A DNA stretch of 64,000 bases from positions 1 through 64,000 of the forward strand of contig JAAYHJ010000031.1 in assembly GCA_012735465.1 (NCBI GenBank). The letters are read 5' to 3'. Below, one piece after another: positions 1 to 64,000 of the stretch (position 1 is its first letter; the number at the start of each line of letters is the position of its first letter). A program made the position numbers and the translations under genes. Under the pieces are notes generated by a model. It made no database searches and was not told the DNA's origin. It saw nothing but the letters and a program-made list of their open reading frames with translations. This stretch comes from Clostridiaceae bacterium. GTDB taxonomy: Bacteria > Bacillota > Clostridia > SK-Y3.

Positions 1-170
1 ACTTAATAAAAGAATTTTTAAGTCGCAGGCAGCAGCTTTCACCCGATAAAAGGAATAAGATAGCCCAGCAGCTTTCCGACCACTTCTACAACAAGTTTAA
101 CATTCCAATAGAGGATAGAAAACCGGATGAGCAGTTTCTGGAATGGTTGATGACATCAAACAGTCAATAA
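1..170 (+). CDS. C-terminal end of a probable RDD-family membrane protein (5' end outside window)
   Basis: The first complete codon starts at base 3 and the frame stays open to TAA at 168-170, giving the last 55 residues of a protein. The tail reads FLSRRQQLSPDKRNKIAQ, then a hydrophilic stretch ending in EQFLEWLMTSNSQ. This arginine-rich cytoplasmic tail after the last membrane helix resembles the end of RDD-family membrane proteins, where an FL-RR-LSP-R pattern is common. No membrane segment lies in the visible part, so the family call is inferred from the tail alone. The function is unknown. The 105 bases to the next gene hold no clear terminator. Confidence 0.5.
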   Translation, partial: LIKEFLSRRQQLSPDKRNKIAQQLSDHFYNKFNIPIEDRKPDEQFLEWLMTSNSQ

Positions 171-275
171 CTGATTGCTGTGATTCTTATGGACAAAGAA
201 AAAGAAAAATGATAATATTTTGAATTGTGATGATTAATTAACAAAAAAATGTTTTACATTTACTGGAGGAATGTT

Positions 276-605
276 ATGACGTTAAATGAGCTTGTTAAAA
301 AAATTCCTTGCAAAGTGATAGCAGGTGTAAGGGAACTGGAAAGGGAAGTACAAGGATGCTATATATGCGATCTTTTAAGCTGGGTTATGTCCCGTGCCCA
401 AAAGGGCAATGTTTGGATTACCGTTCAGAACAATGTAAATATTGTTGCAGTGGCTTTGTTAACAGAAGTTGCCTGCATCATTATCCCGGAGGATATACCA
501 GTTGATGAGCAGGTTGTCAGAAAGGCAGAGGAGCAGGGAGTACCATTGCTTTCTTCATCCTTAAATTCCTTTGAACTTGCATCCGCATTGAAGGATATTT
601 TATGA
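276..605 (+). CDS. DRTGG domain protein of the hydrogenase locus
   Basis: A protein of 109 residues starting at the ATG 5 bases after a GGAGGA ribosome site (265-270); an upstream in-frame start at 249 lacks a site. The whole length fits a stand-alone DRTGG domain, a small alpha/beta fold of unknown biochemical role also found in phosphotransacetylases and CBS-domain proteins. The end with VDEQVVRKAEEQGVPLLSS is typical. The stop overlaps the start of the PHP gene by four bases (ATGA), so the two are translationally coupled. Such DRTGG-PHP pairs lie beside HydABC-type [FeFe] hydrogenase operons in clostridia, which suggests a regulatory or sensory job there; that is inference. Confidence 0.8.
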   Translation: MTLNELVKKIPCKVIAGVRELEREVQGCYICDLLSWVMSRAQKGNVWITVQNNVNIVAVALLTEVACIIIPEDIPVDEQVVRKAEEQGVPLLSSSLNSFELASALKDIL

Positions 606-1315
606 GGTACTATATTGATTTGCACATTCATTCCGCTTTATCGCCTTGCGGTGATGAAGACATGACCCCCAATAATATTGTTAATATGGCAGCTTTAAAA
701 GGGTTGGACTTTATTGCTGTAACCGACCATAATGCGGTGGGGAATACGCAGGCGATAATGGAATGTGCGCAGGATAAAGGGATAATTGCAGTGCCGGGGA
801 TGGAAGTACAAACCAGCGAAGAAGTTCATGTGCTGTGTTTGTTTCCAGATCTGGAATCTGCAGTTGAAATTGAAAACTTGGTTCAAAGGCATTTACCTGC
901 CTTCAAGAACAGGCCGGATATATTTGGACCGCAGGTCCTTTACAACAGCAAGGATGAAGTCATAGGTTATGAAGATAAACTGTTGGTTACGGCAACCGCA
1001 CTGCCCATACATCGTATAAAATACGAGGTGGAAAAGGTTGGCGGGGTTGCAATTCCTGCTCATATTGATAAAAATTCTTTTAGTATTATCTCAAATCTTG
1101 GCTTTATTCCCGATGAATTGGGTTTTACTGCCGTTGAAGTGTCAAAAAGGGTGGATAAAAAAGAATATGCCAGGCAAAATCCAGGTATTGAAAAATACCG
1201 TATCCTATGCAATTCAGATGCCCATTATTTATGGGACATTTCAGAGCCGGATGAATTTGTTGAGCTGGAGGAAAAGACAATTGTTTCTTTGTTGAAGTAT
1301 CTTAAAGGCATGTAA
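602..1315 (+). CDS. PHP domain phosphoesterase
   Basis: A protein of 237 residues with the PHP metal-binding signatures: DLHIHSALSPCG at residues 6-17 (HxH motif), TDHNA near residue 40, PAHID near 155 and CNSDAHYL near 205. These His and Asp residues would hold a di- or trinuclear metal site for phosphoester hydrolysis. No polymerase or histidinol-phosphatase features are present, so it belongs to the general PHP (YciV/TrpH-like) group and its substrate cannot be read. The start overlaps the DRTGG stop. It is followed by a 212-base gap holding the promoter of the hydrogenase operon, so it probably belongs to the preceding transcript. Confidence 0.85.
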   Translation: MRYYIDLHIHSALSPCGDEDMTPNNIVNMAALKGLDFIAVTDHNAVGNTQAIMECAQDKGIIAVPGMEVQTSEEVHVLCLFPDLESAVEIENLVQRHLPAFKNRPDIFGPQVLYNSKDEVIGYEDKLLVTATALPIHRIKYEVEKVGGVAIPAHIDKNSFSIISNLGFIPDELGFTAVEVSKRVDKKEYARQNPGIEKYRILCNSDAHYLWDISEPDEFVELEEKTIVSLLKYLKGM

Positions 1316-1417
1316 CTAAAGAAATTTTTTATAGAATTTAGCCAAATTTTTTTGTTTATACTCTAATATTTTTTAGTAAAAAAATTAAAAAAAAGTGTAG
1401 ATTTATTAACAATCTCT

Positions 1418-1426
1418 TGCTATAAT
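1418..1426 (+). promoter_or_regulatory. Extended -10 promoter of the hydrogenase operon
   Basis: TGCTATAAT is a perfect extended -10 element (TG-N-TATAAT) about 100 bases before the first hydrogenase gene. No good -35 hexamer sits 16-18 bases upstream, which is usual for extended -10 promoters. Transcription would start near 1433. Confidence 0.6.
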
Positions 1427-1439
1427 AAAAGCAGGTAGA

Positions 1440-1457
1440 ATGTTAAATTAGTAACAA
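1440..1457 (+). promoter_or_regulatory. Rex-like operator overlapping the start of the hydrogenase transcript
   Basis: ATGTTAA-ATTA-GTAACAA matches the Rex consensus TTGTTAA-N4-TTAACAA in 12 of 14 fixed positions with correct spacing. It lies just after the extended -10 element, where a repressor would block the polymerase. Rex senses the NADH/NAD+ ratio, so control of an NADH-using hydrogenase fits. This is a visual match, not a scored one. Confidence 0.5.
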
Positions 1458-1527
1458 AGAATGACATTGCTGTAACAAAGTGTGGTGTCGTTTGTAAATA
1501 ATGGATTTTTATCAAGGAGGGTTAATT

Positions 1528-2016
1528 ATGAATGGGCAAAAATGCTGTACCTTTGTTGGTACGGAAGAACAAGCACAAAAGCTGAAAGAAGTTATAGAAA
1601 AACATAAGAACCAAAAGGGTGCATTAATTCCTGTTCTTCATGAAGCTCAAGAAATATACGGTTATTTGCCTCTTGAGGTTCAAAAGATGATTTCAGAGGG
1701 ACTAAATGTACCTTTAACGGAAATATACGGTATTGTAACATTTTATACACAATTTTCGCTAAATCCAAAGGGAAAATACAAAATTAGCGTATGCCTTGGA
1801 ACAGCATGTTATGTAAAAGGTGCGGGTGCAATAATTGATAAAATTAAAGAAAAGATCGGTATAGATGTGGGAGAATGTACGGAGGACGGTAAATTTTCAT
1901 TGGAAGCTACTCGTTGCATCGGTGCATGTGGCTTGGCTCCTGTAGTAACAATTAATGATGATGTTTATGGACGTCTGACGGTTGACGATGTTGAGGGAAT
2001 ACTAAATAAGTATTGA
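1528..2016 (+). CDS. hydC: NuoE-like [2Fe-2S] subunit of bifurcating [FeFe] hydrogenase (HydC)
   Basis: A protein of 162 residues starting at an ATG behind AAGGAGGG (1514-1521); the in-frame ATG at 1501 has no ribosome site. The C-terminal half is the thioredoxin-like [2Fe-2S] fold of the 24-kDa complex I subunit. The ligands are visible as CLGTAC (C89, C94) and CIGAC (C130, C134). The N-terminal helical part (ALIPVLHEAQEIYGYLPLEV) is also typical. In HydABC enzymes this subunit passes electrons next to the flavin of HydB. It is the first gene of the operon hydC, ATPase, ferredoxin, hydB, hydA, the order known from Acetivibrio thermocellus, and sits directly behind the Rex-like operator. Confidence 0.9.
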   Translation: MNGQKCCTFVGTEEQAQKLKEVIEKHKNQKGALIPVLHEAQEIYGYLPLEVQKMISEGLNVPLTEIYGIVTFYTQFSLNPKGKYKISVCLGTACYVKGAGAIIDKIKEKIGIDVGECTEDGKFSLEATRCIGACGLAPVVTINDDVYGRLTVDDVEGILNKY

Positions 2017-2040
2017 TGAATATATGCTTTGGGTGTTATT

Positions 2041-2592
2041 ATGAGGGAATTATCGTTGCATATTCTGGATATAGTACAGAACTCCATAACTGCCGGATCA
2101 ACATTGATAAGTATTGAGATAGTTGAAGATGCGAGAGAGGATTTATTGACTATTTTGGTATCCGATAACGGTAAGGGAATGACACCCGAGTTGCTGGAAA
2201 ATGTATGGGATCCGTTTGTTACTACTCGAAATACGCGTAAGGTTGGATTAGGTATTCCTTTACTTAAAGGAGCAGCAGAGGCTTGTGGAGGTAGATTGGA
2301 CATAAAATCGGCACCGGGGAAGGGGACTACCGTAAAAGCAGAATTTGTATATAGTCACATTGATCGTGCCCCATTAGGAGATATAGTAGGAACTATTTTG
2401 ACACTTGTGGTATGTAATCCTGAAATTGATTATGTATATACACATACCGTAAATGATAAGAATTTCATATTTGATACCCGCGAAATCAAAAAGGCGATTT
2501 CAGGGTTAGAGTTAAACCACCCGGAAGTTATTTTATGGATGAAAGAATATCTGTCTGAAAACATTAAAAATATGTATGGGAGTGTGTTGTGA
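2041..2592 (+). CDS. Histidine-kinase-like ATPase domain protein of the hydrogenase operon
   Basis: A protein of 183 residues from the ATG at 2041; an in-frame TTG at 2029 would add four residues. It is a GHKL ATPase domain with N-box (HILDIVQNSITAGS), G1 (DNGKGMT), G2 (GLGIPLLKGAAEACGG) and G3 (GKGTTVKAEF). There is no dimerisation/phospho-accepting histidine domain and no sensor, so it is not a full histidine kinase; it resembles anti-sigma-factor-type ATPases. The last 70 residues are specific to this gene. It overlaps the next gene (TGATG) and is invariably found between the NuoE-like and ferredoxin genes in related operons, but its role is not established. Confidence 0.8.
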   Translation: MRELSLHILDIVQNSITAGSTLISIEIVEDAREDLLTILVSDNGKGMTPELLENVWDPFVTTRNTRKVGLGIPLLKGAAEACGGRLDIKSAPGKGTTVKAEFVYSHIDRAPLGDIVGTILTLVVCNPEIDYVYTHTVNDKNFIFDTREIKKAISGLELNHPEVILWMKEYLSENIKNMYGSVL

Positions 2593-2963
2593 TGAAGAGT
2601 TTGGCAGAGTTGGAAGAAATCAGAAAAAGAACGCTGGATCAAATAAATTTGAGAAAAAAACGTGAAGAAGGAATAAGAATTGTAGTGGGTATGGCAACAT
2701 GCGGTATTGCAGCAGGAGCAAGACCCGTATTAAATGCATTTGTTGAAGAAGTTGCAAGAAGAAAGCTCAAAAATGTAGTGGTTACGCAGACAGGCTGCAT
2801 TGGAGTGTGCAGGCTTGAGCCGATTGTAGAGGTATATGTACCTGGAGAGGAAAAGGTCACTTATGTAAAGATGACACCGGAAAAAGCAGTACAGATTGTT
2901 AATGAACACATTGTTAATGGAAAACCGTGTATACAATATACTATCGGAGCAGCGGATAAATAA
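2592..2963 (+). CDS. Thioredoxin-like (2Fe-2S) ferredoxin domain protein
   Basis: A protein of 123 residues. After a charged N-terminal helix of about 30 residues comes a thioredoxin-like ferredoxin fold with MATCGIAAGA and QTGCIGVCRLEP. Only three cluster-type cysteines are in place (C37, C69, C73). The usual second cysteine of the CxxxxC pair is missing (GIAAGA instead), in contrast to CTSSGC in HydB next door. A further Cys near residue 113 could serve. The protein may bind a cluster with other ligands or only dock with partners. It starts inside the stop of the ATPase gene, so it is translationally coupled to it. Confidence 0.8.
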   Translation: MKSLAELEEIRKRTLDQINLRKKREEGIRIVVGMATCGIAAGARPVLNAFVEEVARRKLKNVVVTQTGCIGVCRLEPIVEVYVPGEEKVTYVKMTPEKAVQIVNEHIVNGKPCIQYTIGAADK

Positions 2964-2989
2964 GTATAGCATAAAAGGAGGGTTTTTTG

Positions 2990-4789
2990 ATGGAATTGGT
3001 AAGATCGCATGTTCTGGTCTGTGGCGGTACCGGATGTACTTCCTCAGGCTGTGAAAAAATTATAAATGAGATGGAAGAACAGCTTATCAAGCATGGCATA
3101 GAAAGGGAAATTAAAGTAATCAAGACCGGATGTTTTGGCCTGTGCGCCCTGGGTCCAGTTGTTATTGTATATCCCGAAGGTGCTTTTTACAGCATGGTAA
3201 AACCGGAAGATGTAAAGGAAATTGTAGAGGAGCATCTTTTAAAAGGACGTATTGTCAAGAGACTTTTATACCAGGAGACAGTACAGGAAGATGATACGGT
3301 TAAGTCCTTAAACCAGGTTGATTTTTACAAGAAGCAGTTCCGTATTGCGCTTAGAAACTGCGGAGTGATTAATCCTGAAAACATTGACGAATATATTGCC
3401 TTTGGTGGTTACAGTGCCCTCGGGAAGGTGTTAACGGAAATGACACCTGAACAGGTAATAGATATAATCAAGAGGTCCGGATTAAGAGGCCGCGGAGGCG
3501 GCGGATTCCCGACAGGATTGAAATGGGAATTTACTGCAAAGGCACAGGGCGATCAAAAATATGTTGCATGTAATGCGGATGAAGGAGACCCCGGTGCATT
3601 CATGGACAGAAGTATCCTTGAAGGTGACCCTCACAGCGTTATAGAAGCCATGGCTATTGCAGGATATGCAGTCGGTGCAAACCAGGGGTTTATATACATT
3701 CGTGCCGAGTATCCAATTGCGGTAAAGAGACTTCAAATTGCTATTGACCAGGCCAGGGAATACGGACTGCTGGGACAAAATATTTTTGGCACTGATTTTA
3801 GTTTTGATCTTGAGATACGTTTGGGTGCAGGGGCTTTTGTATGCGGAGAAGAAACGGCACTTATGACATCCATAGAAGGGCACAGGGGAGAACCAAGGCC
3901 AAGGCCTCCGTTCCCTGCGGTAAAAGGATTATGGGGTAAGCCTACCTTATTGAATAATGTTGAGACTTATGCAAATATTCCGGTAATTATTACAAAGGGC
4001 CCCGAATGGTTTTCCAGCATTGGTACGGAAAAAAGCAAGGGTACAAAGGTATTTGCATTGGGCGGAAAAATCAAGAATACCGGCTTGGTGGAAATACCAA
4101 TGGGAACAACCCTCAGGGAAATTGTTGAAGAAATCGGCGGAGGCGTTCCTAACGGAAAGAAATTTAAAGCTGCTCAGACAGGAGGTCCTTCCGGAGGATG
4201 TATCCCGGCAGAATTGGCTGACACACCCATTGATTATGATTCTTTGATAAGCATTGGTTCAATGATGGGTTCCGGCGGATTGATTGTAATGGATGAAGAC
4301 ACTTGTATGGTGGATATTGCCAAGTTCTTCCTTGAATTTACGGTGGATGAATCCTGTGGTAAGTGTTCCCCCTGTAGAATCGGAACAAAGCGCATGCTTG
4401 AAATATTGGATAAAATAACTAATGGCAACGGTACTATGGAAGACATTGAAAATCTCGAGACCTTGTGTAAAAACGTAAAGGCATCTGCATTGTGCGGACT
4501 TGGACAGTCGGCTCCAAACCCAATTCTGAGCACTTTAAGGTATTTTAGAGACGAATACATTGCCCATGTAAAGGATAAGAAATGTCCGGCGGGAGTATGT
4601 AAATCGCTTCTGGTATATACCATTGATGCGGGTTTGTGCAGAGGTTGCGGTATTTGTGCTAAGCAATGTCCGGTAAATGCCATAAGCGGCGAAAGAAAGA
4701 AACCTTATACCATTGATACGGAAAAATGTATTAAGTGCGGGGTATGTATGGAAAAATGTCCGTTTAAGGCAATATTTAAGAATCACTAA
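2990..4789 (+). CDS. hydB: NADH-binding flavoprotein subunit of bifurcating [FeFe] hydrogenase (HydB, NuoF-like)
   Basis: A protein of 599 residues behind AAAAGGAGGG (2974-2983). Domains in order: thioredoxin-like [2Fe-2S] domain with CTSSGC and KTGCFGLC (residues 5-85); FMN and NADH-binding NuoF core with GRGGGGFPTGLKW near 167 and ADEGDPGAFMDRS; SLBB domain; [4Fe-4S] site CGKCSPCRIG near 455 with a fourth Cys in ALCGLGQ; and a C-terminal two-cluster ferredoxin, CRGCGICAKQCP and CIKCGVCMEKCP. In the HydABC family this subunit holds the flavin that splits electrons between NAD(H) and ferredoxin. All key residues are intact. It is 19 bases upstream of hydA. Confidence 0.95.
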   Translation: MELVRSHVLVCGGTGCTSSGCEKIINEMEEQLIKHGIEREIKVIKTGCFGLCALGPVVIVYPEGAFYSMVKPEDVKEIVEEHLLKGRIVKRLLYQETVQEDDTVKSLNQVDFYKKQFRIALRNCGVINPENIDEYIAFGGYSALGKVLTEMTPEQVIDIIKRSGLRGRGGGGFPTGLKWEFTAKAQGDQKYVACNADEGDPGAFMDRSILEGDPHSVIEAMAIAGYAVGANQGFIYIRAEYPIAVKRLQIAIDQAREYGLLGQNIFGTDFSFDLEIRLGAGAFVCGEETALMTSIEGHRGEPRPRPPFPAVKGLWGKPTLLNNVETYANIPVIITKGPEWFSSIGTEKSKGTKVFALGGKIKNTGLVEIPMGTTLREIVEEIGGGVPNGKKFKAAQTGGPSGGCIPAELADTPIDYDSLISIGSMMGSGGLIVMDEDTCMVDIAKFFLEFTVDESCGKCSPCRIGTKRMLEILDKITNGNGTMEDIENLETLCKNVKASALCGLGQSAPNPILSTLRYFRDEYIAHVKDKKCPAGVCKSLLVYTIDAGLCRGCGICAKQCPVNAISGERKKPYTIDTEKCIKCGVCMEKCPFKAIFKNH

Positions 4790-4808
4790 TGGAAAGGGGA
4801 TGTGAGCA

Positions 4809-6548
4809 GTGGAAATGGTGAATGTAATTATTGACGGCCAAAAAATTCAGGTGCCTAAGAATTATACCGTTCTTGAGGCGGCCAGAAGTGCAAATATAGA
4901 TATACCGACACTTTGTTATTTAAAAGGCATAAATGAGATAGGCGCTTGCAGAATATGCGTCGTTGAAGTTAAAGGGGCAAGAAGCTTGCAGGCTGCCTGT
5001 GTATACCCTGTATCGGAAGGCCTGGAAATCAGAACAAACACGCCTGCCGTAAGGGAAGCAAGAAAGGTAAACCTGGAGCTAATACTTTCCAATCATGACC
5101 GCAAGTGCCTTACCTGCGTAAGAAACAGGAATTGTGAGTTGCAGAAATTGGCAGAAGATTTAAATGTGCAAAATATTCGTTTTGAAGGCGAGACCTATAG
5201 GTTCCCGGTGGATGATTTTTCTCCTTCAATAGTAAGGGATCCTAACAAATGCGTATTGTGCAGAAGGTGTGTGAGTGTTTGTAAGAATATCCAGACCGTA
5301 TCGGTTATTGATGCCCAGGAAAGAGGATTTAAGACAATAGTTGCCTCTGCCTTTAATAAGCCCCTCAGCGAGGTGCCCTGTACCATGTGCGGACAGTGCA
5401 TAGTTGCATGTCCGGTAGGTGCCTTGAGGGAAAAAGATGATGTAGACCGTGTATGGGAAATGCTCAGTGATGAGACAAAGCATGTTGTGGTACAGACGGC
5501 TCCTGCAGTAAGGGTTGCACTGGGCGAAGAATTTGGAATGCCCATTGGAACAAGGGTAACGGGCAAAATGGTAGCTGCCTTGAGGAGAATTGGTTTTGCA
5601 AAGGTATTTGATACCGACACGGCAGCAGATTTAACCATAATGGAAGAAGGAACGGAGCTCTTGGGACGCCTTAAAGAAGGTAAAAACCTTCCCTTAATTA
5701 CCTCATGCAGTCCCGGCTGGATTAAGTTCTGTGAACACAATTATCCGGAATTTTTGGATAATTTGTCTTCCTGCAAATCGCCCCATGAAATGTTCGGCGC
5801 AATTATAAAATCCTACTATGCGGAAAAGATGGGTATTAATCCCGCTGACATTCGAGTGGTATCTGTAATGCCTTGTACTGCTAAAAAGTTTGAAAGCGTA
5901 CGGCCCGAACTGGCCGCAACCGGTACTCCCGATGTGGATGCGGTTATTACGACCAGGGAGCTTGCCCGCATGATAAAGGAAGCAGGAATTGACTTTGCAG
6001 CACTGCCGGATGAAAGCTTTGACAATCCCTTTGGGGATGCAAGCGGAGCAGGTGTTATCTTTGGGGCAACCGGAGGCGTTATGGAAGCAGCCTTGAGAAC
6101 GGTTGCAGAGATTCTTGCAGGAAAGCCTATTGATAGTATTGAGTATACTGCTGTAAGAGGAGTAGAAGGAATAAAAGAAGCTGTTGTAGAACTGCCGGGC
6201 AGGACCATACGGGCAGCTGTGGCTCACGGTTTGGGCAATGCAAGAAAGCTGCTTGACAGGATCAAGGCAGGAGAAGCCCAGTATGATTTTATTGAAATCA
6301 TGGGATGCCCCGGCGGATGCGTGACCGGCGGCGGACAGCCGATACAGCCGGCAAAGGTAAGAATGGACATTGATTTGAAGGTAGCAAGAGCAAAGGCAAT
6401 TTACGATGAAGATAAGAGCCTTCCTATCCGTAAGTCCCATGAAAACCCGTTTATAAAGAAGCTGTATGAAGAGTTTTTGGGTGAACCCTGTGGGCATAAG
6501 TCTCACGAACTGCTTCATACCCATTATACGAAGAGAACGAATTATTAA
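4809..6548 (+). CDS. hydA: [FeFe] hydrogenase catalytic subunit (HydA)
   Basis: A protein of 579 residues from a GTG eight bases after GGAAAGGGGA; an ATG two codons later is an alternative. The N-terminal part holds a plant-type [2Fe-2S] domain (CYLKGINEIGACRIC), a His-ligated [4Fe-4S] motif (HDRKCLTC...NC), and two [4Fe-4S] clusters (CVLCRRCVSVC, CTMCGQCIVACP). The H-cluster domain has L1 TSCSPGW (C300), L2 MPCTAKK (C356) and L3 GCPGGC (C500, C504). A C-terminal small-subunit region follows, with a tail rich in Cys and His (EPCGHKSHELLHTHYTKR). These are group A, prototypical motifs. With HydB and HydC it should reversibly make H2 from ferredoxin and NADH together. Confidence 0.96.
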   Translation: MEMVNVIIDGQKIQVPKNYTVLEAARSANIDIPTLCYLKGINEIGACRICVVEVKGARSLQAACVYPVSEGLEIRTNTPAVREARKVNLELILSNHDRKCLTCVRNRNCELQKLAEDLNVQNIRFEGETYRFPVDDFSPSIVRDPNKCVLCRRCVSVCKNIQTVSVIDAQERGFKTIVASAFNKPLSEVPCTMCGQCIVACPVGALREKDDVDRVWEMLSDETKHVVVQTAPAVRVALGEEFGMPIGTRVTGKMVAALRRIGFAKVFDTDTAADLTIMEEGTELLGRLKEGKNLPLITSCSPGWIKFCEHNYPEFLDNLSSCKSPHEMFGAIIKSYYAEKMGINPADIRVVSVMPCTAKKFESVRPELAATGTPDVDAVITTRELARMIKEAGIDFAALPDESFDNPFGDASGAGVIFGATGGVMEAALRTVAEILAGKPIDSIEYTAVRGVEGIKEAVVELPGRTIRAAVAHGLGNARKLLDRIKAGEAQYDFIEIMGCPGGCVTGGGQPIQPAKVRMDIDLKVARAKAIYDEDKSLPIRKSHENPFIKKLYEEFLGEPCGHKSHELLHTHYTKRTNY

Positions 6549-6573
6549 AATAGGATGATTTTTAACCTTGTTT

Positions 6574-6600
6574 TAGGCGTACGGTTTCACCGTACGCCTA
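6574..6600 (+). terminator. Hairpin after hydA
   Basis: A perfect 11-bp stem, TAGGCGTACGG with CCGTACGCCTA, encloses a five-base loop 25 bases after the hydA stop. The T-tract after it is weak (ATTATAT), so it may act partly as an mRNA 3' end. Confidence 0.65.
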
Positions 6601-6792
6601 ATTATATGGGCATAAATGACATGTATTCATAAGCGTGGGAAGTTTTATATTGTTAATTGACATATTTCTTATTATAATAAAGTTTGTGTGGTAAATTATT
6701 TTACTCTATGCAAGCATTTCTAATTGCTCATATTTCCGGAAAATCAATAGCTAATGCTGTGTTTTAAAAGTAAAAATAAAGGAGAGAATAAC

Positions 6793-7521
6793 ATGTCGTT
6801 AAATCGCACATTATTCTATGTAACCACTTTTATTATAATGTTAGCTTTATCGGCACTGACAAAAAATGTTATATTGTCAGGTGTAGTTACTTTTGCATTA
6901 GTTATGACTGGGTATATTCTTATTGCATACTTGCGAACCAGGAAAAGGCTTTCTTTGTTGGAAGAAAAGTGTGATCCAAAAGCATTTTTAGAACGTACGG
7001 AAAAACAGAAGCAGATAACTGGAAAAGATGTCAGGATAGGTACATATTTAAGTATTGATATAGCTGTAGCATATATGGAAATGGGAGAGTTTCAAAAAGC
7101 AAAAGAAATTTTGCTGTCCATAGACAGGACTAAATTATCTGCAAAAAAAGGTACACTGCTTGTATATTATATTGATTTGATAAGCTGTTACTATGAGTTG
7201 GGAGAAATCCCGGAGGCAGAAAAATTATTTGAAACAGAGATTGTGGTCTTGCCTCCTTTAAATAAAAGAATGACATTATCTGTTAATATTCTTGTTGCGG
7301 AAAGATTTTTCTTTTTAAAGAGATATGATGAAAGCAAGAAAAAATTCAACGAGTTGTTGAATGAAAAATTAAGCAGACGCAGATATTTAAGTATATTATA
7401 TAGGTTGGCGCAGATAGATGAAAAAACCGGTGATATGGAATCTGCAAGAATAAAATATAATCAGGTTGCAGAACAAGGTAATAAGCTGTGGATAGCAGAA
7501 GAAGCAAAGAAACATTGTTAA
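6793..7521 (+). CDS. Membrane-anchored TPR protein downstream of the hydrogenase operon
   Basis: A protein of 242 residues starting behind GGAGAG (6781-6786); an upstream in-frame ATG at 6754 has no site. Two adjoining hydrophobic segments cover residues 7-45. A basic linker follows (RTRKRLSLLEEK), then a soluble helical part with TPR-like pairs such as AVAYMEMGEFQKAKEIL, SCYYELGEIPEAEKLF and RLAQIDEKTGDMESARIKY. It probably scaffolds protein contacts at the membrane. Related clostridia also have such a gene after hydA, but the link to hydrogenase is positional only. A decayed fragment with clear similarity to residues around 67-93 lies near 11.7 kb. Confidence 0.7.
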   Translation: MSLNRTLFYVTTFIIMLALSALTKNVILSGVVTFALVMTGYILIAYLRTRKRLSLLEEKCDPKAFLERTEKQKQITGKDVRIGTYLSIDIAVAYMEMGEFQKAKEILLSIDRTKLSAKKGTLLVYYIDLISCYYELGEIPEAEKLFETEIVVLPPLNKRMTLSVNILVAERFFFLKRYDESKKKFNELLNEKLSRRRYLSILYRLAQIDEKTGDMESARIKYNQVAEQGNKLWIAEEAKKHC

Positions 7522-7571
7522 GCGCCGGCTACATACCCGGCAACTGGCTAAAGTAGCAATATTTACGTTTT

Positions 7572-8327
7572 CTAGCGCCTGAATACCCAGAGTTTGAGAA
7601 CGGCTAAAAATTCTCTAAGATATGTAGTAGGTACTGCGTACCATTGCAGTTCTGCACCATAGCTTGTAGCATCAATACCGGCTATTTTTGCAAGTTGCCC
7701 TGCTCTGTAAATATGAAAATCATTTGTAATATAAGTTACCTTATAGGGTTTTTTAAAATAATCGTCTAATAACAACTTGGAAAACTGAAAATTTTCATAG
7801 GTACTTGTTGCATTTTCTTCTTTGATAATTTTATTTTTTGGTACTCCCTTTGATATCAAATATTTTTCCATGGCAAGGGCTTCGGTTATTCTCTCCTGAT
7901 GCCCTTGTCCTCCTGTCACTACTATAACCGCATTTGGATTCTTATTTATGTATTCTATTCCCTTATCAAGTCTGTAAGCAAGAGGAAGGGAAACCCTATA
8001 TCCTCTTATCCCGGCACCCAGGATTATAACTGCATCCTCTTCAAATGTAGCAGTATCTATATTGCCTACAATTGCAATGAATAAAATCACTCCCATCATA
8101 AATAAAGTACCTGCGTAAACAGTATATTTAATCCATTTCATAATACCTCTGCTTGTAATCTTATTAATCTGCTTATTGAACGCTCCATAACAAAACAAAG
8201 CTAACCCAAAGATAAAGGCAGCTATAATTCCAACATTAAAATTAGTTATTACTGCCATTACCAATGAATTAATTATTAATAATACACCTGCGCACATTAG
8301 TAATTTTATAAAGATATTTTTTATCAT
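7572..8327 (-). CDS. YdcF/SanA-like (DUF218) membrane protein
   Basis: A protein of 251 residues. Three or four hydrophobic helices fill residues 1-90. A DUF218 domain follows with VILGAGIRGYRVSLPLAYRL, VVTGGQGHQERITEA, the acidic-polar motif EENATSTYEN and TNDFHIYRA. The family includes E. coli SanA, ElyC and YdcF, linked to envelope integrity; the Gram-positive members are long multi-spanning versions with no proven reaction. It is transcribed against the TPR gene and away from the second hydrogenase, so it is probably monocistronic. Confidence 0.85.
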   Translation of the reverse strand: MIKNIFIKLLMCAGVLLIINSLVMAVITNFNVGIIAAFIFGLALFCYGAFNKQINKITSRGIMKWIKYTVYAGTLFMMGVILFIAIVGNIDTATFEEDAVIILGAGIRGYRVSLPLAYRLDKGIEYINKNPNAVIVVTGGQGHQERITEALAMEKYLISKGVPKNKIIKEENATSTYENFQFSKLLLDDYFKKPYKVTYITNDFHIYRAGQLAKIAGIDATSYGAELQWYAVPTTYLREFLAVLKLWVFRR

Positions 8328-8565
8328 TTAGCCACCGCCTTGTTGCAAATTTTATCGTGTTTTATATTATTTTATAATACATAACATAACTGCGCAATTA
8401 AAAGAGACGTCTATTATAGCGAGGTTATTCTGCAATATATAAATCTTGAAGTCATGTTTGGCAGCTTCACAGTATTTACATCTGTGATTGCAATGAATAG
8501 TTGGATTGGCTTAAAGATATAATAAAATTGATTTTTTATGGAAAAATAGAAACTTTATAGGTACA

Positions 8566-8587
8566 ATTATAATTATATAATTATAAT
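8566..8587. promoter_or_regulatory. Perfect 22-bp AT palindrome before the second hydrogenase
   Basis: Two 11-base arms, ATTATAATTAT and its complement, meet without a spacer 22 bases before the start codon. It contains TATAAT-like hexamers on both strands, so it could be a -10 region, an operator, or both. AT-rich palindromes can arise by chance in this base composition. Confidence 0.35.
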
Positions 8588-8609
8588 CATCATGAAAGGA
8601 AGTTATGCT

Positions 8610-10001
8610 ATGAGCAATAGGTTTAGTAATTTCCAGGAAAAGAGAATGTTTATATTTGGCGAAATTGTAAGGCGCTATTGGAATGGCCAATTAAATAGTT
8701 CTGATGACTTAAACCGGTTAACTTATGAGATTAAGGATAAATTTGAATTTGAAGATAAAGATATTCCATTTATAAAAGACCATATACGAATAGCCATGGG
8801 CCTGGATCCTAAAGGTGATGATGATTTTAAAGATGAGTTGGAAATGGTCAAAGGCTCAAAAGAAGTTAAGCAGCCGGTTGTTGCCAAGATTGACGGGATA
8901 TGTGAATATTGCGAAAATGATGAATGCAAATGCATGGGAACATGTAAATATGAAGCGGATATTTATAAAAAACAAGAAGGACCGGTTATAGTGGACAACA
9001 AGTGTTTAACCTGTGGTCAATGTGTTGCAAGCTGCGATTTTGGTGCTTTGGCAGATAAGATAGAATTTGTACCTGTGATTGATCTGCTGAAAAACAACGA
9101 AGTTCAGGTTTATGCAGTGGTTGCTCCGGCTATTGTGGGTCAGTTTGGTGAAGATGTATCCATGGGTCAATTGAGAACGGCTTTAAAAATTCTAGGTTTT
9201 CAGGATATGATTGAAGTAGCATTATTTGCAGATATATTGACCATAAAAGAAGCGTTTGAATTTAATCATTTAGTTAAGACGGAAGAAGATTTTTTCCTTA
9301 CAAGCTGTTGTTGCCCGGTGTGGTTTAATTTGACGAAGAAAAACTATCCCGATCTTTTTGAATTTATGTCTCCATCGGTATCACCCATGATTGCTTCAGG
9401 CAGAATATTGAAAAAGCTGTATAAGGACGCAAAGGTTGTATTTATAGCACCCTGTATTGCTAAGAAGGCAGAAATAAAAGAGCCGGAACTAAAAGGAGCC
9501 ATAGATTTTGTTTTAAATTTCAGAGAATTGGATGAAATATTTAAAGCCCTTGACATAAAGCTGAGGGACTTGCCTTCTGATGAAAAGGACCAGGCGTCTT
9601 TGGGCGGAAGAATATATGCAAGAACCGGAGGAGTAAGCTTTTCCGTAAAAACGGTTGTGAATAGGCTTGAACCCCGACGGCTTATTAAGCTTAAAGCTAA
9701 AAAAGTTGATGGTGTTAAAAAATGTAAGATGATATTGGACGAGCTATCGGCTAAAAAGAACATCAACTATAATTTTATTGAAGGTATGGGATGCGAGGGC
9801 GGTTGCGTCGGAGGGCCAAGGACAATTATTGATGTGGATAAGGCAACAAAGTTAGTTAATGAGTTCGGAGAAGATTCTCTTATAATGACACCTTTTGATA
9901 ATATAAATGTTATGAAGATTCTTGGACAGTTAGGAATTGAGTCTATTGAAGAAATAATGAGTAATGAAGAGGTATTTAATATTTTAACTCGTGAATCATA
10001 A
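8610..10001 (+). CDS. Single-subunit [FeFe] hydrogenase with group B-like H-cluster motifs
   Basis: A protein of 463 residues from the ATG nine bases after AAAGGA; the ATG at 8592 has no site. After a helical N-terminal region come a Cys-rich segment (CEYCENDECKCMGTC, residues about 98-112) and a ferredoxin-type motif CLTCGQCVASC. The H-cluster domain has L1 TSCCCPVW (C233-C235), L2 APCIAKK (C282) and L3 GCEGGCVGG (C395, C399). These differ from HydA (TSCSPGW, MPCTAKK, GCPGGC) and fit group B enzymes such as CpIII of Clostridium pasteurianum. There is no PAS domain, so it is not a typical sensory hydrogenase. No maturases lie nearby. Catalytic bias and electron partner cannot be read. Confidence 0.88.
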   Translation: MSNRFSNFQEKRMFIFGEIVRRYWNGQLNSSDDLNRLTYEIKDKFEFEDKDIPFIKDHIRIAMGLDPKGDDDFKDELEMVKGSKEVKQPVVAKIDGICEYCENDECKCMGTCKYEADIYKKQEGPVIVDNKCLTCGQCVASCDFGALADKIEFVPVIDLLKNNEVQVYAVVAPAIVGQFGEDVSMGQLRTALKILGFQDMIEVALFADILTIKEAFEFNHLVKTEEDFFLTSCCCPVWFNLTKKNYPDLFEFMSPSVSPMIASGRILKKLYKDAKVVFIAPCIAKKAEIKEPELKGAIDFVLNFRELDEIFKALDIKLRDLPSDEKDQASLGGRIYARTGGVSFSVKTVVNRLEPRRLIKLKAKKVDGVKKCKMILDELSAKKNINYNFIEGMGCEGGCVGGPRTIIDVDKATKLVNEFGEDSLIMTPFDNINVMKILGQLGIESIEEIMSNEEVFNILTRES

Positions 10002-10062
10002 GAAAAAAATTTTGAGATGAATATTCTCCGATAACGTAATATTTACAGCAGGTGGAGAAAAT

Positions 10063-10101
10063 TCTGAAAATTCCGCTGATAGTGGATTTCAGATTTTTCT
10101 C
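10063..10101 (+). terminator. Terminator after the second hydrogenase
   Basis: TCTGAAAATTCC pairs with GGATTTCAGA (one bulge) and is followed by TTTTTCTCTTTTGTTTTT, a classic intrinsic terminator. Confidence 0.75.
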
Positions 10102-10289
10102 TTTTGTTTTTGAATGTGTCGAAACGTGATGTAACTTGCGATAAAAAAACAAAAGGAAAAGAAGGAATTCTTTTCTATTGCTTTCTCTGTTAAAAACGCA
10201 AACAGTAGAATACTTTTGTTTGTAAGAAAACTTCCCATATAATAAATTCTATTATTATCCATCCAAATTCCACAACATGTAAAAAATAG

Positions 10290-10481
10290 GTGATGACATG
10301 CACATTTAATCATTTTTTAAAGATGGAAATAGAGCATAGAGAACTTGTCAGGAAGAACAGGAATCTGAAATCAGCTGGTTTTGATGTTATTAAAACTTTT
10401 GAAAACTACGAATTCGGGGATATTCGGATACCAAGTACAATAGGTGTTGAAGAATTAAAGTATGGAAATATTGAATTTTAG
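10290..10481 (+). pseudogene. Fragment of an IS21-family IstB helper ATPase
   Basis: The last 53 residues of this short frame (from MEIEHRELVRKN through AGFDVIKTFENYEF to IPSTIGVEELKYG) resemble the region before the Walker A motif in IstB proteins. There the pattern EHRE...R..KAAGF..LKTFE.Y.F....P..L is common. The P-loop and everything after it are missing, and no IstA or terminal inverted repeats were seen nearby, so this is an insertion-sequence relic. The call rests on recalled family patterns. The rest of the 750-base stretch between the hydrogenase and the next gene holds no other gene I can support. Confidence 0.5.
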
Positions 10482-10754
10482 AGCGGACTATATTACCTGG
10501 AAGGGATTAGGACAATAGGGTTAATGATAGATGTAATAAGGGTTTGAGGAAAAATGGTTTGGAGCGGAGTTTATTTTAAGTATACATATTTAGAGGTAAA
10601 TTTTTTAAGGGAAAGGGTAATGAAAAAATAAAAAAGTAGATGTTTTAATAAGATTGTGGTAAAATAAGGGTATGTAGTACACATTTGTAATATTATGTGT
10701 ACTTGATAGTGAAACTGTTTGGTGAAGAATAGAAGAGGTAAGAGGTGATAAGAT

Positions 10755-11519
10755 TTGGTTTGGATATACATATCTGTACTTTTATTAATATTTATATTTG
10801 CGGTTTTTTGTAGAGTAAGGAATATAAAAGTCATTAGAGTTTTTGGCTTTGAACTAATGAGTCTGCTAATTTTGTCACTGATTGTAATTTTTATAATAGG
10901 TGAAGTCTTTTTACCTATGCCACAATATTATATAAAACATGAAGGAAGTAAAAAGCTCAATCTAAATGAGGTTTTAGAGGAAGAGACATTAAGAGCAGGT
11001 ATTGAATTTGATGAAGGTAGTTTTAAAATTTTAGATAGTTATGGTATGCATTTTAATCACTTGTTTTTATGCTCTTATGAAATAGATGGAAAAGAAGAAG
11101 CTTGCTTTTTCCATTTTGAAAAGAATATCTTTGGAAACATGAAGCCAAGATATCCTTTGAAAGAGATTAACATAATCACAGGCAGGAATAATCAGGATGA
11201 CTATTATAGGTCATATGTAGAAGATGGTATTTTTGCTGAATATCTTGTAACAGTAGGGTTGGGAGTTGATTCATCAACATCAATCAATTTTGAGTCAAAT
11301 AAATATAGAATATCTAAAACTCCTCAAGAGGGTTATTTTATGTGGGTTGAGATGATAAGAGAACCTTGGAAATCATATTTAGTAATGTTAATTTTATATG
11401 CTGGAATTATTTTCATTATATCAAGATATCAGAATAATAAAATAGAACCTGTAAAATTCTATAGTAAATGGAAAAAAGGAGATAAGATTTTTACATGCAC
11501 TAAAAATGTAAACCCATAA
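10755..11519 (+). CDS. Unrecognised membrane-anchored protein
   Basis: A protein of 254 residues from a TTG seven bases after AGAGGTG (10741-10747). Two hydrophobic helices at the N terminus (residues 1-18 and 28-52) and one near residues 208-225 bracket an acidic soluble domain of about 150 residues. This domain holds FDEGSFKILDSYGMHFNHLFLCSYEIDGKEEACFFHFEK-type beta-rich sequence (quoted loosely). The topology suggests a small outward-facing domain held by helices at both ends. I do not recognise the family. It sits between mobile-element relics with no partner gene, and its AT content resembles its surroundings. Confidence 0.6.
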   Translation: MVWIYISVLLLIFIFAVFCRVRNIKVIRVFGFELMSLLILSLIVIFIIGEVFLPMPQYYIKHEGSKKLNLNEVLEEETLRAGIEFDEGSFKILDSYGMHFNHLFLCSYEIDGKEEACFFHFEKNIFGNMKPRYPLKEINIITGRNNQDDYYRSYVEDGIFAEYLVTVGLGVDSSTSINFESNKYRISKTPQEGYFMWVEMIREPWKSYLVMLILYAGIIFIISRYQNNKIEPVKFYSKWKKGDKIFTCTKNVNP

Positions 11520-11590
11520 TTTTATTTTATATTACAAATAAACTGGACTCCGTAATAATAAAGTTCGTTCCGACAATACCATAGGTATGC

Positions 11591-11680
11591 ATAACAAAGC
11601 GTTAAAGATGTTCCCATCTTCTTTACCTTTGTGTAGTTTACTACATCAAATAAAGTTTTACAATCATTATTACAGCATCA
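11591..11680. repeat. 90-bp dispersed repeat, copy A
   Basis: This stretch aligns without gaps to 23514-23603, with 77 of 90 bases identical by hand count. Both copies hold GTTAAAGATG, a TAGTTTACTA core and CAATCATTAT. It has no terminal inverted repeats and no open frame, so its nature is unknown. Confidence 0.75.
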
Positions 11681-11693
11681 GGAGGACAGCTCT

Positions 11694-12160
11694 ATTTGGT
11701 TATTAGAACGTGCAGGAAAACAGAAAGAGATCACAGCGGAAGATGTTGGGAGAGCTATATATTTAAATATTGATATTGCAGTAGTAATTCTTGTTGGTGT
11801 GATTTTCATGATGATTAGTCTTATTGGCAAACGATATGCCAATAAAGCCCTTGGAAGATTTACAAAGATGCTTGAAGATTCCGCTGTGATTCATTAGTGG
11901 AAAAAGATAAAATAAAAAATGTTAAAATCATTCTATATTTGGAACAATGGGCCATATACAGTAAACAAAAACATGTAGGAGTAGAGAGTGCTTTTTAGAT
12001 CTCACAAGTAGGAAAAGCTTTATCCTGAAGAGTGTGAAACAGCTCATCAGCTTCGGCATATTACCAGGAGAATTATGTTGAATATTATAACAACATGCTT
12101 GAATCTAATGTTTCCAGGCTGAATAAAATAGTTGACGATGATCCAAATACAGTATTATAA
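11694..12160 (+). pseudogene. Multiply frameshifted gene remnant, partly related to the TPR gene at 6.8 kb
   Basis: In the frame of 11700, translation gives LLERAGKQKEITAEDV, then YLNIDIAVV. This matches LERTEKQKQITGKDV and YLSIDIAVA of the TPR protein in about 17 of 27 positions. It then runs into a different hydrophobic stretch (ILVGVIFMMISLIGKRY) and stops at a TAG near 11898. Coding-like sequence continues in other frames (DSLVEKDKIKNVKII; KLYPEECETAHQLR; YYQENYVEYYNNMLESN) to a TAA at 12158-12160. No start codon or ribosome site is present. At least three frame changes show that it is dead. Confidence 0.6.
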
Positions 12161-12291
12161 TCTACTTATATGGTGAATTGATCAGGGCCAGGGTGCTAGT
12201 TCACACGGTAGAAGTTACTAAGTTTGAATCCTGTATTCCAACTACATTAAAAGTAGAACTAAAAATTAATTATACTGCAAGGGAGAATTTT

Positions 12292-13809
12292 ATGGACAAA
12301 AAAGCATTTGTTCTGTCAAATACAAAGGAAGTAAACAAGCTTGTTTCTACGCTCTTATTGGTCATATGTTTGGTGGTATTTCCTGCTATGATCATAATAA
12401 CCCGTATCGGGGTATTTGGAATCGATATGACGCAGTTATTTATTTTTACGATAGTCAGCTTTATTTTGGTTACTTTGAACTTTATATTTGCCAGAAAAGA
12501 CATGAATCCAACCTTCCTGAAATACTTCAACATTTTTATAAGCACGATCGTTGTTGGAATGCTCGCTACCAATAACCGTATCGGTATTTATATTACCTAT
12601 ATTTTTGCCTGTGTATTAAGCTGTCTTTATTATGATAAAAATCTCACCTTTACCGCATTTATAATTGGTTTGATAAATCTGGCTGTTTCTCAATATTTCA
12701 GATTACAAAACGCCGAAAGAGCGGACAAATATTTCCCCTTACTGATGGGTTTTGTAATTGAGTTCGTTGCTATGTTCTTATTGTTCAACCTGCTTATAAG
12801 ACGTTTGAATAAAATGTTTAGTTCGCTTGCCGATTCGGAGCAGCAAAAGCAGATTATGAACGCCCTTGCTTCGGTAACTGAAAAGTCAAAGGTTTCTTCC
12901 AAGGTGCTTTTTGACTCAGTCAATCAGTTTGCGGCTGCAATGGACGAGACAACAAAGGCCAATACAGAAATAGCCGGTAATGCGCTTTCAGCGGTAAATA
13001 ACTGTAAAGATAACCTGAAGTACATACAAGCTTCATCAGATTTTATAATGAATATTTCTAAAGATTTAGAGACGGTATCAATCAAATCCGCTGAAATTGC
13101 TGATGTATTCAATTCGAGCTATCAGGCCACACAACAGAGCAAGGATTATATGGATATTACGATACGGGATATGGATATAGTTGAGAAATCAACGGTTGAT
13201 ATAAGAGAGGTCGTGACTTCACTTCTTGAGACGACCCGTGAAATCAACAACATTCTTGGCATAATAAACACAATATCAAGTCAGACAAACCTTCTGGCCT
13301 TGAATGCCTCCATTGAATCGGCAAGGGCTGGAGAAGCAGGAAAAGGCTTCGCTGTGGTTGCAGATGAAATAAGAAAGCTTGCAGAGCAATCAAGAAAGGC
13401 TACGGCAGATATAAGTAGATTGGTCACGGATTTACAAAACAAAGCCAACTCGGTATATGAGACGATAGATTCCGGAACAAATAAAATCAAAACATCCATC
13501 CAGAGAGTAATGCAGACTGCAGAGAAATTTGATGAATTGAAAGAGCTTCAGGATATCATGAAGTCGAAAGTAAAAGATATAGAATCAGCTTCCATAAATT
13601 CCTCATCCCATAGCAAGAAGCTCATAGAGGTTATTTCAAAGATAAGCAGCCTGGTTGATAGCTCCCTGAATGAAATACAGTCCATAGCAGGCGCGACACA
13701 GCAGCAATCTGCTATAATGGTGGACATATCGTCATCATTTTCTTCGATAGAAAATATTGCCACCGACTTGAAGAGCCTGAATGAAGAATTGGCAAGCATG
13801 AAAATATAG
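12292..13809 (+). CDS. Methyl-accepting chemotaxis-type receptor
   Basis: A protein of 505 residues from the ATG eight bases after AAGGGAG; an upstream in-frame extension to 12178 has no ribosome site. The N-terminal 190 residues hold about six hydrophobic helices and no large extracellular domain. The rest is a long coiled coil with the signalling tip [34 protein letters not shown] (quoted in parts: [14 protein letters not shown], then [16 protein letters not shown]). No HAMP domain was recognised. It should couple to CheA/CheW, but neither these nor flagellar genes are in the window. The multi-spanning sensor suggests a stimulus in or near the membrane. Confidence 0.88.
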
Positions 13810-13937
13810 CCGGTTTAGAACCATTCTTATGACAACATATCTTTACAAAATTCCATGTTGAGGGACTTCTGCGTGGGTATTTTTCTACTGATTGCCGTTG
13901 GCACTCGTCTATTTGCTTGATATTAATCATTCCGATC

Positions 13938-13978
13938 CGTCCCGGTTTACCGGTAATCTCACTTTTGGTACCGGGACG
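13938..13978 (+). terminator. Hairpin after the chemoreceptor
   Basis: Perfect 9-bp arms, CGTCCCGGT and ACCGGGACG, flank a 23-base loop and are followed by TTATTCATTTC. It is plausible as a terminator but the T-tract is interrupted. Confidence 0.5.
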
Positions 13979-14075
13979 TTATTCATTTCAGGGTTTAACG
14001 AGGTTTGGAAGCTGGCGGACGGCTTTACAAATACATAAAAAAAGACGGAACCCTCGTTGAGTTGGAGGGCATAAA

Positions 14076-15381
14076 ATGAACGGACATATATTATTAAATT
14101 CCCGCAGGCTTTCTATTGCGGCATTTTCATTTTCCTTTGCGTATATGCTTTCTTTTCTGTTTGAGGGACAGGTGCTATATAGCCTGCCGGAAATGCATAG
14201 GGTAAATGCCTCTAATTACCTATTGGCTGCCATGATTGCACATTTCATGGGGCTTCTCACCTGCGGTCTGTTTGTCAGGTCCCGGGCGGCAGCCAAAAAC
14301 ATAATGCTCGGCGGCATGGGGATTTTTTCTCAGTGCCTTTACACCCAAAAACGAGCGCATTAAATCCTGCGCAGATGTACTGATTTATTCTAATCTGTTG
14401 ATGATTGCAGTCAACGTGGTTGCCATGAATCGCTCACCGTTTATCGGGCTAAGCCTTGCTATGCTTTGCCTTGTGATCGGTATAATCTTCACTTGGATGT
14501 TGCCGGTGGGGCAGGAAAATGAGCATAAAGAAACAATTAAAAACAAGACGCATTGTGGCATTAAAAACCCGCTAATATTGCTGTGCCTTTTTGTCTTTAT
14601 CATCACAATTAATTCCGGACTGATGTATCAGGTCATAAACCCTGCTTTTGAGCATCTAACGGGGCTGGTGATTTGGTATTGGGCCGCACCTTATATCGTG
14701 GCGCTTGCTATTATGCGCAGCCTACCTATGAAAGAAAAGCGTTCCAGATTTTTATATATAGGAATGGCGATGATTATAGGAGCGTTCATCAGCTTTATGT
14801 TGTTAGGGCGGAAGACTTCTGACTACCTGATTGTGGATACGCTGATGCTCGGTGCTTGCGGTATTTTTGATCTGTTTTGGTGGAGCATCCTTGGAGAAAT
14901 GCTGGATTATAGCGACAACCCGGCACAAACCTTTGGCATTGGTCTTTCTGCCAATGTATTCGGCGTCCTTTGCGGAGGTATCTTGGGAATGGCCGTAACA
15001 TCTATTGGGCTGCCCAGTGCGGAGATTGCGGTTATTGCCCTAACTGTGGTTTGCGTTACACTGGTTATTTTGCCGCCGCTGAACCGTCAGCTTGTTTTAC
15101 TGCTGAAAAGCCATGCCTACCTTGCCGCTTATGACAATATGAGCCAGTCACAGCAAGCGGACATTGTTCATCAGATTAAAACTCTTGACCCGCTGACTGC
15201 CCGGGAGAAAGAGGTATTGCAGCTAATCCTTTCAGGCAAATCCAACCGAGAAATAGCCGAAGTTTTGTTTATTAGTGAGAGTACTGTAAAAACCCATGTT
15301 AGGAACATCTTTTCTAAATATGATGTAGGTAGTCGGGCAGAACTCATCAGCAACCTGCTGAAGAATCAAACGGTCGAATGA
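14076..15381 (+). pseudogene. Frameshifted LuxR-family regulator with a 12-helix (MFS-like) membrane domain
   Basis: Two frames together encode one protein of about 435 residues. The first, from an ATG behind GGAGGG, covers three membrane helices up to MLGGMGIF and then stops. The second continues as [19 protein letters not shown] and runs through about eight more helices. It ends in a LuxR-type helix-turn-helix: [20 protein letters not shown] and [12 protein letters not shown]. The switch falls at the T-run at 14323-14328, so one base is lost or gained there. Such MFS-HTH fusions are membrane-bound one-component regulators. The second half might be made alone from 14398, but no good ribosome site is seen. 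Either true decay or a sequencing error is possible. Confidence 0.75.
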
Positions 15382-15519
15382 TGCGTAAGACCACATGAAC
15401 ACAGGTTTTAACTGGCCTCTCATACTAAATAGCGAGGGCGCACAAGGATGAAGCTGAACGGCAGGAGAAAGGCGGTGATGCGATATGAGCAGAGAAAAAA
15501 CACTCGATCCAGAGATTCA

Positions 15520-15639
15520 CCGGTCGTACTTGCCTGTACGGTTGGCGTATTGACAGAAGTTCCGGTAATGCTTTCGCTGGTATGCTTTATCAACAAAACT
15601 CGTCATTGTTTTCCTGAAGAAAGGGGGTACAATAGATGA
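15520..15639 (+). pseudogene. C-terminal relic of an ACR3-type arsenite efflux permease
   Basis: The frame PVVLACTVGVLTEVPVML followed by SLVCFINKTRHCF is the last membrane helix and tail of ACR3 arsenite transporters. There VGVLVEVPVMLSLV..ANKT.HWF is highly conserved. The other nine or so helices are absent; the frame upstream (open from 15448) is not permease-like. Its stop overlaps the start of the methyltransferase gene by ATGA, so the original genes were translationally coupled. It is a deletion remnant of an arsenic-resistance operon. Confidence 0.7.
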
Positions 15640-16268
15640 AAAGTAAAAAATATTTTGACGATGTATCAAATCAATGGGATACGATTAGACAGGCTTTTTT
15701 CTCCGATAACATAAGAGAAAAAATGTGTGAAGCAGCTCAAGTAAAAGAAGGTTCAACAGCTGTTGATATTGGCGCAGGTACTGGCTTTGTTACCCAAGAA
15801 TTACTTAACAGGAAGCTTCGTGTCATAGCAATAGACCAGTCCAAGGAAATGCTAAATGTATTGGAACAAAAGTTCGGATCAAGTGGCACAGTTACCTGTA
15901 TACAGGCAGACGCTTATACGCTACCTATAGAGAGCGAAAGCGTCGATTATGTGATGGCAAATATGTTCTTGCATCACGTTGAAAATCCGGGACAGGCAAT
16001 TTTGGAGATGACACGTATATTAAAGCCCGGCGGTAAATTAGTAATTGCTGATTTAGATCGGCATGAATTTGAGTTTTTACGGAAAGAGCAGTTTGATGTT
16101 TGGCTTGGTTTTGAACGCTCAGACATTAGGGAATGGTTTACTAAAGCGAACCTATCCAACATAAAAATTGAAGATGCAAATGAACAATGCTGCTGTGATT
16201 CCTGTGAATCCTGTAGCAGTGCAGCAATTAACATCTTTATTGCTTCAGCGGAAAAATCATCTATATAA
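15636..16268 (+). CDS. Class I SAM methyltransferase of a decayed arsenic operon (possible arsenite-related)
   Basis: A protein of 210 residues behind AAAGGGGG. The SAM site reads AVDIGAGTGFVTQEL (motif I), AIDQSKEML (motif II) and ESVDYVMANMFLHHVENP; LKPGGKLVIADL is the usual post-motif. Near the C terminus is a cysteine cluster, EQCCCDSCESC, which could bind a thiophilic metal or metalloid. The gene lies between the acr3 tail and the arsD remnant. Methyltransferases of this kind occur in clostridial ars operons, so a role in arsenic handling is inferred from place and cysteines. It is shorter than canonical ArsM and lacks its spacing of four conserved Cys, so the substrate is unproven. Confidence 0.75.
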   Translation: MKSKKYFDDVSNQWDTIRQAFFSDNIREKMCEAAQVKEGSTAVDIGAGTGFVTQELLNRKLRVIAIDQSKEMLNVLEQKFGSSGTVTCIQADAYTLPIESESVDYVMANMFLHHVENPGQAILEMTRILKPGGKLVIADLDRHEFEFLRKEQFDVWLGFERSDIREWFTKANLSNIKIEDANEQCCCDSCESCSSAAINIFIASAEKSSI

Positions 16269-16289
16269 AGGAACTGCTCTCTATAAAAA

Positions 16290-16484
16290 ATGAAAATATT
16301 TGAGCCTGCTAAATGCTGCCCGACTGGACTCTGTGGTGTGGGCCCATCAACACCTATATGAATGAAAAAGAAACAGAGGGATTTCCAGGAGTAATGCTTG
16401 ATGCGAGATTGGCATTACAGGCCATACCCTACCGATGAGAAATTTACAAAGCTCATTGAACTTCCCGAAGATCTGATGGAGTAA
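16290..16484 (+). pseudogene. arsD: Broken arsD (arsenic metallochaperone)
   Basis: The start, MKIFEPAKCCPTGLCG, is the ArsD N terminus with its paired and third metal-binding cysteines. The frame then ends at 16361. Coding continues in other frames as NEKETEGFPGVMLD, and then as RPYPTDEKFTKLIELPEDLM to a TAA at 16482-16484. These match the ArsD pattern NEKV..FL...G..GLP...LDGE...GRYP...E. About 50 residues in the middle are missing and there is at least one frameshift. ArsD normally passes arsenite to the ArsA ATPase; neither arsA nor arsR is seen. Confidence 0.7.
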
Positions 16485-16823
16485 GTCCATAACAGTTGAA
16501 TAATATTTTCATTATAAATCAAATCAAGTACGACATACATTGTATGCTTTATCATTTTATTCTGTTAATATTTCCTTATCCTTTTGTGAAAACACCCTGG
16601 ATCGGCACAAAAGACGGAACCGGAAAACCGAGCAATTGCATAGGACGGCCAGAGCCTTTCTCTTTTTTGAACAAGCCCAATGCGGACGAATAGGATCGGT
16701 AGACAGGATCCTGGATAATGGATGCATGAACGGGAATAATTATATTTTCTCAAACAGGGTGTTTTTGTGTTATTATTTTTTATGTTATTATAGAGTAATA
16801 GATGTAAAAGAGAGGCGATTGAT
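16485..16823. other. Intergenic stretch without a recognisable gene
   Basis: Short overlapping open frames here (at 16496 and 16540) have no ribosome site, no recognisable motif and mixed composition, so I see no gene. The stretch just before the next gene, TATGTTATTATAG near 16782-16794, could be a -10 region. Confidence 0.4.
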
Positions 16824-17612
16824 TTGATTATTGATTTTCATACCCATTGTTTTCCTGATGAAATTGCAATGAAAGCTGTTGCATCTTTGTCAGAAAAGGC
16901 GGATATTCCGGCAATGCTGAACGGAACGTTAAGTGATCTGAAAAGATCGATGGAAGCCAACCGCATAACCGGTTCCGTTCTGCTCAATATTGCAACAAAG
17001 CCGTCACAGACAACAAAAATAAATGACTGGGCGGGACGGATCCAGAATGGGAGTGTCATACCCTTCGGAAGTATCCATCCATTCTATGAGGACTGGAAAA
17101 ACGAGCTTAAGCGCATTAAGACTCTTGGACTAAGAGGTATAAAATTCCATCCTGAATACCAGGAGTTTTATGTTGATGATGAGGCCATGTTTCCAATTTA
17201 TGAACTTGCCTTTGAACTTGGACTTGTCATAGTTTTCCATGCCGGTGAGGACATTGGCTTCGATCCACCTTACCATTGCACGCCTGAAAGGCTTGGCACT
17301 TTGTTAAAGCGCTTTAAAGGAGGAAAGATCGTTGCCGCACATATGGGGGGATATAAATATTGGGATGAGGTCGAAAAACATCTTGTGGGTAAGGACATCT
17401 ATTTTGACACTTCATTTGCTGTTGGCATCATGGACAACGAGCAGGCCAAACGTATAATTTGTAATCATGGATACAGCAGAGTACTGTTTGGAAGCGATTC
17501 TCCCTGGGAAGATCAGGGCCGGTCGGTACAATGCATAAAAAATCTTTGCCTAGGACCGGAAATCGAAGAAGCCATATTTTATAAAAATGCGGTTGAGTTG
17601 CTGGGCTTGTAA
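16824..17612 (+). CDS. Amidohydrolase-family metal-dependent hydrolase
   Basis: A protein of 262 residues from a TTG eight bases after AGAGG. It has an amidohydrolase TIM-barrel pattern: IDFHTHCFPDE at residues 3-13 (HxH metal ligands), GIKFHPEYQEF near 108, VFHAGED near 138, AHMGG near 173 and FGSDSPWED near 223 (last metal Asp). This fits the Amidohydro_2 family, which includes decarboxylases and hydrolases of aromatic or cyclic acids; the substrate cannot be told. No signal peptide is present, so it is cytoplasmic. It is 85 bases upstream of the glutamine-amidotransferase-like gene and may share its transcript. Confidence 0.85.
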   Translation: MIIDFHTHCFPDEIAMKAVASLSEKADIPAMLNGTLSDLKRSMEANRITGSVLLNIATKPSQTTKINDWAGRIQNGSVIPFGSIHPFYEDWKNELKRIKTLGLRGIKFHPEYQEFYVDDEAMFPIYELAFELGLVIVFHAGEDIGFDPPYHCTPERLGTLLKRFKGGKIVAAHMGGYKYWDEVEKHLVGKDIYFDTSFAVGIMDNEQAKRIICNHGYSRVLFGSDSPWEDQGRSVQCIKNLCLGPEIEEAIFYKNAVELLGL

Positions 17613-17697
17613 AACCTTTTTACCGGTTCAAGTCAAAATAAAAGAATAATAGCTCAAAAATCCAGTAAATAACAATATTAAAGGACGTGATTAATAT

Positions 17698-18411
17698 ATG
17701 AAACCGATAATTGGCGTTATGCCCTTATGGGATGATGAAAAAGATAGTCTTTGGATGCTGCCGGGGTACCTTGACGGAATAACAAAAGCCGGCGGATTGC
17801 CTATCATTCTGCCTTTCACCGATAAGACCGATGAGATTAAACAACTTGCAAATATGTGTGACGGATTTTTATTTACCGGCGGGCATGATGTTTCGACCGA
17901 GCTTTATGGAGAAGCTCCAATAGGCGACGTGATTGAAAGTTGTTCAAAAAGGGATGAAATGGAAAAAGTTTTTCTGCAGATAGCCATAGATAATAACAAA
18001 CCGGTATTAGGAATCTGTAGAGGTATACAGTTTATAAATGCTGCATTAGGCGGCAGCCTATATCAAGATATCCCTTTGCAGTATCCCACAAAAACGGAGC
18101 ATCGCCAAAGTGCTCCTTATGACGTTCCTGCTCATACGGTAAGTATTATTGAAAAAACGCCTCTGTTCAACTTACTTAATACTCCAAAGATTCAAGTTAA
18201 CAGCTTGCACCATCAGGCAATAAAACAACTGTCACCTGAGTTGAAAGAAATGGCTATATCTGAAGACGGGTTAATCGAAGCAATTTATATGCCAGGCCAT
18301 AAATTTTTATGGGCTGTACAATGGCATCCGGAATATTCTTATAAGACAGATTCAAATAGCAAAGCTATTTTTTCCGAATTTGTAAAGTCTATTCTAAAAA
18401 ATCAGGATTAG
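17698..18411 (+). CDS. Class I glutamine amidotransferase-like hydrolase (PuuD/peptidase C26 family)
   Basis: A protein of 237 residues behind AAAGGACG. The family hydrolyses gamma-glutamyl amides such as gamma-glutamyl-GABA. Visible are GFLFTGGHDVSTELYGE (oxyanion region), the nucleophile elbow LGICRGIQFINAALGGSLYQD, HHQAIKQLSP and the catalytic His/Glu pair in WAVQWHPEY. The catalytic triad appears intact. Polyamine or GABA genes that would fix the substrate are absent; neighbours are an amidohydrolase and a transposase relic. A general gamma-glutamyl hydrolase is the safest name. Confidence 0.88.
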   Translation: MKPIIGVMPLWDDEKDSLWMLPGYLDGITKAGGLPIILPFTDKTDEIKQLANMCDGFLFTGGHDVSTELYGEAPIGDVIESCSKRDEMEKVFLQIAIDNNKPVLGICRGIQFINAALGGSLYQDIPLQYPTKTEHRQSAPYDVPAHTVSIIEKTPLFNLLNTPKIQVNSLHHQAIKQLSPELKEMAISEDGLIEAIYMPGHKFLWAVQWHPEYSYKTDSNSKAIFSEFVKSILKNQD

Positions 18412-18427
18412 TCAGGAATATTTATGA

Positions 18428-18757
18428 GTATATGAGTATAAATGGAGCAGTTACAACGATTACGTAAACAATGAGGGTATTACTGATAGATATTTTGATC
18501 TGAAAATAATGAATGATGATAATAGAAATGCAGTTGAGGAATTCATTAAATTTAATGCTAAGCCAAACAAAGATAAATACCTTGATATAGAAGATAAAAT
18601 CCTGTTGACTGATGAAAAGGCAAAGGAAATAATCAGGAAAGGATGCGATATAAAAAGCACTTTGGAGCTAAAGTACTTTGAAAAAGAAAAGGGTATGTCC
18701 ACAAGACAGCTGGAGCGTTTGACAAGAATAAGCAGAACAATTATCCTGGAAGCATAA
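18428..18757 (+). pseudogene. C-terminal relic of a REP-associated tyrosine transposase (Y1_Tnp/RAYT)
   Basis: The frame opens with YEYKWSSYNDYV, a strongly conserved motif near the end of the Y1_Tnp catalytic domain in RAYT proteins. It goes on through ITDRYFDLKI, EFIKFNAKPNKDKYLDIEDK and LTDEKAKEII, to the helix-turn-helix tail MSTRQLERLTRISRTIILEA. The whole N-terminal part with the HUH motif and catalytic tyrosine is missing. RAYTs move short palindromic repeats; a matching pair of GGGACGGTTCT repeats lies near 23.6-23.9 kb. Confidence 0.7.
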
Positions 18758-18805
18758 ACTATATAAACCGCAAAAACCGTCTCCGTGGTTTAGGGAGTAA
18801 AAGGT

Positions 18806-19160
18806 ATGGAGAATTCAACTTGTAAAAATAGATTATTAGTCATTTTAGAAGCATTTATTCTGATGATTGCATTTCAGGGAATCACAGAATTAGCAGAGTG
18901 GTTTATTTCACCTTTTTCCATATACACAATTTAATGAAAAGATGATTAACATGTCAATGATGATCGTTTTGACAGTCGTCTCAATTTGTTATGCAAACAT
19001 AAGAAAGCAGACATTGTCATTTTTTCCTGAAAAATTTTCCAAACGGTATGTAATTGCAACCTGCATTGAAACCGCGCTTTTTATTATAGCTCCGTCCAAT
19101 TATATTCAAGGATTTACTGAACAGGAGTGTTTCTATTGGACTGGGGAGGAAAAGTTATGA
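18806..19160 (+). pseudogene. Frameshifted, truncated membrane protein (CPBP-protease-like N terminus)
   Basis: An ATG behind GGGAG starts a frame of 42 residues with one hydrophobic helix (LLVILEAFILMIAFQGITEL) that stops at 18934. In the neighbouring frame the protein goes on as TQFNEKMINMSMMIVLTVVS through a second helix and IRKQTLSFFPEKFSKRY to IIAPSNYIQGF. This N-terminal layout resembles CPBP-family (CAAX-like) intramembrane proteases of clostridia. The catalytic EExxxR region is absent, cut off by the next methyltransferase gene. Both a frameshift and a truncation are present. Confidence 0.5.
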
Positions 19161-19828
19161 CTATAGAAGAAAAATTCAATTTGATTGCCAAGGAGTATGA
19201 TTCCAATCGAAGAAGGTTTATTCCTTGCTTTGATGATTTTTATGAAAACACTACTAAACTGATTATTTACAATATTGGAACACCGAGTCGTGTGTTAGAT
19301 TTGGGAGCCGGAACAGGATTACTTTCATATTATTGGTATAAAGAGTGTAAATCAGCGGAATATGTATTGGTTGATATTGCAGATGAAATGCTGGAAATTT
19401 CAAAAAAAAGATTTGCTGGGATTGATGGAATACAACATAAAATATTAGATTATACAAGGGAACTTCCAGAGGGGAATTTTGATGCTATTATATCAGCATT
19501 ATCGATCTATCATTTAGAAGATATACAAAAAGAAGAGTTGTTCAAACAAGTTTATAATAAGCTACCAATGGGTGGAGTGTTGGTTAATTATGACCAGTTT
19601 TGTGCAGGAACAATTAATATGAATAAGTGGTTTGATTTATATTGGGAAAAGCAATTATTTGAGAGCGGGTTAACGGAGCGAGATATTGAACTGTGGAAAG
19701 AACGCAGAAAGTTGGACAAGGAATGTTCGGTCGAGACAGAGATTGAGATGTTATATAAATGTAATTTTTCAGAGGTGAAATGCGTGTATTCTTATCATAA
19801 ATTCTCTGTAATTGTTGCTATTAAGTAA
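19157..19828 (+). CDS. Class I SAM-dependent methyltransferase
   Basis: A protein of 223 residues from the ATG six bases after GGGGAGGAAAAG; an in-frame start at 19127 lies inside the upstream remnant. Motif I is VLDLGAGTGLLSYYW, the acidic motif II is VLVDIADEML, and FDAIISALSIYHLED with LPMGGVLVNYDQF follow. This is a UbiE/Tam-like small-molecule methyltransferase fold with a C-terminal helical lid. The substrate is unknown. It follows a broken membrane protein and precedes a truncated small gene, so the context gives no clue. Confidence 0.8.
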   Translation: MTIEEKFNLIAKEYDSNRRRFIPCFDDFYENTTKLIIYNIGTPSRVLDLGAGTGLLSYYWYKECKSAEYVLVDIADEMLEISKKRFAGIDGIQHKILDYTRELPEGNFDAIISALSIYHLEDIQKEELFKQVYNKLPMGGVLVNYDQFCAGTINMNKWFDLYWEKQLFESGLTERDIELWKERRKLDKECSVETEIEMLYKCNFSEVKCVYSYHKFSVIVAIK

Positions 19829-19863
19829 ACTAACTTATACAAGGATATACAAGGAGCAGCGAT

Positions 19864-20013
19864 ATGATTAACATTGACGATTTATATATTGTTCACTATT
19901 GCTATCCAAATTGTATGCCGCTAAAAGATATTATGCGGCTGCCAAAAGAAGAAGCTTTTGCTTTAGCGTACCAAATAACGGCAACTAATAAGGAAATACA
20001 AACCCCTGCCTGA
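19864..20013 (+). pseudogene. Truncated small protein of unknown family
   Basis: A frame of 49 residues behind AAGGAGCAGC: MINIDDLYIVHYCYPNCMPL, then KDIMRLPKEEAFALA, ending at a TGA. I recall similar N termini in longer uncharacterised clostridial proteins, so this looks like a start cut short rather than a full gene, but that comparison is from memory. The ribosome site is good and the peptide could still be made. Confidence 0.45.
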
Positions 20014-20042
20014 TCAATAAAAATCAGTAATATAAAATTTTT

Positions 20043-20070
20043 TTGACAATTTATAAAAGCACATTATAAT
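20043..20070 (+). promoter_or_regulatory. Sigma-A promoter of the restriction-modification pair
   Basis: TTGACA at 20043-20048 and TATAAT at 20065-20070 are separated by 16 bases, a near-perfect housekeeping promoter 38 bases before the methylase ATG. A second TATAAT at 20086-20091 lies between. Confidence 0.75.
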
Positions 20071-20107
20071 TAACACTTATTATGTTATAATTAGACAGGG
20101 TGATTGT

Positions 20108-20944
20108 ATGAATAAGAATCTATTAGTCGCCCCCGTGGTTAAATGGGCGGGAGGGAAAAGACAATTATTACCAGAAATTCAAAAGCATATACCTAAGGAT
20201 TTTTCTACTTATTATGAACCATTTTTGGGTGGAGGAGCAGTTTTATTTCATTTACAACCGAGCAAGGCGGTAGTAAATGACATTAACGAAGAGTTAATTA
20301 ATATGTATCTTGTAATAAGGGATAATGTCGAAGAGCTAATTGAGAGCTTAAAAAAACACAAGAACGAAGAAGAGTATTATTATACGATAAGAGAATTAGA
20401 CAGGGATAAAGAAAAGTATAATCAATTAAGCAATGTGGAAAAAGCTTCAAGAATAATTTATCTTAACAAAACCTGCTACAATGGTTTGTTTAGAGTTAAT
20501 TCTCAGGGACAATTTAACGTTCCATTTGGAAAATATAAAAACCCGGATATTGTCAATGAGGCTACTTTGCGTGCAGTGAGTAATTATCTTAACAAAGCTC
20601 AAATAACCTTTAAGTGCATGGACTTTGAAGAAACTGTTAAGGGCATTAGAAAAGGGGCTTTCGTATATTTTGATCCCCCATATGACCCAGTCTCGGATAC
20701 TGCCAGTTTTACAGGTTATGATATAAATGGATTTGACCGAAAAGAACAAATTAGATTAAAGGAGTTGTGTGATAGGCTAGACAAGCGAGGTGTGAAATTT
20801 TTACTCTCTAATTCTGCTACCGACTTTATTTTAAATTTATACAAAGATTATAACATAACAATTGTAAAAGCAAGGAGGCCTATAAATTCTAAAGGGAACA
20901 GAAGAGGAGAAGTAGATGAAGTGCTGGTGAAAAATTATGAGTGA
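20108..20944 (+). CDS. DNA adenine methylase, D12/Dam family (type II modification subunit)
   Basis: A protein of 278 residues. Motif X is VVKWAGGKRQLL at residues 9-20, motif I YYEPFLGGGAVLFHL near 35-49, and the catalytic motif IV FVYFDPPYDPVS near residue 190; target-recognition sequence lies between. This order is the alpha class of N6-adenine methylases, which includes Dam and M.DpnII. Many relatives methylate GATC, but the target is not proven here. The stop overlaps the next gene by eight bases, so methylase and candidate endonuclease are translationally coupled. Methylase-first order and its own strong promoter are usual for safe establishment of such systems. Confidence 0.93.
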   Translation: MNKNLLVAPVVKWAGGKRQLLPEIQKHIPKDFSTYYEPFLGGGAVLFHLQPSKAVVNDINEELINMYLVIRDNVEELIESLKKHKNEEEYYYTIRELDRDKEKYNQLSNVEKASRIIYLNKTCYNGLFRVNSQGQFNVPFGKYKNPDIVNEATLRAVSNYLNKAQITFKCMDFEETVKGIRKGAFVYFDPPYDPVSDTASFTGYDINGFDRKEQIRLKELCDRLDKRGVKFLLSNSATDFILNLYKDYNITIVKARRPINSKGNRRGEVDEVLVKNYE

Positions 20945-22217
20945 TACGAAAAATGAAATTGCATGGAGGCAACTTTTTGGAAAATATAATATATTAGAAG
21001 AAATAGAACAGCATGGCATGTTTGAAATTACTTCAGAACAAATAAATGAATTCAGAGAAGCAAGATTAATGACGAAGTTCGATCACCGAAAGAATTTACC
21101 GGAAATTTTCAAGAGAAATAGGCTTTCTATTCTTCCAGTTACCAGGGGGAGTTATCTAATCGCTCCGTTTGAAGCTTATCAAAACTTAGAAGAAAAAGAA
21201 ACCGAAATAGTTAAAGTTTCATTTCCTGTATATATTGAAAGCATAGATTATGAGAATATAACAAGTGAGACGGCGGCTTTAAGCTGTGCCTATGTATCAG
21301 GTATAATAGCTGATTTTGTTGAGGATGAAGAGGTAGTTCCAACGGTCGCCGGCCGAATGAGTTCAGAAACTTTCGATTTTTATATTAATACATATGCAAA
21401 GACCGTATTGCAGGTTAATGTTACCAATTCCCAAATAGAGATTGACGGAGGATTCGAAGGTTTAGAAACTCTATCGTTAATTGAAGCTAAGAATTCGTTG
21501 CCGGATGATTTTATAATACGACAATTATACTATCCCTATAGGCTTTGGAGTGATAAAGTAGGCAAAAAGGTTAAACCTATATTTATGACATATTCAAATG
21601 GGATATTCACTTTTTATGAGTATGAATTCCAGGACCCAAAGAATTACAATTCTCTTGTTTTGGTTAAACAAAAAAGATATAGTATAGAGGAAACAGAAAT
21701 AACTCTCGAGGACATATTAGAGGCATTTAACAGGACAGAAATTGTTAGAGAGCCAGAAATTTCATTCCCACAAGCGGATTCGTTCAAGCGGATAGTTAAC
21801 TTATGTGAGCTCTTGAATGAGTCAGATCTAACCAGAGATGAAATAACTGCTAACTATGACTTTGACCCGCGACAAACGAATTACTATACGGATGCGGGAA
21901 GGTATTTAGGGTTGATAGATAAGCGCAGAGAGGGCAGTGAAGTGGTATTTTCACTAACAAGCGAAGGGCGGAGATTATTGCGACTTAAATATAAGCCAAG
22001 ACAGTTAAAGTTAGTTGAATTGATTTTATCGCATAGAGCTTTTAATGAGACTTTTAGATTATGTTTGGAGCGGGGTCAAATGCCCTCTAAAGATGAAATT
22101 GTTGATATTATGAAGCATAGCAATTTATATCGTATCGAGGCTGAAAAGACATATTATAGGCGGGCGCAAACCATATCAGGTTGGATTAATTGGATATTAG
22201 GATTAACTAGATTATAA
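20937..22217 (+). CDS. Candidate type II restriction endonuclease partner of the adenine methylase
   Basis: A protein of 426 residues. The middle holds a PD-(D/E)XK-like pattern: QIEIDGGFEG at about 162-171, then LIEAKNSLPDDF about ten residues later, followed by IIRQLYYPYR. This gives Asp, Glu and Lys at the right spacing. The last 130 residues look like one or two winged-helix domains (DEITANYDFDPRQTNYYTDA, then LGLIDKRR...VFSLTSEGRRLL). No ATPase or helicase motifs appear. The identification rests on the active-site pattern and on the overlap with the methylase gene. It is not a DpnII/MboI-type enzyme by eye. The cut site is unknown. Confidence 0.75.
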   Translation: MSDTKNEIAWRQLFGKYNILEEIEQHGMFEITSEQINEFREARLMTKFDHRKNLPEIFKRNRLSILPVTRGSYLIAPFEAYQNLEEKETEIVKVSFPVYIESIDYENITSETAALSCAYVSGIIADFVEDEEVVPTVAGRMSSETFDFYINTYAKTVLQVNVTNSQIEIDGGFEGLETLSLIEAKNSLPDDFIIRQLYYPYRLWSDKVGKKVKPIFMTYSNGIFTFYEYEFQDPKNYNSLVLVKQKRYSIEETEITLEDILEAFNRTEIVREPEISFPQADSFKRIVNLCELLNESDLTRDEITANYDFDPRQTNYYTDAGRYLGLIDKRREGSEVVFSLTSEGRRLLRLKYKPRQLKLVELILSHRAFNETFRLCLERGQMPSKDEIVDIMKHSNLYRIEAEKTYYRRAQTISGWINWILGLTRL

Positions 22218-22228
22218 ATGCATACACA

Positions 22229-22250
22229 ACGGCCAAAGGGCTGTTTTTTT
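22229..22250 (+). terminator. Terminator after the restriction-modification pair
   Basis: ACGGCC and GGCTGT pair (one G-U) around a four-base loop, followed by seven T. Confidence 0.75.
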
Positions 22251-22441
22251 ATGTAAAAAAATATTAGACAACGTTTGTAAATGAGAAGGTGCATACGGAA
22301 ACTTGCGCCCGGCCAGATAATAAATCTCCTTTTATTAGGCCATCCGTGAGAGCAAAGTGGCTTTTTAATGTACATATTCCGAGTAAAGGAGTGGTCTTTT
22401 TGAATTTTGTATCATCCATACGCTAAATTTTTTACATCCTC

Positions 22442-23476
22442 TTAGAAACATCTCTTACCCTCACTCCTCAGACAATTCTCTCCTTTTCCGCATTTATAGC
22501 ATACCTCATTCACTAGTGGTTTATTGTTGAAAAAATCACTGCAGTTTGATAATGTGATTTCAGCTATATTATGCAAAGCTTCCTTTGTTAAAAAGGCTTG
22601 ATGGGAGGTTACTATAACATTGGGCATTGATATAATCCTTGCAAGAACATCATCTTTAATTACTACATATGACATGTCTTCATAAAAAAGCTCAGTTTCT
22701 TCTTCATATACATCCAGGCATGCCCCACCGATCTTTTCAGCTTTTAGCGCTTCCAGTAATGCTTCACTATCTATTAATGCGCCCCTGGAGGTATTCACAA
22801 TATATACGCCCTTTTTCATCATTTTGATACTTTCAGCGTTAATCATATGGAATGTATCTTTTGTTAAAGGACAATGAAGAGATATTATATCCGATTCTTT
22901 AAATAGCTCATTTAAGGAAACATAATGAATACCTGAATCCTTTATAGGATATGGATCATAAGCAATAACATTCATTCCAAATCCATTGCATATATCTATA
23001 AAAACCCTACCAATCTTACCGGTTCCTATAACACCAACCGTTTTACCATGTAGATCAAAACCAATAAGACCATTTAGGCTAAAATTAAAATCCCTCGTTC
23101 TTATATAGGCCTTATGTATCTTCCTGTTCAATGCAAGCAATAGTGCCATGGCATGTTCTGCAACTGCATATGGTGAATATTCTGGAACGCGAACAACATG
23201 AATCTTACCATAGGCAGCTTTAAAATCAACGTTATTATACCCTGCACATCTCATAGCAATAAGCCTTGTGCCATTTTGGTAAAGTATGTCTATGGTTTCC
23301 TTGTTTATAGTATCATTTACAAATGCTACAACCACTTCAAATCCCTTAGCCATAAAAGCAGTCCTTGGATTAAGCTTAGGTTCAAAGTATTCAATATCAA
23401 TACCATATTTCTCCTTCATAAGGTCAAAATAAATTCTATCATAAGGTTTCGTATCAAAAAAACATATCTTTTTCAT
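22442..23476 (-). CDS. ldhA: D-2-hydroxyacid dehydrogenase, probably D-lactate dehydrogenase
   Basis: A protein of 344 residues. The NAD-binding motif is GVIGTGKIGRVFIDI near residue 150, with an acidic end YDPYP that favours NAD. The catalytic Arg is in VNTSRGALIDSEAL, Glu in LDVYEEETELF, and His in SHQAFLTKEAL. The N-terminal MKKICFFDTKPYDRIYF and MRCAGYNNVDF fit the fermentative D-LDH (LdhA) subgroup rather than phosphoglycerate or glycerate dehydrogenases. The C-terminal extension ending CGKGENCLRSEGKRC is unusual in having four cysteines. It would turn pyruvate into D-lactate with NADH. It stands alone, convergent with the restriction gene. Confidence 0.88.
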   Translation of the reverse strand: MKKICFFDTKPYDRIYFDLMKEKYGIDIEYFEPKLNPRTAFMAKGFEVVVAFVNDTINKETIDILYQNGTRLIAMRCAGYNNVDFKAAYGKIHVVRVPEYSPYAVAEHAMALLLALNRKIHKAYIRTRDFNFSLNGLIGFDLHGKTVGVIGTGKIGRVFIDICNGFGMNVIAYDPYPIKDSGIHYVSLNELFKESDIISLHCPLTKDTFHMINAESIKMMKKGVYIVNTSRGALIDSEALLEALKAEKIGGACLDVYEEETELFYEDMSYVVIKDDVLARIISMPNVIVTSHQAFLTKEALHNIAEITLSNCSDFFNNKPLVNEVCYKCGKGENCLRSEGKRCF

Positions 23477-23513
23477 AGCTATACCTTCCTATCTGATATT
23501 CTAGTATTTATTT

Positions 23514-23603
23514 ATAACGATGCGTTAAAGATGACCCCCTCTTCTTTATCATTATATAGTTTACTACATCACATAAAATTTTACAATCATTATCACAACA
23601 TCA
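23514..23603. repeat. 90-bp dispersed repeat, copy B
   Basis: Ungapped match to 11591-11680 (77 of 90 identical). It lies in the upstream region of the lactate dehydrogenase gene and directly left of the REP-like element. The differences are scattered, as expected for an old duplication. Confidence 0.75.
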
Positions 23604-23616
23604 TGTTTTTTGCAAA

Positions 23617-23638
23617 CATGTCGGAGGCATGTCGGAGG
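23617..23638 (+). repeat. Tandem 11-bp direct repeat
   Basis: CATGTCGGAGG occurs twice in a row without mismatch, and the second copy runs into the left inverted repeat of the REP-like element. Confidence 0.8.
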
Positions 23639-23896
23639 GACGGTTCTCTTGACATCTTTCATTTCGCATGATTTGTGTATTTAAAATGAATTGATTTATT
23701 CAATTTTTTGAATCATGAAAAGAATGGGAATAAGTTATATAAAATTACTTAACTTAAAGATATAAAAGCGTAGGAAATACATTTCAATACTGATATAAAT
23801 AGACCTAAAAAATGGTTAGCTTTTCGAAGAATCGCAGAAATATTAAGAGTAAAAAGGGGAAAAAAATAAGAATGTCAAAAGAACCGTCCCCATGAC
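23631..23896. mobile_element. REP/MITE-like element bounded by imperfect 25-bp inverted repeats
   Basis: The left end (23631-23655) and the complement of the right end (23872-23896) agree in 21 of 25 positions, sharing GGGACGGTTCT and TTGACAT. The 216 bases between hold no open frame. Repeats built on GGGACGGTTCT-TTGACA are, from memory, those that accompany RAYT transposases in Firmicutes. A relic of such a transposase lies at 18.4 kb, so this is best read as a non-autonomous unit. Confidence 0.6.
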
Positions 23897-23971
23897 ATTC
23901 ATTGAAGGTGTTGCTTATACTGTGTTTCTTAATTAAAATAGTGTAGGGAGGGTACTTATAAGGAAACGGAT

Positions 23972-24646
23972 ATGTGTTATCTGAGGGTATTATCTAAATG
24001 GGATGATATATTTGAAAGAATTGATGATATTGTTTCCGAGGCAAAGACCGTTAAAAAAGCTGCTAAAAAAGCAAGTAAAGTTGCTGAAGGTGTAAGGAAG
24101 AGGCTTATTAGTAGTGCAAGGATGACGATCAATGAAGCACTGGATGCAGCAGAAGCTTTTCTAGGGGAAGGGTATAAAGAGGTGGCACGGGGAGTTTTTT
24201 GTTCAAAAGATGGGTTGCGACAGGTAAGGATGACGGATGAAGACATTACCGGTACCCATGGCAGCGGTGCCCATATTAATTTTGAAATTGGTAAATCAAT
24301 TACCAATCCAAATGGAAGAGTGACGTTTAAAGTAATTGATAACATTCATATTTATCTGACAGAACATGAGGAGGAAAAATCATTGAATGAAAAGATTAAA
24401 GAACTTAAAATATGTTACCAAAAACTTTTTGATGAGGACATTTATAATAAGTGCTACATTGAAGTGACGGATAAAGACGAAATTGTAATATCTGCCAATA
24501 AGGAAGGGTTCCTATTATTGATAGAAGAAATTATTAAACTATGTGAAAATGAGCAATCGGGAAATCATTATCATTTGGATGGAGCAGGAATGGCAAATAA
24601 ATGCGATAAGCCTCTGGTTATGCACCTTGTCAAAGGTCCATGGTAG
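23972..24646 (+). CDS. Orphan polymorphic-toxin C-terminal module with an immunity domain in the same frame
   Basis: A protein of 224 residues. Residues 10-50 are a Lys/Ala-rich helix typical of the linker before a toxin domain. Residues 50-130 (MTINEALDAAEAFLGEGYKE, then GLRQVRMTDEDITGTHG, AHINFEIGK, DNIHIYL) look like a compact nuclease-type toxin domain with ordered His residues. From about residue 138 a different domain begins (EKIKELKICYQKLF, ISANKEGFLLLIEEIIKLCE, HYHLDGAGMANKCDKP). This resembles Imm32-type immunity proteins. A GAGGAGG site at 24368-24374 sits eight bases before an in-frame TTG at 24383, so the immunity part could be made alone. No secretion or delivery domain is present. 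The family calls are from memory. Confidence 0.6.
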   Translation: MCYLRVLSKWDDIFERIDDIVSEAKTVKKAAKKASKVAEGVRKRLISSARMTINEALDAAEAFLGEGYKEVARGVFCSKDGLRQVRMTDEDITGTHGSGAHINFEIGKSITNPNGRVTFKVIDNIHIYLTEHEEEKSLNEKIKELKICYQKLFDEDIYNKCYIEVTDKDEIVISANKEGFLLLIEEIIKLCENEQSGNHYHLDGAGMANKCDKPLVMHLVKGPW

Positions 24647-24758
24647 AATGATTAGCCATATAATAAAAGATTTTAGCTATTTTAAGAAAAAATTAGAAAA
24701 GCGGAATTAATTGATATGTAATGCTTGCAATGAAAATAAAAACAGGCGGGAATAGAGG

Positions 24759-26477
24759 ATGATTAAAAGATTTTTGCAATATTATAAACCATCAAAAATT
24801 AAGAGAATATTCATAATAGATATGATATGTGCCCTTGTGGTTGCAGTTTGTGACCTGTTTTACCCAATGATTACAAGGGATATCATTAATATTTATGTTC
24901 CTAACAGAGAATATCGCCTTATGATTACCTGGCTTATTGCTTTAGCTTTAATTTACATACTGAAGCTGGCTCTTAATTATTATATAACTTATTACGGTCA
25001 TGTTATGGGCGTTATGATGCAGGGGAATATGCGCAGGGATATGTTTGAGCACTTGCAGGACTTACCCTTTGTGTTTTTCGATGAAAACAAAACAGGTACC
25101 TTATCCTCCAGAATTATAAATGATTTAATGGATATATCGGAGCTTGCCCATCACGGACCGGAAGACCTGTTTATTTCATTGGTAATGCTTGTCGGTTCCT
25201 TCCTTCTGCTAAGTAAAATAAATTTACCCCTTGCACTGATTGTATTTTCCATAGTTCCTTTATTAATATTCGTAGCAATGAAGCTGAGAATCAGAATGGC
25301 GGACACTTTTTTGGAAACGAGGGTAACTATAGGAGAGGTTAACGCAACTATTGAAAACAGTATTTCCGGTATAAGAGTATCCAAGGCATTTGGTAACAAA
25401 GAAAAAGAGCTTGAAAAATTTGATAAAAACAACAGTAAGTTTAAACAGGCGAGGAAAAAGGCATATAAAGTCATGGCAAGTTTTTATGTAGGTTCTTCTT
25501 TTATACTTGATATTTTAAATATATTGGTTTTAAGTGCCGGTGCAATATTTTTCTACAGAGGATGGATTAATTTCGGAGATTTTGCTGCCTTTTTGTTGTA
25601 TGTAGGGAATTTCTTAAGTCCCATAAGAAAGCTGGTAAACTTTGTGGAACAGTATCAATCGGGGATTTCAGGCTTTAAACGATTTGTGGAAATCATGGAT
25701 ACTGAAGTGGAGACTGACGAACCGGGTGCCAGGGATATTTATAATGTGAAAGGTGACATAAAATTCAAAGATGTAACCTTTGCCTATGATAAAAATAAGG
25801 AAGTATTAACAGATATATCATTTAATATTGAAGCAGGAAAAACAGTTGCTATAGTGGGGCCGTCCGGAGGAGGAAAAACTACCCTTTGTCATTTAATCCC
25901 TCGATTTTATGAAGCGAAAAAGGGAGAAATCTGCATAGATGACATAAATATTAAGGATTTTACCCGTCGTTCCCTCAGAAAAAACATTGGTATAGTACAG
26001 CAGGATGTCTTCCTTTTCACAGGTACAATTTATGAAAACATTCAATGCGGAAGATTTGACGCCACTAGAGAAGAAGTTTATAAAGCTGCAAAAAGTGCCA
26101 ATATTCACGACTTTATAATGTCACTGCCTGACGGGTACGATACTTATGTGGGAGAAAGGGGAGTTAAATTATCGGGGGGACAGAAGCAAAGAATTGCTAT
26201 TGCAAGAGTTTTTTTAAAAAATCCCCCTATATTGATATTAGACGAAGCGACTTCTGCCTTAGACAATGTAACAGAACAGTTGATACAGCAATCTCTCGAA
26301 AAATTGGCGGAGGGAAGAACTACAATAGTTGTAGCTCATAGATTGTCCACTATTAAAAATGCAGACGAAATCATAGTTTTAACGGATAAAGGAATAGAAG
26401 AAAAAGGAAAGCATGAGGAACTCTTAGAAAAAGGCGGTATATACGCTAAACTGTATAATTCGCAATTTGTTACGTAA
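24759..26477 (+). CDS. ABC exporter, fused permease and ATPase (type IV exporter/MsbA-like)
   Basis: A protein of 572 residues. Six membrane helices lie in residues 1-300. The nucleotide-binding domain has Walker A VGPSGGGKTT near 370, Q-loop IVQQDVF, signature LSGGQKQRIAIARV, Walker B ILILDEATSAL and the switch His in VVAHRLST. One half-transporter is present, so it acts as a homodimer or with a partner elsewhere. It stands alone here; drug, lipid or peptide export are all possible. The following hairpin ends the transcript. Confidence 0.92.
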   Translation: MIKRFLQYYKPSKIKRIFIIDMICALVVAVCDLFYPMITRDIINIYVPNREYRLMITWLIALALIYILKLALNYYITYYGHVMGVMMQGNMRRDMFEHLQDLPFVFFDENKTGTLSSRIINDLMDISELAHHGPEDLFISLVMLVGSFLLLSKINLPLALIVFSIVPLLIFVAMKLRIRMADTFLETRVTIGEVNATIENSISGIRVSKAFGNKEKELEKFDKNNSKFKQARKKAYKVMASFYVGSSFILDILNILVLSAGAIFFYRGWINFGDFAAFLLYVGNFLSPIRKLVNFVEQYQSGISGFKRFVEIMDTEVETDEPGARDIYNVKGDIKFKDVTFAYDKNKEVLTDISFNIEAGKTVAIVGPSGGGKTTLCHLIPRFYEAKKGEICIDDINIKDFTRRSLRKNIGIVQQDVFLFTGTIYENIQCGRFDATREEVYKAAKSANIHDFIMSLPDGYDTYVGERGVKLSGGQKQRIAIARVFLKNPPILILDEATSALDNVTEQLIQQSLEKLAEGRTTIVVAHRLSTIKNADEIIVLTDKGIEEKGKHEELLEKGGIYAKLYNSQFVT

Positions 26478-26594
26478 GACTAACTCTATTAATTTATGTC
26501 GGTAAATTGTGAAGATGTTAACAAGGTATTTAACAATTTTTTGTACAATCTGCCGTTCCTCTGACAATTAAAGTAGACCATAGCATATTAAATT

Positions 26595-26621
26595 GCCGGA
26601 TGGATACGTGGTCCATCCGGC
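26595..26621. terminator. Bidirectional hairpin between convergent genes
   Basis: Perfect 10-bp arms, GCCGGATGGA and TCCATCCGGC, around a seven-base loop lie between the ABC exporter and the opposite-strand PPC protein gene. AT-rich flanks make it usable in both directions. Confidence 0.7.
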
Positions 26622-26644
26622 ATTATATATATTCTCTAATCCGT

Positions 26645-28234
26645 TTAATTTGTTGTAATGATAACCGTTCGAGTAGTACCGTCCCATTGGACATTTGCAT
26701 CGAATGATTCAGCAACTGCCCTCACTGGAACCAGGGTTCGCCCGTTTAATAGTTTTGGAGGGACGTCAAGAATAATTTCCTTACCGTTTTTGGTCATGAC
26801 GGTCTTACCAACCTGCATAACAATCGTGTTTGAACCTTTTGTTGACGTAATAGTCATGTTGTTTCCGTTCCAGTCGACGCTTGCGCCCAAAGCAGTAAAA
26901 ATAGCACGGAGCGGTACCAGAGTTCGGCCATTTTCCAAGATTGGAGGTTGGTCGAATTCAATTGGCATTCCGTTTACTGTGACCTTAATTGTATCAGGCT
27001 GGGATGGCATAGTGCCTTCGCTCGGAGGGGAATCAACATAAGATTGTATTTTGCCCCCGGAGGATGAATTAATGGCAATATTATAATCCGCAGTACTATA
27101 CCCCCAACCTCCTGATTGTACTCTGACATAGTATTCGCCTTTACTTAACGCTAAGCTTTTTGATTCAAACTTTGTCTGAGTGCCTCTAGACGAAAACTTA
27201 CCAAGCACATTTTGATCTGAATCAAATAAGTGTATTTCCCAAAACTCAATACTATCTTCAATATTTCCATGCGTAAATGATATTGAATAGTTCCCCGGGG
27301 CGGTAACATAAAACTTATAATAATCCTTATCTGACCTTGAACTTATATTACCAGTTACATTGTGTGCGAGCCAATTTATAGGAGAAGCAGTTCCAAATGT
27401 ATTATTTGGTTCAATCTCATACTGTCCGTTATTCTTGTCGCATATAACAGAAAGTCTATAGTCTGCTGTGCTATGGTCCAAATACCCATTTGGCCGTACA
27501 CGAATGTAATATTCACCTTTACAAAGATATAGGTTGCGTGATTCCAATTTCGTAGATGTTCCTCTTGAATTTAATTCTAATATCTCCCTTTCATCGGAAT
27601 CAAACATTTGAATAATCCATACATCTGTGCTTCTCTCGACATAGCTGTGAGCAAATGTTATATAGACCTTACTGTTTTCAGGTATAACGACCTTGTAATA
27701 ATCAACGTCTTTATAGTGATGGCAGTTTCCTGTTATTTCCTTACCTAAATCTTTTATGAGGGTTGCTTCACTATAGCTATCATTAGATTCAATCTCATAA
27801 TTGTTGTTATTTTCAACAAAAGAGACAAGCAACTTGTAATTTTCGTCACTGTGATCCAAACGACTATGAGATTTAATACGTATATAATATGTACCTGAGG
27901 CAAGATATGTATTAATTGATTCGGAGGTTGGCGTATTTCCACGAGAGGAAAAGTCGATTATTTCTGTCTCATCAGCATTAAACATTTGAATTCTCCATAA
28001 TTCAGTGTTTCTTTCCACGTTTCCGTGAGAAAAGGATATTTTTACTTTACCCGGACTATTTAGCGTAAATTTGTAATAATTAACGGTATTATAATTTGCC
28101 AGCCTTCCGCTTACAGGATTGTTCACGCTAATAAGCTGCGCATCACTAAAATCAATTGCAAATACCCGGAGAACAAATACCCCGCCCAATAAAACCATAA
28201 AAATTATAAAACTAATTAAACCTTTTTTAAACAT
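26645..28234 (-). CDS. Exported protein with three PPC-like repeats and a copper-amine-oxidase-N domain
   Basis: A protein of 529 residues. A signal peptide (KKGLISFIIFMVLLGGVFVL) ends near residue 26. Three repeats of about 125 residues follow. Each carries a DYYKF/NYYKF core, a SF.HGN.E or TFAHSYVE strand, an IQMFDSDE-type strand and a GEYYIRV strand, as in bacterial pre-peptidase C-terminal (PPC) beta-sandwiches. A linker leads to a copper amine oxidase N-terminal-like domain of about 110 residues with two half repeats, RTLVPLRAIFTALGA and RTLVPVRAVAESFDA. The latter domain is common on clostridial surface proteins and is not itself an enzyme. No protease or anchor domain is present, so the role is probably binding or structural. 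Confidence 0.8.
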   Translation of the reverse strand: MFKKGLISFIIFMVLLGGVFVLRVFAIDFSDAQLISVNNPVSGRLANYNTVNYYKFTLNSPGKVKISFSHGNVERNTELWRIQMFNADETEIIDFSSRGNTPTSESINTYLASGTYYIRIKSHSRLDHSDENYKLLVSFVENNNNYEIESNDSYSEATLIKDLGKEITGNCHHYKDVDYYKVVIPENSKVYITFAHSYVERSTDVWIIQMFDSDEREILELNSRGTSTKLESRNLYLCKGEYYIRVRPNGYLDHSTADYRLSVICDKNNGQYEIEPNNTFGTASPINWLAHNVTGNISSRSDKDYYKFYVTAPGNYSISFTHGNIEDSIEFWEIHLFDSDQNVLGKFSSRGTQTKFESKSLALSKGEYYVRVQSGGWGYSTADYNIAINSSSGGKIQSYVDSPPSEGTMPSQPDTIKVTVNGMPIEFDQPPILENGRTLVPLRAIFTALGASVDWNGNNMTITSTKGSNTIVMQVGKTVMTKNGKEIILDVPPKLLNGRTLVPVRAVAESFDANVQWDGTTRTVIITTN

Positions 28235-29253
28235 TTGTATTTTACCATCCTTTCTTAATTTTTTGATTAATTTTTTTCAAAACAACAAGATTAAGGATAA
28301 TCAAATTATCAAATGTTGAATACTTCTGCTTTTTAAGGGCGAGATTATTCCGGCAGTTATTACTATGAATGCACCATGCTAAAATTTTAGTATTTAAGAT
28401 TACGTATTATTGCACAACTTTGCTTTTCATTAAATTATTGCGTTTTGGAAGTTAACAGCATCGAAATAAATATGTATATTACGTTTTTGTTATATAATTC
28501 TTCATAGAAGAACTCCGGCGCAAAAGAAAGCAAATATAAGTCTAGCGACGATACTTTCATTAGCACCAGGGAAATAATCCTCAGCAAATATGAATCCAAT
28601 AAAAAAGTATATGATGATCATTAGAGAGTCTTGAATTAGACGAGATTTATATGCAGAGATTCTTGATAACCTACAACTGTGGCATAGAGGTTCATCTGAC
28701 TTATTAGTATATTTGAAACACAAGGCTTTAATACAATAATACATTGACTGGTAGCATATTTATCATTGTTCTTATAACATTTCATATTTGATAAAAGCTA
28801 GTTTGTTTCATTTTGAATTTAAAACATTCAAAATAAAACAATATGAACTTCCTCTTTTAATAATATGAAGCGTGAACTCTTAATTAATTAAAATCATACC
28901 TTTGAGAGATGTTAATTCCACATTCCTCCTTCCTAATAACTACCAAGGCGATTTGTAATATACACTAATCAGCCCAATATACTATTAACCTCCAAAACAA
29001 TACCAATATTTTTTAATATAATTAAATTATACTTTGATTTCTAATTAAATACAATACATTTAATTAAAAATAGAAAAATAGGTTAATTTATTGTATAGAA
29101 ATCTGCATCATAAAAGTGCAACAAAGCAAAATGCTTTTTGGTTAATACATTGAAAGATAATACAAATAATGTTAAAATCAATTTATTTTGGAAAACTAAG
29201 TTAACTATATACGAAATTATAAAAAAGGCGAGAAAATTTATGAGCCGATGTGT
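28235..29253. other. About 1 kb AT-rich stretch with no gene I can support
   Basis: The left end holds the promoter region of the PPC protein. An opposite-strand frame of 80 residues (28502-28744) has a possible membrane helix (LMIIIYFFIGFIFAE) and a CHSC pair, but no ribosome site. The rest is very AT-rich with stops in all frames. This may be the remains of a small lost gene. Confidence 0.4.
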
Positions 29254-29302
29254 AAAACGACATTCATCTCCCAACCAACAGAAGGGTGATGAATGTCGTT
29301 TT
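29254..29302. terminator. Long-arm terminator hairpin
   Basis: AAAACGACATTCATC pairs perfectly over 15 bp with GATGAATGTCGTTTT around a 19-base loop, just beyond the stop of the opposite-strand Rieske-FAD gene. T-runs are present on both strands. Confidence 0.75.
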
Positions 29303-29307
29303 TTAGT

Positions 29308-30876
29308 TTAATAATCATCTTTTATCAACTTTTCAATGGTATTTACATCATTGTTTTTGCTCAATGGTTCAACAGCCGGGCCTTCTACTATTTCTCCGTC
29401 ATATGAAAATCTGGAACCATGGCAAGGGCAGTCCCAGGTTTTTTCAGCAGAATTCCAGTTTAGTTCACAGCCCATGTGCGTGCACGTGGTATTGACCAGA
29501 TGAAGCTTGCCTTGATCATCCTTATATGCACCAACCCTTTGACCGTCAACTTTAACTGCTTTTCCTTCTCCCGGATTGATCTCAATATCACTGGGCAAGG
29601 ACGAAAGCTTGCCTTCCACAAGCTCTTTAACAACATTTGCATTTTCCAGTATGAAATTTTTAGCAGATGCTGCAATTGTGCTGCGGGAAGGATTATATAC
29701 ATCTTCCCACTGGCTTTTGCCATGAACAATTAAATCCCTGAGAATCATTGCCGAGACCGTGCTGTTGGTCATGCCCCACTTCCCAAAACCGGTGGCAATA
29801 TACAAATTTGGCGTTTTTGATGTATAATGTCCTACATAAGGTATGCCATCCAGCGTCATGCAGTCCTGTGTGGACCATCGGTAAGGAATATCTTCAACAG
29901 TGAAATTGGTCTTTGAAAAATCTACCAAGGCTTCATAATGCTTGATAGTGTCTTTTCCCTGACCGGTTTTATGATGCTCACCGCCGATTAGTATAAGTTC
30001 ACCGTTGTCCGTATTCTGGTATCGCAAGGACCTTCCCGGTTCTTCAGCAGTTATATACATTCCGCCGGGGTATTTTTCTTTAGCCTTAATTGCTACAACA
30101 TAGGACCTTTCAGTATATATTCTGGAAAAATACATGCCCGGTTTATTGTAAAAAGGATAATGGGATGCAATTATCACCTTTTCGGCGGTTACTTTTTTCC
30201 CCTGTTGAGTGGTAATTACATAATAAGAGCTGCCTTCTTCAATATCCACAGCCCTGCTTTGTTCGTATATGTTAACACCTTTCTTGACGATCTCCTCTGA
30301 AATAGCCAGGAGATACTTCAGGGGATGAAACTGTGCCTGATCTTCAAAGACCACGGCTGCCTTTACGGGGATGTCCAAGGGTATATCTTCAGTATATTTG
30401 GCTTTAATTCCCAAACCAGAGGCTACTTTTGCTTCGTTGATAATCTCCTGTACATACTCATCCTGTTGCGTAAAGACATATGCCGATTGACCGGTAAAAT
30501 CACAGTCTATATTAAGGTCTTTGGATATGTTTTTTATTAATCGTATTGCCGATTCATTGGCGTCAGCGTACTGTTTTGCAAATTCTTCACTCATCTGGGT
30601 TCTTATTTTGTTATAGATTAAACCGTGCTGCGAAGTTATCTTGGCAGTGGTATGCCCTGTTGTACCCCGTAAAATCCGATCGGCTTCGAGGACAGCAATT
30701 TTAAAATTTTCTTTAGCAAGTAAATAGGCACAGGAAATGCCTGCCATTCCCCCTCCCACAATAGCTATATCCACTTTTATGTCTTCACTCAAGGCAGGAT
30801 GGTTTGTGGTGTCAGTGGATGCCAGCCAATAGGACTGGGGTGGTTTATTAAAATATTTGTTTGAGCCTTGGACCAT
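29308..30876 (-). CDS. FAD-dependent oxidoreductase with C-terminal Rieske [2Fe-2S] domain
   Basis: A protein of 522 residues; the ATG lies eight bases after AAAGGAG, and the in-frame GTG three codons earlier is less likely. The DAO-type FAD fold starts with VDIAVVGGGMAGISCAYLLA near residue 36 and includes GTTGHTTAKIT and a late ATGFGKWGMTNSTV motif. The Rieske domain at the C terminus has CTHMGCELNWN and CPCHGSRFSYDGEIVEGPA, giving the two Cys and two His ligands. This architecture is widespread in Bacillota and Cyanobacteria. The electron donor and substrate are not known. No signal peptide is present, so it is cytoplasmic. The SDR gene 149 bases upstream is on the same strand. Confidence 0.9.
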   Translation of the reverse strand: MVQGSNKYFNKPPQSYWLASTDTTNHPALSEDIKVDIAIVGGGMAGISCAYLLAKENFKIAVLEADRILRGTTGHTTAKITSQHGLIYNKIRTQMSEEFAKQYADANESAIRLIKNISKDLNIDCDFTGQSAYVFTQQDEYVQEIINEAKVASGLGIKAKYTEDIPLDIPVKAAVVFEDQAQFHPLKYLLAISEEIVKKGVNIYEQSRAVDIEEGSSYYVITTQQGKKVTAEKVIIASHYPFYNKPGMYFSRIYTERSYVVAIKAKEKYPGGMYITAEEPGRSLRYQNTDNGELILIGGEHHKTGQGKDTIKHYEALVDFSKTNFTVEDIPYRWSTQDCMTLDGIPYVGHYTSKTPNLYIATGFGKWGMTNSTVSAMILRDLIVHGKSQWEDVYNPSRSTIAASAKNFILENANVVKELVEGKLSSLPSDIEINPGEGKAVKVDGQRVGAYKDDQGKLHLVNTTCTHMGCELNWNSAEKTWDCPCHGSRFSYDGEIVEGPAVEPLSKNNDVNTIEKLIKDDY

Positions 30877-31024
30877 GTAAATCACTCCTTTGATTTAGAT
30901 ATAACGCATGACTATAAGTATATTTTGCCCATGGATATAAAAATATTCAGGTAAGGATTTCGTAATTAGCGTTGTTCAATAACGATAAGGAAGTGACACG
31001 GTATGGCCCTTGGCTCTTTTTCAA

Positions 31025-31792
31025 TTATTCATTATATTTCCAACCGTAATCCCCATGGTATATCATTTGTTTTGTCATGCCCCCATCCACCGTTATGTTT
31101 TCTCCTGTAATAAACCCATTGTTTTCATCACATAAGAATAACGCGGTGCGTGCTATGTCCATGGGATTTCCGATGCGACGTACGGGATGTTGGATATGGT
31201 CGGATATGCTGTATGAATATTTATTATTCTTACTAACATCAATCCAACCCGGGCTTATGCTGTTAACCCGTACTTTTCCTGCAAGGCTTATGGCAAGGGC
31301 ATGGGTAAGGGCTAAAATACCGCCCTTTGCAGCAGTATAGCTTTCCGTATCCGGCTGGGACATGAAAGCTCTTGTGGAAGCAATATTTACAATAGCCCCT
31401 CCGGTATTAAAGTGATTTAAGAATAATTTTGAAAGCATATAGGGAGCCGTTACCCCTACCTTAAGTACATAATTAAAATCATCGTATTCGCAGCCGCTGA
31501 TAATACCTTTACGGGTTATGCAAGCATTGTTAATAAGATAGTCTATCTTGCCGAATTTATCAATCACTTTATCAGCAAAGGCTTCGAGGGTATCTTTTTC
31601 AGCAATATCTCCACATACGAACAATCCTTCAACTCCATATTTTATTATGTCATTTATTGCCTTTTCTCCGGCTGTTTTATCCAAGTCAATAATTGCAATA
31701 CTTGATCCTGCTTTTGCAAACTCATGGGCAATAGTAAAACCAATACCGTTTGCACCACCGGTAACAACGCAAACCTTATTTTTAAAACTCAT
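31025..31792 (-). CDS. Short-chain dehydrogenase/reductase
   Basis: A protein of 255 residues behind AGGAGGC. It is a classical SDR: TGGANGIGFTIAHEFA (NAD-binding), IIDLD (acidic end of the second strand, favouring NAD over NADP), NNACITRKG, catalytic Ser in NIASTRAF, and YTAAKGG (Tyr-x3-Lys). The C-terminal NSISPGWIDV and ITVDGGMTKQM are typical. Its substrate cannot be inferred; sugar alcohols, ketoacids and steroids are all used by relatives. It precedes the Rieske-FAD gene on the same strand. Confidence 0.9.
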   Translation of the reverse strand: MSFKNKVCVVTGGANGIGFTIAHEFAKAGSSIAIIDLDKTAGEKAINDIIKYGVEGLFVCGDIAEKDTLEAFADKVIDKFGKIDYLINNACITRKGIISGCEYDDFNYVLKVGVTAPYMLSKLFLNHFNTGGAIVNIASTRAFMSQPDTESYTAAKGGILALTHALAISLAGKVRVNSISPGWIDVSKNNKYSYSISDHIQHPVRRIGNPMDIARTALFLCDENNGFITGENITVDGGMTKQMIYHGDYGWKYNE

Positions 31793-32011
31793 ATTATAGC
31801 CTCCTTTATTACGGATAATTGGATATTTAACGCAAAATATATGCTCCCTTTACAAAAAGGCATATTTTAAACAAAAATATCATAAAAAACTTTTAACCAT
31901 TCTGCAATACATTTATGAAAGTCAAATACGGAAATAAAAGAAATTCACCGAAAAGGTTAAAAACTTGGGCTAAATCACATGAAAAGCACGTCCGTTTATG
32001 GTAAACTTTTA

Positions 32012-32040
32012 TTGACAAAAACAAAAACTACCTCTATTAT
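32012..32040 (+). promoter_or_regulatory. Sigma-A promoter of the YczE-like gene
   Basis: TTGACA (32012-32017), a 17-base spacer and TATTAT (32035-32040) lie 50 bases before the ATG. Confidence 0.7.
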
Positions 32041-32090
32041 ACTTAGAAATAATATTATGAAAATTCATTAATGGAATAGGAGAAACGGAT

Positions 32091-32735
32091 ATGGCTACTT
32101 TTGTAAAAAGATTCATGCACCTTATGATAGGCTTGTTCTTGTATGCACTGGGAATTGTATTTACCATGAAGGCAAATCTAGGGTTTGCACCGTGGGAGGT
32201 TTTCCACTGGGGCATAGGCAAAACGATTGGTATGACCATTGGCAATGTTTCAATTATTGTAGGGCTGCTCATTTGCATTTTAGTAGTGATTATGGGCGAG
32301 AAACTTGGCTTGGGTACTGTTTTGAACATATTTGTTATTGGTGTTTTTATCGATTTGTTGCTGGCGTTTAATTTAGTTCCTCAAATGAGCGGATTAGTTT
32401 CGGGAATAATATTGATGATAATAGGCCTTTTCACCATTTCCTTTGGTTCTTATTTTTATATCAATTCGGGTTTTGGAGCAGGACCAAGGGATAGCCTTAT
32501 GGTTGCTATGGAGCGGAAAACAAGACTTTCCGTAGGCATATGCCGTGGAATTATTGAGGTTTCTGTTGTTTTGATTGGATGGATGTTAGGTGGACCTGTT
32601 GGAATAGGAACCATTATTAGCGCTTTTGGAATAGGCTTCTGCATACAAATTGTTTTTTCACTAATGAAATTTGATGCAACTTCTGTGAAGCATGAAACCA
32701 TTGATGTAACACTTAAAAATATTAAGTTATTGTGA
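32091..32735 (+). CDS. YczE/YitT-type integral membrane protein
   Basis: A protein of 214 residues with a ribosome site AGGAG eleven bases upstream of the ATG. It consists of five or six hydrophobic helices with little else. MKANLGFAPWEVFHWGIGK near residue 25 and SGFGAGPRDSLMVAM near 125 are two related loop motifs, which suggests an internally duplicated fold. This matches the YczE/YyaS family (distant from YitT). B. subtilis YczE affects bacillaene and surfactin production, but the mechanism is unknown. It is monocistronic between its own promoter and that of thrS. Confidence 0.85.
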   Translation: MATFVKRFMHLMIGLFLYALGIVFTMKANLGFAPWEVFHWGIGKTIGMTIGNVSIIVGLLICILVVIMGEKLGLGTVLNIFVIGVFIDLLLAFNLVPQMSGLVSGIILMIIGLFTISFGSYFYINSGFGAGPRDSLMVAMERKTRLSVGICRGIIEVSVVLIGWMLGGPVGIGTIISAFGIGFCIQIVFSLMKFDATSVKHETIDVTLKNIKLL

Positions 32736-32747
32736 GTCTTTTTATCC

Positions 32748-32776
32748 TTGACAATCCTACCTGTAAAAATTATAAT
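32748..32776 (+). promoter_or_regulatory. Sigma-A promoter of the thrS T-box transcript
   Basis: TTGACA (32748-32753) and TATAAT (32771-32776) with a 17-base spacer, a consensus promoter 30 bases before Stem I of the T-box. Confidence 0.85.
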
Positions 32777-32806
32777 ATCAATAAAATAGAAAACAGGATA
32801 TGGGCT

Positions 32807-33032
32807 AAAGCGATGAAGAGAAGAGTAGGTTATAAACAGCCTTCAGAGAGGCGACACAATAGCTGGAAGTGTTGCTAGGTATGTATAACCGAAAACCACC
32901 TTGGAGCTTTTTGGTGATTCCGTTATCATCGATCCTAAATAATGTTTTTTATTTAGGATGTGAGTGGGTTTTCAATTAGGGTGGAACCGCGGGAGACAGC
33001 TCTCGTCCCTTAATCAAGGGACGAGAGTTTTT
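32807..33032 (+). promoter_or_regulatory. Threonine T-box leader of thrS with terminator
   Basis: The T-box core AGGGTGGAACCGCGGG is at 32978-32993. Upstream are Stem I (GGTTATA at 32828-32834 with TATAACC at 32884-32890), the AGAGAG and GCTGG elements of its distal part, and Stem III (ATCCTAAAT with ATTTAGGAT). The likely specifier codon is ACC (Thr) at 32895-32897, followed by the usual purine. The terminator pairs CTCTCGTCCCTT (33000-33011) with AAGGGACGAGAG (33016-33027) and ends in five T. Uncharged tRNA-Thr would favour the antiterminator and let thrS be read. The specifier is assigned by eye. Confidence 0.92.
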
Positions 33033-33080
33033 AGTTTATCATATTATTATATAAAATTTTTTGGAAAGGAAGAGGCAGAT

Positions 33081-34991
33081 ATGAATGTTAGGTTAAAAGA
33101 TGGTTCTGTTAAAGAGTTTCCTCAGGGTGTAACCATAAAGGAAGTTGCGGAAAATATAAGTGCCGGTTTGGCGAGGGTTGCCCTTGCAGGAATGGTGGAC
33201 GGAAAAGTTAGGGATCTATCCTATCGGCTGGAAAAGGATTGTGAAGTAAGTATACTGACTTTTGATGATGAAGGCGGAAAGGATGCCTTTAGGCATACCA
33301 GTTCTCATATACTGGCACAGGCAGTAAAACGGCTGTATCCCAATACCAAGCTTGCCATAGGTCCGGCCATTGAAAATGGATTTTACTACGACTTTGATTC
33401 GGATGTGACGTTTACAACTGAAGACTTGGAAAAGATTGAAGAGGAAATGAAAAAAATTATTAAAGAAGACCTTCCACTGGAAAGGTTTGAATTGCCCAGG
33501 GAAGAAGCAATTAAATATATGGAGGATAGAGGGGAAATATACAAGGTGGAATTAATCCGCGATCTTCCTGAAGATGCCGTGATTTCCTTTTATAAGCAGG
33601 GAGAATTTGTGGATTTATGCGCCGGTCCCCATATTCCTTCCACAGGAAAGGTAAAGGCGATCAAGCTGCTTAATGTGGCCGGTGCTTACTGGCGCGGTAA
33701 TGAAAAAAATAAAATGCTGCAGCGTATTTATGGTACCTCTTTTACCAAAAAAAGCGAACTGGATGAATACTTAAATCGTTTGGAAGAAGCTAAGAAAAGG
33801 GATCATAGAAAGCTGGGCCGGGAATTGGACTTATTTACCATCCTTGAAGAAGGCCCTGGTTTTCCGTTCTTTTTGCCAAAGGGAATGGTATTAAGGAATA
33901 TATTGGAAGATTTTTGGAGGGAAGAGCATAAGAAATGGGGATACCAGGAAATAAAAACCCCTATTATCCTTAATGAAGAACTATGGCACCGTTCGGGGCA
34001 TTGGGACCACTACAAGGAAAACATGTACTTTACCAAAATAGATGATGTCAATTTTGCAATTAAGCCTATGAACTGTCCCGGCGGGATATTGGTATATAAG
34101 AGACGTATGCATTCTTACAGGGACCTGCCCCAAAGATTGGCGGAGCTGGGATTGGTTCATAGGCATGAATTATCCGGCGCTTTGCACGGTCTTATGAGGG
34201 TGAGATGTTTTACACAGGATGATGCCCATATCTTTATGCTACCTTCACAGATAAAAGAAGAAATTGTAAACGTTATTAATCTTATTGATTACTTTTATGG
34301 TATTTTTGGTTTCAAGTATCATGTGGAACTGTCCACCCGACCGGAAAAGTCCGTGGGCAGTGAAGAACAATGGGAGATTGCCACGAATGCTCTGCGTGAG
34401 GCTTTAATTGAAAAGGGAATGGAATTTAAAATAAACGAGGGAGACGGAGCCTTCTATGGGCCCAAGATTGATTTTCACCTGGAAGATTCCATTGGACGAA
34501 CCTGGCAGTGCGGTACAATTCAGCTGGATTTCCAGATGCCTGAGCTGTTTGAGCTTGTGTATGTTGGGGCAGATGGCGGAAAACACAGGCCGGTTATGAT
34601 TCACAGGGTTGTATTTGGAAGCATAGAACGGTTTATTGCAATATTAACCGAGCACTATGCAGGGGCATTCCCCACCTGGCTTGCACCGGTACAGGTTAAG
34701 ATACTTCCTATAGCTGATAAATACCATGACTATGCTTTTATGCTGCAAAAACAATTGGATCAAAAGGGTATCCGTGTGGAAGTGGATGCAAGGAATGAAA
34801 AGATAGGTTATAAGATAAGGGAAGCGCAGTTGGAAAAAGTACCTTATATGCTGGTAGTAGGACAAAAGGAAATGGAATCCGGTTCGGTTGCCGTACGATC
34901 CAGGAAGGAAGGGGACCTGGGTACCCAGTCGGTGGATGAATTTATTGATAAAATATTGGAAGAAGTAAAAAATAAGACAAGCAGTTATTAA
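33081..34991 (+). CDS. thrS: Threonyl-tRNA synthetase
   Basis: A protein of 636 residues, the usual length, from the ATG behind GGAAAGGAAGAGG; an in-frame extension back to 32964 lies inside the T-box. Domains: TGS (residues 1-60), editing domain with HTSSHILAQA near 72 and CAGPHIPSTG near 185, class II catalytic core with MNCPGGILVYK, RVRCFTQDDAHIF and GRTWQCGTIQLDF, and a C-terminal anticodon-binding domain. Zinc ligands in the core (Cys of MNCPGG and later His) are present. It charges tRNA-Thr. Regulation is by the T-box ahead of it. Confidence 0.97.
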   Translation: MNVRLKDGSVKEFPQGVTIKEVAENISAGLARVALAGMVDGKVRDLSYRLEKDCEVSILTFDDEGGKDAFRHTSSHILAQAVKRLYPNTKLAIGPAIENGFYYDFDSDVTFTTEDLEKIEEEMKKIIKEDLPLERFELPREEAIKYMEDRGEIYKVELIRDLPEDAVISFYKQGEFVDLCAGPHIPSTGKVKAIKLLNVAGAYWRGNEKNKMLQRIYGTSFTKKSELDEYLNRLEEAKKRDHRKLGRELDLFTILEEGPGFPFFLPKGMVLRNILEDFWREEHKKWGYQEIKTPIILNEELWHRSGHWDHYKENMYFTKIDDVNFAIKPMNCPGGILVYKRRMHSYRDLPQRLAELGLVHRHELSGALHGLMRVRCFTQDDAHIFMLPSQIKEEIVNVINLIDYFYGIFGFKYHVELSTRPEKSVGSEEQWEIATNALREALIEKGMEFKINEGDGAFYGPKIDFHLEDSIGRTWQCGTIQLDFQMPELFELVYVGADGGKHRPVMIHRVVFGSIERFIAILTEHYAGAFPTWLAPVQVKILPIADKYHDYAFMLQKQLDQKGIRVEVDARNEKIGYKIREAQLEKVPYMLVVGQKEMESGSVAVRSRKEGDLGTQSVDEFIDKILEEVKNKTSSY

Positions 34992-35026
34992 TAATAGTCT
35001 GATAATAATCAAAAGCAGGTGATTAA

Positions 35027-36403
35027 ATGGACTTGCCAAGGGATTTTTTGAATAAGATGAAGGGTCTGCTAAAGGATGAGTATGAGCTTTTTTATGATGC
35101 ATACAGTAAACCAAAGTATTCTGCATTAAGGGTTAACACGTTAAAACTGGATGCTGAGCGTTTCAAGGAAATCTCGCCTTTTGAGCTTGAACAGGTGCCC
35201 TGGGCAAAGGAAGGCTTTTATTACCGGGAGGACGATACTCCCGGTAAGCATCCCTATCACTATGCAGGGTTGTATTATATTCAGGAACCTTCTGCAATGG
35301 CAGCAGTTCAAGCCCTTCAGGTAAAGCCGGGTGAAAAGGTACTGGATTTATGTGCTGCACCTGGCGGCAAGTCCACTCAAATTGCCTGTTGTTTAAGAGG
35401 ACAAGGACTGCTTGTTTCAAACGAGATTATTTCTTCAAGGGCTTCTGTCCTTGTACAAAATATGGAACGATTTGGTGTTAGAAATGCAGTAATTACAAAC
35501 GAATCCCCTGACAGGCTATCAAAAGTATTTACAGAGTTTTTTGATAAGATATTGGTGGATGCGCCATGTTCCGGGGAAGGTATGTTCAGAAAGGACCCTA
35601 AAGTATGCCTGGAATGGAAGGAAGAATTACCTTTTTCCTGTGCCAAAAGACAGCTTAAGATTATGCTGGAAGCTGAAAAGATGCTAAAGCCGGGGGGGAA
35701 GCTGGTTTATTCTACATGTACCTTTTCTCCGGAAGAAAATGAAGGGGTTATAGAAAATTTCCTTCAACTACGCAGTAACATGGAAATATGTGATATAGTC
35801 GGTTTTGAGGATTTGGGAAAAGGACGTCCCGATTGGATAGGTGGAAGGGATGAATTGAAAAAATGCAGGAGAATATGGCCCCATAGGCAAAAAGGTGAAG
35901 GGCATTTTATTGCATTGATGGAAAAAAAGCCGGTTCCGGAAGGGAAATCCATGGCTTTCGTAAATATAAGAGGGCATGATAGAGGACATAATAAAAATGT
36001 TCTGCTGTATAAGGAATTTGAAAAGAACAATCTGAATATTTCCTATGATACGCCTTTACATTTTTTTAAGAACGATGTTTATATAGTGCCCGAAGGTCTT
36101 CCACCGCTGGGAAGCCTCAGAGTATTGAAACCAGGCCTGCACCTTGGGCTCATAAAGAAGGACAGGTTTGAGCCGTCCCATTCCCTGGCCATGGCCCTTG
36201 AATACGATGATTTTATAAGAAAAATCAATTTTGGACCGGATTGTCCCGAAATTATGTCCTATTTGAAAGGTGAAACATTGGATGTTTCCGCACCAAGGGG
36301 CTGGACAGCGGTTATGGTTAATGGTTTTTCGCTGGGATGGGGAAAAGTTGTAGAAGGTGTACTTAAGAATCATTATCCAAAAGGACTGAGAATTAATTAT
36401 TAA
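35027..36403 (+). CDS. RsmF/YebU-type 16S rRNA m5C methyltransferase (NOL1/NOP2/Sun family)
   Basis: A protein of 458 residues. The N-terminal part (FLNKMKGLLKDEYELFYDAY, ALRVNTLKL) is the family's RNA-binding start. The SAM site is VLDLCAAPGGKSTQIA near residue 108. The first catalytic motif is VDAPCSGEGMFRKDP near 180 and the second YSTCTFSPEENE near 232, giving the two cysteines of m5C enzymes. The last 150 residues match the RsmF pre-PUA/PUA-like RNA-binding end. It probably methylates a cytosine in 16S rRNA. It follows thrS by 35 bases and may be co-transcribed. Confidence 0.9.
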   Translation: MDLPRDFLNKMKGLLKDEYELFYDAYSKPKYSALRVNTLKLDAERFKEISPFELEQVPWAKEGFYYREDDTPGKHPYHYAGLYYIQEPSAMAAVQALQVKPGEKVLDLCAAPGGKSTQIACCLRGQGLLVSNEIISSRASVLVQNMERFGVRNAVITNESPDRLSKVFTEFFDKILVDAPCSGEGMFRKDPKVCLEWKEELPFSCAKRQLKIMLEAEKMLKPGGKLVYSTCTFSPEENEGVIENFLQLRSNMEICDIVGFEDLGKGRPDWIGGRDELKKCRRIWPHRQKGEGHFIALMEKKPVPEGKSMAFVNIRGHDRGHNKNVLLYKEFEKNNLNISYDTPLHFFKNDVYIVPEGLPPLGSLRVLKPGLHLGLIKKDRFEPSHSLAMALEYDDFIRKINFGPDCPEIMSYLKGETLDVSAPRGWTAVMVNGFSLGWGKVVEGVLKNHYPKGLRINY

Positions 36404-36421
36404 TCCCTTCATTTTAACATG

Positions 36422-36486
36422 ACCTGCATGTAATGTGCACTGTCAATATTACCATAAAGTGCATATTATATAGCAGGTTTTTATTT
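36422..36486 (+). terminator. Long terminator hairpin after the rRNA methyltransferase gene
   Basis: ACCTGC (36422-36427) pairs with GCAGGT (36472-36477). The inner arms around ATGTGCAC and GTGCATAT pair as well, and TTTTTATTTT follows. Confidence 0.7.
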
Positions 36487-36541
36487 TACAAAACACAATC
36501 TGCCATACGAATGGGTTTATGGTTAAAATGGGGGGATTATT

Positions 36542-37567
36542 GTGACGGTAAAGATTAGCGACTTTAAAGTTTTAGATGTAAGACCAACCCAACGAAGAGA
36601 AGTCATTGATTATGGCGTAGAAATGGTAGGTGCCCCTTTGGAATGGAGTGAAACAAAAGGAAAAGGTATAAAAGTGGGTGTCATTGATACGGGTATTGAC
36701 CTTAACCACGATGACCTTAAGGGTAGGATAAAAGATTATGTGAATTTTACCACTTCCGACAGAAAGGATGTAAATGACGAAAACGGTCATGGGACACATG
36801 TTGCAGGTATCATTGCTGCAGAGCAGAACGGTAAGGGAATTATTGGCGTAGCCCCTGAAGCAGACCTGTATATTGCAAAAGCCTTTGACAAAAACGGTAC
36901 GGCTAATTTTGAATCAATACGCAAGAGTATCGAATGGATGATTGAGAAGGATGTAGATGTGATAAATATGTCCTTTTCATCGGATACGGCCACCAGGGAA
37001 TACCAACAAATTATTTCCCAGGCTTATGCCAATAATATCACAATGATATGTGCTGCCGGGAACGAAGGTTTAAGCAAGGGCGGCAAGGGTGATACGATAG
37101 GTTATCCTGCTAAATTTGCTGAAACCATTGCTGTAACTGCAGTCGATTTAAACAAAAGAAGGGCGGATTTCAGCTCTGTAGGACCTGCTGCAGAAATTGC
37201 CGCTGCAGGAAAGGAAATATATTCATGCTATAAAAACAATAGTTATGCTACATTGAGCGGTACATCCATGGCTACGCCCATAATTACCGGTGCTGTTGCA
37301 ATACTGCAAGCCAAGGGAAGGATACGTTATAAAAGGCGATTGACGCCGGAAGAGATAAGGCTGTTGCTCCATATTTACTCGGAGGATCTTGGTCCAGTGG
37401 GAAGGGATGAAGAATATGGGTATGGGCTGTTTTCTTTTGGAAGGCTTACCAGGACCGAACAAATATACAATGGTGCAGCAATCCGAACCAGCCCGTACAG
37501 GGGGCTCAGCCGCATAAACAACGACTTTTTGATGGACCTGGTAATTGCTGCGTTGCTACTCTTATAG
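36542..37567 (+). CDS. Subtilisin-family (S8) serine protease without a signal peptide
   Basis: A protein of 341 residues from a GTG behind GGGGGGA. The catalytic triad is intact: D49 in GVIDTGIDLNHDDL, H83 in NGHGTHVAGI and S242 in LSGTSMATP; the oxyanion Asn is in CAAGNEG. There is no secretion signal and only a short N-terminal segment (DVRPTQRREVIDYG), as in intracellular subtilisins, whose short propeptide caps the active site. Odd is a C-terminal extension after the catalytic domain that ends in a hydrophobic run, LMDLVIAALLLL, at the very end. This might hold it to the membrane. Confidence 0.88.
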   Translation: MTVKISDFKVLDVRPTQRREVIDYGVEMVGAPLEWSETKGKGIKVGVIDTGIDLNHDDLKGRIKDYVNFTTSDRKDVNDENGHGTHVAGIIAAEQNGKGIIGVAPEADLYIAKAFDKNGTANFESIRKSIEWMIEKDVDVINMSFSSDTATREYQQIISQAYANNITMICAAGNEGLSKGGKGDTIGYPAKFAETIAVTAVDLNKRRADFSSVGPAAEIAAAGKEIYSCYKNNSYATLSGTSMATPIITGAVAILQAKGRIRYKRRLTPEEIRLLLHIYSEDLGPVGRDEEYGYGLFSFGRLTRTEQIYNGAAIRTSPYRGLSRINNDFLMDLVIAALLLL

Positions 37568-37577
37568 TATATTTTTT

Positions 37578-37616
37578 AAAAGCCTGCTTATTTTGTTTTA
37601 CGTAAGCAGGCTTTTT
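37578..37616 (+). terminator. Terminator after the subtilisin gene
   Basis: AAAAGCCTGCTTA pairs perfectly with TAAGCAGGCTTTT (13 bp) around a 12-base loop and ends in five T. Confidence 0.85.
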
Positions 37617-37946
37617 AGTGCTGTACATAAGGCTAAGGCTTTTTGTAATAGGTTTTTACTGAAAAAGTTAAGATTGTTTAAAATAACAATATTGTACAAA
37701 TATTTACCATGGGAAAATATGTTTATAAGTAATATTAGCATGTTTATGGACAATATAGTACTATTTAATAAAAAGTATTATATTTACAGGTTATAGCGAT
37801 ATTGATATAATAACACAAAATTATAAGGAACAGTATTAAATGCTAAAGAATTGAACAAATATTTATATCAGGAAATATATTTATAAATCTAACATAGATA
37901 TCGGGATTTGAGGAAGGGGCATAGTGTATCATGAGGTAGTCTTGGC
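37617..37946. other. AT-rich upstream region of the xylanase gene
   Basis: 330 bases with no supportable gene. It presumably carries the xylanase promoter; several TATAAT-like hexamers (for example GATATAATAAC near 37804-37814) occur but none has a clear -35 partner. Confidence 0.4.
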
Positions 37947-40940
37947 ATGTGTTTAGTTTGGGATGAAAGGAGTGATCTACTTGAAAAAACATCTAAGAAG
38001 GTCTTGACATTTTTATTGGCCTTTCTTATTACCTTTACATCAATTCCGTTTATAAACACTGCAGCGCAAGAGGTTATGTCGCTTAAAGAAGTATACAAGG
38101 ATTATTTCCTTATCGGTAATGTCATAAATCCCAGCGACTTAACCAATACGGAAAAGTATAATTTTATAAAGTTTCACTATAATGCCCTGACGCCGGAAAA
38201 CAATACCAAGCCTGACTACATATGGCCTGACTCAACCAGGGAACCGTCATTTACAGCTGCAGATAATATGTTAACTCAAGTTAAAGCAGACGGTTTCTAT
38301 GCGATTGGGCACGCACTTGCCTGGCACAACCAGTCTTCCGGCTGGCCGCCGAGTGGTCAGAACTATGCCGAGGCAAGGGAAAGCCTGAGAAGGTATATTC
38401 ATACGATTGCCGGGCACTATAGTGAAGGACCTTATAAACTTGATGCCTGGGACGTGGTTAATGAGGCGATGAGGGACAATCCCGAAAACCCGACCGACTG
38501 GCGTAATGCGCTTCGCTCCAGCATTAATCCACCGGAACGGCCGTCAAGATGGTATCAAGCTTATGCCAATGGCGGCAATGGTTGGGATTATATCTATGAT
38601 GCGTTCTTATTTGCCCGTGAAGCTGCCCCGGATGCGGTTTTGTATTACAATGATTTTAACGATGAAGAACTGCCCAACAAAGCAATTGCGATTGCTTCAA
38701 TGGTCAAGGAGCTCAATGAAAGATATGCAAAAGAACACCCCGAGGCAAACGGCAGGAAACTCATTGAGGGTATTGGCATACAGGCACATTACAGTACCAG
38801 GCTCAATATAGATAATTTGGAGAAATGCTTGAAGATATATATTGAGACCGGTTGTCGGATAAGCATAACTGAATTAGACGTACAAATTAACGGTACTTCA
38901 TTATTCGTTCGTCCTACCGAGCAGCAGTTAAAGGAGCAGGCAGAAGTGTATGCCAAGCTGTTCATGCTATTTAAGAAATACGCTGATTACATAGAACGAG
39001 TTACATTTTGGGGTGTTGCCGATAACAATAGCTGGCGCAGCGGTGGTTATCCTTTGCCGTTTGACTCAAGTCGTCAGCCCAAGGAAGCCTATTGGGCTAT
39101 AGTAAATCCGGAGCAATACCTCGGCCTTGATGTGCAGCCGCCAAAGCTTACGTCCTTTGAATTTGGAGGCGAGGTTTTCAATGTTGGAAATAAAACAGAA
39201 TTTGATGTAAACGTTCCAAAGACCGTGTCAAATATTGCTTTTTCTGCAGAGAATATTACACATCCGTACCCGGCCGATGATGTTGACGTAAGTGTCACTC
39301 TAAACCCTGCAGATGGAGCAGTGAGCGCAGGAAAGCCATGTGTTGCAGCGGTAAAGATAGCCTGGAAAGAATCCCCTGATGCATATACATCTTATACGAT
39401 AAACTTTGGGCATATGACCGCCACGTGGGATATTGACCAAAACTATCCGGATACGGGATACCGCTCAACCGTCAATATCCGCTTCAGCGATGGTGAAAGC
39501 AGTTTCAAGCTGTTCCAGGAGTTTTATAACCTGGAGGACGGTAAACTGGTAATGCTAAACAGCAAGGAGTTCTCACCCTTGCCAAAGCATGCAAGTGGCA
39601 CATTTACCATCAGAACGGATAGTAAATTGGATACCAATTATCTGAAAACATTGAAGCTTAAGAAGTCTGTCTGGGACCAAAATTGGACTCCAATTGCTCC
39701 GGCACGGGTCACAGACTTCAATATCCCGGAAAATTATTGGAAGTTGGCCAAAACCATTGAGACTGATAAGACTTATATAGTTGTCTCGGTAAATTCAGGC
39801 CTGGCCCTGACAAATAAGAATGTAGCAACTGTGCCGGCGACCGGAGGTGTAACCAACGCCAAGAGAGGGCTTGCAGGTACTGCTGTAACAATAGAAAACG
39901 ACATTATTGTAGCACCGAACCCAATCCCGGATAATATCAGATTTATCTTTTGGGAAAGAACCAGCCCTGACCCGGGACCATATACAAAGGAAAACGGATA
40001 CACCGGGTACTTGTTGCAATGCCTGGTTCACGGCAGCTCTATTTCTCCATATATCATGTGGCGTGATACGAGCAGTGATATGACGGCTCCTTTACGCACT
40101 GACGCAACCATCGGAGATAATGACTTGGACCGCGCAGTATGGTTTAACACCGGTATAGACCCGGAGACGGGAGAAACGACACTGTTCCTCCATACCGGTT
40201 CCAGTAATTACACTTACGCGCTGCATGGGAACGAAGCCGGTTTTGTTGGACAGGGAGGTACGGGTCCCCTGGAACAGTATGCAGAAGTCAGCCGTGTTAA
40301 ACTGTATGAGTACGTGTCCGACTATTCCTACGAAGACATAACTAGCGTAGGTACGAAGATAAGCCTGGCTCCGGTGGAGAGCTTAGTAACAGGGTGTGAT
40401 GCAGATATCACTGTCAGGGCGGATGTCCCTGACGGTTGCAAAGCATTTTTAGTAAAAGATGGCGTTTCATTGGTTTCCGCAACATTCGAGAACGGCAAAG
40501 CGACAATAAGTGTCAAAGGCAGCGATGTTGTTCCTGGATCAAATTATGCTATTGTTATTTATGATGATTCAGAAATACTTGGCGCTGTGGTTGTACCTGT
40601 AGAAGGTGCCGGTGATAATGTTTTCAATATTGGCACTGAATTCAATATGGAATACCTAATTCCCAACAAGGTGCTGGACGCAAAAGTGAATGCGAAAAAC
40701 AACGGCAGTGAAGACTACCAGGTTCTGGTGATCCTGGCATTGTACGATCCAGAAGGTAGGATGGTAAATGTATCCTACATTTCAAAACAGATTGTTGCAG
40801 GAAGCACTGAAGAAATGAATGCCGGATTCATATTACCGGAGGATGTGACAGGTTATAAAGCAAAAGTGTTTGTATGGGAAGGACAGGACCTGGAAAATAG
40901 CAGTATGACACCACTGTCAAATGTGTCTGAGATTTCGTAG
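37947..40940 (+). CDS. Large secreted GH10 endo-beta-1,4-xylanase with long C-terminal region
   Basis: A frame of 997 codons. Residues 18-40 form a signal peptide (KVLTFLLAFLITFTSIPF, then NTAAQ). The GH10 barrel covers about 45-395, with acid/base E173 in WDVVNEAM and nucleophile E309 in ITELDVQ; NALTPENNTKP and GHALAWHNQ are also typical. The remaining 600 residues are beta-rich and not recognised, except that the end resembles a bacterial Ig-like domain. There is no dockerin or SLH domain, so it is secreted free. The start is doubtful. A GGAG site lies eight bases before TTG at 37981, which is one base out of frame. One more A in the six-A run would give MKKTSKKVLTFLLAF, an ideal signal peptide. 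Confidence 0.9.
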   Translation: MCLVWDERSDLLEKTSKKVLTFLLAFLITFTSIPFINTAAQEVMSLKEVYKDYFLIGNVINPSDLTNTEKYNFIKFHYNALTPENNTKPDYIWPDSTREPSFTAADNMLTQVKADGFYAIGHALAWHNQSSGWPPSGQNYAEARESLRRYIHTIAGHYSEGPYKLDAWDVVNEAMRDNPENPTDWRNALRSSINPPERPSRWYQAYANGGNGWDYIYDAFLFAREAAPDAVLYYNDFNDEELPNKAIAIASMVKELNERYAKEHPEANGRKLIEGIGIQAHYSTRLNIDNLEKCLKIYIETGCRISITELDVQINGTSLFVRPTEQQLKEQAEVYAKLFMLFKKYADYIERVTFWGVADNNSWRSGGYPLPFDSSRQPKEAYWAIVNPEQYLGLDVQPPKLTSFEFGGEVFNVGNKTEFDVNVPKTVSNIAFSAENITHPYPADDVDVSVTLNPADGAVSAGKPCVAAVKIAWKESPDAYTSYTINFGHMTATWDIDQNYPDTGYRSTVNIRFSDGESSFKLFQEFYNLEDGKLVMLNSKEFSPLPKHASGTFTIRTDSKLDTNYLKTLKLKKSVWDQNWTPIAPARVTDFNIPENYWKLAKTIETDKTYIVVSVNSGLALTNKNVATVPATGGVTNAKRGLAGTAVTIENDIIVAPNPIPDNIRFIFWERTSPDPGPYTKENGYTGYLLQCLVHGSSISPYIMWRDTSSDMTAPLRTDATIGDNDLDRAVWFNTGIDPETGETTLFLHTGSSNYTYALHGNEAGFVGQGGTGPLEQYAEVSRVKLYEYVSDYSYEDITSVGTKISLAPVESLVTGCDADITVRADVPDGCKAFLVKDGVSLVSATFENGKATISVKGSDVVPGSNYAIVIYDDSEILGAVVVPVEGAGDNVFNIGTEFNMEYLIPNKVLDAKVNAKNNGSEDYQVLVILALYDPEGRMVNVSYISKQIVAGSTEEMNAGFILPEDVTGYKAKVFVWEGQDLENSSMTPLSNVSEIS

Positions 40941-40991
40941 TACCCTGTATTTGTTAATTTTATAAAGCCTCTTCCTCGCTCAATATATTGT

Positions 40992-41013
40992 CCCCCCTTT
41001 TTATGAAGGGGGG
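40992..41013 (+). terminator. GC-rich hairpin after the xylanase gene
   Basis: CCCCCCTT pairs with AAGGGGGG around a six-base loop, about 50 bases after the stop. The T-tract following is poor. Confidence 0.6.
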
Positions 41014-41119
41014 TAACTTTTGCGTAAAACCTGTACCCATTATTATAATGTTTCCTGTTGCGGACCCATCTCATTATATGTTACAATAAATGGGTAGTTA
41101 AGGAGGAGTGTGATAGAAA

Positions 41120-41863
41120 ATGGCAGGTCATTCGAAATGGGCTAATATTAAGCATAGGAAAGAAAAAACAGATGCTCAAAAGGCTAAAATATTTACAAAG
41201 ATAGGCAGGGAAATTGCTGTAGCCGTTCGTGAGGGTGGCCCTGACCCGGAAAATAATTCAAAGCTTAAAGATGTAATTGCAAAGGCAAAAGCCAATAATA
41301 TGCCAAATGAAAATATAATGAGAAGTATTAAAAAAGCATCGGGTGAATTGGGCGGAGCAAATTATGAAGAAATAACGTACGAAGGGTACGGCCCTTCAGG
41401 AGTTGCCGTAATTGTAGAGACAATGACGGATAATAAAAATAGGACTGCCGGCGATATGCGGCATTATTTTGATAAATACGGAGGTAATCTTGGAGCAAAC
41501 GGATGTGTATCCTGGATGTTTGATAAAAAAGGAGTTATTATTATTGAAAAGGATGGCTCCGTGGATGAGGATACGCTTATGATGGAGGCACTGGAAGCGG
41601 GAGCAGAAGATTTTTCTGCAGAAGATGAGTATTACGAAATCATAACCGATCCGGATAGTTTTTCATCAGTCCGAGATGCCTTGGAGAAAAAAGGTTTTAC
41701 TTTCGCATCTGCAGAAGTAACCATGATTCCTAAAACTACCATAAAACTGAGCGAAGAAGATGCAATAAAAATGCGGAAGTTGATTGATGTGCTGGAAGAC
41801 AATGATGACGTGCAAAACGTGTATCACAACTGGGATATGCCTGAGGAAGAGGAAGAAGAATAG
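41120..41863 (+). CDS. yebC: YebC/PmpR-family protein
   Basis: A protein of 247 residues behind AAGGAGGAG, the usual family length. The N terminus [20 protein letters not shown] is diagnostic; later come [25 protein letters not shown] and [10 protein letters not shown]. The C terminus is acidic (EEEEEE). The family was described as DNA-binding transcription regulators, and more recently YebC-type proteins have been linked to relief of ribosome stalling at proline runs. Which applies here cannot be told. A TTGCGG/TACAAT promoter with an 18-base spacer (41058-41087) lies upstream. Confidence 0.95.
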
Positions 41864-41920
41864 GCTGATTCCCAGGTGTAATTGCCCACGCTCGCACAGG
41901 AGGACATGGGGTGATGTTGT

Positions 41921-42319
41921 GTGTTAATTGAAATAGGAGTTCATTCCACAAATCGAACACAATTCATAGATATTACGGCTAAGGTTCGCGATGCTGTAAA
42001 AAAGAGCGGTGTAAAAGAAGGGATTTGTTATATATTTATTCCTCATACAACGGCAGGTATTACAATCAATGAAAATGCCGATCCGGATGTGGTTTCGGAT
42101 ATACTCATGGAGTTAAATAAAGTAATACCTTTTGATGACAGGTATAGGCATTTTGAAGGCAATTCAGCTGCGCATATAAAGGCAAGTTTAATGGGTTTTA
42201 GCGAAGAAATAATTATAAATAATAACGATCTTTTACTGGGCACTTGGCAGGGGATATATTTTACCGAATTTGACGGGCCAAGGCATAGGAGGGTTTATAT
42301 AAAAATCATAGAAGGCTGA
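41921..42319 (+). CDS. YjbQ family protein (UPF0047), first copy
   Basis: A protein of 132 residues from a GTG. IPHTTAGITINENADPDV, AAHIKASLMG and LLLGTWQGIYFTEFDGPRHR are the family signatures, with the conserved His of PHTT and AHIK. Some members have weak thiamine-phosphate synthase activity, hence the database name, but the true role is unsettled. The ribosome site is weak. It follows yebC by 57 bases and a terminator follows it, so the two may form one transcript. A second, divergent copy lies near 53 kb. Confidence 0.9.
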   Translation: MLIEIGVHSTNRTQFIDITAKVRDAVKKSGVKEGICYIFIPHTTAGITINENADPDVVSDILMELNKVIPFDDRYRHFEGNSAAHIKASLMGFSEEIIINNNDLLLGTWQGIYFTEFDGPRHRRVYIKIIEG

Positions 42320-42327
42320 CATTACAG

Positions 42328-42353
42328 AAAGGGGGAATATTCCTCCTTTTATT
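42328..42353 (+). terminator. Terminator after yjbQ
   Basis: AAAGGGGG pairs with CCTCCTTT (one G-U pair) around AATATT, followed by TATTT. Confidence 0.7.
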
Positions 42354-42394
42354 TAATATTTGTAAAAAAAATTGCAACTTTAAGTAGCAATTCT

Positions 42395-42422
42395 CTCCCA
42401 TTATCATATGATAATTTGGGAG
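42395..42422 (+). promoter_or_regulatory. Hairpin that buries the yunB ribosome binding site
   Basis: CTCCCA and TTATCAT pair with ATGATAA and TGGGAG in one near-perfect palindrome with two unpaired T. The right arm is the GGGAG Shine-Dalgarno sequence of yunB, nine bases before its ATG, so folding would block translation. Confidence 0.55.
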
Positions 42423-42430
42423 GGCTGTTT

Positions 42431-43159
42431 ATGAGAGCGTGGGCGTATAGGGGATTTAGATATAGGTTTGGCTGTAGAAGGAAAAGGAGAAAAAGTTATA
42501 AAAAAAGTTATAATACATATCTCGTTATTGGAGTAATACTGTTAATCATTATTTATTCTTTTTCCTTGTTTAACAGGAAGATTAAGCCAACAGTTATATC
42601 CATTGCAGAAGCAAGGGCAAAGTACATTGCTACGGAAGCGATTGCTGAAGCGGTAAACGAAAAGATTGCGGAAAGTAATTTACAATATGAAGATTTAGTG
42701 TTTTTTCAAAAGGATAATGCAGGGCAAATCACTGCGCTTCAGGCAAATATAGTTAAAATGAATCAGATAAAAGCCGATATTTCCATGAGCATACAGCAAA
42801 AAATTGCATCTCTTGATTCAGTAAAAATTCACGTACCTCTTGGAAATGCTTTTGATAATCAAATTTTTTCCGGATTTGGTCCTCGGATACCTGTCCGGGT
42901 GGTTCCAGTGGGTACCACACAGGCAGATTTTAAAAGCACTTTTAATGGTGCAGGCATAAATCAGACCAAGCATGAAATATCCCTTCATGTACATACCTAT
43001 GTGGCAGTTTTATTGCCGATAGCAAAAGTGTCGGCAGAAGTTGTCACTACCGTTCCTGTAGCGGAAACAATTATTGTAGGTAATGTGCCTGAACAATATA
43101 TTAATGTACATGGGATTGATACCAATGATCCTACAGCAATTGTTGATATACTTCCATAG
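42431..43159 (+). CDS. yunB: Sporulation protein YunB
   Basis: A protein of 242 residues from the ATG after TTGGGAGGG; the in-frame TTG at 42416 lies inside the ribosome-site hairpin. A very basic N-terminal segment (RFGCRRKRRKSYKK) precedes one membrane helix at about residues 32-50 (VIGVILLIIIYSFSLF). The extracytoplasmic part has EARAKYIATEAIAEAV, GNAFDNQIFSGFGPRIPV and NQTKHEISLHVHTYV, as in YunB of Bacillus. There the gene is under mother-cell sigma-E control and is needed for normal spores. This supports an endospore-forming host. No sigma-E promoter could be placed with confidence. Confidence 0.9.
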   Translation: MRAWAYRGFRYRFGCRRKRRKSYKKSYNTYLVIGVILLIIIYSFSLFNRKIKPTVISIAEARAKYIATEAIAEAVNEKIAESNLQYEDLVFFQKDNAGQITALQANIVKMNQIKADISMSIQQKIASLDSVKIHVPLGNAFDNQIFSGFGPRIPVRVVPVGTTQADFKSTFNGAGINQTKHEISLHVHTYVAVLLPIAKVSAEVVTTVPVAETIIVGNVPEQYINVHGIDTNDPTAIVDILP

Positions 43160-43171
43160 TGATTACAATGA

Positions 43172-45243
<2,072 letters not shown>

Positions 45244-45244
<1 letters not shown>

Positions 45245-45274
45245 AATACAGGCAAGCAGTACATGCCTGTATTT
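45244..45274. terminator. Bidirectional terminator between ligA and the M20 gene
   Basis: AAATACAGGCA pairs perfectly with TGCCTGTATTT around a nine-base loop. It lies exactly between the two convergent stop codons. Confidence 0.8.
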
Positions 45275-45275
45275 T

Positions 45276-46460
45276 CTATTGGTTTAAAAAATCCAATGCA
45301 AATTGTGCCAATACCGATGTGCCAATGGCAATACATTTTTCGTCCACGTCAAAGGTGGGGCTGTGGAGAGATGCGCTTATACCTTTGGCAGGATTACTGC
45401 AACCCAGACGAAATAGGCTGGAAGGCACCCTTTCTGCAAAATAGGCAAAGTCTTCGCCGCTCATGGAAGGTTTCTCTGACCATAATACATTTTCCGCACC
45501 TACAATTTTTACTGCGGAAGCTGCCAGCATATTTGTAATGGTAGAATCATTGATTGTGGGGGGATACAGGTAACGATAATTTAATTCATAGTCCCCTCCC
45601 ATCGCTTTGATTATTCCCCCTGCAATTTCTTCAATCATATCGGCCATTTTTTTTCTCATGGCCGGGTCAAAGGTCCTTGCAGTTCCTTTTAAGACGGCAA
45701 TGTCCGGAATGACATTTGTACAGCTACCCGATTGGAAAGAACATATGGAGATTACTGCGGGCATTAGGGGGTCCATCCGGCGGCTGACAATGGTCTGAAG
45801 AGCATTTACCACCTGGCATCCAATGGATATGGGGTCGACTGTAGCATGGGGCTCGGCACCATGCCCTCCTTTTCCCTTGATAATCAGTTCAAAATCGTCG
45901 GGGGAGGCCATGATCGGCCCTTGTTTTACTTCTATCTTGCCAACCGGTACTTCCGGCCATACGTGGGCGGCAATGCAGGCATCCACCGAAGGATTGGACA
46001 GTATACCTTCTTCTATCATAGGCAGTGCACCACCGGCGCCTTCCTCTGCCGGCTGAAATATTAGCTTAATATTTCCCTTTATCTTATCCTTTAAGCGCAT
46101 TAATACTTCCGCAGCACCTAATAGGCAGGTAACATGTACATCGTGACCGCAGGCATGCATTTTTCCCGGTATAGTGGACGCATAAGCGCAGTTGTTTTCT
46201 TCTAAAATAGGGAGAGCATCCATATCTGCCCTCAGTGCAATGGTTTTTCCCGGGTATCCACTGCGTATCAATCCTACAACACCCGTTTTTGCAATATTGT
46301 CCGTTACTTCGATACCCAATTCTTTTAGATAATTACAAATAAACCTTGAGGTTTCTGCTTCCTCAAAAGCCAGTTCCGGATGCATGTGTAATTTACGGCG
46401 TATGCTTATTAATTTATTTTCTATTTGCCGGGATATGTTTCTTATTTCTTGTGTAGTCAT
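45276..46460 (-). CDS. M20-family amidohydrolase (N-acyl amino acid or hippurate hydrolase type)
   Basis: A protein of 394 residues. Metal-binding and catalytic features: LRADMDALPI (near 76), HACGHDVHVTCLLGA (near 103), FQPAEEGAGGALPMIEEG with the catalytic Glu pair, and the late His in SGEDFAYFAERV. A lid/dimerisation domain lies between (KGKGGHGAEPH). The family includes hippuricase, N-acetyl-diaminopimelate deacetylase and indole-acetyl-amino-acid hydrolases; the ILEENNCAY and SLFRLGC variants do not settle which. It is cytoplasmic and monocistronic, convergent with ligA. Confidence 0.9.
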   Translation of the reverse strand: MTTQEIRNISRQIENKLISIRRKLHMHPELAFEEAETSRFICNYLKELGIEVTDNIAKTGVVGLIRSGYPGKTIALRADMDALPILEENNCAYASTIPGKMHACGHDVHVTCLLGAAEVLMRLKDKIKGNIKLIFQPAEEGAGGALPMIEEGILSNPSVDACIAAHVWPEVPVGKIEVKQGPIMASPDDFELIIKGKGGHGAEPHATVDPISIGCQVVNALQTIVSRRMDPLMPAVISICSFQSGSCTNVIPDIAVLKGTARTFDPAMRKKMADMIEEIAGGIIKAMGGDYELNYRYLYPPTINDSTITNMLAASAVKIVGAENVLWSEKPSMSGEDFAYFAERVPSSLFRLGCSNPAKGISASLHSPTFDVDEKCIAIGTSVLAQFALDFLNQ

Positions 46461-46826
46461 GATATCATCCCCATACCTTGCTAATTATATTGAAAACACA
46501 TGTAATATTATGATACCATAATGACCTTCTTACGTCCATAAGAGTGAAAAGTAACAAAACAAAGGGTTGAACGCCATCATTATAAAAAAACTGTTAATTA
46601 CATAAAACGGCCGTGAAGAGCATTATGCCCTCACGACCTATTTTAACAACACGCATAATATTATAGCGTGTTGGTCACAGGAATATAGCCAAATATAAAA
46701 TTATACTATTTTTTAGTATTATACTATGTTATAATTGAAAGAAATGTGAATAAATGAATTATTTCAAACTATCTCTAATACAATACGTATGTATGTGTAT
46801 AAACTAAATAAGTGGGGGGATTTTTT
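46461..46826. other. Intergenic region upstream of the efflux operon
   Basis: An imperfect palindrome, GGCCGTGAAGAGCAT with ATGCCCTCACGACC (46607-46637), may be a terminator-like or regulatory hairpin. ATTATACTAT occurs twice (near 46700 and 46718), followed by TATAAT at 46730-46735, a likely -10 of the following operon. No gene is seen. Confidence 0.45.
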
Positions 46827-47546
46827 GTGAATGAGGTAAATAAAGAAGTGATTGGTAAGTATGGTGCAGTAAAAAAGTTTTTTGGCGTCATTTTTGAACC
46901 GGCTAAATCCTTTGAAGAGATAAAAGATAAGCCGACTTTTCTTTTTCCATTCATCATCATGTCCATTGTTGTAGGTGTCACAACCTATGCTATGATGCCT
47001 TACATGGATATTATCAGTGCATATAGCCTGGAGCTTATGGGTGTAACACCGGACCATCCGGCTTTCCAGCAACAAAATGTTCAGCAGCCTTTATTCATAA
47101 CCATTCCCTTGGGCATATTATCTGTGATTTTGGGGTGGGTTGTAATGGCCGGCCTTTGCCGTTTGCTTTCCATGATTTTTGTTGGTGAAGGGAATTTTAA
47201 AAAGGATTTATCGGTTTTTGCCAATACCTATGTATTTTCTTTAATTGGTTCTATTATTTCGGCAGTATTATTAGTGGCAACTGGCAGCGCTGCGAAAATG
47301 AATGTTAGCCTGTCCTTATTTACTCCCTTTTTAGAAAAAACAAGTTTTACATTTTGGCTCTTAAACTCTATAAATATTTTTACATTATGGGGACTTATTA
47401 TTGCTGCACTGGGCATTTCCATAGTGGAGAATATAAAAAAGGTGAAGGCCTACTTAATTGTATTTACACCGTGGCTGCTTGGTAAAATTATTGTAGTGGC
47501 GTTCAATGTGTTACTTGTAATTCCGCAGTTACAAAGAATGGGATAG
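46827..47546 (+). CDS. Yip1-domain membrane protein (YknW-like) of an efflux operon
   Basis: A protein of 239 residues from a GTG seven bases after GGGGGGA. A cytoplasmic start (KKFFGVIFEPAKSFEEIKDK) is typical of bacterial Yip1 proteins and is followed by five hydrophobic helices. In Bacillus subtilis the same order, Yip1 protein YknW, membrane fusion protein YknX, ATPase YknY and permease YknZ, forms a four-part exporter that protects from the SdpC toxin, with YknW helping assembly. The same order here suggests the same machine. It is 17 bases upstream of the next gene. Confidence 0.85.
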   Translation: MNEVNKEVIGKYGAVKKFFGVIFEPAKSFEEIKDKPTFLFPFIIMSIVVGVTTYAMMPYMDIISAYSLELMGVTPDHPAFQQQNVQQPLFITIPLGILSVILGWVVMAGLCRLLSMIFVGEGNFKKDLSVFANTYVFSLIGSIISAVLLVATGSAAKMNVSLSLFTPFLEKTSFTFWLLNSINIFTLWGLIIAALGISIVENIKKVKAYLIVFTPWLLGKIIVVAFNVLLVIPQLQRMG

Positions 47547-47563
47547 GCAAGGGGGATAAGGTT

Positions 47564-48850
47564 TTGAAGAAAAAAATAGTAATTGGATTTATTGGCATAT
47601 TGGTCATATCTGTTGTTGTAATATTAAATATTGTAAACACCGGGGCAGATGAGGCAGGGATTCCCGTCAGAGCAGTGGATGCAAAGAAGCAGGACATTTA
47701 TTCCTACGTATCCACGTCCGGGTTGGTACAGGAAGAAGATAGTGTGCTGGTTTACGTGGAAGCAGATGCCAGGATAAACAAGGTATATGTAAAACAGGGA
47801 GACGTAGTGAAAAAAGGGCAGGTTTTAGCTTCTGTGGAAATAGAAGATATGCAGAATGCGCTGGAACAGGCAAGGATAAGCCTGGATTTAGAAAGGCTTG
47901 CTCTTGAAAACATTAAAACTCAAAACAGGCTGCAGGACACTTCAGAAGCAGAATTAAATGTAAACAGGGCTGAGATGGCCCTGGAAAAAGCCCGTGAAGC
48001 GTATTCAAGGGACAAAGTATTGTATGAACAAGGGGCTATTTCTTTAGTTGATCTGGAAAGAAGCCAGGCTGAACTGGATAATGCGGAACTGGAGCTGCAG
48101 CGTGCCAGGAACAGCTTGGAAAATATAAAAAAGAAAAACGAAGAAGCGCAGGTTAATCTGGAAAATGAACTGGCAGTACAGCAAAATAAAATTAAACTGG
48201 CCCAGTTAAAAGTAAAAGAGTTGGAAGAAAAACTGTCTAAACAAAAGGAAGAGATAATAAGTCCCATTGACGGAGCGGTAACTGCTGTAAATATTGTGGA
48301 AGGACAAAAGGTCATGGAAGGTACCCATGCTTTTACCGTGGCAGATATTTATAATCTCATTATAAAGGCAAATGTGAGCGAGTATGATATTGGCAAAGTA
48401 AAGGTTGGGCAGGAAGTAGAGATTACGGGAGACGGATTGCAAAAGGATAAGATATATAAAGGTAGGATCAAAAAAATTGCTTCAACTGCAACAAAGGTGA
48501 GGCAGGGTAATGTTGATGAAACGGTTGTGGAAGTAATCATTGAAGTGGTGGATAAAGATGAGTCAATTAAACCCGGTTTTTCCATAGATGCTAAAATTAT
48601 TACGGACAAGTCCAACGATGCTATTGTGGTACCCTATGAGGTACTGAAGGATGATGAGGATAGGAAATTGGTGTATGTATTTGAAGACGGCAAAGCCAAG
48701 GAAGTACAAGTGGAGACGGGAATAGAGTCTGATTTATTTATTGAAATAAAGGGAAATATTAAAGAAGGGGATAAGATAATTTCAAATCCATCGGATAAGA
48801 TAAAGGATGGTACAAGTATCAGGTTGATTGAAGACAAAAAAGATAAGTAG
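47564..48850 (+). CDS. Membrane fusion protein of MacAB/YknXYZ-type exporter
   Basis: A protein of 428 residues from a TTG behind GGGGGATAAGG. One N-terminal membrane helix ([19 protein letters not shown]) anchors it. A biotinyl-lipoyl-like half ([20 protein letters not shown]) precedes a long coiled coil at about residues 95-235 (for example [20 protein letters not shown]). The second lipoyl half ([19 protein letters not shown]) and the beta-barrel and membrane-proximal domains follow. In Gram-positive bacteria such proteins sit outside the membrane and gate substrates to the MacB-type permease. It is followed after eight bases by the ATPase gene. Confidence 0.92.
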
Positions 48851-48858
48851 GGGTAAAA

Positions 48859-49599
48859 ATGATTAAAACAAAGAATCTTACTAAAATTTACAAGAACGGA
48901 AGCATAGAAGTAAAAGCATTAGTAGATGTAAATCTCCATATAGAAAATGGCGAATTTGTTGCCATAATGGGCCCTTCCGGTTCGGGAAAATCTACACTGA
49001 TGAACATATTGGGTTGCCTGGACAGGGTTACGTCGGGAAGCTATGTATTGGATGGTGTGGATGTTTCGACCATGGGGGACAGGGAACTTGCAAGGATAAG
49101 GAACCGAAAAATAGGATTTGTTTTTCAGTCGTTTAATTTGCTTCCAAGGATTACTGCCTTGCATAACGTGGAGCTACCGATGATATATAGTGGTATTTCG
49201 GCCAGGAAAAGGCGCAAGAAAGCCGAACTGGCATTGGAAAAAGTGGGGCTGGCCGACAGAATGCATCATAAACCAAATGAGCTTTCGGGCGGACAAAGGC
49301 AAAGGGTGGCAATTGCCCGGGCACTGGTGAATAATCCTGCCATTATCCTTGCCGATGAGCCTACCGGAAACCTTGACAGCCATTCCGGCGAAGAGATAAT
49401 GGCTATTTTCCAAAGATTGAATAAAGAAGGTGCAACCATCGTATTGGTAACCCATGAACGGGATATAGCCCTGCATACCCGGAGGATTATTTCGTTCCGT
49501 GATGGTTCTCTGGTAAAGGACGAACCGGTTACAAAGCCGGTGGATGCGGTTGATATGATGGCAAAGCTGTCCGATATGAAAGATAAGCACAATATTTAA
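48859..49599 (+). CDS. ABC transporter ATPase of MacB/YknY/LolD type
   Basis: A protein of 246 residues. Walker A is [16 protein letters not shown] near residue 37, followed by the family marker [11 protein letters not shown]. The Q-loop is [20 protein letters not shown], signature [15 protein letters not shown], Walker [14 protein letters not shown], and the switch His is in VTHERDIA. This is the MacB-type ATPase class that drives mechanotransmission through FtsX-like permeases rather than moving substrate through the membrane. The gene is 45 bases before the permease gene. Confidence 0.95.
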
Positions 49600-49644
49600 G
49601 CTAAGCTGCTTTGATGTGCATGTAGTGTATAAGGGGGGAAAAGT

Positions 49645-50853
49645 TTGAATTTTCTTGAATCTATAAAAGTAGCAGTAAATTGCATATTACAAAACAAAAT
49701 GCGCTCCATCCTTACCATGCTGGGAATTATCATAGGGATCGGTTCGGTTGTTGCCATTGTTTCGGTTATGCAAGGGGGACAACAGGAGATGAACAAAACC
49801 CTGGAAAAGTTTGGGACCAATCGCCTGATTATCCAGTTAAACTGGAATGAATGGGATAAGATAACCTCAAGGGATTATCTTACAGAAGGGGATATCCAGG
49901 CAGTAAGGGAAATGGGGGAAGATATTGTAGCCGTATCACCCCTGATCAATTACGGGTCCACTGCAAAGGTAGGCAAAGAAAAAGAAGATTTATTGATTTA
50001 CGGTGTTTCACCGGAACATATTTTGATAGAAAATATAGAGATGGTCAAAGGACGTTTTATTAATGATGATGATTATAAATCGAAGAGAGCTGTTATCGTT
50101 ATTGACGAAAAACTGGCTGATAAACTGTTTGAAGAGGAAGAGGCAGTAGGAAAACAAATTGTTATTACTGCAGGAAGTCAAAACAATACTGTAACCATAT
50201 GCGGTATCATTAAGGCCCAGGATTCGGCATTGGGTTCAATAATGGAGGGAAACCGCAGTACGGTTTATATGCCTATCACCACTGTAAATAAAATGTTTTA
50301 TGATGATTACCTGTATGCAATGAGCGTAAAAGTGGCAGACAGCGATAAAATAGACGAGGTTGGACAAAAGATAATTGATCTTTTGCACCGAAGGCATAGA
50401 AATGAAAACAAATACATAATGCAAAACCTGACTCAGGCAATAGAACAAGTTAACCAGTTTACCAGCACGTTTACGTTAATTATTGCAGTAATTGCAGGCA
50501 TTTCTTTATTTGTAGGAGGAATTGGCATAATGAATATTATGCTTGTTTCTGTTACAGAAAGGACGAGGGAAATTGGTATACGCAAATCATTGGGCGCCAA
50601 CCGAAATGATATACTGATTCAATTTTTAATTGAGGCGGTTATCATATCGTTAATAGGGGGCATATTGGGAATGCTGTTGGGCATCAGTGTTGCCTATATG
50701 ATAAGTTCGTTGGCAAAATGGCCTCCTGTATTTTCCATCGGCAATATCATACTATCCTTTGCAATTACAACCATGATAGGCATAATATTTGGCGTATATC
50801 CTGCATATAAGGCAGCTAAGCTTGATCCGATTGAAGCCTTGCGCTTTGAATAA
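49645..50853 (+). CDS. MacB/YknZ-type ABC permease (FtsX family)
   Basis: A protein of 402 residues from a TTG behind GGGGGGAAAAG. The layout is one membrane helix at residues 20-42 (LTMLGIIIGIGSVVAIVSVM), a large extracytoplasmic MacB-PCD domain of about 230 residues, then three helices within 270-395. GGIGIMNIMLVSVTERTREIGIRKSLGA is split here as GGIGIMNIMLVSVTERTREI and GIRKSLGANRNDI. The end is PAYKAAKLDPIEALRFE. These are diagnostic of MacB-like permeases. With the upstream genes it should export a peptide or antimicrobial. Confidence 0.95.
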   Translation: MNFLESIKVAVNCILQNKMRSILTMLGIIIGIGSVVAIVSVMQGGQQEMNKTLEKFGTNRLIIQLNWNEWDKITSRDYLTEGDIQAVREMGEDIVAVSPLINYGSTAKVGKEKEDLLIYGVSPEHILIENIEMVKGRFINDDDYKSKRAVIVIDEKLADKLFEEEEAVGKQIVITAGSQNNTVTICGIIKAQDSALGSIMEGNRSTVYMPITTVNKMFYDDYLYAMSVKVADSDKIDEVGQKIIDLLHRRHRNENKYIMQNLTQAIEQVNQFTSTFTLIIAVIAGISLFVGGIGIMNIMLVSVTERTREIGIRKSLGANRNDILIQFLIEAVIISLIGGILGMLLGISVAYMISSLAKWPPVFSIGNIILSFAITTMIGIIFGVYPAYKAAKLDPIEALRFE

Positions 50854-50872
50854 AATCCATTGTTTAAAGATT

Positions 50873-50910
50873 TAAAGTATGGGATAAACTAACCCGTGCT
50901 TTATTTTTTT
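50873..50910 (+). terminator. Terminator of the efflux operon
   Basis: TAAAGTATGGG pairs with CCCGTGCTTTA (two G-U pairs) around a nine-base loop and is followed by seven T. Confidence 0.8.
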
Positions 50911-50986
50911 GCGCTAAATACAGTAATTTGAACATAATTGAAAATAGTAAAAAATAACCGGAAGAAATAAAAAAATACAACAATAA

Positions 50987-51009
50987 TTTGACTTTGACTT
51001 TCTTTGACC
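50987..51009 (+). promoter_or_regulatory. CtsR operator of hsp20
   Basis: On the minus strand, GGTCAAA-GAA-AGTCAAA (51009 down to 50993) fits the CtsR consensus RGTCAAA-NAN-RGTCAAA exactly. A third overlapping TTTGACT half-site lies at 50987-50993. The operator covers the -35 box and spacer of the hsp20 promoter, so CtsR would block it until heat shock. Confidence 0.85.
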
Positions 51010-51022
51010 TTTATCTTATAAT
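50994..51022 (+). promoter_or_regulatory. Sigma-A promoter of hsp20
   Basis: TTGACT (50994-50999) and TATAAT (51017-51022) with an ideal 17-base spacer; it is overlapped by the CtsR operator. Confidence 0.85.
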
Positions 51023-51064
51023 CAAATCAGAAATTGAAATTAAAGTGAAAGGAGAGATAAATAA

Positions 51065-51499
51065 ATGTTTGATATTATCCCATTCAGAAGAAGACCTAAT
51101 TCAATGGCAAGCGGTTTCTTTGGAAAAGACTTTTTTGATAGCTTTTTTAACGATGATTTCTTCTTTTTCCCAAGTTCCGGAATACGTGCAGATATTAAAG
51201 AAACAGAAAAAGAATATGTAGTTGAAGCAGAAATCCCCGGTGTTGATAAGGAAAATATTGAAGTGGAATTACGTGATAACTATCTTACCATATCTGCAAA
51301 TCGTAATGAAGAATATAATGAAGAAAGGGAAAACTACATTCGCAAGGAAAGAAGAACCGGTAAGATTTGCAGAAGCTTTTATGTTGAAAACGTAAGAAAT
51401 GAAGATGTGACAGCCTCCTATAGAAATGGATTGTTAAGGATTGTTCTTCCAAAAACCCATGAAGGAAAGAGCAGAGGTTATAGAATCAATATTAACTGA
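51065..51499 (+). CDS. Small heat shock protein, Hsp20/alpha-crystallin family
   Basis: A protein of 144 residues behind AAAGGAGAG. The N-terminal part is rich in Phe and Asp (FFGKDFFDSFFNDDFFFFPS), as is common for substrate-binding arms. The alpha-crystallin domain runs from about 38 to 135, with ADIKETEKEYVVEAEIPGVD, FYVENVRNEDVTASYRNGLL and the C-terminal anchoring region RIVLPKTHEGKSRGYRIN. It is an ATP-independent holdase that keeps unfolded proteins soluble. A CtsR operator sits on its promoter, and a strong terminator follows, so it is monocistronic and heat-inducible. Confidence 0.95.
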   Translation: MFDIIPFRRRPNSMASGFFGKDFFDSFFNDDFFFFPSSGIRADIKETEKEYVVEAEIPGVDKENIEVELRDNYLTISANRNEEYNEERENYIRKERRTGKICRSFYVENVRNEDVTASYRNGLLRIVLPKTHEGKSRGYRININ

Positions 51500-51535
51500 C
51501 ATATTACTTATAAACCAACATAATCATGTTAATTT

Positions 51536-51565
51536 AAAAGCTGATATATTATCAGCTTTTTTTTT
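51536..51565 (+). terminator. Terminator after hsp20
   Basis: AAAAGCTGAT pairs perfectly with ATCAGCTTTT around ATATT and is followed by a run of T (nine in all). Confidence 0.9.
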
Positions 51566-51686
51566 GCGTTCTAACTTCGTTTAAACGCATTAATGTAAGA
51601 AATTTTTTCTACAATCTAAAAAATTTCTTTTTTTGCGTTATAATATAAAATAGCAACTTTTAGTATGGATATAAAGGAATGGTGGC

Positions 51687-52847
51687 ATGAATAAGCAAAA
51701 TATTGGAAAGTTTAAGATGTTTTTGGTGGGCCTGAAGCAGCGCTATGAAGACAATAAGGATTATTTTATTAAACTGGAGGTAAGATATAAATCGGGAATA
51801 AAGGAGTTTCCGGCAGTTATTGAAAAAGATGAAAAGGATACCTTTAAAATGGCCTATGCCGGAAAGGTGGAGAATATTTCAATTGACCAGCTTCCCGATA
51901 CTTTGGCCGGTGAAGCGGAAAAATACGATGAAGTGCACCTGGTTTACGAAGAGAGGGGCACAAATATTATAGTGGACGCAAATCAAAAAGGGGTAAAAAT
52001 AAGATATGAGGATAATGTAAAGGAAGTACAGGATTTCCATGCTGCCACATCCCACATCGGAGGCCGGGAATACATTATTAAAGTAGGGCAGGCGGATAAC
52101 TTGCTAAAGGAAATAGGCATACTGACAAAGGATGGAAAAGTAAAAAATGACATGATACGAAAGTACAATCAGATAGACCATTTTGTAGAGCTGATGAGGG
52201 AAGTCATTGATGAATTTCCAGAGGGTAATACAATTACGGTTCTAGACTGCGGATGTGGTAAGTCCTATTTAACTTTTGTGCTTAATTATTATATAAGAGA
52301 CATGTTAAAGAGACCATGTTACTTTATTGGATTGGATCACTCGGAAACGGTAATAAAAGCTTCAAGGGAAATGGCAAAAAATCTTGGTTATGCAAATATG
52401 GAATTCCATCAAACCGATATAAAAAACTATACATCGGACAGACGAGTGGACATGGTAATAAGCTTGCATGCATGTGATACGGCTACCGATATGGCTATAG
52501 GTCTGGGAGTGAAGATGAATGCAAAAGCAATTATAGCGGTGCCATGTTGTCATAGGGAATTGCTCAATCAATATGATTATGAAGTGTTCAAGCCCATAAT
52601 TAAACATGGTGTATTAAAAGCCCGGATGGCCGATATTCTCACCGACGGATTAAGAGCGCTGAAGCTGGAGGCATTGGGATATAAGGTTTCCATAGTGGAA
52701 TACATATCGCCTTTGGAAACGCCTAAGAATCTTATGATAAGGGCAATTAAAATGAACGGTAAAAACAAATTGGCAGAACAACAATATCAAGAACTTACCA
52801 AAATATTACATGTAAATCCCTCCATAGGGAATTATGTAAATGGGTAA
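51687..52847 (+). CDS. SAM-dependent methyltransferase, RRNAD1/METTL25-like
   Basis: A protein of 386 residues. The first 160 residues are an unassigned N-terminal domain, which contains FHAATSHIGGREYIIKVGQA. The methyltransferase follows, with motif I VLDCGCGKSYLTFVLNYYI near residue 190, GLDHSETVIKASREMA, the polar motif VISLHACDTATDMAI and the catalytic-looking VPCCHRELLNQ. The HACDTATD and PCCH motifs are typical of the Methyltransf_32 family, some of which may act on RNA. The substrate is not known. It stands alone, between the hsp20 terminator and the second yjbQ copy. Confidence 0.8.
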   Translation: MNKQNIGKFKMFLVGLKQRYEDNKDYFIKLEVRYKSGIKEFPAVIEKDEKDTFKMAYAGKVENISIDQLPDTLAGEAEKYDEVHLVYEERGTNIIVDANQKGVKIRYEDNVKEVQDFHAATSHIGGREYIIKVGQADNLLKEIGILTKDGKVKNDMIRKYNQIDHFVELMREVIDEFPEGNTITVLDCGCGKSYLTFVLNYYIRDMLKRPCYFIGLDHSETVIKASREMAKNLGYANMEFHQTDIKNYTSDRRVDMVISLHACDTATDMAIGLGVKMNAKAIIAVPCCHRELLNQYDYEVFKPIIKHGVLKARMADILTDGLRALKLEALGYKVSIVEYISPLETPKNLMIRAIKMNGKNKLAEQQYQELTKILHVNPSIGNYVNG

Positions 52848-52989
52848 GCTTGAGATCTATAGCTTTAACAGGAGCCTGAATACGGGAAGTAACCTTATTA
52901 TAAGTAAGTAACCCTATTATAAGAAGGAATGGGTCAAAAGATGAAGAATATAATATATGGCTAAAAAGGGAAGGAGGATAAAAATATAA

Positions 52990-53406
52990 ATGAAAAGTTA
53001 TCGTAAGGAATTATGGTTTTGTACTCAAAAAAGAAGGGAATTTATAAATATAACTCCCCAAGTTGAACAATGTTTGGCAGAAAGTGGAATAAAGGAAGGG
53101 CTACTGCTTTGCAATGCCATGCATATTACCGCTAGTGTGTTTATTAATGATGATGAAAGTGGCCTGCATCATGATTTTGAAGTGTTTTTGGAAAAGCTGG
53201 CCCCGGAAAAGCCCTATGATCAATACAGGCATAACGGATATGAAGATAATGCGGATGCCCATCTTAAACGCACCATAATGGGCAGGGAGGTTGTTATAGC
53301 AGTAACGGAAGGAAGACTGGATTTGGGACCGTGGGAGCAGGTTTTCTACGGTGAATTTGACGGTAAAAGGCGCAAGAGGGTCTTGGTTAAAATTATAGGA
53401 GAATAA
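52990..53406 (+). CDS. YjbQ family protein (UPF0047), second copy
   Basis: A protein of 138 residues behind GGAAGGAGG. The family signatures are [28 protein letters not shown] and [21 protein letters not shown]. It differs from the copy at 41.9 kb: the N terminus ([20 protein letters not shown]) is longer and the PHTT motif is MHIT. The conserved His residues are kept. It is nine bases upstream of a ribosome site for the DUF1858 gene and looks like the first gene of a yjbQ, DUF1858, deoC cluster. Confidence 0.9.
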
Positions 53407-53424
53407 AACTAAAAGGTGATTTAT

Positions 53425-53658
53425 ATGAAAACCATTGATTTGTCAAAAAGTGTTCATGAGATCTGTAAACAATACCCTGATGTCATTGAAATAATGAAGG
53501 GACTGGGATTTGAAAGCATAGCAAATCCGGGGATGTTAAATACGGCCGGAAGGTTTATGACCATACCCAAAGGAGCGGCCATGAAAAAAATACCCATGGA
53601 TAAGATAAAAGAAGCCTTTGAAAACAAGGGTTATAGGCTTGTGGAAGGAGGACAGTAA
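53425..53658 (+). CDS. DUF1858 domain protein
   Basis: A protein of 77 residues from the ATG seven bases after [28 protein letters not shown], then [20 protein letters not shown] is the typical N-terminal half of DUF1858. This small helical domain is seen alone and in hybrid-cluster or other redox proteins, where it may bind small ligands or metals. It has no CxxC pair. The stop is five bases before the deoC start, so both are probably read together. Confidence 0.8.
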
Positions 53659-53662
53659 CTCC

Positions 53663-54343
53663 ATGGAATGGGATAAAGATATTGCCTCAAAGATTGACCA
53701 TACCCTGTTAAAAGCCGATGCAACCGTTAGCGAAATAAAAAAGTTATGCAAAGAGGCAAAACAATATAGTTTTGCATCGGTATGTGTAAACCCTTCCTAT
53801 GTAAAATTAGCGTCGCAACTATTGGAGCAAAGCGGAATAAGGGTATGTACGGTGGTTGGGTTTCCTCTTGGTGCTACAACCACACGTACAAAGGTGGCAG
53901 AAACAGTGGAAGCAATAGAAAACGGAGCAACGGAAATTGATATGGTTATCAATATAGGTGCTCTCAAGTCAGGAAAAATGGATATTGTTAAAGAAGATAT
54001 TAAATCGGTGGTTGAGGCAGCAAAAGGTAAGGCAAAGGTTAAGGTAATCATTGAAACATGCCTCCTGACTGATGAAGAAAAGATACAAGCATGTTCTGTT
54101 GCAAAGGAAGCAGGGGCTGATTTTGTAAAGACTTCCACAGGCTTTAGCACAGGCGGAGCAACCGTTGAAGATGTACAGTTGATGAGGAAAACGGTTGGAA
54201 ATGAAATGGGAGTAAAAGCCTCGGGGAAAATAAGGGATTATGAAACAGCAGTTGCTATGCTCAATGCAGGAGCCAACCGATTGGGCACCAGCTCTTCCAT
54301 TGCAATTGTCACCAATAAAAATTCCGGAATCAAGGATTATTAA
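53663..54343 (+). CDS. deoC: Deoxyribose-phosphate aldolase
   Basis: A protein of 226 residues from the ATG with GGAAGGAGGA upstream; a longer in-frame start inside the DUF1858 gene is unlikely. The aldolase barrel shows [63 protein letters not shown], the Schiff-base Lys in [14 protein letters not shown] and the second Lys in [11 protein letters not shown]. It splits 2-deoxyribose 5-phosphate into glyceraldehyde 3-phosphate and acetaldehyde. The acetaldehyde could be reduced by the alcohol dehydrogenase encoded next, which makes a small salvage-to-fermentation unit plausible. Confidence 0.95.
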
Positions 54344-54354
54344 AAGTTGAAGGT

Positions 54355-54376
54355 TTACCCAAATGATTTGGGGTAA
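54355..54376. promoter_or_regulatory. Palindrome between deoC and the alcohol dehydrogenase gene
   Basis: TTACCCAAAT and ATTTGGGGTAA mirror each other with one extra G and a one-base centre. There is no T-tract, so an operator or mRNA-stability hairpin is more likely than a terminator. Confidence 0.4.
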
Positions 54377-54433
54377 CATAAAATAAAAGGTTATTTATAA
54401 TGCAGATGTATAATCTAAAAAGGAGGATTACAT

Positions 54434-55597
54434 ATGAATAGTTTTGAGTTTTATAATCCGGTAAGAGTAATCTTTGGAAATGATAAAATGGACAGATTGG
54501 GCGAACTGGCCGCCCAGTATGGGAAAAAGGCCCTGCTGGTTAAACAAAAAAGCAAATCCCTGGAGAGATTGGGGATATATGATAGAGCAAAAAAACTCTT
54601 GATTGATGCAGGGATGGAAGTATATGAACTGGAAGGGGTGGTACCCAATCCTCGAATTTCATCCGTAAGGGAAGGAGCAGAAATTTGTAAAAAGAATGGG
54701 ATTGACATTGTCATTGCCGTAGGAGGCGGCAGCTGTATTGATTGTGCTAAGGCTATATGTATTGCAGCAAAAGATGACGGGGATGTATGGGACTTCTTTA
54801 CATTAAAAAGGACCGCAAAGGATGCCCTTCCCCTTGGAGTGGTATCCACTCTTGCCGGGACCGGCTCAGAAATGAATGTTAATGCCGTGATTACAAATGA
54901 GGAGACGAAGAAAAAATGGTCGATCCATTATGAAATGTTATATCCTAAGTTTGCCATAATTGATCCTAAGCTGCAGCTTTCCGTTTCACCCAAGGTAACG
55001 GCTGCAACGGCATTTGATATAGTATCCCACTGCCTGGAATCCTATTTTGATTCTTGTCCAAATACTCCTCTGCAGGATGGCATAGATGAGACAATCATGC
55101 GCACTACCATGGAATGTGCCCGAATACTTGTAAAGACTCCCGATGATTTGGAGGCAAGGACTAATTTCTGCTGGTGTTCAACCCTTGCGCTAAACGGGCT
55201 AACCGATGCCGGTAAAAACGGGGACCCTTATGATGCTCATACCATAGAGCATGAGATTGGTGCTTTGTATGATGTTCCTCACGGGGAAGGGCTTGCGGTG
55301 GTTCAACCGGCATGGCTGAAGGTAAAAGCAAAGAAAGATCCGAGAAAATTTGTACAGCTGGCAGAAAGGGTATTTGGCATTGATAAGTCCGGAAAGGAAG
55401 ACCTGGAAGTAGCCTTTGAGGCAATTGATGCATTAAAGCAATGGGCAAAGGAAATAGGAAACCGTACCACATTAAAGGAGCTGGGGGTTGAAAAAGACAG
55501 GTTGGAAGAAATTGTTGAAGGAATATTAAGCAATCCTGAAGGACGCAACCTGGACAGAAATGATGTAATGGAAGCACTGTTGGATTGCTATGAATGA
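54434..55597 (+). CDS. Iron-containing alcohol dehydrogenase (BdhA/YqhD-like)
   Basis: A protein of 387 residues behind AAGGAGG. The N terminus SFEFYNPVRVIFGNDKMDRL is typical of the butanol-dehydrogenase subgroup. The nucleotide site shows GGGSCIDCAKAI, followed by STLAGTGSEMN. Metal ligands are an Asp in KFAIIDPKL-type sequence and His residues in HCLESYF, THEIGALYDVPHGEG (as TIEHEIGALYDVPHGEGLAV in parts) and downstream. It should reduce aldehydes to alcohols with NAD(P)H at the end of fermentation. It follows deoC by 90 bases with its own ribosome site. Confidence 0.93.
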   Translation: MNSFEFYNPVRVIFGNDKMDRLGELAAQYGKKALLVKQKSKSLERLGIYDRAKKLLIDAGMEVYELEGVVPNPRISSVREGAEICKKNGIDIVIAVGGGSCIDCAKAICIAAKDDGDVWDFFTLKRTAKDALPLGVVSTLAGTGSEMNVNAVITNEETKKKWSIHYEMLYPKFAIIDPKLQLSVSPKVTAATAFDIVSHCLESYFDSCPNTPLQDGIDETIMRTTMECARILVKTPDDLEARTNFCWCSTLALNGLTDAGKNGDPYDAHTIEHEIGALYDVPHGEGLAVVQPAWLKVKAKKDPRKFVQLAERVFGIDKSGKEDLEVAFEAIDALKQWAKEIGNRTTLKELGVEKDRLEEIVEGILSNPEGRNLDRNDVMEALLDCYE

Positions 55598-55630
55598 TAT
55601 AAATAAGATTTATAAATAGTAAAACATAAA

Positions 55631-55672
55631 AAAGGCGCGAAAAGCAACGAACAATTATATTTTCGCGCCTTT
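55631..55672. terminator. Bidirectional terminator between the alcohol dehydrogenase and LysR genes
   Basis: AAAGGCGCGAAA pairs with TTTCGCGCCTTT around an 18-base loop. It overlaps the last codons of the convergent LysR gene. Confidence 0.8.
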
Positions 55673-56545
55673 TAGCATATCAATGAAGGTTGATGCGGCG
55701 CGGGAAAGGGGTACGTTTTTTAAAGTACATATGCCCAGTTTTCTTGGGGGCAGTTCTTCCATAACATCAATTTTAAAAAGTTCTCCTCTTTCAATTTCAG
55801 CAGCAGCACTTTCCTTTAAAACATGAGCTATACCTAATCCGATTTTTGCAAATTCAACCAGCAAATCATTGCTTTCCAATTCTATTTCCGGAACCCAATA
55901 TATATTTTTTTCCCTTAAAAAAGAGTCAATATTGCGGCGAGTCATGCTCTTTTTCTCCAACATGAGCAGTGGATAAGAAGACAGCTCCTCAAGCGTTACC
56001 TTTCGGTTTTTAAGAAAAGAAAACTTATGGCATGCAACAAAAATATCTTCCACGGTAAGAAAAGCATCCACCATTATACTCTTGTCTTTAATCGGAAGGG
56101 TGGCAATTCCCAAATCAAGGGTTCCGTTTTTAAGTAAATCCAGTATCTGGGAGGAGGTTCTGTTTATTACCTGTATCTTAATGCGAGGGTATTCAATATT
56201 AAACCGTTCCAGGTATGGAATCAAGTGATATTTGCAAATGGTGTCGCTGGCACCAATCCGTATTTCACCGCTATTAAGATTTTTCATTTCTAAAAATTTA
56301 TTTTCTGCACTTTTAAAAAAATGATAGGCTTGTTCCACATGCTTATAAAGAAGTTCCCCTTCCCAGGTCAGTACAACTTTCCTGCTTTTTCTGAAAAACA
56401 ATTTGCATCCCATTTTTTCTTCAAGGCTTTTTATGGACTGGCTGACTGCTGACTGGGTTATAAACAACTTTTTAGCAGCTTCTGAAAAGCTTTCAAATTT
56501 TGCTGCGTAATAAAAAATTTTATAAAGCTCAAAATTTATATCCAT
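55655..56545 (-). CDS. LysR-family transcriptional regulator
   Basis: A protein of 296 residues. The winged helix-turn-helix is at residues 3-62: LYKIFYYAAKFESFSEAAKK, LFITQSAVSQSIKSLEEKMG. The effector domain starts near 90 (GEIRIGASDTICKYHLIPYL) and is of the CysL/CbbR-like type. It is convergent with the alcohol dehydrogenase gene and divergent from purL, whose start lies 115 bases away. LysR proteins often control the divergent gene, but a purine gene would be an unusual target. No T-N11-A box was assigned. Confidence 0.92.
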   Translation of the reverse strand: MDINFELYKIFYYAAKFESFSEAAKKLFITQSAVSQSIKSLEEKMGCKLFFRKSRKVVLTWEGELLYKHVEQAYHFFKSAENKFLEMKNLNSGEIRIGASDTICKYHLIPYLERFNIEYPRIKIQVINRTSSQILDLLKNGTLDLGIATLPIKDKSIMVDAFLTVEDIFVACHKFSFLKNRKVTLEELSSYPLLMLEKKSMTRRNIDSFLREKNIYWVPEIELESNDLLVEFAKIGLGIAHVLKESAAAEIERGELFKIDVMEELPPRKLGICTLKNVPLSRAASTFIDMLKGAKI

Positions 56546-56660
56546 AAGTACTCCTTATGCTTTGGATTAGTAATATTCATTTTACTTATCCATTATATCA
56601 TATTAAAATAAGAATATACAGTTGTTCGTGTTAAAAACCAAGATAAAGAGGTGTATGAGC

Positions 56661-59600
56661 ATGGGAAAAGAAGTAAGAAGGGTATACGTGGAAAAGAAAA
56701 AAGGGTTTGATGTGGAAGCCCAGGCATTACTGCATGATTTAAGGGATAACCTTGGAATTGCTGAACTGGAAGGAGTACGGATCATCAACAGATACGACGT
56801 GTCAGGGATTTCCGATGAGGAGTATAAAAAAGCAAGGGATACCATATTTTCTGAACCTCCGGTGGATAAGGTGTATGATGAAAGAATAGATATAGATCCT
56901 TCAGCCCGGGTTTTTGCTGTTGAATATTTGCCGGGGCAGTTTGACCAGAGGGCGGATTCGGCAGCCCAGTGCATACAAATACTAACCCAGGGAGAACGGC
57001 CTAAGGTAAGGGTGGCAAAGATTATTGTGCTGGAAGGGCAACTGACCGATGGACAGTTTGACAAGATTAAAAATTACTGCATTAACCCGGTGGAAGCCCA
57101 TGAAGCCGGTTTGGATAAACCGGAAACCTTGGATGTAGAGGTTAAGGTTCCTGAGGATGTGTCGATAGTGGAGGGCTTTATAGATATGTCCCGGGAGCAG
57201 TTACAGGACCTTCTTAAGGAAATGGCCTTTGCCATGGATTTGGATGACCTCGTGTTTTGCCAGGAATATTTCAGGGACAAGGAAAAAAGAAATCCTACTG
57301 TAACCGAAATGCGAATGATTGATACCTATTGGTCGGACCACTGCCGGCACACTACTTTTTTGACCAATATTGATGAAGTAGAATTTGAAAAAAATCACTA
57401 CAATGAAGTGATAGAAAAAGTTTATCAGGATTACCTTACAGTCCGCAATGAGGTATACGGGAGCAATAAAAAACCAGTATGTCTTATGGATATTGCAACC
57501 ATGGGCATGAAAGCGATTAAGAAGGCCGGTAAATTGCAGGACTTGGATGAATCGGATGAGATAAATGCATGCAGCATAAAGGTTAATGTGGACGTGGACG
57601 GAAAAGATGAAGAATGGCTTGTAATGTTTAAAAATGAAACTCACAACCATCCTACTGAAATTGAACCTTTTGGAGGGGCAGCAACCTGCCTTGGAGGTGC
57701 AATTCGTGACCCCCTGTCGGGAAGGACCTACGTGTACCAGGCAATGCGTGTAACGGGTAGTGGTGACCCGCGGACCAGGGTGGAAGATACCCTTCCCGGT
57801 AAGTTACCCCAAAGAAAAATTACCACCGGTGCAGCTCAAGGCTATAGTTCCTATGGCAACCAGGTGGGGCTGGCAACCGGGCTGGTGGCAGAAATTTATG
57901 ACGAGGGATACGTGGCAAAAAGATTGGAAATTGGGGCTGTAGTAGGTGCGGCACCTAAGAAAAATGTGAGAAGGGAAAAGCCAAAGCCGGGGGATGTGGT
58001 AATCCTGCTGGGCGGAAGAACAGGCCGGGACGGCTGTGGCGGCGCCACCGGTTCCTCCAAGGCTCATACGGAAGAGTCCCTTGAAACCTGCGGTGCAGAG
58101 GTGCAGAAAGGGAACCCGCCGGAAGAACGTAAAATACAGAGATTGTTCCGTAATCCCGATGTCACGCGCATGATTAAAAAGTGCAATGATTTTGGAGCCG
58201 GAGGAGTCTCGGTTGCCATTGGTGAATTGGCGGACGGGCTTGAAATAAACCTGGATGTGATACCTAAAAAATATGAAGGCCTGGATGGTACCGAACTGGC
58301 TATATCGGAATCACAGGAGCGTATGGCGTTAATTGTATCGAAAGAGGATGCACCGGCATTTATCCGTGCGGCAAGGGAAGAAAACCTTGAAGCAACGGAA
58401 GTTGCAGTTGTAACAGAGGATAAAAGGCTTAAAATGCTGTGGAGAGGTAAAACCATTGTGGATGTGAGCAGGGAGTTTTTAAACTCCAACGGTGCGCCAA
58501 AAAGTACAAAGGTGTTTGTAAGAGCACCAAAAGATGAAAGCAGAGCTTTCGGCGGGTTTGCAGCAAAAGTTGAAGATTGTAATGCAGGTATAGAAAAAAG
58601 ATGGATTCAAACAATGCAAAACCTGAATGTATGCAGCCAAAAAGGACTTGTGGAAAGGTTTGACAGCAGCATTGGCGCGGGGACGGTTCTTATGCCCTAT
58701 GGAGGAAAATACCAGCTTACTCCAATCGAAAGCATGGTTGCAAAAATACCTGTTTTGGAAGGAGATACCAAAACCGGTACGGTTATGTCTTATGGATACA
58801 GCCCTGTAATTTCCAAATGGAGCCCTTTCCATGGTGCGGTGTATGCGGTAGTGGAATCGGTTTCAAAGGTTGTAGCTGCAGGAGGAAACTATGAGACCGT
58901 ACGGCTCACCCTTCAGGAATATTTTGAAAGGTTGGGAAATGATGCTGAAAGGTGGGGCAAGCCTTTTAGCGCACTGCTGGGCGCCTTTTATGCCCAGATC
59001 AAGCTGGGTATTCCGGCTATTGGGGGAAAGGACAGCATGTCCGGTACTTTTAATGAATTGACCGTGCCTCCCACCCTTGTATCCTTTGCATTGGACGTAG
59101 TGAACGTGGATAAGGTAATTTCACCGGAATTTAAACGTGATGACAGCACGGTGGTATATCTTCCTTTAATGAAGGATGAATATGATCTTCCGGATTTTGA
59201 GCAGTTGAAATGCAATTATTCCTTACTGCACAGGTTGATTGGTGAAGGAAAGATACTGGCTGCCCACACGGTACGGGGCGGAGGATTATGTGAAACCATC
59301 AGCAAAATGTGCTTTGGCAATAAAATAGGGTTTGTTTTTGATGATGATATGAATGAAAAGGATTTATTTACCCCGGCCTATGGTTCTATAGTTGTAGAAA
59401 TTGCCAATGGTGAAGAGGCAAGCAAATTGTTTGAAGGGTTACAGTACCTCATCCTGGGGCATACTCAGAAAAAAAGGGTTATTACGGTAAAAGGCAAAGA
59501 AATTGACTTGGAACACGTGCTTCATAACTGGGAAGAACCGTTGGAAAGGATATTCCCCACCCGAGTGAAGGAAGTAAAAGAAAAGCCAAAGACTCCTTTT

Positions 59601-60440
59601 TACGATAAGGGCCCCATAATAAAAGCAAGGGCATCCTTTGCAAAGCCAAGGGTATTTATGCCCGTGTTTCCGGGGACAAATTGTGAGTATGATACGGCAA
59701 AAGCTTTTGAAAGAGCCGGTGCAGTGGTGGATACCCTGGTCATACGCAATCTTTCATCGGTAGAAATTGAGCAGTCCCTGGAAGCCATGGTAAATAAGAT
59801 TAATAATGCCCAGATTATAATGCTTCCGGGTGGATTCAGCGGCGGAGATGAGCCGGACGGTTCGGGTAAATTTATTGCAACTGCCTTCAGGAATCCAAAG
59901 GTAAAAGAAGCGGTGATGAATTTGCTAAAGCACAGGGACGGGCTGATGCTTGGCATTTGCAATGGTTTTCAGGCGCTTATCAAACTGGGCCTGGTACCTT
60001 ATGGAGAGATAAGGGATATTGATGAAAATTGTCCTACGCTTACATTTAATACCATCGGCCGCCATGTTTCATGCATGGTTCGGACAAAAGTGGTATCCAA
60101 CCTTTCACCATGGTTTAACAATGTAAAGGTGGGGGATATTCATACCATTGCAGTTTCCCATGGAGAAGGAAGATTTGTTGCCTCAAAAGAAATAATTGAA
60201 GCTTTGATGGAAAAAGGTCAGATAGCAACCCAGTACGTGGATTTGGACGACAACCCCACTTATGATATACGCTTTAATCCAAATGGTTCTGTTGAAGCAA
60301 TAGAAGGAATAACCAGCCCGGACGGCAGGGTATTGGGCAAGATGGGACATTCGGAAAGAATAGGGTCCAATGTAGCAAAAAATGTTCCGGGAGAAAAAGA
60401 CCAAAAAATATTTGAAGCAGGGGTGCGGTATTTTAAATAA
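56661..60440 (+). CDS. purL: Phosphoribosylformylglycinamidine synthase, single-chain form
   Basis: A protein of 1259 residues from the ATG after AGAGGTG; ATG at 56655 and an upstream in-frame start are less well placed. It is the fused PurS/PurL/PurQ form. The N-terminal part precedes synthetase motifs YWSDHCRHTTF, KNETHNHPTEIEPFGGAATC, GAGGVSVAIGELADG, and later GGKDSMSGTF. A C-terminal glutaminase domain has FPGTNCEYDTAKAF, LPGGFSGGDEPDGSGK, the nucleophile in LGICNGFQALIKLG and a late His/Glu pair. It makes FGAM from FGAR in purine synthesis. Many Bacillota use split purS-purL-purQ genes, but the long form is common in clostridia. No other pur gene is adjacent. Confidence 0.95.
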   Translation: MGKEVRRVYVEKKKGFDVEAQALLHDLRDNLGIAELEGVRIINRYDVSGISDEEYKKARDTIFSEPPVDKVYDERIDIDPSARVFAVEYLPGQFDQRADSAAQCIQILTQGERPKVRVAKIIVLEGQLTDGQFDKIKNYCINPVEAHEAGLDKPETLDVEVKVPEDVSIVEGFIDMSREQLQDLLKEMAFAMDLDDLVFCQEYFRDKEKRNPTVTEMRMIDTYWSDHCRHTTFLTNIDEVEFEKNHYNEVIEKVYQDYLTVRNEVYGSNKKPVCLMDIATMGMKAIKKAGKLQDLDESDEINACSIKVNVDVDGKDEEWLVMFKNETHNHPTEIEPFGGAATCLGGAIRDPLSGRTYVYQAMRVTGSGDPRTRVEDTLPGKLPQRKITTGAAQGYSSYGNQVGLATGLVAEIYDEGYVAKRLEIGAVVGAAPKKNVRREKPKPGDVVILLGGRTGRDGCGGATGSSKAHTEESLETCGAEVQKGNPPEERKIQRLFRNPDVTRMIKKCNDFGAGGVSVAIGELADGLEINLDVIPKKYEGLDGTELAISESQERMALIVSKEDAPAFIRAAREENLEATEVAVVTEDKRLKMLWRGKTIVDVSREFLNSNGAPKSTKVFVRAPKDESRAFGGFAAKVEDCNAGIEKRWIQTMQNLNVCSQKGLVERFDSSIGAGTVLMPYGGKYQLTPIESMVAKIPVLEGDTKTGTVMSYGYSPVISKWSPFHGAVYAVVESVSKVVAAGGNYETVRLTLQEYFERLGNDAERWGKPFSALLGAFYAQIKLGIPAIGGKDSMSGTFNELTVPPTLVSFALDVVNVDKVISPEFKRDDSTVVYLPLMKDEYDLPDFEQLKCNYSLLHRLIGEGKILAAHTVRGGGLCETISKMCFGNKIGFVFDDDMNEKDLFTPAYGSIVVEIANGEEASKLFEGLQYLILGHTQKKRVITVKGKEIDLEHVLHNWEEPLERIFPTRVKEVKEKPKTPFYDKGPIIKARASFAKPRVFMPVFPGTNCEYDTAKAFERAGAVVDTLVIRNLSSVEIEQSLEAMVNKINNAQIIMLPGGFSGGDEPDGSGKFIATAFRNPKVKEAVMNLLKHRDGLMLGICNGFQALIKLGLVPYGEIRDIDENCPTLTFNTIGRHVSCMVRTKVVSNLSPWFNNVKVGDIHTIAVSHGEGRFVASKEIIEALMEKGQIATQYVDLDDNPTYDIRFNPNGSVEAIEGITSPDGRVLGKMGHSERIGSNVAKNVPGEKDQKIFEAGVRYFK

Positions 60441-60451
60441 GTAAGGAGACT

Positions 60452-60496
60452 AAAAGGAGCCATGAGGTATGAAAGGTATTTCATGGCTTCTTTTAT
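60452..60496 (+). terminator. Terminator after purL
   Basis: AAAAGGAGCCATGA pairs with TCATGGCTTCTTTT (one G-U pair) around a 15-base loop and runs into TTTTATA. Confidence 0.75.
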
Positions 60497-60602
60497 AGAG
60501 ACTTTTTTCACTAGCAACATTTATTCTATTTCTTTATAAGGTTCAATATGTTATAATTACTACTAAACAAAATCCTGTCTGTCAAAAAGGTAGGTATTGA
60601 AG

Positions 60603-62204
60603 TTGATAAATATGGATACAATTACAATTCACAGAAAAGAAGCCAGGGATATATTTTCAGATATTTTAGTACCCTTATCGGATAGACTGGAATATGTAGG
60701 AAGCAAGTCCTATATATTACCAACATATTTTTGCAGGTATGTTGGTATTGAAGGAGACGTAGACGAATACAATAACAAACTGTACTGGTTGGATAAAAAA
60801 TTGCAAAATAATGCTAACGGATATGTGCGCATGTCAAGTCCTCTTAATATACCCGTGGTAAACATTATAGATAAGTTAAAGGATGTTAAAACAATTCGGG
60901 AATTGGTAGCAAGGGCGGTTATAGAAAGTTTACTGCCGGCTACTAAAAGGACCCCGCTGAATAACCTTATTTCCAGTGCGTTTAAAGATGTTTTGGAATT
61001 ATACAATTCCCGCGAAAAAAATTTTACAAAGGTAAAAAATTTCTCCATAAAAATGTTGATATGGCTAAATGAATGGTTTTATAAACTATATACAAATTTT
61101 GATTTAAAGGAATCTCCAAAAGTATTATTTTATGGAAATATTAAAGAGCATGAGGTATATTTTTTGGTATTATTATCTAAAATAGGCTGCGATGTTTTGT
61201 ATATAAACCCGGATAAAGAAGGGGACAAGGTTTTTAAAAGTTTGGAGCATGACCGAAAATATTCACAGTTGATAGAACTAAAAAATTCAATGAAGGCCGG
61301 GCCTTTTCCTACTAAAGAGGTGGAAATAAGAAAACCTACCGTTGCTTACAGCGTGGAGCAGGAAGTAAGTAGCGTATTATATAGCGGAGAAAGCCTTTTA
61401 TTTCGTCCCCGCCAGTTTGAAGGATGCGATACATCGCCCATTACTTTAAAGACAACCTATGACGAGTTTAAGATTCTGTGGAGAGAAATTGCAAAAGTAA
61501 GACCGGAATTCAAAGTAGAAGGCAGTAAAGTGTATATTCCCAATTTATTTATAAAGATAAACGGAGTATTTGATGATATACAAAAATACTGGGCGGATTT
61601 TAAGTATGTGGTTAATACCAATAATACATTATTAATCAAAGAGATACCTTTTACTAAGCAAGTATTATCCAGGCAGGAAATGTATTCCTTAGCATTTTAC
61701 ATAAAGGATAATAAGATTGAAAGTGAAAGGATAAAAGAGTCCAAGTTTTACAGATACAAATATTTAAAGGAAAGCATACAGGATTTTATTTTAAGAAAAA
61801 CGGAAAGACTGATGGAATCAGGCATATTTAAGAATAAAGTGGATGCTAATTTTAAAGTCAAGATACTTGCAACGGTCCTATCCCTTGATGAAAGGATTGT
61901 AAATTTAATAGAAGTGTTCGATTATACCGAAGAGATTCCCAAACTAGTTATATACGCAGGAAATAAAAACCTTTTCAATGAACACGACTTAATTACACTG
62001 GCTTTTTTAAATTTGGTGGGTATAGACATAGCAATATTTACACCTACTAATTATAACAATATAGAATTAGGATTAAAAGAAAAGTACTACGATGTAATTC
62101 AGCTGCCGAAGGTAGGATATAATTTACAGGTACCGGGGAATATACAAAAACTTTCTGGTAAAGAAAGTTTGTTAAATAAAATATTTAAAATAATAGGAAA
62201 GTGA
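60603..62204 (+). CDS. YceG-family protein, partner of TelA
   Basis: A protein of 533 residues. The start is uncertain: TTG at 60603 is eight bases after AGGTAGG, TTG at 60597 is closer and ATG at 60612 is further away. Recognisable features are YILPTYFCRYVGIEGDVDEY, LYWLDKKLQ, PKVLFYGNIKEHEVYFLVLL, SKIGCDVLYINPDKEGD and a late VIYAGNKNLFNEHDLITLAF. These fit the YceG family encoded beside yceH/telA in Bacillus yceCDEFGH-type stress clusters. It has no signal peptide. The biochemical role is unknown; it may act with TelA and TerD-type proteins, but no terD genes are seen here. Confidence 0.75.
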   Translation: MINMDTITIHRKEARDIFSDILVPLSDRLEYVGSKSYILPTYFCRYVGIEGDVDEYNNKLYWLDKKLQNNANGYVRMSSPLNIPVVNIIDKLKDVKTIRELVARAVIESLLPATKRTPLNNLISSAFKDVLELYNSREKNFTKVKNFSIKMLIWLNEWFYKLYTNFDLKESPKVLFYGNIKEHEVYFLVLLSKIGCDVLYINPDKEGDKVFKSLEHDRKYSQLIELKNSMKAGPFPTKEVEIRKPTVAYSVEQEVSSVLYSGESLLFRPRQFEGCDTSPITLKTTYDEFKILWREIAKVRPEFKVEGSKVYIPNLFIKINGVFDDIQKYWADFKYVVNTNNTLLIKEIPFTKQVLSRQEMYSLAFYIKDNKIESERIKESKFYRYKYLKESIQDFILRKTERLMESGIFKNKVDANFKVKILATVLSLDERIVNLIEVFDYTEEIPKLVIYAGNKNLFNEHDLITLAFLNLVGIDIAIFTPTNYNNIELGLKEKYYDVIQLPKVGYNLQVPGNIQKLSGKESLLNKIFKIIGK

Positions 62205-62229
62205 GTAGTAAAGTGAAAGGAGAAAACCG

Positions 62230-63318
62230 ATGGAAACAGGAGCTTTGCAAACAACAACCTTTGATTTGCAAAAAACACAGGAAGAAATAAAAAACAAGTT
62301 AATGAATTCGCAAGAGGTAATTGCAATAGCCAATCAGGTAGATATAAATAAACCGGACACTATTTTAAATTTTGGAGCAAGGCCGGCTGAGCAGGTATCC
62401 AAAATCCATGATAAAATTTTATATTCCATGGAGGCAACAAGGGTAGAAGATTCAGGGGAATTATTGAACCAATTGACAAAGATAATAGACAAGTTCCAGA
62501 TAAAGGACTTTAAGGAGAAAAAGCCCGGGCTTTTTGAAAAGATGTTTAAAAATATTGCAAAAGAAATTGAGGAATTTTTTAAGAAGTACCATACGATGGG
62601 AGAAGAGGTACAGAAGGTTTATGTGCAATTGCAAAAGTATTTGGTGGAAATAAATAAGTCAAACGAAATATTGGATGAAATGTTTAAAAATACCCTTGAA
62701 TACTATGGTGAGCTTGAAAAATATATTTATGCAGGGGATATGGTAATTAACAAGATAAAAGAAGAAGTGATTCCCAGGCTGGAATCAAGAGCGGAAGACC
62801 CAAATGACCGACTGGCTCCTGTTGAATTAAACAATGCAAAGATGATGCTGGAAATGCTGGAGCAAAGGATATACGATTTGAGGGGAGCAGAAAACATTGC
62901 GCTGCAGGCACTGCCTTCTATAGCCGCAATACGCAGCGGGAACTATAACTTAATCCGTAAATTAAACTCAGCCGTAATCATAACCATGCCGGTATTTAAG
63001 AGCTGTTTAATCCAGGCTATTACGATAAAGAGGCAGCTAAACCAGGCAAAAGCCTTGAAGGCCTTTGACGATACGACAAATGAGCTGTTGGTTCAGAATG
63101 CCAGAAACTTATCCGAAGCAATGAAACAAACGGCCATGTTATCCGGTGGCAGTACCTTTGATATTGCAAAATTGGAAGAAAGCTGGAATACGTTAAAGAA
63201 CGGTATAGAGGAAACGAAACGTATACAGGAAGAAATTCGCCAGGCAAGGATTGACGGTACACAAAGGCTAAAGGCTTTAAAAGAAGAGTTTACATCAAGG
63301 CATATGTTATCCGACTAA
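62230..63318 (+). CDS. Toxic anion resistance protein TelA/YceH
   Basis: A protein of 362 residues behind AAAGGAG. It is almost wholly helical. The family marks are TILNFGARPAEQVSKIHDKI near residue 40, GLFEKMFKNIAKEIEEFFKKY (in parts: GLFEKMFKNIAKEIEEF), LAPVELNNAKMMLEMLEQRI and a late FVSRH-like FTSRHMLSD. The name comes from tellurite resistance, but the wider family is linked to envelope and phage stress. The gene lies 25 bases after yceG, so they form an operon, closed by the following hairpin. Confidence 0.9.
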   Translation: METGALQTTTFDLQKTQEEIKNKLMNSQEVIAIANQVDINKPDTILNFGARPAEQVSKIHDKILYSMEATRVEDSGELLNQLTKIIDKFQIKDFKEKKPGLFEKMFKNIAKEIEEFFKKYHTMGEEVQKVYVQLQKYLVEINKSNEILDEMFKNTLEYYGELEKYIYAGDMVINKIKEEVIPRLESRAEDPNDRLAPVELNNAKMMLEMLEQRIYDLRGAENIALQALPSIAAIRSGNYNLIRKLNSAVIITMPVFKSCLIQAITIKRQLNQAKALKAFDDTTNELLVQNARNLSEAMKQTAMLSGGSTFDIAKLEESWNTLKNGIEETKRIQEEIRQARIDGTQRLKALKEEFTSRHMLSD

Positions 63319-63336
63319 ATAGCATTAATATTTTTT

Positions 63337-63378
63337 GGGCAGTTTTCTAAAACAATTCTTTGTTTTGTAAAACTGCCC
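63337..63378. terminator. Bidirectional terminator between telA and the phosphorylase gene
   Basis: GGGCAGTTTT pairs perfectly with AAAACTGCCC; an inner AAAAC/GTTTT pairing extends the stem. It lies between two convergent stops. Confidence 0.8.
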
Positions 63379-63387
63379 TGTCTGCAA

Positions 63388-64000
63388 TTATAGCTTTTCA
63401 ATCATTGTATATATTAGTTTTTTGACATTTTCTATATTTTCACTAAATACTTTCAGTACAGCTTCATGGGTAACGGGCTTGATATCGTCCCTACCTTCAA
63501 GGCCTGCGTCGTAATCTGTAATAAGGGATATATTCACATAGGGTATTTCCATTTCCAGGGCCAGGTAACATTCGGGGTATTGGGTCATGTTTATTACTTC
63601 CCAGCCCATCTTGCTGAACCAGCGGCTTTCTGCCCTTGTGGAAAATCGTGGCCCTTGTATGACCACCACAGTACCCTTTTCGTGTACCGGGATGCCAAGT
63701 TCTTTGGCTGTTTCAACGGCTAGTTTCCTCAGTTCGGGGTCATAGGGATCGGCTGGGCTGATATGTTTTACTTCCGGTCCGTCAAAAAAGGTATCTTCCC
63801 TCCCGGTGGTTCTATCAACAAACTGGTCGCAAATGACAAATTCACCTGGTTTGATGTGGGGCTGAAGGCTGCCACAGGCATTGGGAGCAATTATTTTTTT
63901 TACATTGAGCATTTTCATTGCATAAATATTTGCTTTATATGGCACCTTATGAGGCGGGTATTGATGATTTTTGCCATGCCTGGGGAGAAAAGCTACTTTC
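63388..64000 (-). CDS. S-methyl-5'-thioadenosine/purine nucleoside phosphorylase (5' end outside window)
   Basis: The last 204 residues of a class I nucleoside phosphorylase. The frame runs to the window edge with FLPRHGKNHQYPPHKVPYKA, then NIYAMKML, NACGSLQPHIKPGEFVICDQ, FVDRTTGREDTFFDG, VVIQGPRFSTRAESRWF and NMTQYPECYLALEMEIPYVN. RHG, the HKVPY loop and NMTQ with the following acidic residues fit methylthioadenosine phosphorylases. They split methylthioadenosine into adenine and methylthioribose 1-phosphate in methionine salvage. Base preference between adenosine and guanosine types cannot be fixed without the missing part, although the late SLITDYDAGLEG supports the adenine type. Confidence 0.92.
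   Translation of the reverse strand, partial: KVAFLPRHGKNHQYPPHKVPYKANIYAMKMLNVKKIIAPNACGSLQPHIKPGEFVICDQFVDRTTGREDTFFDGPEVKHISPADPYDPELRKLAVETAKELGIPVHEKGTVVVIQGPRFSTRAESRWFSKMGWEVINMTQYPECYLALEMEIPYVNISLITDYDAGLEGRDDIKPVTHEAVLKVFSENIENVKKLIYTMIEKL

Follow-up and report, generated by a model that had tools for sequence, protein, structure and literature searches.

The closest described relatives of the hydrogenase examined here belong to group B2, which in the Calusinska scheme comprises TSCCCPxW enzymes of about 450 amino acids, including CpIII of Clostridium pasteurianum (PMC5506873). CpIII is described as active and strongly biased towards H2 production (PMC9431212, PMC8924675), and its poor H2 oxidation was argued in 2025 to reflect inactivation rather than a true bias (PMC12541403). 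The group B HydA of Thermosediminibacter oceani carries an extra cysteine near the active site and forms Hinact (PMC13397568), and in Bacteroides a group B enzyme is reported to reoxidise ferredoxin, with gut H2 production dominated by group B enzymes (PMC12578642). The initial annotation of the locus called group B poorly studied; this is now less true, since CpIII, the T. oceani enzyme and gut enzymes have been characterised (PMC12138974, PMC13397568, PMC12578642), and it holds in so far as few group B enzymes have been studied despite their dominance in the gut.

The window (the whole 64,000-nucleotide stretch of DNA analysed) contains an open reading frame at 8592-10001 on the forward strand, 469 amino acids long when counted from its first ATG, with Fe_hyd_lg_C as its sole Pfam match (1.2e-66). 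The hydrogenase frame and its three H-cluster motifs, including the triple cysteine of L1, were found in the sequence as originally annotated (Table 1). The gene had been placed at 8566-10001, of which the end was correct; position 8566 lies at the palindrome and is ruled out as the gene start. ATG 8610 is probably the start rather than ATG 8592, because the Shine-Dalgarno-like AAAGGAAG overlaps the latter and points to 8610, and because the majority of relatives start in that column.

Table 1. Features of the hydrogenase locus (window coordinates; residue numbers refer to the 463-aa protein).
Feature	Position	Strand	Evidence
22-bp perfect AT palindrome ATTATAATTATATAATTATAAT	8566..8587		sequence; none in relatives
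Promoter-like TTTATA-16-TATAAT (10/12), overlapping the palindrome	8554..8581	+	pattern scan
Shine-Dalgarno-like AAAGGAAG, 7 nt ahead of ATG 8610	8595..8602	+	sequence; column used by most relatives
CDS, group B2 [FeFe]-hydrogenase, 463 aa (start probable)	8610..10001	+	Pfam, NCBIfam, relatives' start column, trees
N-terminal three-helix domain (model residues 8-62)	8631..8795	+	AlphaFold2 model; B1 N-terminus similar by eye in alignment
Distal cysteine site C-2-C-4-C-1-C-3-C	8901..8945	+	alignment; at least 4 Cys in 44/44 clade rows
Proximal [4Fe-4S] motif CLTCGQCVASC, FS4A type	9003..9035	+	alignment
H-cluster motif L1 TSCCCPVW	9300..9323	+	sequence, alignment
H-cluster motif L2 APCIAKK	9447..9467	+	sequence, alignment
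H-cluster motif L3 GCEGGCVGG	9789..9815	+	sequence, alignment

The window protein scored below the cut-offs of both NCBIfam models considered, with 165.5 bits against 405.95 for TIGR02512 (group A) and 341 bits against 450 for TIGR04105 (B1). A TIGR04105 profile search over 196 genomes of the class separated the matches into two populations: those above the cut-off, present in 78 of the genomes and nearly all spanning the whole model, and a set of shorter ones scoring about 270-340 bits, among them the window protein with 325 bits in this search. The rows extracted from the shorter population have TSCCCP, a motif shared by every one of the 44 rows of the window clade (described below) and of the 26 other B2 rows; in B1, serine occupies the first of the three L1 cysteine columns in 42 of 42 rows. 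In an 87-row tree the TSCCCP rows formed one group (SH-aLRT 99), as did the window clade (100), and row L152 grouped among B1. A 50-row tree, which excluded the long-branched L149, L150 and DdH, L152 and part of each larger group, gave support of 98/95 for B2, 100/100 for the window clade, 96/92 for B1 and 100/99 for group A. Both trees were built without the CpIII and T. oceani HydA sequences, and in both the group A rows used stayed separate from the window protein, which also fell outside the sensor-type homologues.

The group B-like identity outside group A proposed in the initial annotation was thus borne out by both trees, the motifs and the NCBIfam scores. The gene is more exactly assigned to group B2, because TSCCCPVW and a length of 463 aa match the published definition (PMC5506873) and the protein is placed with B2, apart from A and B1; the label is based on that motif and size definition together with a Clostridium sardiniense row (L052) bearing the CpIII motif set. 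That a B2 hydrogenase of a separate clade is present here is a sound finding, though mostly of a known kind. The CpIII-type subclade is marked by phenylalanine and glycine at the positions of CpI T351 and M353, and the window protein has the phenylalanine and an alanine in place of the glycine. Hydrogenases of the sensory groups C and D carry an accessory output domain or a C-terminal Fe-S domain and have lost the proton-transfer cysteine. The window protein has only Fe_hyd_lg_C and retains that cysteine.

A scan of genome contigs yielded 48 loci, and with later fetches 44 rows, window gene included, constitute the clade. Its other rows are 63-82% identical to the window protein, against 37-50% for the 26 other B2 rows. 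Matches at E of 1e-80 or lower occurred in 74 of 392 genomes of the class, and identity of at least 61% in 21 of the 392, the source genome and two partial genes included. The position of CpI M353 is alanine in 35 clade rows, serine in five and glycine in four, and is glycine in all 68 group B rows outside the clade (26 other B2, 42 B1). After the L1 proline the clade has valine (41) or isoleucine (3), and the other B2 rows have methionine (14), isoleucine (10) or valine (2). All 44 rows conserve the four H-cluster cysteines without exception. The distal site, with at least four cysteines throughout, is variable in spacing (C-2-C-4-C-1-C in 18 rows, C-2-C-4-C-1-C-3-C in 13 and six other spacings in 13), and the proximal motif is incomplete in five rows (L021, L026, L031, L038, L051); the window protein itself retains all four H-cluster cysteines and all four proximal-cluster ligands. 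The clade offers natural variants at two residues near the H-cluster (alanine or serine for glycine, valine for methionine) on a constant TSCCCP background, and also natural losses of accessory-cluster ligands. Two B2 rows outside the clade, L145 and L146, have lost nearly every accessory cysteine. Records titled 'Calditrichales bacterium' (L013), 'Lutibacter sp. B2' (L016) and 'uncultured Ureaplasma' (L053) also carry clade-type hydrogenases, which are otherwise found in clostridial records, and these names or bins may be erroneous.

The AlphaFold2 model of the window protein (54 aligned sequences) had a pLDDT of 89.7 and a pTM of 0.91; its first 62 residues form three helices, and the F-domain is weak at about residues 100-130. 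The closest structures by VIA-align were the group A enzymes CbA5H, TmHydA and CpI (Z 37-38, rmsd 2.7-3.8 over about 370-400 residues), at 22-28% identity in the structural alignment; these share the H-domain fold with the window protein, and the group A rows used are separate from it in both trees. B1 proteins (TIGR04105), among which we assume the gut Bacteroides group B enzymes to belong, have an H-domain related to that of the window protein and an N-terminus that looks similarly helical, but they lack the third cysteine and possess an extra ferredoxin-like stretch. CpIII and the window protein have in common a size of about 450 aa, TSCCCPxW, the phenylalanine at the CpI T351 position and two accessory cysteine sites (PMC5506873, PMC12138974). 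Compared with CpIII as it is described there, the clade has alanine or serine for glycine at the M353 position in 40 of 44 rows, and the window protein has valine for methionine after the L1 proline and a different distal cysteine spacing; the clade is also separate from the CpIII-like C. sardiniense row in both trees. By analogy with the roles assigned to C221-C223 of CpIII (PMC12138974), C233 of L1 would be the supernumerary cysteine, C234 the proton-transfer residue and C235 the cubane ligand.

Five Fe_hyd_lg_C genes were found in the genome, which is 98.6% complete. Two of them are group A enzymes of the multi-subunit NAD(H) type, and because both adjoin NuoF/NuoE-like subunits the window enzyme is the only stand-alone non-sensor copy among the five. 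The upstream HydA (4809-6548 of the window) reads TSCSPGW, with serine where CpI has a cubane-ligand cysteine; we rejected this as an oddity, since its best PDB match, HydA1 in 7q4v (from A. woodii according to the title of 7q4w), has the same serine. Two more of the five, sensor-type homologues with SSACP at L1, are a 436-aa protein carrying an FeS domain at its C-terminus and an 873-aa fusion of Fe_hyd_lg_C, PAS, sigma-54 activator and HTH (contig C18, L149:4888-7509), which has a degenerate L3 motif and is possibly an H2- or redox-sensing transcription activator. HydG is present in the genome and would make maturation of the window enzyme possible.

The window gene was also confirmed as an orphan: the commonest neighbour family occurs in 10 of the 44 clade loci, many of which end at contig ends, and a conserved partner gene was rejected on this count. 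The genes flanking it (7572-8327, reverse strand, and 10755-11519, forward strand) encode a DUF218 protein and a protein without a Pfam match. A gene resembling pyruvate-formate-lyase activase, named from reading its sequence, lies near the hydrogenase in five of 44 clade loci (L039, L040, L043, L051, L010). No Rfam match was found across 8200-10300. A link with nitrogen fixation was likewise rejected: no nifH scored above cut-off in the genome, and CpIII transcripts are reported as low with or without fixed nitrogen (PMC5506873), which leaves the initial annotation's mention of nitrogen limitation without a basis here.

The best explanation, to which we give a probability of about 0.68, is that the product of the window gene is a soluble group B2 [FeFe]-hydrogenase that stands alone and evolves H2 with electrons from a one-electron carrier of low potential, probably ferredoxin. 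Electrons donated by such a carrier would most likely be used for H2 evolution, and the supernumerary L1 cysteine, which is shared with T. oceani HydA, would probably let the enzyme rest in an oxidised, inactive form, as CpIII does; catalytic activity, its direction, the electron donor and the resting state are all inferred from CpIII and the T. oceani and Bacteroides enzymes. To our knowledge no activity has been described for any member of the clade. The alanine at the CpI M353 position, in place of the glycine of CpIII and of the 68 group B rows outside the clade, counts against this reading, and the loss of proximal ligands in five clade rows is odd for an enzyme fed through its proximal cluster. 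The 2025 argument that CpIII is inactivated rather than truly biased (PMC12541403) also weighs on this side.

Those ligand losses, together with two other B2 rows that have lost most of both accessory sites, the orphan locus and a CpIII transcript level of about 1% of that of CpI or CpII (PMC5506873), would fit a protein that binds the H-cluster and acts mainly as a slow H2 or redox sensor or regulator. We consider such a role unlikely, as the protein has no output domain beside Fe_hyd_lg_C and retains the proton-transfer cysteine, in contrast to the SSACP of the two sensor-type homologues, and as group B mutants of Clostridium autoethanogenum and Bacteroides are reported to be altered in growth or fitness (PMC9431212, PMC12578642). 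The C. autoethanogenum mutant grew poorly on H2-rich gas (PMC9431212), an observation that favours H2 uptake, with electrons returned to ferredoxin, as the main role; this too is improbable, given that CpIII and the T. oceani enzyme are described as poor H2 oxidisers in solution assays through oxidative inactivation (PMC12541403) and that the window protein has the same extra cysteine.

The 22-bp palindrome just before the gene was present as annotated; it surpasses every other perfect palindrome of the 64-kb window in length and is unlikely by chance (simulating the 263-bp intergenic region with a first-order Markov model gave one of 22 bp or more in 0.11% of trials). No copy of it was found in the other 43 clade rows, scanned over at most 260 nt of upstream DNA (L029 offered 3 nt only) and including the two nearest relatives at 80-82% identity; the 20-bp palindrome at -164 in L046 is unrelated. 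We read it as AT-rich promoter DNA, because it is pure A/T with TATAAT repeats; the region held 11 promoter-like sites against 7.9 ± 3.2 in shuffles, no excess. The suggested operator, presumably for a dimeric repressor of the hydrogenase gene, has its position at the promoter and its rarity (chance about 0.0011 per intergenic region) in its favour, but is very improbable when the clade orthologues do not conserve it and promoter AT-richness accounts for it.

The most unexpected result of the analysis is the apparent use of AUA start codons within the clade, which bears more on the relatives than on the window gene. Among 45 distinct clade members with an N-terminus, the conserved start column holds ATG in 23, TTG in five and GTG in three, and L020 and L023 have a canonical start elsewhere. 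From the in-frame upstream stop to Met13, six genes (L008, L009, L012, L016, L025, L156) lack ATG, GTG and TTG alike, and in each of them inspection of the sequence shows an ATA a few nucleotides behind a Shine-Dalgarno-like stretch. Another six (L006, L007, L010, L011, L044, L048), including the two nearest relatives of the window gene, are ambiguous: they have ATA at or near the start column, and their canonical codons are confined to the Shine-Dalgarno sequence or the stretch ahead of it, L011 being the weakest case with its ATA three codons upstream. Four clade rows with an N-terminus lie outside the search pattern that gave these 45: an ATT in L022 and an ATA in L028 stand one codon farther upstream, while L024 and L051 have ATG. 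As a control, the canonical start was late in five of 43 clade rows (L156 not included) and in none of the 26 other B2 or 42 B1 rows.

Ten pairwise comparisons of five of the six genes (L012 was omitted for its offset) gave 27, 22 and 54 differences out of 110 at codon positions 1, 2 and 3 in the 11 codons after the ATA, and 52, 33 and 38 out of 90 in the nine codons before it. The concentration of differences at the third position after the ATA suggests that these 11 codons are translated. On the tree of the 45 members the ATA label requires 5 changes, against 10.8 for shuffled labels, and since the window gene groups with the ATA-bearing L006 and L007, its ATG is most simply taken as a reversion. 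The infC gene, read in three of four such genomes, has an apparent ATT start after AGGAGGTG or GGAGGTG, with all canonical codons excluded only in L194. It is thus fairly probable that this B2 lineage, which includes the window gene by descent, has a conserved AUA start behind a strong Shine-Dalgarno sequence, that synthesis would be throttled by initiation-factor-3 proofreading as for infC, and that the window gene has reverted to AUG.

A search of the open-licence PMC literature found no report of AUA or ATA starts in hydrogenases. The closest parallel is in Staphylococcus aureus, where infC, ccpN and citZ are described as having AUA with a strong Shine-Dalgarno sequence, like the clade members, and where output from non-canonical starts in poor medium was about 10% of that from AUG (PMC13009471); those genes are not hydrogenases, and their starts were mapped by ribosome profiling, whereas the clade starts are inferred from sequence. 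If confirmed, the AUA starts would be a case of a metabolic enzyme whose non-canonical start is conserved over several clostridial genera, and gene calling restricted to ATG, GTG and TTG would trim 12 residues from the protein of those species.
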